DNA of 42,069 bases from an uncultured Faecalicatena sp. (GTDB taxonomy: Bacteria; Bacillota; Clostridia; Lachnospirales; Lachnospiraceae), in the NCBI GenBank assembly GCA_948468385.1, contig CAOKHZ010000033.1, positions 1-42,069 of the forward strand, given 5' to 3'. A program made the position numbers and the translations under genes. The notes under the pieces are model-generated. The model was given only the letters and a program-made list of their open reading frames with translations. It searched no databases and was not told the origin of the DNA. Every line of letters starts with the position of its first letter. Positions within the stretch are counted from its first letter, which is position 1. Below are positions 1-42,069 of the stretch, in pieces.

Positions 1-581
1 ACGGTGACTTCATTCTTTACGTTTGCGGAAAATATTTGATGGAGCAAGGAAGGCTGTATGGGAATACCATCGTCACCACGGTCATGTCCAATCTGGGACT
101 GTACAAGGCGTGTGACAAGATTGGCATGAAGTACGAGCAGACGGCCGTGGGTGACAAGTACGTATATGAAAATATGCAGCAGAACGGTTTTCTGCTCGGC
201 GGCGAGCAGTCCGGCCATATTATTTTCAGCAAGCACGCGAGAACCGGCGACGGCATCCTGACATCTTTGATGGTGATGGAGGTAATGCTGGAAAAGAAGC
301 AGTCCCTTTCTAAGCTTTGCGAGGAAGTGAAGATTTATCCGCAGCTTTTGAAAAACGTGCGGGTGAAGGATAAGAAAGAGGCACAAGAAAATCCGGCCGT
401 GCAGCGCGCCGTGGCGGATGTCAAGGAGGCGCTTGGCAGCGACGGCAGGATTCTTGTGCGCGAGAGCGGCACGGAGCCGGTCATCCGCGTGATGGTGGAG
501 GCGACCACCGATGAGTTGTGCGCGAAATACGTGCAGCAGGTCGTGGACGTGATTGAGGCAGAAGGGTTGGTCGTGGCGTAA
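1..581 (+). CDS. glmM: Phosphoglucosamine mutase, C-terminal part (partial gene)
   Basis: The gene enters from the left edge in the frame of base 3; 192 residues are visible. GlmM converts glucosamine-6-phosphate to glucosamine-1-phosphate in the cytoplasm, feeding UDP-GlcNAc and peptidoglycan synthesis. Visible landmarks are the GDFILYVCGKYL segment, the sugar-binding GGEQSGH loop, and near the C-terminus the phosphate-binding loop RESGTEPVIRVMVEA, typical of GlmM in the alpha-D-phosphohexomutase superfamily. The catalytic phosphoserine and metal loop lie upstream of the window. The end of the protein appears complete. The next gene is convergent, and a palindromic repeat lies between the two. 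Confidence 0.95.
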   Translation, partial: GDFILYVCGKYLMEQGRLYGNTIVTTVMSNLGLYKACDKIGMKYEQTAVGDKYVYENMQQNGFLLGGEQSGHIIFSKHARTGDGILTSLMVMEVMLEKKQSLSKLCEEVKIYPQLLKNVRVKDKKEAQENPAVQRAVADVKEALGSDGRILVRESGTEPVIRVMVEATTDELCAKYVQQVVDVIEAEGLVVA

Positions 582-675
582 TAAAGGCAGTATAGTTCGT
601 TAATGAATGGGGCTGTCGGGAAATGGTATTTCCGAACAATAGATAGATATGGCGCGTGAAATTCGTGGGCATCAT

Positions 676-699
676 GGGGTCAAAATGTGTTTTGACCCC
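676..699. repeat. Intergenic palindrome of the GGGGTCAAAA type, copy 1
   Basis: Perfect 10-bp arms GGGGTCAAAA / TTTTGACCCC around TGTG. It lies between the convergent ends of glmM and the amidase. A near-identical palindrome is at 24361-24381. It is followed at 701-712 by the perfect palindrome ACATTCGAATGT. There is no trailing T run, so it is not a classical terminator, although it could block readthrough from either side. Confidence 0.7.
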
Positions 700-752
700 A
701 ACATTCGAATGTGATAAAACTTGAATGTATCGCAAAGATGGAACGGTGTATG

Positions 753-1529
753 TTACTCTCGTACGATGACGGTCTGGTAGCCGGCCCGGCGCAGCCGCTG
801 CTCCATCTCGCTGGCCTCGTCCAGATTGCCGTACTGGCCGACCCGGACGCGGAACAGGCCGTCCCCTTCCGTGATGGCGGCGGGAAAATCTTGCTCTAAT
901 AATTCATTCAACATGCGGTTCGCATACATCGGATTTCGAAATGCCCCGGTCTGTATGCGGAACGTGTAACCGGACTGATCCGGGGATTGTGAGCCGCTGC
1001 CGTTTATGGTCATAAGGATGCCGTTCGCAATGGCCTGCGCGATGGCATCAAAATTTTGGTCAAACAACGCGTTGTCCGTGTTGGAATTGATAAAGCCGAC
1101 CTCCACCAATACGGCGGGCATCTGCGTGCGGCGCAAAACGATCAAGTTTGGCCTGGCTTTCACGCCCAGGTTTTTAAAGCCAATGGCTTCCAACTGGGCG
1201 TTGATGTTTTCTCCCATTTCCAGCTTGATTCCCGATAGGTCATAGACCAGAGATTCCACGCCGGATACGACATTGTCCGTCGGAAAGGAATTCCGATGTA
1301 TGGAAACAAAAAAGTCTACCCCGGCCTCGTTGGCCTCCGTGGCTTTCTGTAAAGGCGATTCGTAAATGTCCGTGGTTCGGGTGTATAGCACGTCAATATC
1401 GTTATTCTGTAAAATTTCTCCGATGGCCAGTACGAGGCGGAGGGTGTCGTCTTTTTCCCGACGGTCGTTATAGACCGCTCCTGGGTCGCGGCCGCCATGG
1501 CCGGCATCCAGCATGATAGAATAAGGCAT
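753..1529 (-). CDS. N-acetylmuramoyl-L-alanine amidase (Amidase_3) with C-terminal SPOR domain
   Basis: A 258-residue zinc amidase that would cleave the bond between MurNAc and L-Ala in peptidoglycan. The Amidase_3 domain spans about residues 1-185: DAGHGGRDPGA carries the first zinc His, REKDD the Glu, SIHRNS the second His, and VLVEVGFINS the catalytic Glu. Residues about 190-258 form a SPOR domain (YTFRIQTGAFRNPMYANRML through YQTVIVRE), which in other proteins binds denuded glycan strands. I chose the ATG at 1529 because AAAGGAAC sits just upstream and the catalytic fold begins at once; a longer frame to 1643 has no such site. With this start there is no signal peptide, so how it would reach the wall is unclear. 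Confidence 0.88.
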   Translation of the reverse strand: MPYSIMLDAGHGGRDPGAVYNDRREKDDTLRLVLAIGEILQNNDIDVLYTRTTDIYESPLQKATEANEAGVDFFVSIHRNSFPTDNVVSGVESLVYDLSGIKLEMGENINAQLEAIGFKNLGVKARPNLIVLRRTQMPAVLVEVGFINSNTDNALFDQNFDAIAQAIANGILMTINGSGSQSPDQSGYTFRIQTGAFRNPMYANRMLNELLEQDFPAAITEGDGLFRVRVGQYGNLDEASEMEQRLRRAGYQTVIVRE

Positions 1530-1657
1530 AAGATGTGTTCCTTTCAAAAATGCTCTGTTACAATATATGTCAGCGGGAGAAAAGTGGTTACAAGTCGCAT
1601 CTTGCCGAATCCTTTTTTCTAGTTGCTTTTCACGAGTCACCAATCAAAACAATTTTT

Positions 1658-2080
1658 CTACAAATCTTCCATAGTCATACAAGGTAACGATTTTTCCTGA
1701 CGTAATTGTTTGTCATTTGTAAAAAACATGTCGCATTTGCTAACGATTGCCGCAGCAAGTTGTAAAGAATCCATGGCTTTAAATGATTTAAACTGTCCTC
1801 GGATTTTTGCTGCTTGTTCGGCTACTTCATCGTTTATATCGACAATTTTGATATTCATATACCGGATAAATCTTTTAAAGTTGTCTACAAGTTCCAGTTT
1901 TCCGCTTGCATATGGAAAAACAAGGTATTCTTCGATAGTGATTGTGGATGTGACGATTTGTATGTTGTTGTCGAGGCACAGTTCAAAAAATCGTTTCATC
2001 TTATCCATATATAAAGCACTGTTCTCTAAATAATATATGATTGGCGAGGTATCAATATATACTCTTTTAAACTCTGTCAT
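1658..2080 (-). CDS. PIN-domain toxin (VapC-like ribonuclease)
   Basis: A 140-residue protein with the PIN-domain acidic pattern: Asp in YIDTSPIIYYLE near the N-terminus, Glu in TIEEYL, Asp in AMDSLQLAAA and Asp in FFTNDKQL. PIN proteins of this size are usually metal-dependent RNases acting as type II toxins. Its start overlaps the end of the upstream 70-residue gene by 14 bp, so the two are translationally coupled with the antitoxin first. The target RNA cannot be told from sequence. It could instead be a chromosomal PIN protein without toxicity, but the coupled small partner and its autoregulatory-looking promoter favour a toxin-antitoxin pair. Confidence 0.85.
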   Translation of the reverse strand: MTEFKRVYIDTSPIIYYLENSALYMDKMKRFFELCLDNNIQIVTSTITIEEYLVFPYASGKLELVDNFKRFIRYMNIKIVDINDEVAEQAAKIRGQFKSFKAMDSLQLAAAIVSKCDMFFTNDKQLRQEKSLPCMTMEDL

Positions 2081-2279
2081 TTTCCCGTAACTCCCTTATA
2101 TAGGCATCTGCATTTTGTCCTCTTTCCGTTGGTGGCATAACGAATTGCTCCAAGTTCCATGTTTTCTTTGGGGATTCTGTTTCTCCAATCAATTTATTTA
2201 TAAATTGAATGATTTCACTGAGTCGGTCTTCTGGTACTCGCTCTAGCTTTGCAATGGCATTTTGTCTCAATGTCGTCAT
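2067..2279 (-). CDS. Probable antitoxin partner of the PIN toxin
   Basis: A 70-residue charged protein, first gene of the pair, preceded by AAAGGAGG and a strong promoter. The N-terminal half (LRQNAIAKLERVPEDRLSEIIQFINKLI) looks like a helical dimerisation or DNA-binding segment. The C-terminal half (about residues 36-70) is polar and probably unstructured until it wraps the toxin, as in VapB-type antitoxins. I do not recognise a precise family; the call rests on size, order and overlap with the PIN gene. Confidence 0.7.
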   Translation of the reverse strand: MTTLRQNAIAKLERVPEDRLSEIIQFINKLIGETESPKKTWNLEQFVMPPTERGQNADAYIRELRENDRV

Positions 2280-2292
2280 ATAAATGCCTCCT

Positions 2293-2310
2293 TTGATTTT
2301 TATAAATCAA
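2293..2310. promoter_or_regulatory. Candidate autoregulatory operator of the PIN toxin-antitoxin pair
   Basis: Inverted repeat with perfect 7-bp arms TTGATTT / AAATCAA around TTAT. It lies immediately downstream of the -10 box and just upstream of the ribosome-binding site, over the expected transcription start. Antitoxins of such pairs commonly repress their own promoter at sites like this. The DNA-binding protein is inferred. Confidence 0.5.
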
Positions 2311-2338
2311 GTATCTCATTACGAAGTTTTTTTGTCAA
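2310..2338 (-). promoter_or_regulatory. Sigma-70 type promoter of the PIN toxin-antitoxin pair
   Basis: On the minus strand, -35 TTGACA (2333-2338) and -10 GATACT (2310-2315) are separated by 17 bp. The site is 31 bp upstream of the antitoxin start and has a near-consensus match. Confidence 0.75.
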
Positions 2339-2366
2339 TACAAAGTTGTGCAGCGTCTGATCTAAT

Positions 2367-3368
2367 TCAGTCCGTCCTGGTGTTATGCTGAATGGGAACA
2401 CCTTTTCGATATTGAAGGGGCGTGACACCTACCGTCTGCTTAAACATTTGTACGAAGTGGGCGGTGTCGTGAAAGCCGCTTTCGGCGGCGGTTTCCTCGA
2501 CACTTAACGTGGTTTGGCCCAATAGCTGTTTGGCATGGTTGATGCGCAACGTGAGGACGTATTTTTTAAAGGTGAAGCCCGTATAGCGTTTGAATTCCCG
2601 GCAGAGGTTGGTACGGCTCACGGCGAATTGACGCACCAGAAAGTCAAGCGTCAAGTCTTCCGCAAAATGCTCCTGAATGTAGGAAATAATGTCACCGTAG
2701 ACATCATTTCCGGCAGAATGGGGAGGGAGAGTCTTCGTGGTTAAAATTTCGGTCAGAAGGATGTCGATTAGGCAGGAAAGCTTGTATTCATGATAGGGGG
2801 CGATTTTCTGCGTGGCCTTTAAAAGCTGAAATTGCAGCAGCTCGAAATTGGGGCAGGACTCGGCATGAAACGTGACATCCCCGTCGCTTGCAAAGGCGCG
2901 AAAAATATAAGGCATTTGCAGGCCGTCAAGATGTAGTATCGTACAGTTCCAGAAATCGCCGTCCGTGTAATATAAATGCGGCCTGCGGCAATCAATGAGG
3001 AAGCCGTCCCCTTTTTTCAAAACATAAGTCTGTCCTTCGTATTCCAACTTGCCCTGACCGTCCAGGGTGAATCGTAATTCATAAGATTCCAGACCGCTCC
3101 GGTTGGTAAAATAATCCGCCTCGGATTCCATGATACAAAATCCTTGCGGATAATAAAGGTTCTTTTTGGCCTCGTCGCTGATGATGAATTCCGGCATCAG
3201 GCGGTTGGTGCCGCACAAATGAAACGTGCCGACGTGAAAGGTGCTGATTTTGGCAATCAGTTCCGAACTGAGTTCGCGGTGGAGCTTTCGGTAACGTAGA
3301 TTTTTGGTCTTTTCATTGAAGGAATCGTGTGCCGTATAAAACGGCAGCTCGGAATAATTGATGGACAT
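2367..3368 (-). CDS. AraC-family regulator with cupin-type sensor domain
   Basis: A 333-residue regulator. Residues about 80-165 form a cupin-like sugar-sensing domain (LRFTLDGQGKLEYEGQTYVLKKGDGFLID). Residues about 225-325 carry two helix-turn-helix units (LTLDFLVRQFAVSRTNLCREFKRYTGFTFKKYV and VEETAAESGFHDTAHFVQMFKQTVGVTPLQYRK). The start has AAAGGAG eight bases upstream. It is divergent from the symporter and rhamnosidase genes, with a 142-bp shared regulatory gap, so it most likely activates them in response to rhamnose or a rhamnoside. The effector is inferred. Confidence 0.9.
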   Translation of the reverse strand: MSINYSELPFYTAHDSFNEKTKNLRYRKLHRELSSELIAKISTFHVGTFHLCGTNRLMPEFIISDEAKKNLYYPQGFCIMESEADYFTNRSGLESYELRFTLDGQGKLEYEGQTYVLKKGDGFLIDCRRPHLYYTDGDFWNCTILHLDGLQMPYIFRAFASDGDVTFHAESCPNFELLQFQLLKATQKIAPYHEYKLSCLIDILLTEILTTKTLPPHSAGNDVYGDIISYIQEHFAEDLTLDFLVRQFAVSRTNLCREFKRYTGFTFKKYVLTLRINHAKQLLGQTTLSVEETAAESGFHDTAHFVQMFKQTVGVTPLQYRKGVPIQHNTRTD

Positions 3369-3510
3369 GATAAACTCTCCTTTGTACGAATCTTATATTT
3401 TTTTGGATGTTATTCTATATCTTTCCCTATTTAAAAGTATTATCATTTTCAATATCAAAGGAAATATAACACATTTCCAATAAAAAGGAAAGAGAAAAGG
3501 AGAAGAGAAA

Positions 3511-4887
3511 ATGGGAAAAGAGAGAAAAATCGGAGGAATGGATTATTTTGCGTACGCCTGCTCGGCACTGGTGTACATTTTGCCGCAGTATTTACTGAGT
3601 TCGTTTTTATCTGCCTACTATACGGACGTGGCGTTGGTTTCGGCGGGCGCGGTCGGCATGGTGGTGCTCGTCATGCGATTTACGGACGGCATCAGCGACT
3701 TGTGCATGGGCAGAATTATTGACAAGACGAATTCGAGGTTTGGAAAGGCGAGGCCGTGGCTTCTGGTCGGCACGATTGGGTTGACGGTCACGTTGCTGAC
3801 GGTATTTCATGTACCGGCCGCAATATCCGCCGGAGCCAAAATCGCCTGGCTGGCCGTGACCTATTTCCTGATTATGACGGTGTTTGGAACGGTGCAAGGC
3901 GTGGCCTCCAACACGATGATTATCTATCTGACAAATGATTCGCAGAAGCGCAACAAGTTCGGAGCCTCCAACATGGCGGGGGTTTATGTCGGCGGCTTGG
4001 TGGCGACCACGGTCACCACGGTTTTGCTGGGAGCGTTTGGCTATACGCAGGGCGGCTATGACAAGACGATGTACATTTATTCGGCGGCGGTTTTGGTCTT
4101 TGGTATCTTTTCCTTTGCCCGCCTCAAGGAAACGCAAAGTGAGACGAAAAAGGATACGTCCGGCGAGAAAGTCCCGATGGGAACTATTGTCCGCAGTATG
4201 TTCCAGAATCATTATTACGTGTTCGCGGTCGTGGCCGGACTTCTGATGAATCTGACCAACGGAATCATAACCGGGCTTGGAGTATATTTTTGCCGTGACA
4301 TTTTCGGCAACGCGAACCTTTATGCACTGGTCACGCTGGCACTGTTGCTCCCGACGTTGTTTGCCCTGCCGCTGGCCGTCATGGTGGCAAAAAAGCTGGG
4401 CCATCATAAGACGTTGATATATGGAAGAATCGGTTATATCGCGGGAGTCATCGTGGAAGGAATCGCGCTTTTGATGACCAACCTGCCGCTGTTTTTCGTC
4501 GGAGTCACATTTAGCGGTTTGTGCAGTTCCACGTTTGCGGCTTGCTTTACGGCTCGGGTGGCAAATATTTGTGATTATGGCGAGTGGAAATATCAGACGA
4601 ACGCGTCCGGTATCATGATGAGCGCGACCAGTTTTTGCAACAAGGTCGGGTTGGGGTTTGGCTCGGCAATCACGGGAGTCATTTTGGAAATTGCGAAATA
4701 TGACGGTGCATTGGCCAAGGGCGGGGAGATGCAATCTGCATACACGATTGCCGTGGAGCGGTACGCGGTGGCATTTTTGCCCATCATTTTAAATATTATC
4801 GTGGCCATTTGTCTGTATAAGAGCAATGTCGATCCACAGATGGAGCAGGTGCAAAAGGAATTGGCAAAGAGAAGGGGTGGGAAATGA
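3511..4887 (+). CDS. GPH-family sugar:cation symporter (MFS superfamily)
   Basis: A 458-residue integral membrane protein with about twelve hydrophobic segments. The segment DGISDLCMGRIIDKTNSRFGKARPWLL matches the GPH (glycoside-pentoside-hexuronide) signature between helices 2 and 3, and CDYGEWKYQTNASGIMMSA matches a second GPH motif before helix 10. Members import glycosides, pentosides or hexuronides with Na+ or H+. The strong site AAAAGGAG precedes the start. Its stop overlaps the start of the rhamnosidase gene (ATGA), so the two form one operon; a rhamnoside or released oligosaccharide is the likely cargo. Confidence 0.88.
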   Translation: MGKERKIGGMDYFAYACSALVYILPQYLLSSFLSAYYTDVALVSAGAVGMVVLVMRFTDGISDLCMGRIIDKTNSRFGKARPWLLVGTIGLTVTLLTVFHVPAAISAGAKIAWLAVTYFLIMTVFGTVQGVASNTMIIYLTNDSQKRNKFGASNMAGVYVGGLVATTVTTVLLGAFGYTQGGYDKTMYIYSAAVLVFGIFSFARLKETQSETKKDTSGEKVPMGTIVRSMFQNHYYVFAVVAGLLMNLTNGIITGLGVYFCRDIFGNANLYALVTLALLLPTLFALPLAVMVAKKLGHHKTLIYGRIGYIAGVIVEGIALLMTNLPLFFVGVTFSGLCSSTFAACFTARVANICDYGEWKYQTNASGIMMSATSFCNKVGLGFGSAITGVILEIAKYDGALAKGGEMQSAYTIAVERYAVAFLPIILNIIVAICLYKSNVDPQMEQVQKELAKRRGGK

Positions 4888-7337
4888 TGAATAAAGGAGA
4901 TGTGTTAAAACGTCATTTTGTCGAGTTGGAGGGCGAAATTGACGAAAAGAAGGAGCAACCGGCCTCCTATATACGAAAGACATTTGTGATTGGGCGAGGG
5001 ATCAAACATGCCGAGCTTTCAATGACCGCGCTGGGCGTTTATGAAGGATATGTGAATGGCATCCGCTTAGGTGAGCAGGTGCTGACTCCGGGATACACGG
5101 ATTATCATTTCCGCGTGCAATATCAATCCTATGACGTGACGGATAAATTGGTTCAAGGGGAAAATGTGATTGCCGCCCTGGTCGGTGACGGGTGGTATCG
5201 GGGGTGCATCGGCATCGGCAGCAATCGGAACAGTTATGGGAGTAAGACGAAGTTCGCTTGTTGTTTGTTCATTTCTTATGAGGATGGCGGGGAAGAAGTC
5301 ATTTGTACGGATGAAAGCTGGCATGTTTGTCAAGATGGTGCGCTTCGGGAGAACAATATCAAGACAATAGAGCGGTTTGACGCGAGGAAAAAACTGTGTG
5401 GGTGGAATTTGCCCGGATATGTGCTGCCGGATTCACAGAATTCGCAGGTGCAAAGCGCATCGGCCGCGGGAGATTCGGATGTGGGTGACGGCGCAAACTG
5501 GCATCGGGCGCATCCTGCCTCCTATGAGGGCAATGTCGTGCCGCAGGAGGGCGAACTTGTCTTGGAACACGAACATTTCACGCCGACGGTATTGCACACG
5601 CCGGACGGCAACACCGTGTTGGACATGGGACAAAATTTTGCCGGATACGTGCAGCTTAAAGTGGCGGGACCGGCTGGACACGTGGTCGCGCTGACGATGG
5701 GCGAGGTGTTGGACGAGAACGGGAATTTCACGATGAAAAATTTGGCCGCGGAGGGAGCCAGCATCATCAGCGGAGAAGTGGGACAACGATTGGAATATAT
5801 TTTGGCAGGCGAGAGAAGAACGGCAGATGAGAAAAATGCGGCAGATGGGAAAAGCGTGGCAGAGGATGCCGTATCGGCGCAGGAAGCGGTAAGAGAAACG
5901 TACAAGCCGCATTTTCTGGTCAGCGGGTTCCGCTACGTGCTGGTGGAGAACTGGCCGGAGGAGGTAAAGGCGGAGAATTTTACCGGCATCGCGGTGTACT
6001 CGGACATCCCGTTCGTGGGGACGTTTACATGTTCCAATCCACTGGTGAATCAATTGGTGGAGAACGTGCGCTGGAGTCAAAAAGGGAATTTCGTGGACAT
6101 TCCGGCGGACTGCCCGACAAGGGAGCGCAGCGGTTGGACGGCGGACATGGCGGTATTTTGCGAGACGGCATGCTACTTGAGCAATCCGCGCAAATTTTTG
6201 AAAAAGTGGTTGCAGGATTATAAGGCGGAGCAGGGCGAGGACGGGAATCTGCCGTATGTCGTACCGGCCGCCGGAAAGACGATGCGGCAGCGCGGCTGCA
6301 TGGGGTGGTCGACGGCTATCGCCCAGATTTCCCTTATCTTGTATCGGTTTTACGGGGAAAAGGAGGACTTGGAGGACGTTTACAAGTGCGTGAAAAAATT
6401 TGTGGAGTTCAATGTCAAAAGGGCGAAAGAGCGCAACCCATTTTTCTTCTTTAAACGGGGAGCGCATCGGAAGTATATCATAGAGACCGGTTTTCATTAT
6501 GGAGAATGGGTCGAGCCGGGGCGGGCGATGTATCAGGATTTTTTCAAAGACCTGCTTTACCCAGATACCGAGGTGACGACGGCATGGTTTCATGAACTCG
6601 TGATGCAGCTTGTAGAGATGGCGGAAATTCTGGAAAAGATGGAGGACGTACAAGTCTACACAAAGCTGGCGGGACATATTTACGACGCTTATCAGAAAGA
6701 GTTTATCAAAAACGATGAAGTGCATTCGAAACGGATGTGCCGTTATGTGCGGCCGCTCGCGATGCATTTGGTGTCGGAGCCGCAGGCGAAAAGAATAGCG
6801 TGTCAGTTAAATGAAATGTGCGTGAAAAATGAGTACCGCATCGGAACGGGATTTTTGACGACCTGGCAGATTTTGCAGACGCTGACGGAGACTGGATATG
6901 TTGATACGGCGTACCGCATGTTGGAGAACGAGGCACAGCCGGGATGGCTTTTCGCCGTGACTAGGGATGCGACTACCACATGGGAAAACTGGTACGGACT
7001 GACGAAGGAGGGCGTGCCGGTTGACTCGCACAATCATTTCGCGCCAGGGGCGGTCGTGGCGTGGCTGTTTTCCCACTGCGCGGGCATTCGGCCGATGGAG
7101 CCGGGATTTGGGAAAGTGCAAATCAGGCCGGTGCCGGGCGGCACGTTTACCCATGTGGATTGCAGCTACGAGAGCGTCAAGGGACGGATCGTGTCAAATT
7201 GGAAACGAGATGGGGGCACGTTTTGGTTGCATGTGGAAATACCGGCTGGGGTCGCGGCGGAGGTAGTGCTGCCAAACGGGGAGAGGCATGAAGTACATGG
7301 AGGAGCGTATGACTGGCGGTGCGTCATGCCGAAGTAG
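4884..7337 (+). CDS. Alpha-L-rhamnosidase, GH78 family
   Basis: An 817-residue enzyme. Residues about 20-190 form the rhamnosidase N-terminal beta domain (YEGYVNGIRLGEQVLTPGYT); a second beta domain follows to about 390; an (alpha/alpha)6 catalytic domain lies at about 390-740; and a C-terminal beta domain closes the protein. The segment with D409, E414, W418 and D421 (beginning DCPTRERSGW) matches the GH78 active-site segment with the spacing I recall from Bacillus sp. GL1 RhaB, where the Glu is the general acid. The family removes terminal alpha-L-rhamnose by inversion. There is no signal peptide, so it acts inside the cell on imported rhamnosides, in line with the coupled symporter. A charged insertion (about residues 306-332) is unusual. 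Confidence 0.88.
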   Translation: MMNKGDVLKRHFVELEGEIDEKKEQPASYIRKTFVIGRGIKHAELSMTALGVYEGYVNGIRLGEQVLTPGYTDYHFRVQYQSYDVTDKLVQGENVIAALVGDGWYRGCIGIGSNRNSYGSKTKFACCLFISYEDGGEEVICTDESWHVCQDGALRENNIKTIERFDARKKLCGWNLPGYVLPDSQNSQVQSASAAGDSDVGDGANWHRAHPASYEGNVVPQEGELVLEHEHFTPTVLHTPDGNTVLDMGQNFAGYVQLKVAGPAGHVVALTMGEVLDENGNFTMKNLAAEGASIISGEVGQRLEYILAGERRTADEKNAADGKSVAEDAVSAQEAVRETYKPHFLVSGFRYVLVENWPEEVKAENFTGIAVYSDIPFVGTFTCSNPLVNQLVENVRWSQKGNFVDIPADCPTRERSGWTADMAVFCETACYLSNPRKFLKKWLQDYKAEQGEDGNLPYVVPAAGKTMRQRGCMGWSTAIAQISLILYRFYGEKEDLEDVYKCVKKFVEFNVKRAKERNPFFFFKRGAHRKYIIETGFHYGEWVEPGRAMYQDFFKDLLYPDTEVTTAWFHELVMQLVEMAEILEKMEDVQVYTKLAGHIYDAYQKEFIKNDEVHSKRMCRYVRPLAMHLVSEPQAKRIACQLNEMCVKNEYRIGTGFLTTWQILQTLTETGYVDTAYRMLENEAQPGWLFAVTRDATTTWENWYGLTKEGVPVDSHNHFAPGAVVAWLFSHCAGIRPMEPGFGKVQIRPVPGGTFTHVDCSYESVKGRIVSNWKRDGGTFWLHVEIPAGVAAEVVLPNGERHEVHGGAYDWRCVMPK

Positions 7338-7377
7338 ATTGGCATGGGGCAACGCCCATAAATGCGAATTCCATATA

Positions 7378-7423
7378 GATGCAAGCTTTATATAAATGAG
7401 AATGGAGAGGGCGTGCTTGCATC
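7378..7423. repeat. Spaced inverted repeat downstream of the rhamnosidase
   Basis: Arms GATGCAAGC (7378-7386) and GCTTGCATC (7415-7423), perfect over 9 bp and separated by 28 bases. There is no T run, so it is not a clear terminator. It ends 16 bases before the left 99-bp repeat and may mark the edge of the island. Confidence 0.4.
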
Positions 7424-7439
7424 TCGATGAAGCCTAAAA

Positions 7440-7538
7440 AGTATACAAAGTTTACAAAAAAACGCAATCGAGTTTTTGACTCTTGCGTTTTTTTGGTGCC
7501 CTATGCTATGATGTTTTTGTACTGGCAAAAGGGGGAAG
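7440..7538 (+). repeat. 99-bp direct repeat, left copy (hairpin plus promoter)
   Basis: Matches 18331-18429 at 94 of 99 positions in the same orientation, with no gaps. It contains a stem-loop (arms AACGCAA / TTGCGTT with an inner GAGT / ACTC stem, flanked by A and T runs) that reads as a bidirectional intrinsic terminator. A candidate promoter follows: TTGCGT (7483-7488), 18 bp, TATGAT (7507-7512). The left copy ends 20 bases before the Rpn-family start codon. Confidence 0.85.
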
Positions 7539-7558
7539 CACAGGGGAAAGGAAACTCT

Positions 7559-8503
7559 GTGAATACGGAAGTAAAAAATGCAGTAATAGTAACGGATAAA
7601 GAAGCCCAATATGATGAAAATGCAAAGCGTCTGTTGGGGAACAAACATATCCTTGCACATATATTGGCAAGGACGGTGGATGAATTTAAAGGAATGAACC
7701 CAAAGGAAGTCGTCTCGTATATCGAGGGCGAACCGATGATAGGCATCGTTCCAGTAGAACCCGGACTGACGAACGTGGCGAGGGAGGAGCAAGGACAACG
7801 GGTGGTCGGCTTTAATACGGAGAACGTGGAGGCTCATGAGGGGCTGGTGCGGTTTGATATCGTGTTCTACGTGCGTATGAAAGATGGTATTTCGCAAATC
7901 ATAGTAAATCTAGAAGTGCAAAAGGATGTGCCTACAAAGTATAAGATACTTAACCGAGCCGTCTTTTACGTGAGCCGGTTAGTGTCCTCGCAGAAGGAGC
8001 GGGACTTTACAAAGACCAACTACGATGACATAAAGCGTGTATTCAGTATCTGGATATGTATGGGTATGGACGAAAACAGTTTGGACTATGTGCACCTGGC
8101 CAATGACAAGTTGTTGGGCGATTATGAATGGGAGGGCAAGATGGATTTGCTCAACATCGTCTTGATTGGTGTTTCCGATGAGTTGCCAGAGCAGGATGAG
8201 CACTATGAATTGCATCGTTTACTTGGAGCGTTGCTGTCGGCGAAATTGCCTATTGAAGAAAAATTAGACATCCTCGAAACGGAGTATGAGATTCCGATGG
8301 AGGATGAAGAAAAGGAGGAAGTGGGCATTATGAGCAACTTGGGAGAAGGAATTCGGGAAAAGGCAGAAGCTAGAGGAGAAGCGAAAGTTATTTTGGGCAT
8401 GTATCGTAAAGGCTATACTTTGGAGCAGATAGCGGATGTGGCAGAAAAAAGTGTCGAGGAAATTCGGGTCATCGTGGAGAAAAGGGAGCCCGCATTGGTA
8501 TAG
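7559..8503 (+). CDS. Rpn/PD-(D/E)XK nuclease-family protein (transposase-like)
   Basis: About 314 residues. The central part (RFDIVFYVRMKDG, then IIVNLEVQKD) has the Asp and Glu-x-Gln pattern of the Rpn/PDDEXK family, whose Escherichia coli members are recombination-promoting nucleases. The C-terminus (EIREKAEARGEAKVILGMYRKGYTLEQIADVAEKS) is a helix followed by a helix-turn-helix-like segment common in clostridial members. I chose the GTG at 7559 (NTEVKNAVIVTDKEAQYDENAKRL) because AAAGGAAA precedes it and upstream codons in this frame fall in the 99-bp repeat. It is the only gene left of the NRPS block inside the repeats. Such genes are often annotated as transposases, but no terminal inverted repeats are evident. 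Confidence 0.82.
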   Translation: MNTEVKNAVIVTDKEAQYDENAKRLLGNKHILAHILARTVDEFKGMNPKEVVSYIEGEPMIGIVPVEPGLTNVAREEQGQRVVGFNTENVEAHEGLVRFDIVFYVRMKDGISQIIVNLEVQKDVPTKYKILNRAVFYVSRLVSSQKERDFTKTNYDDIKRVFSIWICMGMDENSLDYVHLANDKLLGDYEWEGKMDLLNIVLIGVSDELPEQDEHYELHRLLGALLSAKLPIEEKLDILETEYEIPMEDEEKEEVGIMSNLGEGIREKAEARGEAKVILGMYRKGYTLEQIADVAEKSVEEIRVIVEKREPALV

Positions 8504-8553
8504 CGTGGAAATTCCATGGATATTAATGAACAGTATGTACGGCATAGTATATT

Positions 8554-8576
8554 CAAGAACGCCACCAGCGTTCTTG
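8554..8576. other. Perfect stem-loop after the Rpn-family gene
   Basis: Arms CAAGAACGC and GCGTTCTTG around CACCA, 51 bases past the stop codon. There is no T tract after it, so it is not a standard intrinsic terminator. The 326-bp stretch 8504-8829 has no credible gene and holds only this stem-loop, the palindrome CTGGACGTCCAG (8667-8678) and the two structures listed next. Confidence 0.5.
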
Positions 8577-8692
8577 CGACGGTGCACAAGTCAGCTATGC
8601 TGACAAAATACATCTTTGTGCGCCTGCCTCTTCACTCCGTTACGGTCGGCACTAAACGGATGTCCACTGGACGTCCAGCGCCCGCCGGAGGC

Positions 8693-8776
8693 ATATCAGA
8701 TGGGGGTGACTCCCGCCGCTGATACAAATATGTTGCTCACTGCCTATAGAGGCGGGAGTCATTCCACATCTGATAT
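8693..8776. repeat. Two-tier inverted repeat (84 bases)
   Basis: Outer arms ATATCAGATG (8693-8702) and CATCTGATAT (8767-8776), inner arms GACTCCCGCC (8708-8717) and GGCGGGAGTC (8751-8760), all perfect. Internal loops of 5 and 6 bases separate them, and the apical loop is 33 bases. Either strand would fold into a long stem-loop. It may be a structured RNA or the terminus of a decayed element; no family is recognised. Confidence 0.6.
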
Positions 8777-8793
8777 AAAATGATGCATGACCG

Positions 8794-8829
8794 GGCAGAG
8801 CCCTATTTTGTGTTTGATAGGGCTCTGCC
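8794..8829 (-). terminator. Strong hairpin at the 3' end of the XRE gene
   Basis: Perfect 12-bp arms GGCAGAGCCCTA / TAGGGCTCTGCC with a 12-base loop, directly after the stop codon of the minus-strand XRE gene. The T tract is weak on either strand, so efficiency is uncertain. Confidence 0.55.
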
Positions 8830-9036
8830 TTAGTGTTTGCTTGAGGTTCTGCCAAGCAAATAATCAACCGTGACGTCATAATAATCTGCTAATTTTATAA
8901 ATACTTCGATGGGAATGTTGATTTTGCCCAGCTCGTATTTGGAATAATTTGTTTGTGTGATGTTTAAATAGTCAGCCAATTCTTGTTGTGTTTTGTCGTT
9001 GTCTTCCCGAAGGTTTCTTATATTATGGAATATCAT
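8830..9036 (-). CDS. XRE/Cro-CI family DNA-binding regulator
   Basis: A 68-residue single-domain protein. Residues about 5-62 form one lambda-repressor-like helix-turn-helix fold (TQQELADYLNITQTNYSKYELGKINIPIEVFIKLADYYDVTVDYLLGR). There is no sensor domain, so control would be through its abundance or a partner. It is divergent from the acyl ligase/NRPS operon across a 138-bp gap with a perfect palindrome over the operon's -35 box. It is therefore the best candidate for the local regulator, more likely a repressor given the position of that site. AAAGGA lies upstream of its ATG. Confidence 0.88.
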   Translation of the reverse strand: MIFHNIRNLREDNDKTQQELADYLNITQTNYSKYELGKINIPIEVFIKLADYYDVTVDYLLGRTSSKH

Positions 9037-9064
9037 AGAAAAAATCCTTTCGCAATTTTTCTCA

Positions 9065-9070
9065 ATTATA
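9065..9070 (-). promoter_or_regulatory. Candidate -10 box for the XRE gene
   Basis: TATAAT on the minus strand, 29 bp upstream of the XRE start. No clear -35 box lies at standard spacing; TTGCAA is 20 bp away. Proximity to the operator suggests that the XRE protein also controls itself. Confidence 0.35.
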
Positions 9071-9079
9071 AAAAAGTCT

Positions 9080-9109
9080 TAATACGACTATTGCAAAATA
9101 GTCGTATTA
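9080..9109. promoter_or_regulatory. Palindromic operator, probable XRE binding site
   Basis: Perfect inverted repeat with 13-bp arms TAATACGACTATT and AATAGTCGTATTA around GCAA. It encloses the -35 box of the ligase/NRPS promoter and fills most of the spacer to the -10. A weaker related site, GATAGTC (9123-9129) and GACTGTC (9137-9143), lies just downstream of the -10. Bound protein would occlude RNA polymerase. Assignment to the adjacent XRE protein is inferred from position. Confidence 0.7.
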
Positions 9110-9119
9110 TAACTATAAT
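9091..9119 (+). promoter_or_regulatory. Promoter of the acyl ligase/NRPS/carrier-protein operon
   Basis: TTGCAA (9091-9096), 17 bp, TATAAT (9114-9119). The -35 hexamer sits at the centre of the palindromic operator and is self-complementary. The ligase ATG is 56 bp downstream of the -10. Confidence 0.7.
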
Positions 9120-9174
9120 GGTGATAGTCACGTTACGACTGTCAAGGACACGTAAGACAAACAGGAGGAATGAC

Positions 9175-10797
9175 ATGGAAAAAAAGAAACGATTAACAAA
9201 CTACCCTTTATATGAACACACTCATATAACAAACGTAAAGCAACTCATCGAGGAAAACGCACGTCGCACTCCTGACCACTTGGCGTTCCGATATTTGTTC
9301 CAAAAAGAGGTAAAGAGCGTTACATACAAGCAGTTTTACGAGGATGTTATTGGCCTTGGCCTATTTTTGCGTCGTCAGGGATTTCAAAACAGAAAAATCG
9401 CTTTATTGGGGGAAAATAGCTACGATTGGATTTTGACATATTTTGCGACCGTGCTAAGTTCAAACATTATCGTACCCATAGACAAAGAATTATCAGATGA
9501 TGAGATTGGCAATCTGCTGTCTTTTTGTGATGCCGAAGTTTTGATTCATTCCGAGCTTTTTGCAAATACTGTGCAAAAAATGTTCCGCAAGGGTCAAGTG
9601 CAAAAAGTATTCAGCATGAAAAACTTTCCTACGTTCTTTGAATCTGTAAAAGGGATTGCCCCTGATGAAAAAGCTACTTTTCAGGAGGACATAGCTGTAT
9701 TCCAGAAGGAAGAAGTAGATGAGGACGCGGTATGTTCAATTATATTTACGTCCGGCACGACTGGAAAGCCGAAAGGAGTCATGCTGTCACAAAGGAATTT
9801 GATGGCAGATGCGTTTGCAAGTGCCCGATATGTATATTTGTCTGGTCCTTCACTGCTCACGCTTCCTCTTCATCATACCTTTGCGTTTACTGCCGGGGTT
9901 TTAGGAGTGTCCATTTACGGCCTGCCTATCTGCATCAGCAAAAGCCTACGGACATTTAAATCGGACCTGCAGACATTTAAACCGCAACATATTTTTCTGG
10001 TTCCACTTTATGTGGAAACATTGCATAAAACAATCTGGAACACTGCGAGACAGCAGAAAAGGGGTAAATTATTGAAAGCTTTAATAATGTTTAGCAATCT
10101 GGCGAGAAAGTGTGGATTAGATTTTCGAAAAAAATTATTTCATTCTATTTTGGAGCAGTTCGGCGGAAATCTCGAGTTGCTTGTTTCCGGCGGTGCGCCA
10201 CTTTCATCGCGTTTCGCCAAAGGTCTGGAGGATATTGGAATCCAGGTTTTGAATGGATACGGAATCACAGAATGCGCCCCCGTCGTCGCCGTAAATCGAA
10301 ATCAGTATTGCAGAAATGAGAGCGTCGGACTCCCATTGTCTTGCTGTGATGTCAAAATCGAGGATGGGGAAATCTGGGTAAAGGGAGCAAACGTCATGCT
10401 CGGATACTATCACGATGAAGCCGCGACACGCGAGACACTGGAAGATGGATGGTTTAAAACCGGCGATTTGGGATATCTGGACGAGGATGGTTTCTTATAC
10501 GTTACGGGTCGCAAGAAAAATCTTGTCATTCTTAGCAACGGGGAAAATGTTTCTCCGGAAGAACTGGAAGAAAAGCTTCAGGTCATCGAACATGTACAAG
10601 AAGTTATTGTCTACGAAAAAGACGGCTCCCTGGCGGCTGAAATTTATGCGGAAAACGAGGAAGAGATTCAAAATAAAATTCACGAAAGCATTTTGGAGTT
10701 AAATAGAAAATTGCCCGTTTATAAGCGGATACAAAGAATCTTTTTCCGCGATTCGGAGTTTGAAAAAACGACCACGAAAAAAATAAAACGCCAATGA
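9175..10797 (+). CDS. AMP-dependent acyl ligase (fatty acyl-CoA/ACP ligase type) for NRPS loading
   Basis: A 540-residue ANL-superfamily enzyme that would activate a carboxylic acid as an acyl-adenylate and pass it to CoA or a carrier protein. Motifs: TSGTTGKPKG at residues 192-201; SGGAPLSSRFA; NGYGITECAPVV, as in FadD-type ligases; GWFKTGDLGYLDEDGFLYVTGRKKN, the hinge region; and a C-terminal TTTKKIKR with the conserved catalytic Lys region. The ATG at 9175 follows AGGAGG; a longer frame upstream would run through the promoter. It is the first gene of the operon, and its stop lies just before the NRPS ribosome-binding site. Location and the downstream carrier protein suggest that it supplies the N-acyl group of the lipopeptide. 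Whether it makes acyl-CoA or loads the carrier directly cannot be told. Confidence 0.85.
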   Translation: MEKKKRLTNYPLYEHTHITNVKQLIEENARRTPDHLAFRYLFQKEVKSVTYKQFYEDVIGLGLFLRRQGFQNRKIALLGENSYDWILTYFATVLSSNIIVPIDKELSDDEIGNLLSFCDAEVLIHSELFANTVQKMFRKGQVQKVFSMKNFPTFFESVKGIAPDEKATFQEDIAVFQKEEVDEDAVCSIIFTSGTTGKPKGVMLSQRNLMADAFASARYVYLSGPSLLTLPLHHTFAFTAGVLGVSIYGLPICISKSLRTFKSDLQTFKPQHIFLVPLYVETLHKTIWNTARQQKRGKLLKALIMFSNLARKCGLDFRKKLFHSILEQFGGNLELLVSGGAPLSSRFAKGLEDIGIQVLNGYGITECAPVVAVNRNQYCRNESVGLPLSCCDVKIEDGEIWVKGANVMLGYYHDEAATRETLEDGWFKTGDLGYLDEDGFLYVTGRKKNLVILSNGENVSPEELEEKLQVIEHVQEVIVYEKDGSLAAEIYAENEEEIQNKIHESILELNRKLPVYKRIQRIFFRDSEFEKTTTKKIKRQ

Positions 10798-10814
10798 CAA
10801 AGGAGAAAAGAAGC

Positions 10815-13800
10815 ATGTATGACTTGTCTAAACCACAAAAGTCCATCTACAACATGGAAAAATTTACGGGCGGTACTGTTGCGAATATATGTTGCAGTAT
10901 GCTATGCGTCGGTAAAATGGATATTGACACATTAAAAAATGCGGTCAATGAACTTTATCGTCTTAATGATGCTCTGCGGGTACGGATCATGGAAACTCCG
11001 AGCGGAACAAGGCAATCCATTTCCGATTATAGTGAACATGATTTTGAAATACTGATCTTTCAAAATGATACAGAATTTTCATCGTATGCAGAAGAGTATG
11101 CGAAACAATCGCTCGACCTATATGGTTCTCTTTGTGATATAAAAATTATATTTGTTGAAAATAAGTACGGCCTGCTTGTCAAACTTCACCACATCATTAG
11201 TGATGCATGGACGATGTCGCTATTGGCAAAGCAATTTGCCGCCATACTTAACGGAGAAATGCCTGAAGCATATTCCTATACTGAATATCTCAAATCAGAG
11301 AAAACGTATGTGGCAAGTAAGCATTATCAAAAAGACAAGCAATTTTTCCTCGAACAGTTTCATAAATGTGATGAGATTACCTATTTATCGGACAAGCAAG
11401 ATATGGATTATCATGCCGACAGAAAGACATTTGCACTTACAAAGGGGTTGACCGCACAAATTACGGCGTTGGCCGAGAGAAACCATAGCAGCATGTTTGC
11501 CGTCATGGTGACGCTGTTCGGAATTTATTTCAGCCGCATAAAGATGAATGTGGAAAAATTTTATATTGGCACGCCCGTCTTGAATCGTGCAAGGATAAAA
11601 GAGCAAAATATGATGGGAATGTTTATAAACACGGTTCCGTTGTTCATGGAAATAGATTCCGAAAAAACATTTGGTGAAAATTTGCAGGTTACGACGAATC
11701 ATATCATGTCGCTCTTACGTCATCAGCATTATAACTATGAAGATTTGTTATCTGCGTTGCGCACAGAGAGTAGTTTGCCCACCGAAAAACTGTACGACGT
11801 AATCTTAAGCTATCAAAACGCGAAAACCAGGACAAGAGAGTTCCAAACAAAATGGCATCCTTGTGGCATGCAGATTGAAAATCTGCAGATACATATGGAT
11901 GACCGTGATGACATGGGCATGTTGACAATTAACTATGACTATCGGACAGACAAATTCACGGAAAAAGAGATTGAACGTATGCACGAGCATTTGTCCAATC
12001 TTTTTGCCGATGCTGTAAATAATGAGAACAAAAAAATATATGAGCTTAATATTCTTTCGAGTAAAGAAAAGAGTACTCTGCTTTATGAATTTAATTATAC
12101 AAAAGCTGATTATTTCAGGGAGAAATGTTTGCATCAGCTATTTGAAGAACAAGTGAAAAGAACGCCTAATAAAACGGCGGTTATTGATTGCAATAAAACG
12201 TTAACGTATGATGAATTAAATAGAATGTCTAATCGAATTGCAAACGCTCTTATCGAAAAAGGTATTGTTAAGGGTGACATTATCGCGTTCGCGCTTCCGA
12301 GAAGGAGCTGCTTGATTGCGACTATGTTCGGTATACTTAAAAGTGGGGCCGCATATATGCCGATTGACCCGGATTATCCACAAGATAGAATTGACTATAT
12401 GCTGTCGGACAGTAATGCGAAGCTATTTATAACAAAGAATAATCTTAGTGATTATATATCGGACGATGAGGAAAATCCAAATGTTGAAATAGCTTCGGAA
12501 AGTTATTGCTATTGCATTTACACGTCGGGAAGTACTGGTAAACCGAAGGGAACGATTTTGCAACATAAAGGAATTGTAAATTTGGTGAAAAATCTAACTA
12601 TATATGGTAATGTTTCCAAAATTCAAACAATTGGATTTTTAACGACGATTACTTTTGATGTCGCCACACAAGAAATATTAACCGCGATGTTAAATGGATT
12701 TGTAGGTGTTCTTTTGCCTGAACGCAAAGAAACGGAGATTGAAAAAATTATTGATTATATTGAGAAGTATAATGTTGATATGATTTATTCTACACCGTCC
12801 TATTTTGATGCTTTAACATTTGAATATTATAATGCGGATAGATTATTGAAAAGGCTAAATACGATTGTACTGGCAGGGGAAAAGTTTTATTTGAACGCCA
12901 ATGCTGTTGAATTAGGCGAACGCTATCATGCGATTTTTGAAAATCAGTATGGACCAGCAGAAACACATGTTATTACTACGAACACGATAAGGCAGCTTAA
13001 AAATTCGAGTGGAAGTAATATGCACATAGGAAAACCTATTTCAAATACGCAAATCTACATTGTCGATAAATATAATAATATTCTGCCTATAGGTCACATG
13101 GGCGAATTGTGTATTGCCGGGGATAGCGTAGGTGCGGGGTATTTGAACCGTGTCGAATTAACCGCGGAAAAGTTTATTGATAATCCGTTCGGTGGCGGGA
13201 AGCTGTATAAAACGGGTGATGTCGCGTATTGGCGCAAGGATGGAAATATTGTGTTTGTTGGCAGAAATGATTTTCAGGTTAAAATCCGAGGGCTTCGTAT
13301 TGAACTTGGTGAGATTGAAAATGCCATATGCTCCGTGGATGGAATTTTGCAAGCTGTCGTTGTAGTGCGCAAGGATGAAATCGGCAGACAACTTATGTGT
13401 GCGTTCTATACTGAGAAATCGGTGGTTGGCATTGCAGATATTAAAAAGACAATTCTAAACAGATTGCCCAAGTATATGTTGCCTCATGTTTTTACAAGAC
13501 TTGATGAAATGCCGCTTACGTCAAGCGGTAAAATAAATCGTAAGGCTTTGCCGGAGATTGATTTATGTGATTTTTCCAATGAGGTTGAATATGTAGAACC
13601 AAAAACAGAAGCAGAAAAGCTATTGGTATTTGAAATTGGACAAATTTTGTTTTTAAACAAAATAAGTGTATTGGATAATTTTTTTGATATTGGCGGAGAT
13701 AGTTTGAAAGCTATCGAGCTTCTTTCAAAATTGGAAGCTCACGGATTTTGTACGACTGTCAAAAATATTTTTGACAGCGAAAATATAAAAATGCTTGCCA

Positions 13801-16800
13801 AAAAACTTGAAAAAACAAAAAAAGCAAAGGACATTTTGGATTATGAAGGCGATATTCCTGCAACACTTGCACAAATGCGTATATATACGGCGCAAAGCCT
13901 GAATGTAAATTCTACAACCTACAATGTGCCGTATGTATTCAAAGTAAAAGAATTAAATATTGATAAATTGCAAATGGCCGTTGACAAAATGATGGAACGC
14001 CATGAAATATTACGCACCCATTTTGAGAACAAGGGTGGCCGGATTGTTCAAATAATCAAAGAAAAGGTCGTATGTAAAATAGAATGCCTTCGGAGTGATG
14101 AAATTTCGGCGTTTGTTCGTCCGTTTGATTTGTCAAGCACTCCGCTTATTCGCGTTGGCTATTATAAAAATACAATTATGCTTGATATGCACCATATCAT
14201 AACGGATGGTGGCTCCATGCCGATATTACTGAAGGAGTTGAATGATTTATATATGGGCAGAGAATTAAATTGCGTTCCCGTTCAGTATAAGCAGTTTTCT
14301 ACTGAAAAACAAGATTATACCGATTGTAAAAAATACTGGCTATCTGTTTACAATGATGAATTACCGGAACTTGGAATCAATACCGATTTTCCGAGAGGAC
14401 AAAAGCAATCATTTAACGGAAACGCCATATATGATACGATAGAAATAGTGCTACATGGTAAGATTGTTGATAAATGTAAGAATCTTAAAATCACGCCATT
14501 TGTATTTTATATGAGCGCATTTAACGTTCTGTTGTCAAAATTTAGCGGTGATGAGGATGTTGTTATAGGTGTGCCTGTTAGCGGCCGCAAAAATAAGTAT
14601 TTAAGCACGATTGGAATGTTTGTAAACACAATCGCGCTCCGCAATAAACCGATAGGCAGTAAAAAAGTATCGGAATTTATACAAGAAGTTAAGACGAATT
14701 CCGTAAATGCTATTGTTAATCAGGATTATCCGTTTGGGGAGCTTGTAAGGGAACTCAAAATTGACACTCAAAGCAGAAATCCGTTGTTTGACGTGATGTT
14801 TGCATATCAGAGTGAGGAGATGACAAATGTGATGTTTGGTGATGAACCGGCGGAACTTTTGCCTATTCCCATTACAACGTCAAAATACGATTTTACATTT
14901 AATATAATGCCACGCGAAAATGATATTGTGATTATGGTGGAATATTGCACGGATTTATATTCGGAAAAGACAATAAATCGCTTGATTGACGCATATAAAA
15001 GGATATTGACGGCAATGCTTGATGAGAAACGGTTTATTTATGATATTTCTGCAATATCCAAGGAGGAAGAAAGCAAGATACTTTATGAATTTAATGATGC
15101 AAAAGTGGATTACCCAAGAGATAAGTGTGTACATCAGCTATTTGAGGAGCAAGTGAAGAAAACGCCGGACAAGATGGCGGTTGTCGCTTGCGACAAGACC
15201 TTGACTTATAATGAACTTAATAAGCTATCCAATCGAATCGCAAACGCCCTTATTGAAAAAGGCATCGGTAAGGGTGATATTGTCGCGTTCGCGCTTCCGA
15301 GACGGAGTTATCTGATCGCGGTAATGTTCGGAATACTCAAAAGTGGAGCGGCATATATGCCGGTTGACCCCGACTATCCGAAGAATAGAATTGATTATAT
15401 ATTGTCGGACAGTAATGCAAAAGTATTTATCACGGATGGTAATATATATGGTTATATATCAGATGTTGAGCAAAATCCGAATGTTGAAATGACTTCGGAA
15501 AGCTATTGTTACTGCATTTACACGTCAGGAAGTACCGGAAAACCCAAAGGAACGCTTCTTCATCATAGAGGCATTGTAAATCTTGTGACGAATCTTGATA
15601 TATATAAAGATCTTTTGAAATGCAAGGTATTTGGATTTTTGACAACAATCACCTTTGATGTTGCCACGCAAGAAATTTTGACCGCATTGTTAAACGGATT
15701 TACAGGTTGTCTAATGCCTGAACGCTCAAAATCATCAGTTGAGGAAATTTCTGATGGAATCGTAAAAAACGAGATAGATATCATTTACGCCACGCCATCG
15801 TACTTTGACATGCTGATGTCAACGACTGAAAATGCTAAAAAAATATTAAGCAGATTAAAAGTGATGGTATTGGCAGGTGAAAAATTTTATTTGAATAATA
15901 TAGTCAAGGGATTGAGAAATACATATGAAACTATATTTGAGAATCAATATGGACCTGTCGAACTTCATGTTATTGCGGCCTCGACGACGGTCGAAGGTGA
16001 TGATTTCGCCAGTATCGGTCGCCCCATTGCGAATAACGCTGCTTATATTGTCGATAAATATAGCCATATCCTGCCTATAGGTGTTACTGGCGAATTGTGC
16101 ATTGCTGGTGATGGCGTTGGCGCGGGATACTTAAACCGTCCGGAGCTGACCGCTGAAAAATTTATAGATAATCCCTTTGGGGAGGGTAAAATGTACAAAA
16201 CGGGCGACCTTGCCTACTGGCGCGAGGACGGCAATCTCGTGTTTGTTGGGAGAAATGATTTTCAGGTCAAAATCCGTGGCCTTCGTATTGAGCTTGGTGA
16301 GATTGAAAGTGCGATTTGTTCCGTGGACGGAATTTCGCAAGCCGTTGTCGTAGTACGCAAGGACAAAAGTGGGCGGCAACTTATCTGTGCATTTTATACG
16401 GAAAATTCGAAAGTTGAAATTGCCGACATAAAGAAGGTCGTTTTGAACCGATTGCCCCAATATATGCTTCCGCATATATTTCACCGTATCGATAAAATGC
16501 CGTTAACGCCAAGCGGGAAGATAAATCGCAAGGCGTTGCCGGAGGTTGATTTGGAAAATATTTCAAATGAAACCGAGTACGTCAAGCCTCGAACCGAATT
16601 GCAAAAAGAAATTGCAGGACTTATGGAACAAGTGTTGTACCGCTCGCCAGTCGGGCTGTATGATGATTTCTTCGACTGTGGAGGTGACAGTCTGAAAGCA
16701 ATTGAATTTGTATCAAAGGCGCATACGGATGGGATTTATTTCAATATGCAGGCGGTTTTTGATCATTCCACCGTGCAAGCATTATGTGAATATATTGAAA

Positions 16801-18065
16801 AAGGCGATAAGGCGACGGTTTCCTATAATGACAATGATTTTTGTGACATTCACCAAATCATTTCAAATAATGTGATTTCGAGCACCTATGCGATTTGTAA
16901 GAATGAACTTGGCAACGTTTTTCTTACCGGTGCAACCGGTTATTTGGGAATTCATATTTTGGCTGAATTTCTGGAAAGCGAGAACGGAAAAATTTATTGT
17001 CTGGTGCGTGGCAATGATATGGAGGACAGTAAAGACAGATTGAAGGGATTGTTGAATTTCTATTTTGACGGTAAGTATGTTTCCATGCTTGATACGAGAA
17101 TAATCGTCATAAACGGAGAATTGCTTTCGGACGATTTTGGCCTTGATAAAATTCAATATGACTCGATTGCGGATGATGTTCATACGATTATTCACGCTGC
17201 CGCAAGTGTGAAGCATTATGGTTCATATAAGTATTTTTATGACATTAACGTGGAAGGGACACGACGAGTCATTTATTTCACCAGACAAGCGAATGCAAAC
17301 CTGATACATGTTTCAACCTTGAGCGTGTCAGGCAATAGTCTGGGGGACAATTTCGATACTTACAGAAGTGCGAACGAGAAATTGTTCGGCGAAAACAGTT
17401 TGTTTATAGGTCAGGAACTTGATAACGTATATATACGTAGTAAATTTGAAGCCGAAAAGATGGTCATTGAAGCCATGGCAGGAGGATTACATATAAATAT
17501 TTGTCGAATGGGTAATCTGACCAATCGGTATTCTGACGGTAAATTTCAATATAATTATGAGTCAAATGCTTTTGTACGGCGAGTGAAAGCCTTGTTGGAA
17601 TTAGGTGCATTTCCAGATTATTTATTGCCTCTGTATGCAGAATTTACACCCGTTGACGATGCGGCGAGGGCAGTCATGGTAATTGCAAGGCATTTTAACA
17701 TGAACTATAATGTGTTTCACGTCAACAATCACAAGGTCGTGTATTTTGACAAATTGTTGAAATGTTTTGAAAATATTGGAATTGATATGGAAGTCGTAAG
17801 CGACAAGGACTTTTCAAGGCGTTTGCGAAACATGGCAGAACAATCGGGCAGGGAATACATATTTGAAACATTCATCAATGATATGACGGAAGAGGAACAT
17901 TTAAATTACGATAGCAACATTCGGATTTTAAACGATTTTACAGTGGATTATTTAAAGGCTCTTGGCTTTGAATGGTCAGACATCGGGATGGACTATGTAG
18001 AGAAATACATCAATTATTTTAAGAAAATCGGATACATTTTCTCAAATGGTAACAAACAAATTTAA
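10815..18065 (+). CDS. Nonribosomal peptide synthetase, C-A-T-C-A-T-reductase
   Basis: 2416 residues, two modules. Condensation domain 1 spans about 1-430, with HHIISDA at 125-131. Adenylation domain 1 spans about 439-910, with YTSGSTGKPKG at 569-579 and the A10 Lys at 906. Carrier 1 has GGDSLKA with Ser963. Condensation domain 2 has HHIITDG from 1126. Adenylation domain 2 spans about 1439-1906, with YTSGSTGKPKG from 1569 and Lys1902. Carrier 2 has Ser1959. A terminal NAD(P)H-dependent thioester reductase follows from about 2030, with GATGYLG at 2039-2045 and Tyr2206/Lys2210 as YxxxK. There is no thioesterase or epimerase. The first condensation domain would accept an acyl donor, and the reductase would release an aldehyde or alcohol. 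I chose the ATG at 10815 because AAAGGAG precedes it; an ATG at 10794 overlaps the ligase stop. The gene is AT-rich compared with its flanks. Gut clostridia are known to encode similar synthetases that make N-acyl dipeptide aldehydes. Confidence 0.92.
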   Translation: MYDLSKPQKSIYNMEKFTGGTVANICCSMLCVGKMDIDTLKNAVNELYRLNDALRVRIMETPSGTRQSISDYSEHDFEILIFQNDTEFSSYAEEYAKQSLDLYGSLCDIKIIFVENKYGLLVKLHHIISDAWTMSLLAKQFAAILNGEMPEAYSYTEYLKSEKTYVASKHYQKDKQFFLEQFHKCDEITYLSDKQDMDYHADRKTFALTKGLTAQITALAERNHSSMFAVMVTLFGIYFSRIKMNVEKFYIGTPVLNRARIKEQNMMGMFINTVPLFMEIDSEKTFGENLQVTTNHIMSLLRHQHYNYEDLLSALRTESSLPTEKLYDVILSYQNAKTRTREFQTKWHPCGMQIENLQIHMDDRDDMGMLTINYDYRTDKFTEKEIERMHEHLSNLFADAVNNENKKIYELNILSSKEKSTLLYEFNYTKADYFREKCLHQLFEEQVKRTPNKTAVIDCNKTLTYDELNRMSNRIANALIEKGIVKGDIIAFALPRRSCLIATMFGILKSGAAYMPIDPDYPQDRIDYMLSDSNAKLFITKNNLSDYISDDEENPNVEIASESYCYCIYTSGSTGKPKGTILQHKGIVNLVKNLTIYGNVSKIQTIGFLTTITFDVATQEILTAMLNGFVGVLLPERKETEIEKIIDYIEKYNVDMIYSTPSYFDALTFEYYNADRLLKRLNTIVLAGEKFYLNANAVELGERYHAIFENQYGPAETHVITTNTIRQLKNSSGSNMHIGKPISNTQIYIVDKYNNILPIGHMGELCIAGDSVGAGYLNRVELTAEKFIDNPFGGGKLYKTGDVAYWRKDGNIVFVGRNDFQVKIRGLRIELGEIENAICSVDGILQAVVVVRKDEIGRQLMCAFYTEKSVVGIADIKKTILNRLPKYMLPHVFTRLDEMPLTSSGKINRKALPEIDLCDFSNEVEYVEPKTEAEKLLVFEIGQILFLNKISVLDNFFDIGGDSLKAIELLSKLEAHGFCTTVKNIFDSENIKMLAKKLEKTKKAKDILDYEGDIPATLAQMRIYTAQSLNVNSTTYNVPYVFKVKELNIDKLQMAVDKMMERHEILRTHFENKGGRIVQIIKEKVVCKIECLRSDEISAFVRPFDLSSTPLIRVGYYKNTIMLDMHHIITDGGSMPILLKELNDLYMGRELNCVPVQYKQFSTEKQDYTDCKKYWLSVYNDELPELGINTDFPRGQKQSFNGNAIYDTIEIVLHGKIVDKCKNLKITPFVFYMSAFNVLLSKFSGDEDVVIGVPVSGRKNKYLSTIGMFVNTIALRNKPIGSKKVSEFIQEVKTNSVNAIVNQDYPFGELVRELKIDTQSRNPLFDVMFAYQSEEMTNVMFGDEPAELLPIPITTSKYDFTFNIMPRENDIVIMVEYCTDLYSEKTINRLIDAYKRILTAMLDEKRFIYDISAISKEEESKILYEFNDAKVDYPRDKCVHQLFEEQVKKTPDKMAVVACDKTLTYNELNKLSNRIANALIEKGIGKGDIVAFALPRRSYLIAVMFGILKSGAAYMPVDPDYPKNRIDYILSDSNAKVFITDGNIYGYISDVEQNPNVEMTSESYCYCIYTSGSTGKPKGTLLHHRGIVNLVTNLDIYKDLLKCKVFGFLTTITFDVATQEILTALLNGFTGCLMPERSKSSVEEISDGIVKNEIDIIYATPSYFDMLMSTTENAKKILSRLKVMVLAGEKFYLNNIVKGLRNTYETIFENQYGPVELHVIAASTTVEGDDFASIGRPIANNAAYIVDKYSHILPIGVTGELCIAGDGVGAGYLNRPELTAEKFIDNPFGEGKMYKTGDLAYWREDGNLVFVGRNDFQVKIRGLRIELGEIESAICSVDGISQAVVVVRKDKSGRQLICAFYTENSKVEIADIKKVVLNRLPQYMLPHIFHRIDKMPLTPSGKINRKALPEVDLENISNETEYVKPRTELQKEIAGLMEQVLYRSPVGLYDDFFDCGGDSLKAIEFVSKAHTDGIYFNMQAVFDHSTVQALCEYIEKGDKATVSYNDNDFCDIHQIISNNVISSTYAICKNELGNVFLTGATGYLGIHILAEFLESENGKIYCLVRGNDMEDSKDRLKGLLNFYFDGKYVSMLDTRIIVINGELLSDDFGLDKIQYDSIADDVHTIIHAAASVKHYGSYKYFYDINVEGTRRVIYFTRQANANLIHVSTLSVSGNSLGDNFDTYRSANEKLFGENSLFIGQELDNVYIRSKFEAEKMVIEAMAGGLHINICRMGNLTNRYSDGKFQYNYESNAFVRRVKALLELGAFPDYLLPLYAEFTPVDDAARAVMVIARHFNMNYNVFHVNNHKVVYFDKLLKCFENIGIDMEVVSDKDFSRRLRNMAEQSGREYIFETFINDMTEEEHLNYDSNIRILNDFTVDYLKALGFEWSDIGMDYVEKYINYFKKIGYIFSNGNKQI

Positions 18066-18080
18066 TATGGAGGTAAAATT

Positions 18081-18317
18081 ATGTTAAACACAATTCAATC
18101 TATTTTATCAAGGTACACGACAATGGGCAAAGATGAAATCAGAGAATCTTCGGTACTGACAGCAGACTTGGGATTATCCTCGTTTGACATTGTGTCCATT
18201 ATATCGGATTTTGAAGACGAATTTGATGTGGAGATACCGGATGAAGATATCCGTAAATTTGTCACGGTCAATGACATTATAGAGTATGTGCAAGGCCGTG
18301 GTTATCAACAGAAATAG
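18081..18317 (+). CDS. Free-standing acyl/peptidyl carrier protein
   Basis: A 78-residue carrier protein. DLGLSSFDIVSIISDFEDEFDVEIPDED matches the acyl-carrier-protein helix II region; Ser34, before Phe-Asp, is the expected phosphopantetheine attachment site. It follows the NRPS by 15 bases with its own GGAGG site and so is co-transcribed. A separate carrier beside an acyl ligase suggests that it carries the fatty acyl starter to the first condensation domain; fatty acid synthesis is less likely since no fab genes are near. No phosphopantetheinyl transferase is in the window. Confidence 0.88.
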   Translation: MLNTIQSILSRYTTMGKDEIRESSVLTADLGLSSFDIVSIISDFEDEFDVEIPDEDIRKFVTVNDIIEYVQGRGYQQK

Positions 18318-18330
18318 AAGTACGGCTGGA

Positions 18331-18429
18331 AGTATACAAAGTTCACAAAAAAACGCAATTGAGTTTTTGACTCTTGCGTTTTTTTGGTACCCTATGATAT
18401 GATGTTTTTGTACTGGCAAAAGGGGTAAG
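18331..18429 (+). repeat. 99-bp direct repeat, right copy
   Basis: 94 of 99 positions match 7440-7538, same orientation, 10,891 bp away. Unlike the left copy it has no Rpn gene after it. Its hairpin (about 18347-18385, ending in a run of seven T) lies 29 bases after the carrier-protein stop and probably terminates the NRPS operon. The promoter-like part (TTGCGT, 18 bp, TATGAT) is retained and points to glnA. Confidence 0.85.
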
Positions 18430-18451
18430 TTTTTATCCGAAAATATAATGT

Positions 18452-18480
18452 TTGACATTTTAATATCATCCGGTTATAAT
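18452..18480 (+). promoter_or_regulatory. Consensus sigma-70 promoter of glnA
   Basis: TTGACA (18452-18457), 17 bp, TATAAT (18475-18480): both hexamers match consensus. Transcription would begin near 18487, leaving a leader of roughly 165 bases before the glnA ATG. Confidence 0.85.
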
Positions 18481-18493
18481 GTTATCGGAACAA

Positions 18494-18527
18494 GGGCGTT
18501 CTCTGGTAGGTGGAGAACGCCCATTTT
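18494..18527 (+). terminator. Terminator-like hairpin at the start of the glnA leader
   Basis: Perfect 10-bp arms GGGCGTTCTC (18494-18503) and GAGAACGCCC (18513-18522), a 9-base loop, then ATTTTTAT. It sits within the first 40 bases of the predicted transcript, so it could act as an attenuator of glnA or as a 5' stabilising hairpin. Confidence 0.6.
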
Positions 18528-18530
18528 TAT

Positions 18531-18615
18531 GCACATGGGCATCCAAAGGAAGTATGTCGGCTGGAGCTGACGGATGCCCGGTGCGCGAGTAGGGAAGATA
18601 AATCTTCTCTACTCG
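18531..18615 (+). promoter_or_regulatory. Structured glnA leader RNA
   Basis: Two further folds follow the hairpin. The first pairs GCAC (18531-18534) with GTGC (18581-18584) and GGGCATCC (18537-18544) with GGATGCCC (18572-18579), and encloses a small GTCGGC-TGGA-GCTGAC stem. The second is a 13-bp stem at 18586-18615 (arms begin CGAGTAG / end CTACTCG, one G-U pair) with loop TAAA. The glnA ribosome-binding site AAGGAGG is at 18636-18642. No known riboswitch class is recognised. The next gene but one encodes an ANTAR protein, a family that binds RNA, so a leader-based switch is plausible. Confidence 0.5.
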
Positions 18616-18650
18616 ATTGATATAGGAAACCTTTTAAGGAGGCGTGGTTG

Positions 18651-19985
18651 ATGCATCATTATACAAGAAAAGAGATTTTGGAAATGGTGGAAGAGGAGGA
18701 CGTGGGATTTATCCGGCTACAGTTTACGGACATTTTCGGCACGATGAAAAATATGGCCATCACGGTCAGCCAGCTTAGGCGGGCGCTGGACAATGAGTGT
18801 ATGTTCAACGCGGCGGCAATTGACGGATTTGCCGACTGCGGGGAGGAGACGGATTTTTATCTATATCCCGACCTCGACACGTTTGAAATCTTTCCATGGA
18901 GGCCGCAGCAGGGGAAGGTGGCACGCTTGATTTGCGACGTGTACCGGCCGGACGGCACGCCATTGCCTTGCGACCCGCGTCAGGTTTTAAAGAAAGTAAT
19001 TTGCGAGGCGGAAAAGATGGGATATACGTTGAACGTCGGGCCGGAGTGTGAGTTTTTCTTGTTTCATTTGGACGACGACGGCCTGCCGACCACGGTTACC
19101 CATGAGCAGGGCGGTTATTTTGACGTGGCACCGTTGGATTTCGGGGAGAATGCAAGGCGCGATATCGTGTTGACGCTGGAGGACATGGGATTTGAAATCG
19201 AGGGCTCCCACCATGAGATTGCGCCCGCGCAGCACGAGATTGATTTCCGTTTCGGGGAGGCCTTGCAGACGGCGGACAATATCATGACGCTTAAAATGGT
19301 CGTCAAGACGATTGCCAAACGTCATGGCCTGCATGCAACGTTCATGCCAAAGCCAAAGGCAGACTGCCACGGTTCGGGGATGCACGTAAACCTTTCCTTG
19401 TGGAAGGACGGGAAAAACGGATTTCAGGACGACGCGGATGAAAACGGGCTCAGCCAGGAGGCATATTATTTTTTGGGCGGGGTGCTTAAGCACATGAAGG
19501 CCATCACGTGTATTGCCAATCCGACCGTCAATTCTTATAAGCGGTTCGTGCCCGGGTATGAGGCACCGACGTACATCACATGGTCGAGAAAGGCGAAAAG
19601 TCCGTTGGTACGCGTTCCGGCCAGAAAGGGAGAGCGCACGAGGCTGGAACTTCGAAGCCCCGATTCGTCGGCCAACCCGTATTTGACGCTGGCGGTTCTG
19701 CTGGCGGCGGGATTGGAGGGAATTAATGACAAGATCAAACCGCCAAAAAGCGTGGACGAGGATGTGCAGAGGATGCCAGAGGAGGAAATTGCAGAAAGGG
19801 GCATCGAGGCATTGCCGAAAAATTTGAAAGAGGCGGTTTGCGAGATGGAGCAAGACGACCTGGTGAAAAACGTGCTTGGTGAGAAATTGTCGGCCAAACT
19901 GATAGTGGCATATCGGAAGGCGTATAAGGATTATAGCACGCAGGTGACGGACTGGGAGTTGTCCAACTATCTGTATAGGTTGTAG
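18651..19985 (+). CDS. glnA: Glutamine synthetase type I
   Basis: 444 residues, about the normal length for the Firmicute GSI-alpha class, which lacks the adenylylation loop. The enzyme makes glutamine from glutamate, ammonia and ATP in the cytoplasm. Landmarks: the N-terminal beta-grasp LQFTDIFGTMKNM; the metal-binding NVGPECEFFLF; the EGSHHEIAPAQHEIDFR glutamate and ATP site; the ammonia-site region FMPKPKADCHGSGMHVNLSLW; NSYKRFVPGYEAPTYI; and RLELRSPDSSANPYL. The ATG at 18651 is favoured over TTG at 18648 because of better spacing from AAGGAGG. It has a consensus promoter and structured leader, and is followed by an ANTAR-protein gene, an arrangement I associate with Lachnospiraceae. Confidence 0.96.
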   Translation: MHHYTRKEILEMVEEEDVGFIRLQFTDIFGTMKNMAITVSQLRRALDNECMFNAAAIDGFADCGEETDFYLYPDLDTFEIFPWRPQQGKVARLICDVYRPDGTPLPCDPRQVLKKVICEAEKMGYTLNVGPECEFFLFHLDDDGLPTTVTHEQGGYFDVAPLDFGENARRDIVLTLEDMGFEIEGSHHEIAPAQHEIDFRFGEALQTADNIMTLKMVVKTIAKRHGLHATFMPKPKADCHGSGMHVNLSLWKDGKNGFQDDADENGLSQEAYYFLGGVLKHMKAITCIANPTVNSYKRFVPGYEAPTYITWSRKAKSPLVRVPARKGERTRLELRSPDSSANPYLTLAVLLAAGLEGINDKIKPPKSVDEDVQRMPEEEIAERGIEALPKNLKEAVCEMEQDDLVKNVLGEKLSAKLIVAYRKAYKDYSTQVTDWELSNYLYRL

Positions 19986-20013
19986 GAGGAGGACAGGTTA
20001 CTGTTTGAACCCG

Positions 20014-20037
20014 AGCCAGTCACTACGCTGACTGGCT
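20014..20037 (+). other. Stem-loop between glnA and the ANTAR-protein gene
   Basis: Perfect 9-bp arms AGCCAGTCA and TGACTGGCT with a six-base loop CTACGC. There is no T tract. It could tune transcript processing between glnA and the regulator. Its loop does not show the A-x-x-G pattern known for ANTAR target hairpins. Confidence 0.5.
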
Positions 20038-20092
20038 TGGAGGATGCACTGGGACGGCGGACACGGACAAAATGATGGGAGGTGGTGCGGGC

Positions 20093-20641
20093 GTGAATGA
20101 CATTGTCGTTGTGTTTCCGCAGAAGGAAGTCGCGACCAAGATTCGGAATATCTTAGTGCGCGGCGGCATTGACGTGTACGGTGTCTGTACCACGGGTGCA
20201 CAAGCGTTGCAGGCGGTGGACAGTCTGGACGAGGGCATCATCATCTGCGGGTACCGTATGCGGGACATGGTTTATACGCAGTTACGGGACAGCATGCCGG
20301 AGACGTTTGAACTGCTTTTGATTGCCTCGTCGGACAAATGGAGCCAGGAACTGGCCGAGGGCGTGGTCGGATTGAGCCAGCCGTTCAAGGTCCATGACTT
20401 GATTAATAGCGTGGAAATGATGTTGCAAGCGCAGCAGCGGCGGCGCAAGAAACGACGTGAAGAAGCGAAAAAACGAGATCCCGCCCAGCGTGCCGTCATT
20501 GAAAAGGCGAAGCATTTATTGATGGAACGAAATAATTTGACGGAAGAGGAAGCGCACCGCTATTTGCAGAAAAACAGCATGGACAGCGGGACGAACATGC
20601 TGGAAACGGCGCAGATGGTATTGACGATTATGGGAGAATGA
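20093..20641 (+). CDS. ANTAR-domain regulator with degenerate receiver
   Basis: 182 residues. Residues about 1-115 have a receiver-like fold, but at the place of the phosphoacceptor Asp the sequence reads IIICGYRMRD, the N-terminal acidic pair is absent (VVVFPQKEVATK), and the usual Lys before Pro-Phe is Gln (LSQPF). Phosphorylation is therefore unlikely. Residues about 125-182 are an ANTAR domain (QRAVIEKAKHLLMERNNLTEEEAHRYLQ). ANTAR proteins bind RNA hairpins and prevent termination. Position after glnA suggests that it controls nitrogen-assimilation transcripts, perhaps the glnA leader. I chose the GTG at 20093, preceded by GGGAGG; an ATG at 20072 in frame is an alternative. Confidence 0.85.
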   Translation: MNDIVVVFPQKEVATKIRNILVRGGIDVYGVCTTGAQALQAVDSLDEGIIICGYRMRDMVYTQLRDSMPETFELLLIASSDKWSQELAEGVVGLSQPFKVHDLINSVEMMLQAQQRRRKKRREEAKKRDPAQRAVIEKAKHLLMERNNLTEEEAHRYLQKNSMDSGTNMLETAQMVLTIMGE

Positions 20642-20645
20642 TTAT

Positions 20646-21482
20646 ATGAAATTTACAAAAATGCAAGGACTTGGCAATGATTACGTGTATGTGAATTGCT
20701 TTGAGGAGACCGTGGAGAATCCATCCGAGGTGGCGGTCAAGGTAAGCGACCGTCATTTTGGAATCGGTTCGGACGGATTGATTTTAATCAAGCCGTCAAA
20801 TGTGGCGGATTTTGAGATGGAAATGTACAATGCGGACGGTTCGCGCGGCGAAATGTGCGGAAACGGCATTCGTTGCGTGGCGAAATACGTCTATGATTAT
20901 GGTCTGACGGACAAAACGCGCGTCTCTGTGGGGACACTGGGGGGCATCAAGTATTTAGATTTGACGGTGGAAGAGGGCAAGGTGAGGCTGGTCAGGGTGG
21001 ACATGGGAAAACCTATTTTTAGCCCGGCACGAATCCCGGTCATCGCAAAAGGGGAGCGGGTCGTTGACGAGCCAATCAAAGTGGGTGATACGACGTACCG
21101 CATGACTTGCGTGTCGATGGGGAATCCGCACGCGGTCGTTTTTGTCGATGACGTGGACGGTCTGCCAATTGAGAAAATAGGTCCCTTGTTTGAAAATCAT
21201 GAGCGGTTCCCACGGCGGGTAAACACGGAATTCGTGAAGGTGATTGATGAAGGGACGGCGCTGATGCGCGTGTGGGAGCGCGGTTCGGCCGAGACGCTGG
21301 CGTGTGGAACCGGAGCCTGCGCGGTGGCGGTGGCGTGCAGCTTAAACGGCCTTACGGGCGACGAGGTGACGGTGAAGCTTCTCGGCGGAGACTTGCAGAT
21401 TCAGTGGGACAAAGAGAAGGATACCGTGTTTATGACGGGACCGGCCGAAGTCGTGTTCGACGGTACATGGGAAGATGCTTGA
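20646..21482 (+). CDS. dapF: Diaminopimelate epimerase
   Basis: 278 residues. It interconverts LL- and meso-diaminopimelate, the last step before peptidoglycan cross-linking and lysine. The two active-site cysteines of this cofactor-independent enzyme are visible: Cys71 in EMCGNGIRC and Cys220 in LACGTGACA. The N-terminal KMQGLGNDYVYV motif is present, and length is normal. It starts 4 bases after the ANTAR gene stop and lies 32 bases before dapL, so the three probably form one transcript with lysine/wall genes last. Confidence 0.96.
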   Translation: MKFTKMQGLGNDYVYVNCFEETVENPSEVAVKVSDRHFGIGSDGLILIKPSNVADFEMEMYNADGSRGEMCGNGIRCVAKYVYDYGLTDKTRVSVGTLGGIKYLDLTVEEGKVRLVRVDMGKPIFSPARIPVIAKGERVVDEPIKVGDTTYRMTCVSMGNPHAVVFVDDVDGLPIEKIGPLFENHERFPRRVNTEFVKVIDEGTALMRVWERGSAETLACGTGACAVAVACSLNGLTGDEVTVKLLGGDLQIQWDKEKDTVFMTGPAEVVFDGTWEDA

Positions 21483-21514
21483 GGAATGGCTAGAGTATAG
21501 GAAGGAATAAAGCG

Positions 21515-22729
21515 ATGTTTAAGGTGAATGAAAACTATTTGAAATTACCGGGGAGCTACTTGTTCTCGACGATTGGAAAAAAGGTGGCGGCCTATTCGGC
21601 GGCCAACCCGGATAAGACCATAATTCGTTTGGGGATCGGGGACGTGACGCAGCCGCTTGCCCCGGCGATTATCCAGACGTTGCACGAGGCCGTGGACGAG
21701 ATGGCGCACGCGGAGACGTTCAAGGGGTACGCGCCGGATTTGGGGTATGAATTTTTGCGAAGCGCGATGGCGAAAAACGATTATCAGGCGCGGGGATGTG
21801 ACATTGCCGCGGACGAGGTGTTTATTTCCGACGGGGCGAAATGTGATTCGGGAAACATACAGGAAATCTTCGCGACGGAGAATAAGATTGCCGTCTGCGA
21901 CCCGGTTTACCCGGTCTACGTGGATACGAACGTGATGGCGGGCAGGACGGGGACTTACGATTCGGCGAAGGAAACATGGAGCGACGTGATTTATATGCCG
22001 TGTACCGAGGCGACGAATTTTGCGCCGGAGCTGCCCAAAGAAACGCCGGACATCATTTATTTGTGCTTCCCTAACAATCCGACCGGTTCGACGATTACGA
22101 AGGGTCAGCTTCAGGAATGGGTGGATTATGCGAATAAGGTAGGCGCCGTCATCATTTATGACGCGGCGTACGAGGCGTATATTTCCGAGGAGGACGTGCC
22201 GCATACGATTTATGAGTGCGAGGGCGCGAGGACTTGCGCGATTGAGTTGCGGAGCTTTTCGAAGAATGCCGGATTCACCGGCGTGCGGCTGGGGGCGACG
22301 ATTATTCCGAAAGATATCAAGTCCGGGGACGTGACGCTGCATTCCTTGTGGGCAAGGCGGCACGGGACGAAATACAATGGCGCGCCCTATATCGTGCAGA
22401 AGGCCGGCGAGGCGGTCTATGGCGAGGCCGGGAAGGCGCAGCTTAAGGAGCAGATTGCCTATTATATGAGAAATGCAAAGGTGATTTCCCAAGGTTTGAA
22501 GGATGCCGGGTACCAGGTGTCGGGCGGTGTCAACGCGCCGTACATCTGGCTTAAGACACCGGGGAACATGACTTCGTGGGAATTTTTTGACCTGCTCCTT
22601 ACACGGGCGAACGTGGTCGGAACGCCAGGCTCGGGATTCGGGCCTTCCGGGGAAGGGTACTTTAGGTTGACGGCATTTGGCAGTTATGAAAACACGGTGG
22701 CGGCAATCGAGCGCATCAAGGCGATGTGA
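21515..22729 (+). CDS. dapL: LL-diaminopimelate aminotransferase
   Basis: 404 residues, the full length of this PLP-dependent class I/II aminotransferase. It converts tetrahydrodipicolinate directly to LL-diaminopimelate using glutamate, bypassing the succinylase or acetylase branches. Motifs: N-terminal [14 protein letters not shown]; the substrate loop [22 protein letters not shown]; and [14 protein letters not shown] with the PLP Lys250. Next to dapF it gives the end of the DAP pathway. Its 3' end overlaps the convergent AraC gene by 14 bp. Confidence 0.95.
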
Positions 22730-23654
22730 GCGGATTTTTACGGTAGTGGCTCGGACTGGTGCCATAATATTTTTTGAAGGCCGTGGAAAAATGTTCCAGG
22801 GAGGAGTAGCCCAATTGTTCGGCGATGGCCGTGATGCTTATCGGACTTGAAAGCATGACGGTGGCGGCGGACATGCGGGCTTCTATTTTTTTCTCCTGGA
22901 AGGTCTTGCCATACTGTGCCTTGAGCAGGCGTTCCGTCTGGCGTGGGCTCAAAGAAAGGCGGCGGGAGAGCTCTTCCAGTGACAAGTTCTGGTATTCATA
23001 GAGAAAATAGTCCTCGAGGATGACGGTCGTCTGGCCGGAGGGGGCGGTTTCGTCAGGGAGGGCTTGTCGGCCGTCATGCCCGTAGTTTCGGGCGCACTTT
23101 ATCAATAATTGCGTGAGCAGGGAACTCACCATTGTCTTGTATCCGGTAGGATGCAAGGTCAGTTCTTCAAAAATCTGCTCCATCAGCGGCAGCAGGTTTT
23201 CCCGGTCGGCCCCGAACCAAAATGGCGTGTTGCAAAAATCAGACATCGTGCCGTCGTGGCCGTTTTTGCGCCTGCCGTCCTTGTCGGCATCGTCTTCGTA
23301 ACGTTTTCCATCCGGGGCATTTTTGTGACCGATATCAAATTTACGACCCTTGGCAGAAGACAGCTTTTTGATATAAATGCAGTATTCCCACATGGGATCT
23401 GTTTTGTTAAAAAATTGGGCGTGCTCCACATGGGCTCCCGTGACATAAAGCGTCTTGGGGGTGATGGCGTAAGTGGTCTGGTTTGTCCGCAGGGTGCCAT
23501 ACCCTGCGGGAATGTAGTGGATTTCATAAGTTCCGCTTCCATGGCTGTGCTTGGGGATGTTTCGCTCCAGTTTTTCGTATATGACGTTCAGAAGCTGGAA
23601 CGATACGTCGCCGACATGAAATTCCATGTTCAAGTTCTGGAATGATTTTCGCAT
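22716..23654 (-). CDS. AraC-family regulator
   Basis: 312 residues. The N-terminal cupin-like part ([38 protein letters not shown]) would bind a small molecule. The C-terminal two helix-turn-helix units span about 215-310 ([33 protein letters not shown] and [33 protein letters not shown]). The middle is Lys/Asp-rich ([27 protein letters not shown]), probably a flexible loop. The ATG at 23654 follows GGGAG. No obvious target operon adjoins it, since dapL is convergent and the toxin-antitoxin pair lies upstream on the same strand. The regulon is unknown. Confidence 0.85.
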
Positions 23655-23728
23655 AAATTTTCTCCCTTTGATGGAATCGATATATAGGTGGCAACATGCC
23701 TCTTGCCAATCGTGGAACCACTTATAAA

Positions 23729-24058
23729 TCAATGTGTTTCTTTTGGAGCAATGCATAGGCATCTTATATAATCGCTTTTGCCATATAAAATTCGATCGAC
23801 AAGCATGGCATCCTTTTCCAGACGATAAAATGCCATGTAGGATTTAAAGACGACAAAATAGTATCCGGTAAAACTGTTTTCATAATAAAGGGGAGAGCCG
23901 GACTTAGGGCGATTTGTCAATGATTCGATTGTATCCATCAAGTCGTCAATATACTTAATTGCGATATCGTGACTTTGTGAGACTTCAAAAACTTCCGACC
24001 ATACCCGATCTAAATCACGGATTGCTGTTTTTGAGTATTCAATTTTATATCTTTTCAT
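23729..24058 (-). CDS. RelE/ParE-superfamily toxin
   Basis: 109 residues. The pattern YKIEYSKTAIRDLDRVWSEV, then a basic and aromatic core NRPKSGSPLYYENSFTGYYFVVFKSYMAFYRL and VDRILYGKSDYIRCL matches the RelE/ParE toxin fold, with conserved Arg/Lys and a terminal ILYGKSDYI-like segment. It overlaps the upstream antitoxin by 4 bp (ATGA), hence a coupled pair. Whether it cleaves mRNA at the ribosome or poisons gyrase cannot be told from sequence. Confidence 0.85.
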   Translation of the reverse strand: MKRYKIEYSKTAIRDLDRVWSEVFEVSQSHDIAIKYIDDLMDTIESLTNRPKSGSPLYYENSFTGYYFVVFKSYMAFYRLEKDAMLVDRILYGKSDYIRCLCIAPKETH

Positions 24059-24318
24059 GGCTTTTTACCATGAAAGTATGCTCGTACTTTATCTGACGTG
24101 ACATATCCCTCTTCCTCGCCGGAGCGTCTGCCTTCGTTAAGCTCGCACATCAAACGGAGCATGGCCTTTGTTTTCTCGAATTCCTCGTCCTCCGCAATGT
24201 CGCGAATCGTATATTTTCCTCTTCCATTGACTGTCAGGTATACAGGAGAACCAACGGATACTTTTTCAAGAACCGTATTATAATTACGCAAATCTGAAAC
24301 TGGACTTATGATGGCCAT
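24055..24318 (-). CDS. Phd/YefM-family antitoxin
   Basis: 87 residues. The N-terminal PVSDLRNYNTVLEKVSVGSPVYLTVNGRGKYTIRD is the Phd/YefM DNA-binding and dimerisation fold. The charged C-terminal tail would bind the toxin. It is first in the pair, with AGGAAG upstream, and an inverted repeat (24343-24357) lies 24 bp before the start. Confidence 0.88.
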   Translation of the reverse strand: MAIISPVSDLRNYNTVLEKVSVGSPVYLTVNGRGKYTIRDIAEDEEFEKTKAMLRLMCELNEGRRSGEEEGYVTSDKVRAYFHGKKP

Positions 24319-24342
24319 AAGGTCACTTCCTTTCTGTTTTTC

Positions 24343-24357
24343 ATATCATGATGATAT
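24343..24357. promoter_or_regulatory. Candidate Phd-type operator
   Basis: Inverted repeat ATATCA / TGATAT around TGA. It lies in a possible minus-strand promoter: TTGACC taken from the neighbouring palindrome, 16 bp, TATGAA. Binding by the antitoxin is inferred. Confidence 0.4.
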
Positions 24358-24360
24358 CAA

Positions 24361-24381
24361 GGGTCAAAATGTTTTTGACCC
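24361..24381. repeat. Intergenic palindrome of the GGGGTCAAAA type, copy 2
   Basis: Perfect 9-bp arms GGGTCAAAA / TTTTGACCC around TGT, differing from the copy at 677-699 by a single base in the loop. It sits upstream of the Phd-type antitoxin. Confidence 0.65.
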
Positions 24382-24416
24382 CTATATCATAGCATGGCGG
24401 AATGTTTTAAGCAATA

Positions 24417-24499
24417 TTTTGTGCAAAATTAGTCTAAATATTTATTTCCGCTGTTTCTTGCTGACTTTTCGTGCAAAACATTGCTTTTTTTCGTGCAAA
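24417..24499 (+). repeat. Three direct repeats of GTGCAAA upstream of the RelB-like gene
   Basis: The motif TTTT(C)GTGCAAA occurs with GTGCAAA starting at 24421, 24471 and 24493. The last copy lies inside the candidate promoter TTGCTT (24481-24486), 18 bp, TATACT (24505-24510). They may be binding sites for the antitoxin or another regulator. Confidence 0.45.
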
Positions 24500-24540
24500 T
24501 GATATATACTGTAATCATTGCCGGGAAAGGAGATGATGAT

Positions 24541-24735
24541 ATGGCTGGAACTACTACGAACATCAGCATTCGCATGGATTCGGATTTGAAGGCACAAGCT
24601 GAAAGGTTATTTGGGGAACTTGGCATGAATCTGACGACGGCGTTCAATATTTTTGTTCGCCAGTCGCTTAGGGAGGGACGGTGTTCCCTCCTTTTTGAAT
24701 ACAATTATAATAATGCGACAAAAAACCTGCGCTAA
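24541..24735 (+). CDS. Truncated RelB/DinJ-like antitoxin, no toxin partner
   Basis: 64 residues starting at the ATG after AAAGGAGATG. TTTNISIRMDSDLKAQAERLFGELGMNLTTAFNIFVRQSLREG is the ribbon-helix-helix region of RelB/DinJ antitoxins. The toxin-binding part that follows in normal members (total usually 85-95 residues) is replaced by about 17 atypical residues. A hairpin with T5 (24672-24696) lies within the coding sequence, and no RelE or YafQ-like gene follows. It is likely a remnant, or a solitary DNA-binding regulator. Confidence 0.7.
   Translation: MAGTTTNISIRMDSDLKAQAERLFGELGMNLTTAFNIFVRQSLREGRCSLLFEYNYNNATKNLR
24672..24696 (+). terminator. Terminator-like hairpin inside the RelB-like gene
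   Basis: Arms GGAGGGA / TCCCTCC, a 6-base loop CGGTGT, then TTTTT. It is located about 40 bases before the stop codon, so the transcript may end inside the frame. Confidence 0.5.
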
Positions 24736-24858
24736 CACGACGCGAAAGAGGCAATATTGTCATTCCGTTCTCTAACATGTGCGGCATATTTTTTTTATAA
24801 TGGATTTATAAATTATAGCGTTGGTGCCCTGAGGAGGCATCAGGAAAGGAGTTTCAAT

Positions 24859-25914
24859 ATGGAAGAAAGAAAAATGATGGGTGCGATTTTGCCAGGGAAC
24901 AGCACGGTGGAGTTGAAGGAGTTTGACATTCCGAAGCCGGGGCACGGACAAGTGCTCATCCAGACCAAGGCGACCACGATTTGCGGGAGCGACATCCGCT
25001 GCATTTACCGGGAGCATGTGGGGAAAGGGCCGGAGGGCTACATCCCGGGCATGATTGCCGGACACGAGCCATGCGGCATTATCGTGGAAGAGGGAGAAGG
25101 CTTGAAGCGGTTTAAGAAGGGCGACCGCGTCATTATCTATCACATTTCCGGTTGCGGCGTGTGCAATGATTGTCGGAGGGGCTATTACATTTCTTGTACG
25201 AGTCCGCATAGGCAGGCATATGGATGGCAGAGAAACGGCGGCATGGCGCCTTACATATTGGCGGAGGAAAAGGACTTAATCGCGTTGCCGGACGAATTGA
25301 CATACAAGGACGGCGCGCAGGTGGCCTGCGGGTTCGGCACGGTGTACGAGGCGATTGAGAAAATCGGCGTTTGCGGAAATGACGCGGTGCTGGTGACCGG
25401 ACTTGGCCCCGTCGGATTGGCGGCGTTGATGCTTTCCAAGCAGATGGGCGCGAACATGTTGATTGGCGTGGAGATGAACCCATATCGAATCGAGCTTGCG
25501 AAAAAGCTTGGCTTGGTTGACCATGTGTTTACGCCGGGCGAGGATACGCTTCAGCAGATTTTGGACGTGACCGGCGGACATGGCGTGGAGCGGGCAATTG
25601 ACGCGAGTGCCAATGACGCGGGCCGTCAGCTTGCCATTCGCGCCACCAGGGAGTGGGGCAAGATTGCCTTTGTCGGCGAGGGCGGCACCTGCACGTTCAA
25701 TCCGAGCCCGGACATCATCCATGGGCAAAAGACGATTTACGGCTCCTGGGTAACGTCGCTCTGGAAGATGGAAGAACTGGTGGAACGCTTGGTGCGTTGG
25801 AACATACATCCGGAGGACTTGATCACGCACGAATTCCCGCTGGAAAAGGCCGACGAGGCATATGCACTGATGGCTGAGGGAACTTGCGGAAAAGTTGCCG
25901 TGACCTTTGAATAA
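24859..25914 (+). CDS. Zinc-dependent medium-chain alcohol/polyol dehydrogenase
   Basis: 351 residues, MDR superfamily. Catalytic zinc ligands are Cys42 (TICGSD) and His69-Glu70 (GHEP). The structural zinc cluster is Cys99, Cys102, Cys105 and Cys113. A Rossmann fold for NAD(P) begins at VLVTGLGPVGLAAL. It would oxidise an alcohol or sugar alcohol, or reduce the matching carbonyl, with NAD(H). AAAGGA precedes the ATG; a TATAAT at 24796-24801 is a possible -10. The aldo/keto reductase gene follows 73 bases later on the same strand, so the pair may interconvert a ketose or aldose and its polyol. The substrate is not assigned. Confidence 0.87.
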   Translation: MEERKMMGAILPGNSTVELKEFDIPKPGHGQVLIQTKATTICGSDIRCIYREHVGKGPEGYIPGMIAGHEPCGIIVEEGEGLKRFKKGDRVIIYHISGCGVCNDCRRGYYISCTSPHRQAYGWQRNGGMAPYILAEEKDLIALPDELTYKDGAQVACGFGTVYEAIEKIGVCGNDAVLVTGLGPVGLAALMLSKQMGANMLIGVEMNPYRIELAKKLGLVDHVFTPGEDTLQQILDVTGGHGVERAIDASANDAGRQLAIRATREWGKIAFVGEGGTCTFNPSPDIIHGQKTIYGSWVTSLWKMEELVERLVRWNIHPEDLITHEFPLEKADEAYALMAEGTCGKVAVTFE

Positions 25915-25987
25915 TAGAGTTATTTTTCACGGGTTTGCAGGCCTGGACTGGTGACCCGTGAAAAGTATATGGAAAGGAAAAGCAAAT

Positions 25988-26983
25988 ATGAGAGAAGTCA
26001 TAGAGCAAAATAAAATTCCGCGAAGGACGTTGTATACCGGCGCGAGCATGCCCGCCATCGGGATCGGGACGTTCGGTTCCGACAAATATGGCGAGGCGGA
26101 GGTAGCCGAGGCCGTATACGGTGCCATCGCGTCGGGCTATCGTCTGATTGACTGTGCGGCGGTCTATCAAAACGAGGCAAGTATCGGCAATGTTTTAAAA
26201 CGAGTGATGGAAGAGGGCATCGTGTCGCGTAAAGAGTTGTTTGTCGTTTCAAAGGTGTGGAACGACATGCACGGCGAGGGTGACGTGATTGCCTCCTGCA
26301 AGAAAAGCCTTTCCGATTTACAGTTGGATTATCTGGATTTGTTTCTTGTGCATTGGCCGTTCCCGAATTATCATGCGCCGGGATGCAGCCAGGATTCACG
26401 CAACCCGGATTCTAGGCCGTTTGCGGCGGAGGAGTTCATGGTGGCGTGGCGGCAGTGCGAGGAACTTGTGGAACAAGGCTTGGTCAGGCAAATCGGCATG
26501 TCCAACATGACGATATTTAAGTTGGAGCAGGTGTTACCGCTTTGTAAAATCGCGCCGGCCGCACTCGAGATGGAGCTGCATCCGGGATTCCAGCAAAGGG
26601 AGCTGTTCGATTACGCAATCGCGCATGACATGCTTCCAATCGGCTTTTGCCCGCTCGGTTCCCCGTCCCGTCCGGAGCGTGACCGCACGGCGGAGGACAT
26701 ATCCGACATGGAGATGACGGAAATCGTGGAAATCGCCGCGGCGCATCACGTCCATCCGGCCCTGGTGTGCCTGAAATGGGCCGTGCAAAACGGCCAGGTG
26801 CCGATACCGTTTTCGGTGAAGGAGGCGCAGTACGTCGGAAACTTGAAGTGCGTTACCGAGGATCCGCTGAGCGAGGAGGAAATGCGGCGCATCAATGCGG
26901 CGGATAAAAATTGCCGTCTGGTCAAGGGGCAGGTGTTCCTCTGGCCGGGGGCAAATGGTTGGGAAGACTTGTGGGATGTGTAA
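25988..26983 (+). CDS. Aldo/keto reductase
   Basis: 331 residues with the AKR (beta/alpha)8 fold. The catalytic tetrad is visible: Asp in YRLIDCAAVYQNE, Tyr in the same segment, Lys in VVSKVWN, His in LVHWPFPNY. The cofactor end carries IPFSVKEAQYVGNLK, a variant of the usual IPxSxxxxRxxxN phosphate-binding motif with Gln in place of the Arg, so NADH rather than NADPH may be preferred. AAAGGA precedes the ATG at 25988; the upstream frame to 25958 is probably not translated. The stop is 3 bases from the end of the convergent AraC gene. Confidence 0.87.
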   Translation: MREVIEQNKIPRRTLYTGASMPAIGIGTFGSDKYGEAEVAEAVYGAIASGYRLIDCAAVYQNEASIGNVLKRVMEEGIVSRKELFVVSKVWNDMHGEGDVIASCKKSLSDLQLDYLDLFLVHWPFPNYHAPGCSQDSRNPDSRPFAAEEFMVAWRQCEELVEQGLVRQIGMSNMTIFKLEQVLPLCKIAPAALEMELHPGFQQRELFDYAIAHDMLPIGFCPLGSPSRPERDRTAEDISDMEMTEIVEIAAAHHVHPALVCLKWAVQNGQVPIPFSVKEAQYVGNLKCVTEDPLSEEEMRRINAADKNCRLVKGQVFLWPGANGWEDLWDV

Positions 26984-26985
26984 TG

Positions 26986-27846
26986 TCAAACCTCTTCCAT
27001 GGGGATGTCTTGCGAGAGGTATTCACGAAATGCCTTGGGGGACATCCCCGTTTTTTCTTTAAATAAGTGATAGAAGTGGCTTAAATTTTCATAGCCGACA
27101 TCCTCGCTTATCTCCACGATCGTGTGGTTCGTGTATTCCAGCGCGAACTTGGCGTTGTCAATTCGAATTTCATTGATAAATTCCGTCGGTGTCTTATTCA
27201 AGTGCTTTTTAAAAATCCGGCACAAATATTCCGGGCTTTTGCGGGAAATGCGGTAGAGTGCGGTAAGCCCTTCCTGATAATTTTGCGGCTTTTGCATCTC
27301 GAGGACGACTAAGCCGAGCCAGTTCGGAATCTCACTTGGAAGGTGCAGGACGCGCTCCAGGAAAAAATCCGCCAGTAAATTAATGACGGTGATTTTAAGC
27401 TGTGTGTTGAAATAGTTCATGCTTAATTCGTGAGCAACTGTCAAATGTTCCAAGGTCTTGATGAGGGAGGCAGTTTCGCCTTGTTGTAATTGAACCGGCG
27501 CGATTTCCGTTTCCAGCATCTGGTATACGCCGCTTTGATTGCCTAAAAACGCGAGGCAGGTATCCATCGCGGACTTTGAGACCAATAAGTTATAGAAGCT
27601 GAAATTCTTCGTACCCTTGCGAAAACAATGAACGTCGTCAGGACGAATCAAGGCGAGGGTGCCGGTGGAAATTGACTTTTCCTTGAAATTGATATAGTGG
27701 GTCGCGCTTCCCGAACAAACGAGAAAAAACTCATAGTAGTTGTGTTTGTGAAAACGCGCGTCCATGTTGCTAAATGGAATTTTCGTACAGATTCCGTCGT
27801 CTCCGGAAAACAGCCAGGTATTTTCACTGTAATATTCTATTTTCAT
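26986..27846 (-). CDS. AraC-family regulator of the glycyl-radical sugar operon (probable)
   Basis: 286 residues. The N-terminal cupin domain (FHKHNYYEFFLVCSGSATHYINFKEKSISTGTLALIRPDDVHCF) is of the sugar-sensing type. The C-terminal two helix-turn-helix units (TALYRISRKSPEYLCRIFKKHLNKTPTEFINEIR and TIVEISEDVGYENLSHFYHLFKEKTGMSPKAFREY) are typical. GGAGG precedes the ATG. It is divergent from the glycyl-radical enzyme operon across a 337-bp gap and convergent with the reductase, so control of the operon to the right is the simplest reading. Confidence 0.88.
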   Translation of the reverse strand: MKIEYYSENTWLFSGDDGICTKIPFSNMDARFHKHNYYEFFLVCSGSATHYINFKEKSISTGTLALIRPDDVHCFRKGTKNFSFYNLLVSKSAMDTCLAFLGNQSGVYQMLETEIAPVQLQQGETASLIKTLEHLTVAHELSMNYFNTQLKITVINLLADFFLERVLHLPSEIPNWLGLVVLEMQKPQNYQEGLTALYRISRKSPEYLCRIFKKHLNKTPTEFINEIRIDNAKFALEYTNHTIVEISEDVGYENLSHFYHLFKEKTGMSPKAFREYLSQDIPMEEV

Positions 27847-28183
27847 GTCCTTCTTCCTCCGTATTGTTAGAAAACTTGTGTGGGATTACACTTTTTAATG
27901 TTTTTTGCCTTTATGCGAGTTAATGTTGAAAAAAGTCAAAATAGTACAATCAAAACGCAATGCAAAACAAGACATTTTCTTTTAGCTATGATACATTATT
28001 ATCATGAAAAACGCAATAGAATCAAAGGGGATGACAAGAAATTCCTAAAAATGGCGGTAAGGTTTATGGCCTTTGGTTCTTTGTGCGGTATTTTTTAAAG
28101 ATAATATGAAACAAGTATAATGTACCATGTTATCAAAAGGTCATATTGGAATGGAAAAGAATGAAAAGGAGGAATCACGGATT
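27847..28183. promoter_or_regulatory. Divergent regulatory gap before the glycyl-radical operon
   Basis: 337 bp of AT-rich sequence without a credible gene. A TATAAT at 28116-28121 lies 62 bp before the start codon, with no good -35 box at 16-18 bp, as expected for a promoter needing an AraC-type activator. I see no convincing repeated activator half-sites. Confidence 0.4.
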
Positions 28184-30445
28184 ATGAATCATTACAAGGT
28201 TACACGTCCGCGAAGGAATCTCGAGGTGGAAATCGCGTTTACAAAGGCGTATCGAAAAGCCAGGAAAGAGTATGCCAACAATAAGTACCAACTGGAAGTG
28301 GAGTGCATGAAGGCACAATATCCGGCGCTCTTGCATCCCATTGAGGAGACGGACGTTCTGGCGGGGCGGCATGAATTCGGCCCGGTTGGTTTCGGAATCC
28401 AGCATCAGACCGGAGGATTCGGGTTTTATATCCATGAGGACGAGGTCGTCCATGAATTGGAGCATGGGACGGGAAGCCTGAAATATCGCGAAGATTTGAA
28501 TGAAATGCTGGTTTTCTGGAAAAATGAAAATACGGATCGGTTCGTGATGAAAAACATGCCGAAGCATTTACAAGAGGCACTTTTATCCGATGTCTGGGAA
28601 AAGGTTCCGATGCCGGCCGGCCCGATCCTTCGGATGGCGGGGTGTTATCTGGACTTTGACAAATTGGTGCAAATCGGTTTGCCAGGGCTTGAAAAAGAGG
28701 TTGAAGAGCGGCTTGAGGAAGATGGTTTGGAGGAGAGCCAGGTTCAGTTTTTAACGGCATCTTTGGACATGCTAAAACTGCTTAAAGATATCCTTGCATA
28801 CTATGAAAGACAAGCCCGGGAGCTGGCGGAAGGCACAAGCGGAAGCAGGCAAAAGGAGTTGCTTAGGCTGGCCGACGCGCTCTCGCAAAACCAGGTCGCA
28901 AAACCGGCATCGTATCTGGAAGCCGTACAATTGGTGTGGATGTATTGCCTGCTGGGGCCGATTATTGATATTGGAAGGTGTGACGTCTTTTTCGGAGATT
29001 TGTATTGCCATGACATCGACAATCATGTAATCAATGAAGAGGAAGCCTTGCAGATTACGATGAATTTTTTCCGTTTGATTGATCATTTGGACTGCGAGAC
29101 AGACGGAAGGGTCATCGTGGGCGGGTATGGAAGGCGAAATCCGGAACAAGCCGACCGCTATAGCCTGCACGCGATAGAGGCCTGCCGCAGGACGAGGACG
29201 GTTCTGCCGCAATTTACGCTCCGCTTTCATAAAGATACGCCGAAGGAAGTCATGCAGGCGGCAATTCGGTGCATCGAGGAGGGAACCACATATCCGTTAT
29301 TATACAATGACGACGTGATTGTGCCAGGCGTGGAGAAAACCTATGGGGTGCCTAGGGAATTGGCGGAGCATTATATCATGCTGGGATGCGGGGAATACGA
29401 ATTTGAGCATTATAGTGTCGCCACGCCGAGCGGTTCGCTGAATGCCGGAAAAATATTGGAGATTGCCATGAACGGCGGATATGACCCGGTGGGCGGCTGG
29501 CAGATAGGGCCGCAGACCCCGAAACTGACGGAATGTGAAAGCTTTGAAGAATTTTACGGATATTACTTGCAGCATTCGCGGTATTATATTGAGGCGGAGG
29601 CGGAGTTCGAAGCCTATGAATATGAGATTACCGGGACGAGGCATCCGTTTATCATGCCCTCTCTTTTGTATGACGGGTGCGTGGCAAAGGCGAAGGCACT
29701 GTTCGAGGGCGGTTGCGAGTATCTGGCAGGAACGCTGGAGTATTATGGAACCGTGGATGCGGCGGACAGCTTGTGTGCGATTCGAAAGCTGATATTTGAG
29801 GACAAGAGCATGTCCGCGCAGACGATGATGGATGCCTTGGCGGACAATTTCGCGGATTATCCCCGTGAGCGCAAGCTGATGCTGGATGCTCCCAAATATG
29901 GCGCGGACAATGCGGGGGCGGATAAAATGTTCGTTCGGCTTACGGACTTTTTCAATCAGACGACGGCGGAACAGGCCGAACGCGTGGGACTGAAAAGTTA
30001 CTTGCCGGTATATATCAATAACGCGCAAAATACCACGCTGGCCAAATGGGTGGGTGCTTTGCCGAATGGACGGAAGGCCGGATGTGCGTATGCAAATGCC
30101 AACAATCCGGAATCCGTCGTGGACACCAAGGGACTGACTCCGATGATTAACAGCCTCTTAAAGCCGTCCCATACGGATCACGCGGGAATGGTACAAAACT
30201 TCCGGTTTACAAAGGAATTGTTACAATCCTCAAAAGACAAGGTGATTGCGGCGATGCAGAATTATTTTGAACGCGGCGGCAGCCAGGCGATGATTACCGT
30301 GGTGGGGAAGGATGATTTGAAAAAGGCGATGGAAACGCCGGAGGAATATGGGGACTTGATTGTCCGGGTCGGCGGGTTCTCGGCGAGATTCGTGACACTG
30401 GAAAAGGATGTGCAAAAGGAGATTTATGAACGTGCAAGTTTCTAA
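28184..30445 (+). CDS. Glycyl-radical enzyme of unassigned substrate (dehydratase-like)
   Basis: 753 residues, slightly short for the family. The catalytic Cys402 is in MLGCGEYEFE, giving Cys-x-Glu404. This is the arrangement of eliminating glycyl-radical enzymes (glycerol or diol dehydratases, choline lyase) rather than the Cys-Cys pair of pyruvate formate-lyase. The radical Gly731 is in IVRVGGFSARF near the C-terminus. I chose the ATG at 28184 (NHYKVTRPRRN), after AAGGAGG; an ATG at 28151 is in frame. The cognate activase overlaps its 3' end, and six sugar genes follow. The enzyme therefore probably acts on a sugar, polyol or sugar acid from that pathway. No microcompartment genes are present, unlike most diol dehydratase loci. 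The true reaction is unknown. Confidence 0.88.
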   Translation: MNHYKVTRPRRNLEVEIAFTKAYRKARKEYANNKYQLEVECMKAQYPALLHPIEETDVLAGRHEFGPVGFGIQHQTGGFGFYIHEDEVVHELEHGTGSLKYREDLNEMLVFWKNENTDRFVMKNMPKHLQEALLSDVWEKVPMPAGPILRMAGCYLDFDKLVQIGLPGLEKEVEERLEEDGLEESQVQFLTASLDMLKLLKDILAYYERQARELAEGTSGSRQKELLRLADALSQNQVAKPASYLEAVQLVWMYCLLGPIIDIGRCDVFFGDLYCHDIDNHVINEEEALQITMNFFRLIDHLDCETDGRVIVGGYGRRNPEQADRYSLHAIEACRRTRTVLPQFTLRFHKDTPKEVMQAAIRCIEEGTTYPLLYNDDVIVPGVEKTYGVPRELAEHYIMLGCGEYEFEHYSVATPSGSLNAGKILEIAMNGGYDPVGGWQIGPQTPKLTECESFEEFYGYYLQHSRYYIEAEAEFEAYEYEITGTRHPFIMPSLLYDGCVAKAKALFEGGCEYLAGTLEYYGTVDAADSLCAIRKLIFEDKSMSAQTMMDALADNFADYPRERKLMLDAPKYGADNAGADKMFVRLTDFFNQTTAEQAERVGLKSYLPVYINNAQNTTLAKWVGALPNGRKAGCAYANANNPESVVDTKGLTPMINSLLKPSHTDHAGMVQNFRFTKELLQSSKDKVIAAMQNYFERGGSQAMITVVGKDDLKKAMETPEEYGDLIVRVGGFSARFVTLEKDVQKEIYERASF

Positions 30446-31358
30446 AATCAGTGGACATATATTTGACATTCAACATTTTTGCTTGGACGATGGGCCGAGT
30501 ATTCGGACGACGGTTTTTTTGAAAGGGTGTCCGCTGCGGTGTATTTGGTGCCATAATCCGGAATCCTATGAGATGGGGCGGACCATTTCTTATAATGCCT
30601 CAAAATGTGTTGGATGCGGGGCCTGCGAACGTATTTGTATAGAGCGGGCGCATGAGATACAAAAGGGTATGCATGTTTTGGAACGGGCAAAATGTAAAAG
30701 GTGCGGACGGTGCGTGGAAGTCTGCTGTTACCAGGCATTGACGAAGGTCGGCAGGGTGGTGACGGCTGAGGAAGTCATAGAAGAAGTGCAAAAAGACAGT
30801 TCTTATTATGATAGTAAAGAAAGAAAGGGGGGACTTACCGTTTCCGGCGGAGAACCGTTTGCACAGCCAGAATTTCTTTTGGAATTATTGAAAAAGGCGA
30901 AGGAAAAAGGCATAGGAACCTGCATTGAAACTTCGGGATACGCGCCTGCGAAGTGGCTGGAAAAAACATTTCCATTTACAGATTTATACTTATTTGACGT
31001 CAAGGGGGCGTTTGGCGATTACAAAACCTTTACCGGGGTGGAGGCGGATTTGATTTTTTCCAATTTGAAGCTTGTAGCCGAAAACCATGGAAAGCTCGTG
31101 ATTCGAGTCCCCATGGTTCCCGGCGTAAATGATACGGAAAAATTTTTTGACGAGCTGGCAGAGCTTTACCGTGAGTATCCGCAGGTTGAAATGTTTGAAA
31201 TCATGCCGTATCATGGAATGGGAAGCCAAAAGGCGGCTTGGGCGGGAATCAAGCAAGGCTTGGAAAAACTTCCCGATGCCAAGGAGGAACAAAAGAAAAT
31301 CTGGCTTGAAAGCTTGAAACAAAGAGGCATACCGTGTTGTATAAATTACTTCAATTAA
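30426..31358 (+). CDS. Glycyl-radical enzyme activase (radical SAM)
   Basis: 310 residues. The radical-SAM cluster is Cys35-x3-Cys39-x2-Cys42 (GCPLRCIWC). An inserted ferredoxin-like domain has two further cysteine sets (CVGCGACERIC and CKRCGRCVEVC) for [4Fe-4S] clusters, as in dehydratase-type activases. TVSGGEP is the SAM-binding GGE motif. It would abstract hydrogen from Gly731 of the neighbouring enzyme using SAM. It overlaps that gene by 20 bp with AAAAGGAG inside it, so the two are translationally coupled. Confidence 0.93.
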   Translation: MNVQVSKISGHIFDIQHFCLDDGPSIRTTVFLKGCPLRCIWCHNPESYEMGRTISYNASKCVGCGACERICIERAHEIQKGMHVLERAKCKRCGRCVEVCCYQALTKVGRVVTAEEVIEEVQKDSSYYDSKERKGGLTVSGGEPFAQPEFLLELLKKAKEKGIGTCIETSGYAPAKWLEKTFPFTDLYLFDVKGAFGDYKTFTGVEADLIFSNLKLVAENHGKLVIRVPMVPGVNDTEKFFDELAELYREYPQVEMFEIMPYHGMGSQKAAWAGIKQGLEKLPDAKEEQKKIWLESLKQRGIPCCINYFN

Positions 31359-31382
31359 GAAGGCGGAAAAAGGAGAAAACGA

Positions 31383-32687
31383 ATGAAAAGACAAATGAAA
31401 CGAATGAAAAAATGGACGGCGTTATTTTTAAGTTTGTGTCTGATCGGAGGCCTGACGGCCTGCGGCGGCAATGGAGACAAAAACAATGATGACAAGGGAG
31501 ATTCCCAGGCGGAAGGAGGTTCCGGCGTGGAACTGGTCGCGACCAGATGGTCGGGCGGACAGTCGGACGACCAGAAAGAACTGGTAAAGAATTACACGGA
31601 TGCCACGATCGTGATTGACGACATTGCATATGACAAGCTGAAGGAAAAGGAAATCCTGAACATGCAGAAAAATGGAAACGGCGATTATGACTTGATTTAC
31701 GTGGCAGAAGTATGGTGCCCGGATTATGTGAAAAACGACTGGTTGATGCCGTTAAACGATTATATTGAAAAATATAACGTGGATATGAGCGTGTATAACC
31801 AGAGCTTGTTGGATGCCATGACGGTGGACGGGCAGGTTTATTCGTTGCCGACGTTTACCCAAACCTCGATTCTCGCGTATGACGAGGAGGCCATGGGGCG
31901 GTATGGAAAAGGCGTGCCAGAAACGTTTGACGAGTTGATTGAGTGTGCGAAGTGGTTTAAAGAAAATGAGGGCAGCGGAATTGCCATACCGGCCATGCAG
32001 GGGCAGTCGGCAGTTGATTTCTTCGGAGGGATTTTGTACTCTTGTGGTGGAGAATTTATAGAGGATGGAAAAATTGCCTTGGATAGCGACGCGGCCGCGC
32101 AGGCGATTGAGATTTGGCAGCAGCTGTGTTTGTATTCCATGGATGGAAGCTCGACCTGGCATGTGGATGACGTGGCACAAGCGGTGAAGGACGGCAATGC
32201 GCCGATTAGCATCAGTATTTCTGGAAACTGCTCTTCCTATCTGGATCCGGAGCAGTCCGCGGTGGCGGAGACGATCCGCTTTGCAAAAATGCCCGGCATC
32301 AATGGCAATGATTACGTGGGAACCGCCAACTTCTGGGGCTGGTCGGTGGCAAAGAACAGTGCGAATCCAGAGGAAGCGTTCCAGTCGATTGTATGGTTGA
32401 CCAGTGAGGAACAAGAAAAGGCCGCGGCATTGGCCAATGGCTCCATTTCCGCCCTTCCGGCGTTGGCCGAGGATTCGGAAGTGTTGGAGCAGATACCGTA
32501 TCTTCCGGCGGTTACGGACACGCTTGCGAAAGCACGTATTTTGCCGACGGCGGGGGATTCCTCCACGATGTTGACAGAACTTCAGGCCGTGCTCTCCCAG
32601 ATTGCGGTGGATCCGAGCGGCGCGGACGCAAAAGGCTTGTTGAAGGAATTCAATGAAGCTTGCCAGGATTATGATTTTAATCTGTGA
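31383..32687 (+). CDS. ABC sugar importer, substrate-binding lipoprotein
   Basis: 434 residues. A signal peptide (MKRQMKRMKKWTALFLSLCLIGGLTAC) ends in a lipobox with Cys27 as the lipidation site, then a Gly/Asn/Asp-rich linker. The mature part has the extracellular sugar-binding fold of family 1 (DYDLIYVAEVWCPDYVKNDWLMPLNDYIEKY; GRYGKGVPETFDELIECAKWFKE). It would capture a mono- or oligosaccharide outside the membrane for the two permeases downstream. No ATPase gene is in the operon; a shared MsmK-type ATPase elsewhere is likely. Confidence 0.92.
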   Translation: MKRQMKRMKKWTALFLSLCLIGGLTACGGNGDKNNDDKGDSQAEGGSGVELVATRWSGGQSDDQKELVKNYTDATIVIDDIAYDKLKEKEILNMQKNGNGDYDLIYVAEVWCPDYVKNDWLMPLNDYIEKYNVDMSVYNQSLLDAMTVDGQVYSLPTFTQTSILAYDEEAMGRYGKGVPETFDELIECAKWFKENEGSGIAIPAMQGQSAVDFFGGILYSCGGEFIEDGKIALDSDAAAQAIEIWQQLCLYSMDGSSTWHVDDVAQAVKDGNAPISISISGNCSSYLDPEQSAVAETIRFAKMPGINGNDYVGTANFWGWSVAKNSANPEEAFQSIVWLTSEEQEKAAALANGSISALPALAEDSEVLEQIPYLPAVTDTLAKARILPTAGDSSTMLTELQAVLSQIAVDPSGADAKGLLKEFNEACQDYDFNL

Positions 32688-32708
32688 CAATTGTGAAAAT
32701 GGTTCCAT

Positions 32709-32730
32709 CCCCCGCCGCTTGCGGCGGGGG
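32709..32730 (+). other. GC-rich intercistronic hairpin
   Basis: Perfect 10-bp arms CCCCCGCCGC / GCGGCGGGGG with only TT between. It lies between the binding-protein stop and the first permease start, with no T tract. Such hairpins commonly protect the binding-protein mRNA and lower permease expression. Confidence 0.65.
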
Positions 32731-32749
32731 GACGAGGAAAGGATGAAAG

Positions 32750-33673
32750 ATGAGACGAATAAACAGAAGGAATATATTGGAAAGGGGAGATTTTCTGCCT
32801 TTCCTCTTATTATTACCAGTGATGTTAGTAGTTTTCTTTGTCATGTTTCTGCCGTTGGTATACGGAATCGTGATCAGCCTTTTTGACTATCATATGGGTG
32901 ACTTGGATTTTGGCAGGGACTTCGTGGGACTGGGGAATTATATCCGCATGATGCAGGACAAGGTATTCTGGAAGTCGACCGTGAACACGTTATATTTTAC
33001 TGCCGGGGCGATTGCGGGAGATTTGTTTTTCGGAACGCTGGTATCCGTGTGGATTCAAAGCTTAAATGAACGGATCCGGCCGATTATCCGGCCGATTGTG
33101 ACGATTCCCTTGCTGGTTTCGCCCATTATCATCGGATTGATATGGAAGTATATGTTTAATATCAACGGAGGAATGGTGTATTGGATCTTAAGTTGGTTCG
33201 GCCTGGGCGCGGAACAGTTTCCGGGGTTGGCAGGGTCTTCTACGGCCATGTTTTGCGCCATCGTCGCGCATTGGTGGCAGGTTATCCCATTTGTCGTGAT
33301 CGTACTAAGCTCCGGCCTGGTCAGTATTCCAAATGATTACTATGAGGCGGCGGAGATGGACGGCGCGTCTTTCATCCAGAAGTTTTTCAAAATTTCGCTC
33401 CCGAGCCTGATGCCGCAATACATGGTCATCTTGTTGTTTAACGGGGTGGACGCGATCAAGGTATTTGACATTATTTATGCATTGACCGGCGGAGGACCGA
33501 ACAATTCTACGATGTCGCTCAGCTTGTATGCCTATAAAAATGCATTTGACCATTTTGACATGGGCTATGCCATGGCCATTTCCAATGCGACGATGTTGAT
33601 TTCGTTTTTGGTTTTTGGGATCGTGTTTGTCCGCTATAATGCGAAAGCGCGCAAGGAGGGGATAAAGGGATGA
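32750..33673 (+). CDS. ABC sugar importer, permease 1 (MalF-like)
   Basis: 307 residues with six hydrophobic segments. The inner-membrane EAA loop reads YYEAAEMDGASFIQKFFKISLPSLMP, the contact site for the ATPase. It is a family CUT1-type permease for sugars. GAGGAAAGG lies upstream. The next permease overlaps by 4 bp. Confidence 0.92.
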   Translation: MRRINRRNILERGDFLPFLLLLPVMLVVFFVMFLPLVYGIVISLFDYHMGDLDFGRDFVGLGNYIRMMQDKVFWKSTVNTLYFTAGAIAGDLFFGTLVSVWIQSLNERIRPIIRPIVTIPLLVSPIIIGLIWKYMFNINGGMVYWILSWFGLGAEQFPGLAGSSTAMFCAIVAHWWQVIPFVVIVLSSGLVSIPNDYYEAAEMDGASFIQKFFKISLPSLMPQYMVILLFNGVDAIKVFDIIYALTGGGPNNSTMSLSLYAYKNAFDHFDMGYAMAISNATMLISFLVFGIVFVRYNAKARKEGIKG

Positions 33674-34494
33674 AGAAGAAAACACGCACGAGAATTTTGC
33701 AAATTATTTTCGGGGTGGTGGTTTTTGTCATCGCCATCCTGCCCGTGTACATGATTGTCAGCAGTTCCCTAAAACCGACGCTTTTAATCCGTAAAATGCC
33801 GCCGGAATTTGTATTTGAGCCGACCTGGACGCATTATCTGAAAATTTTTAAACAAGGAAGCTTTCTGTCCTATTTTAAAAATTCCTTAATCGTGGCGGTC
33901 ACTTCCACGGCGGTCAGTATTCTGATTGGCTCGCTGGCGGCATACGGGCTGGCGATTATGAAGTCGGACTGGGCAAATAGAATCACGGGGTTTTTGACAT
34001 TTTCCAAGCTCCTTCCGGCCATTACCATCATGATTCCACTGTACGTGATGCTGGACAAGGTACAATTGTTGGGCGGTTTTGTCGGGGTGATTCTGTCCCA
34101 TATCGCGATTAACGCCCCGTTTACAACGTGGCTGGTGCTGGGTTTTATTCAGGACCTGCCGCAGGATTTGTTTGAGGCGGCCAAGCTGGACGGCTGTACC
34201 AGAATGAAGATTTTCTGGCGGGTCGTGTTTCCACTGTTGTCCCCGGCCATCGGCTCCGCGGTGCTGCTGTCGCTGCAGTATTCCTGGAATGAGCTGATGT
34301 TCGCCATGCAGTTTACAAGTATGAAGTCTTATACGTTGACGGTGGGCGTTTCCCGGTTCGTGGGAGCCATATCTGTCGATTGGGGACAATCGAGCGCAGC
34401 GGCGACCGTGGTCATGCTGCCGATTATCCTGGTCGGGTTCTTTTTACAGAAGTACCTGGTCAGCGGACTGACGGCAGGAGCGGTAAAGGGATGA
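33670..34494 (+). CDS. ABC sugar importer, permease 2 (MalG-like)
   Basis: 274 residues with six membrane segments and the EAA loop LFEAAKLDGCTRMKIFWRVVFPLLSPAIGSA. It pairs with permease 1 to form the channel. ATGA overlap with the preceding gene. The last codons (34473-34493) recur imperfectly just after the stop (34510-34530). Confidence 0.92.
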   Translation: MKKKTRTRILQIIFGVVVFVIAILPVYMIVSSSLKPTLLIRKMPPEFVFEPTWTHYLKIFKQGSFLSYFKNSLIVAVTSTAVSILIGSLAAYGLAIMKSDWANRITGFLTFSKLLPAITIMIPLYVMLDKVQLLGGFVGVILSHIAINAPFTTWLVLGFIQDLPQDLFEAAKLDGCTRMKIFWRVVFPLLSPAIGSAVLLSLQYSWNELMFAMQFTSMKSYTLTVGVSRFVGAISVDWGQSSAAATVVMLPIILVGFFLQKYLVSGLTAGAVKG

Positions 34495-34589
34495 GGTGTG
34501 AAGCAGCCTGGCGGGAGCAGTGAAGGGATGCGATAGGCATTTTTTCAGCCGTGGGGTGCGAAAGGACGAAATTAGAAGGAGAGAGATAG

Positions 34590-36806
34590 ATGTATTACGG
34601 TGCGCAATATTATAGACCGCCTTTTCCGCGAAAGGAATTTTGGGAGAAGGATTTGAAAAATATAAAGGAATTGGGATTCAACATTATCAAGCTGTGGGCG
34701 GTTTGGAATGACGTGGAGCGAAAAGAAGGTGTCTTTACGTTCGATGAATTGGACGAATTGGTGGAGATGGCAAAAGGATACGGACTTGACGTAATGATTA
34801 ACACTATCGTGGAGGGGGCACCGTATTGGCTGTACGAGAAGTATCCGGACTGCTTTTATGAAAGCGTGAAGGGAGAAAAAATAACGCCGGGCGGGCCGGC
34901 GAACATTCCGACCGGCGGGTGGCCGGGGCTTTGCATGGACCATCCCGAGGCCGCAGAGGCGATTTGCCAGTTTATTAAAGAAACGTCCGCACATTTTAAA
35001 GATTGTGAGAACGTGGTGATTATTGACGTGTGGAACGAGCCGCATCTGGAGCCGATGTATGATTATCCAAGTGAACTTTTGTGCGCTTGCAAGGCTTCAA
35101 ACGCGGAATTTCGAAAATGGCTGAAAGTACGCTATCAGACACTGGAAAATTTAAACAAGGCGTGGTACAGGCGGTATTCGGACTGGAATCAAATCGTGCC
35201 GCCACCGCGGTTTGGCACGTATCCGGACATGATGGACTGGCGGCGGTTCTGGCTGTACAATCTGCGTCGCTGGCTGGAGGAAAAGGTGGCGGCGGCCAGG
35301 GCCGGCGCGCCGAATAAGTTGATACAGACGCATTGTGCCAGCGCGTGTTATATGGGCGCGGTCGGAAACGGCGCGCTGGGAACGGAGCTGGCGGATGAAT
35401 TTTTGCTGGCGGAGCCGGTGGATTTGTTTGGCTTGTCAAGTTTTCCGGCCTGGCTGATGGGAAATACGCGGGAAGAACATTTCTTGGCGCATATGATAAA
35501 TCTGGACATCATCAGTGCCGCCTCCCGCGGGAAAACGTTTTATCAGGTGGAACTCCAGGGCGGGGCGGGAAAACCGGATGTGTTGGGACACGTGACACCC
35601 GACAAGTATGACATGCGCGTGTGGAACTGGAATATCATTGCGGCGGGCGGAAAAGGAGCCGTATATTGGCAGTACGCGTGCGAACCGGCAGGCGTGGAAT
35701 CTCCCGGTTTTGGACTGACGGGCTTCGAGCATGAGAATACAGAGCGGAGCCTTGAGGCCGGACGGTGTGCCCGTTATTTCCAGAAAAAGGGGTTGGACGA
35801 GGCGGCATCCGTATTGTCTATGAATGGCATTTGCATTTCCAGAAATGCGAGCCTCTTCTTGTTCGCGGCTGAGCGTCAGGAAAAGATGTATGCGGACAGC
35901 CTGCTGGGAGCCTATAAGGTATGCGCGGATGCGGGAATTCCGGTGCGTTTTGTACATACGGATTATTTGGAAAACGCATGGGACGAGGGATTACGCGTGC
36001 TTTATGTGCCGATGGCGATTGCATTGTCTAAAAAGGAACAGGATGACATCCTCGCTTTCGCGGAAAAAGGCGGAAAGGTCGTCGTGGAAGCGGCGGCAGG
36101 ATTTTATGATGAGCGCGGGGAGATGGACGTGCGGACATCTCTTTTGAAATGCGTGTTTGAGGCGGAGGATTTTTCCATTCTCTATCAGGAAAACGCGGAG
36201 CGCGGGAAAAAGGCCATTATGGATAGGGACGGTTGTCTCGTGTGCAAAGGCGTGTCTTACGTGCAAACGATGGCGATTCATAAAGGAGACGCGCTAGGAT
36301 TTGTGGAAGACGCGTCGGAAGAGGCGGAGGAGTCTGCAGAGAGGGATGGCATGCCGGAAAACGTCGGGAAGCCGAAAGAGACAGAAGGAAACAAACGTTG
36401 TGCGTATGCGCGAAGCACCTATGGGAAAGGGTGCGTCGAGTGGATTGGCACGTATCCGGCCATGATGGCAAAGCGGGAAGCAGACGAGGCATGCACGGCA
36501 TTTGTTCAGAACGTTTTTGTTTCTAAAGGATATGACATGTTGCAGGAACTGGAAGCGGAAGGACTGATTGTCCGCATGCTGCACAAAAGTGCGGACGCGG
36601 AAGCATTATGCAATGGAGAAAAATATATTCTCGTCGCGGTCAATCAGCATGCCGAGGAGCGGAAGGTAATGGTGAAAGTTCAAGGAGAAGTGTTCGAGGC
36701 GGCAGTGCCCGGATATGACGGTGTCCTGCTCGAATTATCATCCGAAGCGTGTGAGAAAGCTTCGACGGACGCTTCGAATAAGGAGGAGAAAAAGAATGGC
36801 TGTTAG
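34590..36806 (+). CDS. GH42 beta-galactosidase-like glycoside hydrolase
   Basis: 738 residues. The N-terminal (beta/alpha)8 barrel (about 1-390) starts YYGAQYYRPPFPRKEFWEKDLKNIKELGFNIIKLW. The acid/base Glu150 is in VWNEPH, and the candidate nucleophile Glu321 in YQVELQGG. A trimerisation-type domain follows (about 395-620) and a small beta domain closes the protein. GH42 enzymes hydrolyse beta-galactosides or, in some members, alpha-L-arabinopyranosides. No signal peptide, so it acts on imported oligosaccharides. AGAAGGAGAG precedes the start. A charged stretch at about 571-605 (ASEEAEESAERDGMPENVGK) looks like a disordered insertion. Confidence 0.86.
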   Translation: MYYGAQYYRPPFPRKEFWEKDLKNIKELGFNIIKLWAVWNDVERKEGVFTFDELDELVEMAKGYGLDVMINTIVEGAPYWLYEKYPDCFYESVKGEKITPGGPANIPTGGWPGLCMDHPEAAEAICQFIKETSAHFKDCENVVIIDVWNEPHLEPMYDYPSELLCACKASNAEFRKWLKVRYQTLENLNKAWYRRYSDWNQIVPPPRFGTYPDMMDWRRFWLYNLRRWLEEKVAAARAGAPNKLIQTHCASACYMGAVGNGALGTELADEFLLAEPVDLFGLSSFPAWLMGNTREEHFLAHMINLDIISAASRGKTFYQVELQGGAGKPDVLGHVTPDKYDMRVWNWNIIAAGGKGAVYWQYACEPAGVESPGFGLTGFEHENTERSLEAGRCARYFQKKGLDEAASVLSMNGICISRNASLFLFAAERQEKMYADSLLGAYKVCADAGIPVRFVHTDYLENAWDEGLRVLYVPMAIALSKKEQDDILAFAEKGGKVVVEAAAGFYDERGEMDVRTSLLKCVFEAEDFSILYQENAERGKKAIMDRDGCLVCKGVSYVQTMAIHKGDALGFVEDASEEAEESAERDGMPENVGKPKETEGNKRCAYARSTYGKGCVEWIGTYPAMMAKREADEACTAFVQNVFVSKGYDMLQELEAEGLIVRMLHKSADAEALCNGEKYILVAVNQHAEERKVMVKVQGEVFEAAVPGYDGVLLELSSEACEKASTDASNKEEKKNGC

Positions 36807-37773
36807 GGTGGGAATTGTCGGTTCGGGTTTTATTGCAATCAAGCATGCCAGTGCGTTAAAAGAAATCCAGGGAGCCGAGCTTGCCGGAATGTGTACCTAT
36901 TCCAACATGGATAAGCTAAAAGAAGTCTGCAGTCAGTTGGACATAGCGGCTTTTCCGAGTCTGGATGACATGCTAAAAAATGGCGGATTGGACGCGGTCG
37001 TGATTTGTTCGGCGACATCGGGACATTTTGAAGAAATAAAAAAGATTGCGGCGGAAAAAATTCCCATGCTTGTGGAAAAACCGGTGGTGGGGAAGAAGGA
37101 GTTGTATCCGCAAATATATAAGTTGATTTCACAGAATGGAATCCGATTGTTTCCCGGCCACAATTTTGTGTATCGGAAGTCCGTTCAAAAAATGAAAGAA
37201 ATCCTGACAAGCGGCGGGATTGGTAAGATTTTACAATCCTCTTTTGTATCTACACAACTTTTGGATAATTTCGGGTCTGGAAATTGGCGGGCAAAAAGAG
37301 TATACTCAGAAGGAGGCGCGTTGATGGACAGCGGGCATCACCTGGTTTACCAGATGCTGTACTTGTGCGGCCTTCCGAAGCGGATACAGTGTTATACGGC
37401 GAAGAGGGTGTTGGAGGAAATGGAAGACGAGGACATCGCCCAGCTTAACCTTCAGATGACGGATGATTCGCTGTGCAACGTGACGGTCAGTTGGGCTTCG
37501 GAGTGGGCCGATGATTTTAACGGAATTCGTTTTTTGGGTACAAAGGGCGAAATGCATCTGACGGACGCGCTGTATGTCAACGGCGAGCGGATTTGCGACG
37601 CGGAAAGCTATGAGGAAACGTTCTTGCTGGAGGACGAGGCATTTTTGGAATATGTTGAAAAAGGGCAAAAGCCATTGTCGACATTCGAGGATTCGCAGCA
37701 CACGGTACAGATTATAGACGCGGCTTACCGCAGCGCGAAAGAAGGAAGCGTGTATAGCTTGAAATGGCATTAG
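36796..37773 (+). CDS. Gfo/Idh/MocA-family NAD(P)-dependent oxidoreductase
   Basis: 325 residues. The N-terminal Rossmann motif is GIVGSGFIAIKHASAL, the family Glu-Lys-Pro motif is MLVEKPVV, and the C-terminal alpha/beta domain carries GGALMDSGHHLVYQM with a catalytic-type Asp and His. Members oxidise or reduce sugars and inositols at ring hydroxyls. The ATG at 36796 follows AAGGAGGAG and overlaps the previous gene by 11 bp. The gene's place between the glycosidase and the isomerase implies a sugar substrate released by the former. Confidence 0.88.
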   Translation: MAVRVGIVGSGFIAIKHASALKEIQGAELAGMCTYSNMDKLKEVCSQLDIAAFPSLDDMLKNGGLDAVVICSATSGHFEEIKKIAAEKIPMLVEKPVVGKKELYPQIYKLISQNGIRLFPGHNFVYRKSVQKMKEILTSGGIGKILQSSFVSTQLLDNFGSGNWRAKRVYSEGGALMDSGHHLVYQMLYLCGLPKRIQCYTAKRVLEEMEDEDIAQLNLQMTDDSLCNVTVSWASEWADDFNGIRFLGTKGEMHLTDALYVNGERICDAESYEETFLLEDEAFLEYVEKGQKPLSTFEDSQHTVQIIDAAYRSAKEGSVYSLKWH

Positions 37774-37782
37774 GAGGTCTAT

Positions 37783-38469
37783 ATGAAACGTTCAGAGATA
37801 AATAAAGTGATAAGAGAGATGGAGGAGTTGATTCGGGAGAATGGTTTTCACCTTCCTCCGTTTTGCAACTGGACTCCGGAGGAATGGAACACGAAAGGTC
37901 ATGAGTATGATGAAATCCGGGACAACATGTTGGGGTGGGACATTACGGACTATGGACTGGGGAATTTTGACAAGGTTGGGTTTGGCCTGATTACGCTTCG
38001 AAATGGAAACCAGAAAAATCCAAAGTACAAGAAGGTGTATGCGGAGAAGCTTTTATTTTTACGTGACGACATGATGTCGCCGATGCATTTTCATTGGTAC
38101 AAGTCCGAGGACATCATTAACCGGGGCGGGGGAACGCTTTTGATTACGGTTTACAATGACGACGGAAACGGCGGGCTGGCGGATTCCGACGTGGAGGTGA
38201 ACGCGGACGGGCGTACCTACACGGTTCCCGCGAGTACGACGATCGAGTTGAAAAACGGGGAGAGCATTACCTTGTGGCCGCACCAGTATCACGAGTTCCA
38301 CGTGGTGCCGGGTTCTGGAAGCGTCTTGATTGGCGAGGTATCCCAGTGCAATGACGATGAAAATGACAACCGATTTTATGAGGAGGTCGGGCGTTTCCCG
38401 AAGATAGAAGAGGACGAACCGCCATATCGCTTGCTGTGCAATGAATATCCGGCGGCACCGGAAGAATGA
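37783..38469 (+). CDS. D-lyxose isomerase
   Basis: 228 residues, near the usual length. The cupin metal site is visible as His102 and His104 in MHFHWYKSEDI with Glu109, plus a later His in HQYHEFHV. Enzymes of this family interconvert D-lyxose and D-xylulose and often also D-mannose and D-fructose, using Mn2+. It starts 9 bases after the oxidoreductase stop, with AGGAGG upstream, and is the last gene before the terminator. Confidence 0.88.
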   Translation: MKRSEINKVIREMEELIRENGFHLPPFCNWTPEEWNTKGHEYDEIRDNMLGWDITDYGLGNFDKVGFGLITLRNGNQKNPKYKKVYAEKLLFLRDDMMSPMHFHWYKSEDIINRGGGTLLITVYNDDGNGGLADSDVEVNADGRTYTVPASTTIELKNGESITLWPHQYHEFHVVPGSGSVLIGEVSQCNDDENDNRFYEEVGRFPKIEEDEPPYRLLCNEYPAAPEE

Positions 38470-38527
38470 AATAAAACAGAATGACTGACATTGCCTTGGG
38501 CGGCAGTAGGCCGTAAATGGCATCAAG

Positions 38528-38562
38528 AGCTTCGGAGGATGATTTATCTTCCGGAGCTTTTT
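38528..38562 (+). terminator. Intrinsic terminator of the glycyl-radical sugar operon
   Basis: A 13-bp stem with two G-U pairs (arms begin AGCT, end AGCT), loop GATTT, then a run of T. It lies 58 bases after the isomerase stop. A further 7-bp stem, GGTTCGG (38604-38610) / CCGAACC (38617-38623), follows. No intact gene lies in 38470-38692. Confidence 0.8.
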
Positions 38563-38692
38563 GCGTTGCATTTTGGGGAGGGATACAGTAAAATGAGGAT
38601 AGTGGTTCGGTCTTGCCCGAACCGCTGCAAATAGGGTTGAATTTTTGTGTGTTGGGTGCGATTTGTGGCTTTTGGAAAGAAGGGGTTTGACC

Positions 38693-40371
38693 ATGAAGAA
38701 GATTTTTAATATTAATGGGGATTGTAAGCCCGATTTGCATTATATGGTGGATATGTCGGAGCCTTTGTTACAGATTAAGAAAATGGTGGACGCAGGACAG
38801 TATTTTACCATAAATCGCGCGAGACAGTATGGAAAAACAACAACGTTGCGGGCACTGGAAAAAATCTTGGCAGGGAATTACATTGTCATAAGTCTGGACT
38901 TCCAACTGGTAAGTGATGCAGATTTTGATAGCGAGGAATCTTTTGTGGCGGCCTTTTCCCGGGAGATTTTGGACGTGTTGGAGGGAGTGGAGGGGATACC
39001 TCAGGAAGCCGTGAAAGAATTGGACGCGTTTTCAAAAGGGGAAATTGTGAACGCGACGCTTTCCGTATTGTTTGGTTGTATTAAACGTTGGTGTGGAAAA
39101 TCGGAAAAAAGATTGTGCTGATGATTGACGAGGTGGACAGTGCTTCCAATAATCAGATTTTTCTTGATTTTTTGGCACAGTTGCGGGGGGGATATATCAA
39201 CCGTGACAAGAAACCGACATTGTGGTCTGTAATTTTGGCGGGCGTGTATGACATAAAAAATATAAAACGAAAAATTCGGCCTGATGACGCGCACAAGGTG
39301 AATAGTCCGTGGAATAAGCGCGTAAGCAACGAGTCAGGCGAATGCTTGCATTCATCTGACGACTGCACGTGGGATTATAAGGCGTTTTCGCCTTATAATA
39401 TTGCGACAATGTTTGACGTGGATATGAGTTTGTCCAAAGACGGGATTGAAGGAATGCTGATGGAGTATGAACAGGATTATGAAATCAGGATGAACGTGTC
39501 GGAGATGGCCGGGCAAATTTATGATTATACTTCCGGTTATCCGTTTCTAGTATCCTGGCTATGTAAGCTGATGGATGAACGAGTACCCGAAAGAGATGAA
39601 TTTTTCGGTGAAAAAAGTAAGGCATGGACCAGGGAGGGATTTTTGGAAGCGGTAAAAATATTGTTGGCAGAGCCAAATACATTGTTTGATTCCTTGTTCA
39701 ACAAACTGGAGGATTATCCAGAATTGGATGCGGTACTTCGGAGACTTCTGTTTGAAGGGAAAGAGATACCTTACGTGCTGGGTGACCGTCCAATAGAGAT
39801 GGCATTGATGTTTGGATTCGTGAGAAGGATGGGAAATCTCGTGGTGGTGGCAAATCGGATATTTGAAACGCTGTTGTATAATTTTTTCTTGATATCTTCA
39901 GGAATGTAACAAGAGAGAATGTTTGATGAGGCTTTGAAGGACAAGAACCAGTTTGTCAAAAATGGCCGTTTGGATATGCGTCTTGTTTTGGAAAAATTTG
40001 TTCTTCATTTTGATGAATTATATGGAAATCAGAGTCAGGCCTTTTACGAGGAGGATGGAAGGAGATTTTTTCTATTGTATCTGCGTCCGATTATTAACGG
40101 GGCGGGGCATTACTATATCGAGGCCAGAACCAGAAATCGCGAGCGGACGGACGTGGTCGTGGATTATGGCGGAGAGCAATTCGTGGTGGAATTGAAAATA
40201 TGGAGGGGCGACGCGTACCATACCAGAGGAGAAAGACAGCTTTCGGAGTATCTTGATTCTTATCATTTGGAAAAGGGCTACATGCTGAGTTTCAATTTTA
40301 ATAAAAAGAAGGAGATAGGAGTCAGGGAGATTGCGGTGGGAGGCAAATTGTTAATCGAAGCGGTGGTATAG
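38693..40371 (+). pseudogene. AAA-ATPase-like/PD-(D/E)XK nuclease-domain protein, disrupted
   Basis: Conceptually one protein of about 558 residues. The N-terminal part reads MKKIFNINGDCKPDLHYMVD and has a P-loop-like FTINRARQYGKTTTLRAL; the Walker B-like VLMIDEVDSAS and a helical middle follow; and the C-terminal nuclease-like domain reads RNRERTDVVVDYGGEQFVVELKIWRG. The frame breaks at the A6 run near 39104-39109, where one missing A shifts the frame by -1. An in-frame TAA (39907-39909) splits off the last part. Two lesions favour a dead gene. Many intact relatives occur in Lachnospiraceae, often in multiple copies; function unknown. Confidence 0.8.
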
Positions 40372-40471
40372 CGAAATGTCTGACAAGTTTGATGATAGGC
40401 AACATGTCCATTGGGAGAATTGCCTTAGAGTTCGCGCAATGACGTGGCGGTGCTGGAAGGGGGATGGTGGC

Positions 40472-41209
40472 ATGAAATATAACGTTGAAATCAATGGCCT
40501 TGATGTCGAGGCCAATTATTCGGAGAAAAGCATAGAGACGATTTTCTTACCGTTGCTTGAGCGGCTTACGAAAATGCAGCGGCAAAAAGGAAAGCGGATT
40601 CTTGTCATGCTCGCGGCACCGCCTGCCGCCGGGAAGAGCACGCTTGCAAGCTTTTTGAAATATCTTTCAAAGACGCGTTCGGGACTTGCGCCTTTGACGG
40701 TAATTGGCATGGATGGCTTCCACCGCCGCCAGGATTACCTTTTGACACACACCGTGGTGCGGGATGGAAAGGAAGTTCCCATGGTGAAAATCAAGGGCGC
40801 GCCGGTTACGTTCGACTTTGAACTTCTTGCTTCCCGGATTGCCCGCGTGGCGGCGGGGGAAGTCTGCGGCTGGCCAACGTACGACCGCATGTTGCACAAC
40901 CCGGTGGAGGATGCCATTTCGGTCGAGGGTGGCATTGTCTTATTGGAGGGAAATTATCTGCTTCTTGACGAGGATGGATGGCGGGAATTGAAAGACTACG
41001 CGGACTACACGATAAAGATCATTGCCGAAGAAATTCAGGTGCGGAAACGTCTGGTCGAGCGGAAATGTGCGAGCGGCACGCCGTACGAGGAGGCAGTTGA
41101 ATTTGTGGAAGGCAGCGATTTGGTGAACGTGAGGACGTGCCTAGAAAGATCGGTTCCGGCGGATTTGACGTTAAGACTGGAAGAGGATGGAAACTATTTC
41201 CTGGCATGA
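40472..41209 (+). CDS. P-loop nucleoside/nucleotide kinase-family protein
   Basis: 245 residues, related to the uridine kinase / pantothenate kinase / YggC-like group. Walker A is APPAAGKST with Lys55 and Ser56; VIGMDGFHRRQDYLL is the substrate-binding motif with Asp-x-Phe-His; GIVLLEGNYLLLDEDGW is the Walker B-like segment with a general-base Glu region. It would phosphorylate a small hydroxylated metabolite, but the substrate is not shown by the sequence. The ATG at 40472 follows AAGGGGGA. A relation to the sugar operon across the pseudogene is possible but not supported. Confidence 0.82.
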   Translation: MKYNVEINGLDVEANYSEKSIETIFLPLLERLTKMQRQKGKRILVMLAAPPAAGKSTLASFLKYLSKTRSGLAPLTVIGMDGFHRRQDYLLTHTVVRDGKEVPMVKIKGAPVTFDFELLASRIARVAAGEVCGWPTYDRMLHNPVEDAISVEGGIVLLEGNYLLLDEDGWRELKDYADYTIKIIAEEIQVRKRLVERKCASGTPYEEAVEFVEGSDLVNVRTCLERSVPADLTLRLEEDGNYFLA

Positions 41210-41240
41210 TAGGATGAGAGTGAGGAAAGAAAAATGAAAG

Positions 41241-41261
41241 GCCCCCGCAAATTACGGGGGC
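41241..41261 (-). terminator. Hairpin between the kinase and Uma2 genes
   Basis: Arms GCCCCCG / CGGGGGC around CAAATTA. On the minus strand it is followed by a T-rich run (CTTTCATTTTTCTTT), so it serves the Uma2 gene best; it may also stop the convergent kinase transcript. Confidence 0.7.
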
Positions 41262-41300
41262 TAAAACTTTGACGGAAATTAGGTGGAAATTGCTCCATCC

Positions 41301-41840
41301 TTAGATTTCGCTTAATTTTATGGAAAAATCTTCGTATATCCCGGCAGGTACACAATCATCGAAATGATACTCGAACATTGTGTCGTGTTCAAAATTATAC
41401 ACCATGATTCGTTTTTTTTCAGAATCAACAATCCAGTATTCCCGCACCCCTGCACTCCGATATTTGAAAAGTTTAATCATATAATCCATACGAGTGCTGC
41501 CAGACGAGACAATTTCGATAATCCAGTCAGGAGCCCCATGGCATCCCTTGTCATCCAATTTGCCGGTGTCACAGATGACGGAAATGTCAGGCTCCACATA
41601 ATTACTGTCGTTATCTTGTAAAAATACGGCGAATGGCGCGGCGTAAACCTCGCATTTACCATCCTTGTCTCGAATATAAGAGGATATTTCTCTTGATAGG
41701 TACATACTTATTTTTTGATGGACTCTGCCAGGCGCGGCCATGTAGTAAATCTGACCGTCAATCAATTCGGCACGTTCACCATCCGGAAGCGCGTAAATAT
41801 CTTCAACTGTATATAAAGGTTCTTGCTTTAATGCGTTCAT
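41301..41840 (-). CDS. Uma2-family (DUF820) putative endonuclease
   Basis: 179 residues. YTVEDIYALPDGERAELIDGQIYYMAAPGRVHQKI, then YVEPDISVICD and GAPDWIIEIVSSGSTRMDYMIKLFKYRSAGVREYWIVD match the Uma2/DUF820 family, whose PD-(D/E)XK core uses the Asp of EPDISV and the Glu of IIEIVS. Biological role unknown; members are common and variable in number. The ATG at 41840 has GGGAGG eight bases upstream. Confidence 0.88.
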   Translation of the reverse strand: MNALKQEPLYTVEDIYALPDGERAELIDGQIYYMAAPGRVHQKISMYLSREISSYIRDKDGKCEVYAAPFAVFLQDNDSNYVEPDISVICDTGKLDDKGCHGAPDWIIEIVSSGSTRMDYMIKLFKYRSAGVREYWIVDSEKKRIMVYNFEHDTMFEYHFDDCVPAGIYEDFSIKLSEI

Positions 41841-41879
41841 GCTCCACACCTCCCGAAAAATATTGCGTTATCTTTGGAG

Positions 41880-41917
41880 CTTCGTGTTGCATCATGGGTG
41901 TAAAATGCAACACGAAG
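41880..41917. terminator. Long hairpin upstream of the Uma2 gene
   Basis: Perfect 13-bp arms CTTCGTGTTGCAT / ATGCAACACGAAG with a 12-base loop; GGCTTTTTAAG follows on the plus strand. It may be a plus-strand terminator or another dispersed palindrome: GCATCATGGG...AAAATG is shared with 669-687. No gene is seen in 41841-42006. Confidence 0.5.
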
Positions 41918-41974
41918 GGCTTTTTAAGTAACTAAGTGGTTTTTGTGGAACCCCCCACACCCCTTGAAAACAAA

Positions 41975-41999
41975 GGAAACGGCGATTTCCGCCGTTTCC
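41975..41999 (-). terminator. Terminator of the tRNA-Ser gene
   Basis: Perfect 10-bp arms GGAAACGGCG / CGCCGTTTCC around ATTTC. On the minus strand it is followed by TTTGTTTTC. It begins 8 bases past the tRNA 3' end. Confidence 0.8.
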
Positions 42000-42006
42000 T
42001 CGAAAG

Positions 42007-42069
42007 CGGAGAGAGTGGGATTCGAACCCACGCGCCCTTGCGGACAAACGGTTTTCAAGACCGCCTCGT
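42007..42069 (-). tRNA. tRNA-Ser (anticodon TGA), partial at the window edge
   Basis: On the minus strand the anticodon loop reads CTTGAAA (anticodon complement at 42055-42057), followed by a long class II variable arm, the T arm GTGGGTTCGAATCCCAC, the acceptor strand TCTCTCC and discriminator G. CCA is not encoded. The 5' half lies beyond the window. Confidence 0.9.

Follow-up and report, generated by a model that had tools for sequence, protein, structure and literature searches.

What does the nonribosomal peptide synthetase (NRPS) encoded at this locus make? The window, the whole stretch of 42,069 nucleotides that was analysed, comes from an uncultured Faecalicatena sp. and carries three adjacent genes on one strand, for a ligase, the NRPS and an acyl carrier protein (ACP). 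The NRPS fits the order C-A-T-C-A-T-R in one protein, with the acyl ligase and the carrier protein beside it (Table 1). Domain order, intact motifs, adenylation codes and neighbouring genes are all directly established. The enzyme type is already known; that it makes an acyl-prolyl-prolinal is a prediction. The best product prediction is an N-acyl-Pro-Pro aldehyde, which can be called moderately probable.

Table 1. Positions of the three genes and of the NRPS domains within the window
Feature	Position	Strand	Basis and details
AMP-forming acyl ligase, 540 aa from likely ATG	9175..10797	+	PF00501 (E 2.5e-67), PF23562
NRPS, 2423 aa, C-A-T-C-A-T-R	10794..18065	+	Pfam domains
Condensation domain 1 (C1), predicted acyl acceptor, HHIISD (HHxxxD at aa 132)	10809..12083	+	PF00668
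Adenylation domain 1 (A1), code DVQYVAQVIK	12126..13560	+	Code alignment; pocket region 12639-12971; code residues aa 622, 623, 626, 665, 692, 694, 718, 726, 727, 913
Carrier domain 1, attachment motif FDIGGDS	13683..13703	+	Motif read; PF00550
Condensation domain 2, HHIITD	13845..15080	+	PF00668 and motif
Adenylation domain 2 (A2), code DVQYVAQVIK	15126..16554	+	Code alignment; pocket region 15639-15971; code residues aa 1622, 1623, 1626, 1665, 1692, 1694, 1718, 1726, 1727, 1909
Carrier domain 2, attachment motif FDCGGDS	16671..16691	+	Motif read
Terminal thioester reductase (R) domain (NAD_binding_4), TGATGYLG	16923..17672	+	PF07993 (E 5.1e-45)
Free-standing ACP, 78 aa	18081..18317	+	PF00550, 37.0 bits (cut-off 20.8)

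The ligase reading frame is listed from 8983, with the likely ATG at 9175, and its best matches among solved structures are acyl- and aryl-CoA ligases. PF00550 matches the NRPS protein in two stretches. The reductase has a YIRSK motif at aa 2213, just downstream of the start of its Pfam match.

Sequence comparison indicates that both adenylation pockets are of proline type. The sequence-only reading had placed the pocket motifs by hand, and all are found at those sites in both domains: FDVATQE at aa 621 and 1621, IYSTP at 664 and its counterpart IYATP at 1664, VLAGE at 692 and 1692, and ENQYGP at 716 and 1716. Its claim of identical codes also holds, as alignment (its register verified against GrsB1, 8p5o, with D-V-Q-S-I-A-H-V at the first eight positions) gives DVQYVAQVIK in A1 and A2 alike. 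However, the two codes are not independent draws, since A1 and A2 are paralogues, 73% identical overall; identity is 79% in the two flanks of the pocket region but 59% within it (55% in the 22-residue stretch ahead of the pocket). Their agreement is in part an effect of internal duplication. Among seven relatives with two codes readable on one frame (L035, L037, L038, L039, L043, L117 and L129, the second code of L039 lacking the last position and the first of L117 the ninth), the same code occurs twice in one, L037.

Both window codes have the Pro-activating pattern of DVQ with Ala at 301 and Val at 330, which they have in common with the GrsB1 and TycB1 Pro domains. They differ from these in Gln for His 322, Tyr for Ser 278 and Val for Ile 299, and the whole pockets are divergent. 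The absence of His at 322 from both domains had left the sequence-only reading in doubt, but this His, although the commonest form, does not define proline codes, because DVQFVSQVMK and DVQFVAQVVK, both Pro-labelled in Table 7 of PMC9113097, have Gln in its place; the doubt is thereby weakened, with some room left for pipecolate and methylprolines. The window code was compared with that table, in which 29 of 30 rows (the omitted one has a 13-letter code) yield 20 distinct pairs of code and label, none of them a labelled pipecolate code. Its five closest codes, at distance 2-3, all carry the Pro label, and the closest with any other label stands at 5. In a set of 245 code rows, every code among the 25 nearest that lies at a distance below 5 starts with DVQ. 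Codes that have no assay behind them can mislead. No occurrence of DVQYVAQVIK or DVQYVAQ was found in the open-licence literature.

The 111-residue pocket regions were also compared with all PDB chains. For the A1 pocket, GrsB1 and TycB1 are the top two of 6 matches, and for the A2 pocket PltF, GrsB1 and TycB1 are the top three of 11. The GrsB1 entry is titled proline-activating, PltF is named an L-proline ligase, and TycB1 we take to be Pro-activating. The A1 pocket of L035 likewise has GrsB1 and TycB1 as the top two of 11, with the third close behind. As negative controls, the L035 A2 and L037 A1 pockets, both with other codes, match 5u89 best, and GrsB1 comes 10th of 35 and 14th of 29, respectively. 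A whole-domain fold search does not discriminate, ending in a tie between Pro and Phe structures. The reverse ranking drew on 241 of 335 A-domain rows, reduced to 232 after removal of identical ones (left out were window copies, any row gapped at more than one code position, and pockets shorter than 90 aa). Searched with the GrsB1 pocket, this set of 232 has the two window pockets in 14th and 15th place at 44-45 bits; 12 pockets with Pro-type codes outrank them at 52 bits or more, and the background tops out at 46.7 bits. With TycB1 they rank 19 and 23. Scoring below Pro-type pockets and within the top of the background, the window pockets are a divergent lineage.

Pocket trees, with moderate support, point the same way as the PDB matches. 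In a tree of 207 tips (PDB fragments make up five; rows with any code gap removed), one clade of 16, with support 0.915, contains all 14 DVQ tips together with GrsB1 and TycB1, and it was recovered at 88/90 by IQ-TREE, whose runs used 99 of the 207 tips. Masking the code columns leaves support of 0.79. With one further column masked on each side, the clade is lost and three pockets join a DITQTGVVWK pocket. A quick masked IQ-TREE search missed the clade, but the tree constrained to contain it exceeds that one by 18 log units in score (AU p 0.81). PltF, though itself a proline enzyme, falls outside the clade in both trees, and its pocket as query shows no preference for Pro-type codes (window A2 at rank 7, A1 at rank 170); for these two reasons its top place for A2 counts little. 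With the Pro-labelled Gln codes, the pocket matches with their negative controls and the trees, the proline reading has more behind it than the sequence-only reading could offer.

Non-cyclic residues, which would make the product an ordinary N-acyl dipeptide aldehyde as known from gut bacteria, are unlikely. N-octanoyl-Met-Phe-H and the acyl-Leu-Glu ruminopeptin are the known products of the family (in an extract of PMC8518294), and the divergence of the window pockets from canonical Pro-type ones fits them too, but the distance of the closest non-Pro code, the DVQ start of all nearer codes, the PDB pocket matches and the trees speak against such residues. Slightly less likely again is that one module, or each of them, takes another cyclic imino acid (pipecolate, methylproline or azetidine carboxylate), in which case the product would be an analogue of the N-acyl-Pro-Pro aldehyde. 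Malacidin presumably carries methylproline. One of its modules, with the code DVQYVGHAIK, stands under the Pro label in Table 7 of PMC9113097, an exception to the pattern with Gly at 301 and Ala at 330 (DVQFVSQVMK, with Ser at 301, is another); the window code is at least two of ten positions away from every Pro-labelled code there, and pipecolate is given as a hard case for specificity prediction in an extract of PMC13126170. Yet of the neighbours that were scanned (Pfam or NCBIfam), none was recognisable as a gene for imino-acid synthesis or modification, and plain proline is always at hand.

For the N-acyl-Pro-Pro aldehyde, we infer the following route. The ligase would activate a carboxylic acid and load it in trans on the free ACP, C1 would couple the acyl group from the ACP to proline on module 1, module 2 would add the second proline, and the terminal reductase with NAD(P)H would free the chain as N-acyl-L-prolyl-L-prolinal. 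The acyl start was part of the sequence-only reading, and the ACP, which that reading did not mention, adds support; C1, however, is much closer to the TycC condensation domain (2jgp, its best PDB match at 1.5e-30) than to the CDA starter domain (4jn3, only 1.9e-4). An NpsA-like starter leading to a pyrrolobenzodiazepine-type product was set aside, since NpsA is not among the 60 best PDB matches of the ligase and the Pfam or NCBIfam scans of neighbouring genes, as far as these were scanned, showed no recognisable anthranilate pathway gene.

The best PDB match of the R domain is 6vtj, followed by the AusA reductase (4f6c), which we take to be aldehyde-forming; MxaA, which presumably releases an alcohol or amine, is among the 10 matches. 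In the excerpted account of PMC7586950, two-electron reduction by R domains yields aldehydes, and in an extract of PMC5698749 reductive release by tilivalline NpsB is drawn as an open N-acylprolinal. That Pro-Pro is right and the active aldehyde never accumulates, being released as the alcohol (a further reduction which the PMC7586950 account allows) or trapped by another reaction, is improbable given that the domain is nearer AusA (139.6 bits) than MxaA (88.8).

How does the N-acyl-Pro-Pro aldehyde synthetase predicted here compare with known systems? The gut N-acyl dipeptide aldehyde synthetases have the order C-A-T-C-A-T-R. AusA is A-T-C-A-T-R, with no acyl start and other residues. It shares two modules and a reductase end with the window NRPS, which scores 1844.2 bits against the AusA model NF047350 (best stretch aa 507-2411), below the cut-off of 2500. 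The gut systems (BGC0001686 and the ruminopeptin rup cluster) make acylated dipeptide aldehydes by NRPS, according to extracts of PMC8518294 and PMC12327764, but the residues reported for them are Met-Phe and Leu-Glu, where the window has two proline-type pockets. For the tilivalline synthetase NpsA/ThdA/NpsB the likeness lies in a separate activating enzyme and carrier protein, a proline module and N-acylprolinal release (extract of PMC5698749). Its carrier protein is presumably ThdA. This system differs in its single proline, in ring closure and in a hydroxyanthranilate starter for which it has dedicated pathway genes. Among the open-licence papers listed on bacterial biosynthesis of prolinal peptides, the one that names prolinal together with nonribosomal synthesis concerns, by its abstract, synthetic bisebromoamide analogues.

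Proline-specific peptidases cleave neuropeptides and proline-rich food peptides. N-acyl-prolyl-prolinals had been put forward as established synthetic inhibitors of prolyl oligopeptidase, in agreement with the Z-Pro-prolinal literature (an extract of PMC3223163 calls that compound the first effective inhibitor of the enzyme to be discovered). N-acyl-L-prolyl-L-prolinal would be a transition-state aldehyde ligand of prolyl-specific serine peptidases. Tentatively, and with rather more doubt than attaches to the structure, it may be a natural counterpart of Z-Pro-prolinal whose purpose is to block such peptidases of neighbours or host, swaps of the pocket region between modules having retargeted a cathepsin-type scaffold to another protease class. 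Prolyl oligopeptidase as a self-target was rejected, as PF02897, its N-terminal domain, has no match in the source genome (94% complete), an absence that would fit an outside target. The broad family PF00326 has 11 matching places in that genome. Known gut dipeptide aldehydes inhibit cathepsins and the proteasome (extract of PMC8518294), and the class would, if the prediction is true, be extended to inhibitors of proline-specific peptidases. This is directly testable, the compounds being easily synthesised, the enzyme assays in place and the DNA about 9 kb.

Relatives were drawn from the best 80 of 545 scan matches. Among them Lachnospiraceae bacterium MC2017 (L035) has the same ligase-NRPS-ACP order (identities 56%, 52% and 49%, respectively), as does L117, whose NRPS is also 52% identical to that of the window. 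The module-1 code of MC2017 is identical to the window's, but its module-2 code is DIQVMGGCGK. A pocket query at 1e-12 matched 1 of 392 genomes of the order, the source genome itself, and at 1e-10 matched 3 of 397 genomes of the family, the source genome and two with the codes DVQFVAHVVK (Pro-type, G054) and DILQMGMIWK (G127). As the reductase query matched 55 of the 397, reductase-ended proteins are common and the window pocket is rare. Within the genus the first C domain was matched in 9 of 12 genomes at E 0.001. The regions examined were those of G401, G406 and G404, the remaining matches being weak: the best match outside the source genome is a lone C domain in G401 (45% identity), and G404 encodes a protein of 2252 aa that has the order A-C-A-T-R and different codes.

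The code DVQYVAQVIK is read in both adenylation domains of the NRPS, A1 and A2, as the sequence-only reading had it, and its register is confirmed by a printed alignment to GrsB1 (8p5o, entitled 'Proline activating adenylation domain' in the PDB). It was compared with the 20 distinct code/label pairs of Table 7 of PMC9113097, where codes were derived with NRPSpredictor2 and the residues come from known products for named lipopeptides and are predicted for bracketed entries. Two of these pairs are nearest, at distance 2: the bracketed entry DVQFVAQVVK, and DVQYVAHVVK, which is listed for friulimicin's PstD and others; three more proline codes lie at distance 3, and the closest non-proline code, for Trp, at distance 5. 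The same reading had taken Gln in place of the expected His as grounds for doubt. That change is present in both codes, but it is no argument against proline since Pro-labelled codes with Gln in that position exist, namely DVQFVAQVVK and telomycin's DVQFVSQVMK (PMC9113097).

The pocket, a 111-residue region around the code, was compared with every PDB chain. With A1 as query the proline domains GrsB1 (5.2e-9) and TycB1 (1.7e-7) are the top two of 6 matches, the third being at 0.012, and for A2 the top three of 11 are PltF (likewise a proline domain), GrsB1 and TycB1. The A1 pocket of Lachnospiraceae bacterium MC2017, whose code is identical, gives 11 matches; GrsB1 and TycB1 again lead, and the third is not far behind. 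Two sister pockets with other codes, taken as negative controls, have 5u89 on top: the MC2017 A2 pocket gives 35 matches with GrsB1 tenth, and the A1 pocket of a goat-cecum Clostridia MAG locus (L037) 29 with GrsB1 fourteenth. Adenylation domain folds taken whole do not discriminate between specificities. With the GrsB1 pocket as query against 232 pockets, ranks 1–12 are Pro-type codes (11 DVQ, and DMQLVAHVV once); both pockets of the window follow at ranks 14 and 15, beside one with a serine-like code. With TycB1 they rank 19 and 23; PltF does not single out Pro-type codes. Because of their low ranks with GrsB1 and TycB1, the window pockets are, judged by sequence, a divergent branch.

A FastTree of 207 pockets places all 14 DVQ tips in a single clade with GrsB1 and TycB1 (support 0.915), and a careful IQ-TREE run on 99 of these pockets recovers it (88/90); PltF, also a proline enzyme, is outside it in both. 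Masking the code columns lowers the FastTree support to 0.79, and when one more column is masked on each side the clade is gone and the three DVQYVAQVIK pockets join a DITQTGVVWK pocket. A quick masked IQ-TREE search did not recover the clade; the masked tree constrained to it is 18 log units above that search (AU p 0.81), which is no proof of the clade. The masking results, the query ranks, the position of PltF and the whole-domain folds all weaken the case for proline-type pockets.

Between A1 and A2, identity is 79% in the N- and C-terminal parts, 55% over the 22 residues that precede the pocket and 59% within it. For the MC2017 A1 pocket it is 52% with the pocket of window A1 and 43% with that of A2; in four pairings with pockets that carry other codes it is 21–24%. 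The three DVQYVAQVIK pockets form a clade at 100/100 in the 99-pocket IQ-TREE, with 87/15 for the A1–A2 pair. The simplest reading would be that the ancestor's module 1 already had a proline-type pocket, that this pocket was copied into module 2 in the window lineage and that the flanks were homogenised, and the shared code would best be counted once, as a single event inherited twice. The two modules of L037 both have the code DITQIGIVWK, so paired identical codes recur among these reductase NRPSs.

Positions of the NRPS genes, their neighbours and related loci
Feature	Position	Strand	Description
HTH_3 protein	8830-9036	-	68 aa, divergent, just ahead of cluster
AMP-forming ligase	likely start codon 9175		directly 5′ of NRPS gene
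NRPS gene	10794-18065	+	7.3 kb, 2423 residues; 2 condensation, 2 adenylation, 2 carrier domains, NAD-binding reductase at end
Carrier protein	directly 3′ of NRPS gene		free-standing, 78 residues; PF00550, 37.0 bits
100-nt repeat, first copy	7439-7538
100-nt repeat, other copies	18330-18429; G000:C10:33266-33366		95% and 90% identical to first
Glutamine synthetase, then ANTAR-domain protein	18648-20641		type I (TIGR00653); 189 aa
L115, second set of own genome	5422-11390 of G000:C10:28000-44000	-	acyl-ligase, C-A, T-R, ACP
L116, third reductase NRPS of own genome	4991-9319 of G000:C13:38000-54000	-	single module C-A-T-R, 1443 aa
L127, same-genus genome G401	5644-6918		425-aa open frame, lone condensation domain
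L037, goat-cecum Clostridia MAG	6651-13976		two-module reductase NRPS

The ligase and carrier protein would provide the acyl group, modules 1 and 2 would each add proline and the reductase would release the chain. The carrier protein is an addition to the earlier account, from which it was absent. The condensation motifs are intact (HHIISD and HHIITD), and two GGDS carrier attachment sites and the reductase motifs TGATGYLG and YIRSK are present. The carrier sites could be loaded, since PF01648, a phosphopantetheinyl transferase family, has a single match in the genome, in a 230-aa frame on a different contig. The nearest PDB matches of the reductase domain are 6vtj and then the AusA reductase; the scheme drawn for tilivalline synthesis includes a step in which the chain is released reductively as an open N-acylprolinal (PMC5698749). 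Fatty-acyl, feruloyl and succinylbenzoate CoA ligases are the ligase's top PDB matches among those listed, and the first condensation domain, searched against the PDB, did not identify itself as lipo-starter type. Gut-bacterial acylated dipeptide aldehydes, from a Clostridium cluster expressed in E. coli and from Ruminococcus, are known protease inhibitors (PMC8518294; PMC12327764). The window cluster is of the same kind but differs by its unusual predicted residue pair, and among the open-licence papers listed in the searches none was found to report an N-acyl-Pro-Pro aldehyde from nature.

GC is 36–42% in all six 1.5 kb segments spanning 9001 to 18000 and 46–55% in 18 of the 22 remaining, and among 12 genus genomes searched (three regions read) no other has a comparable match to the first condensation domain and the 2433-aa frame. 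Both observations suggest lateral gain of the cluster. Among the matches listed, the best 11 named relatives by adenylation domain are 48–60% identical; ten are labelled Clostridia or families therein and one Bacillota only, and goat or water-deer cecum is in the titles of four. From these relatives the host would be a gut bacterium and a member of Lachnospiraceae. The lone condensation domain in G401 is 45% identical to the window's first, with no further NRPS domain in the 18 kb read.

The second set in the genome (code DAIQIAGVG-) has its NRPS divided between two overlapping frames of 828 and 584 aa, which is either a genuine division of the gene or the result of a frameshift or of faulty assembly. 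The code of the third, DMTEIGNVWK, is also present in same-genus G406 (L128), where the gene is in pieces across several frames. By eye, the 100-nt repeat contains a hairpin with a run of T after it. One copy is just 3′ of the window's carrier protein gene, the C10 copy is near the ACP end of the second reductase cluster, and the copy upstream of the window cluster lies where a PDDEXK-like ORF begins (23.0 bits, under the 27.4 cut-off). The repeat could be the sign of a unit that is mobile or has been duplicated. The HTH_3 protein could be a regulator of the cluster, to which the glutamine synthetase and ANTAR-domain protein are probably unrelated.
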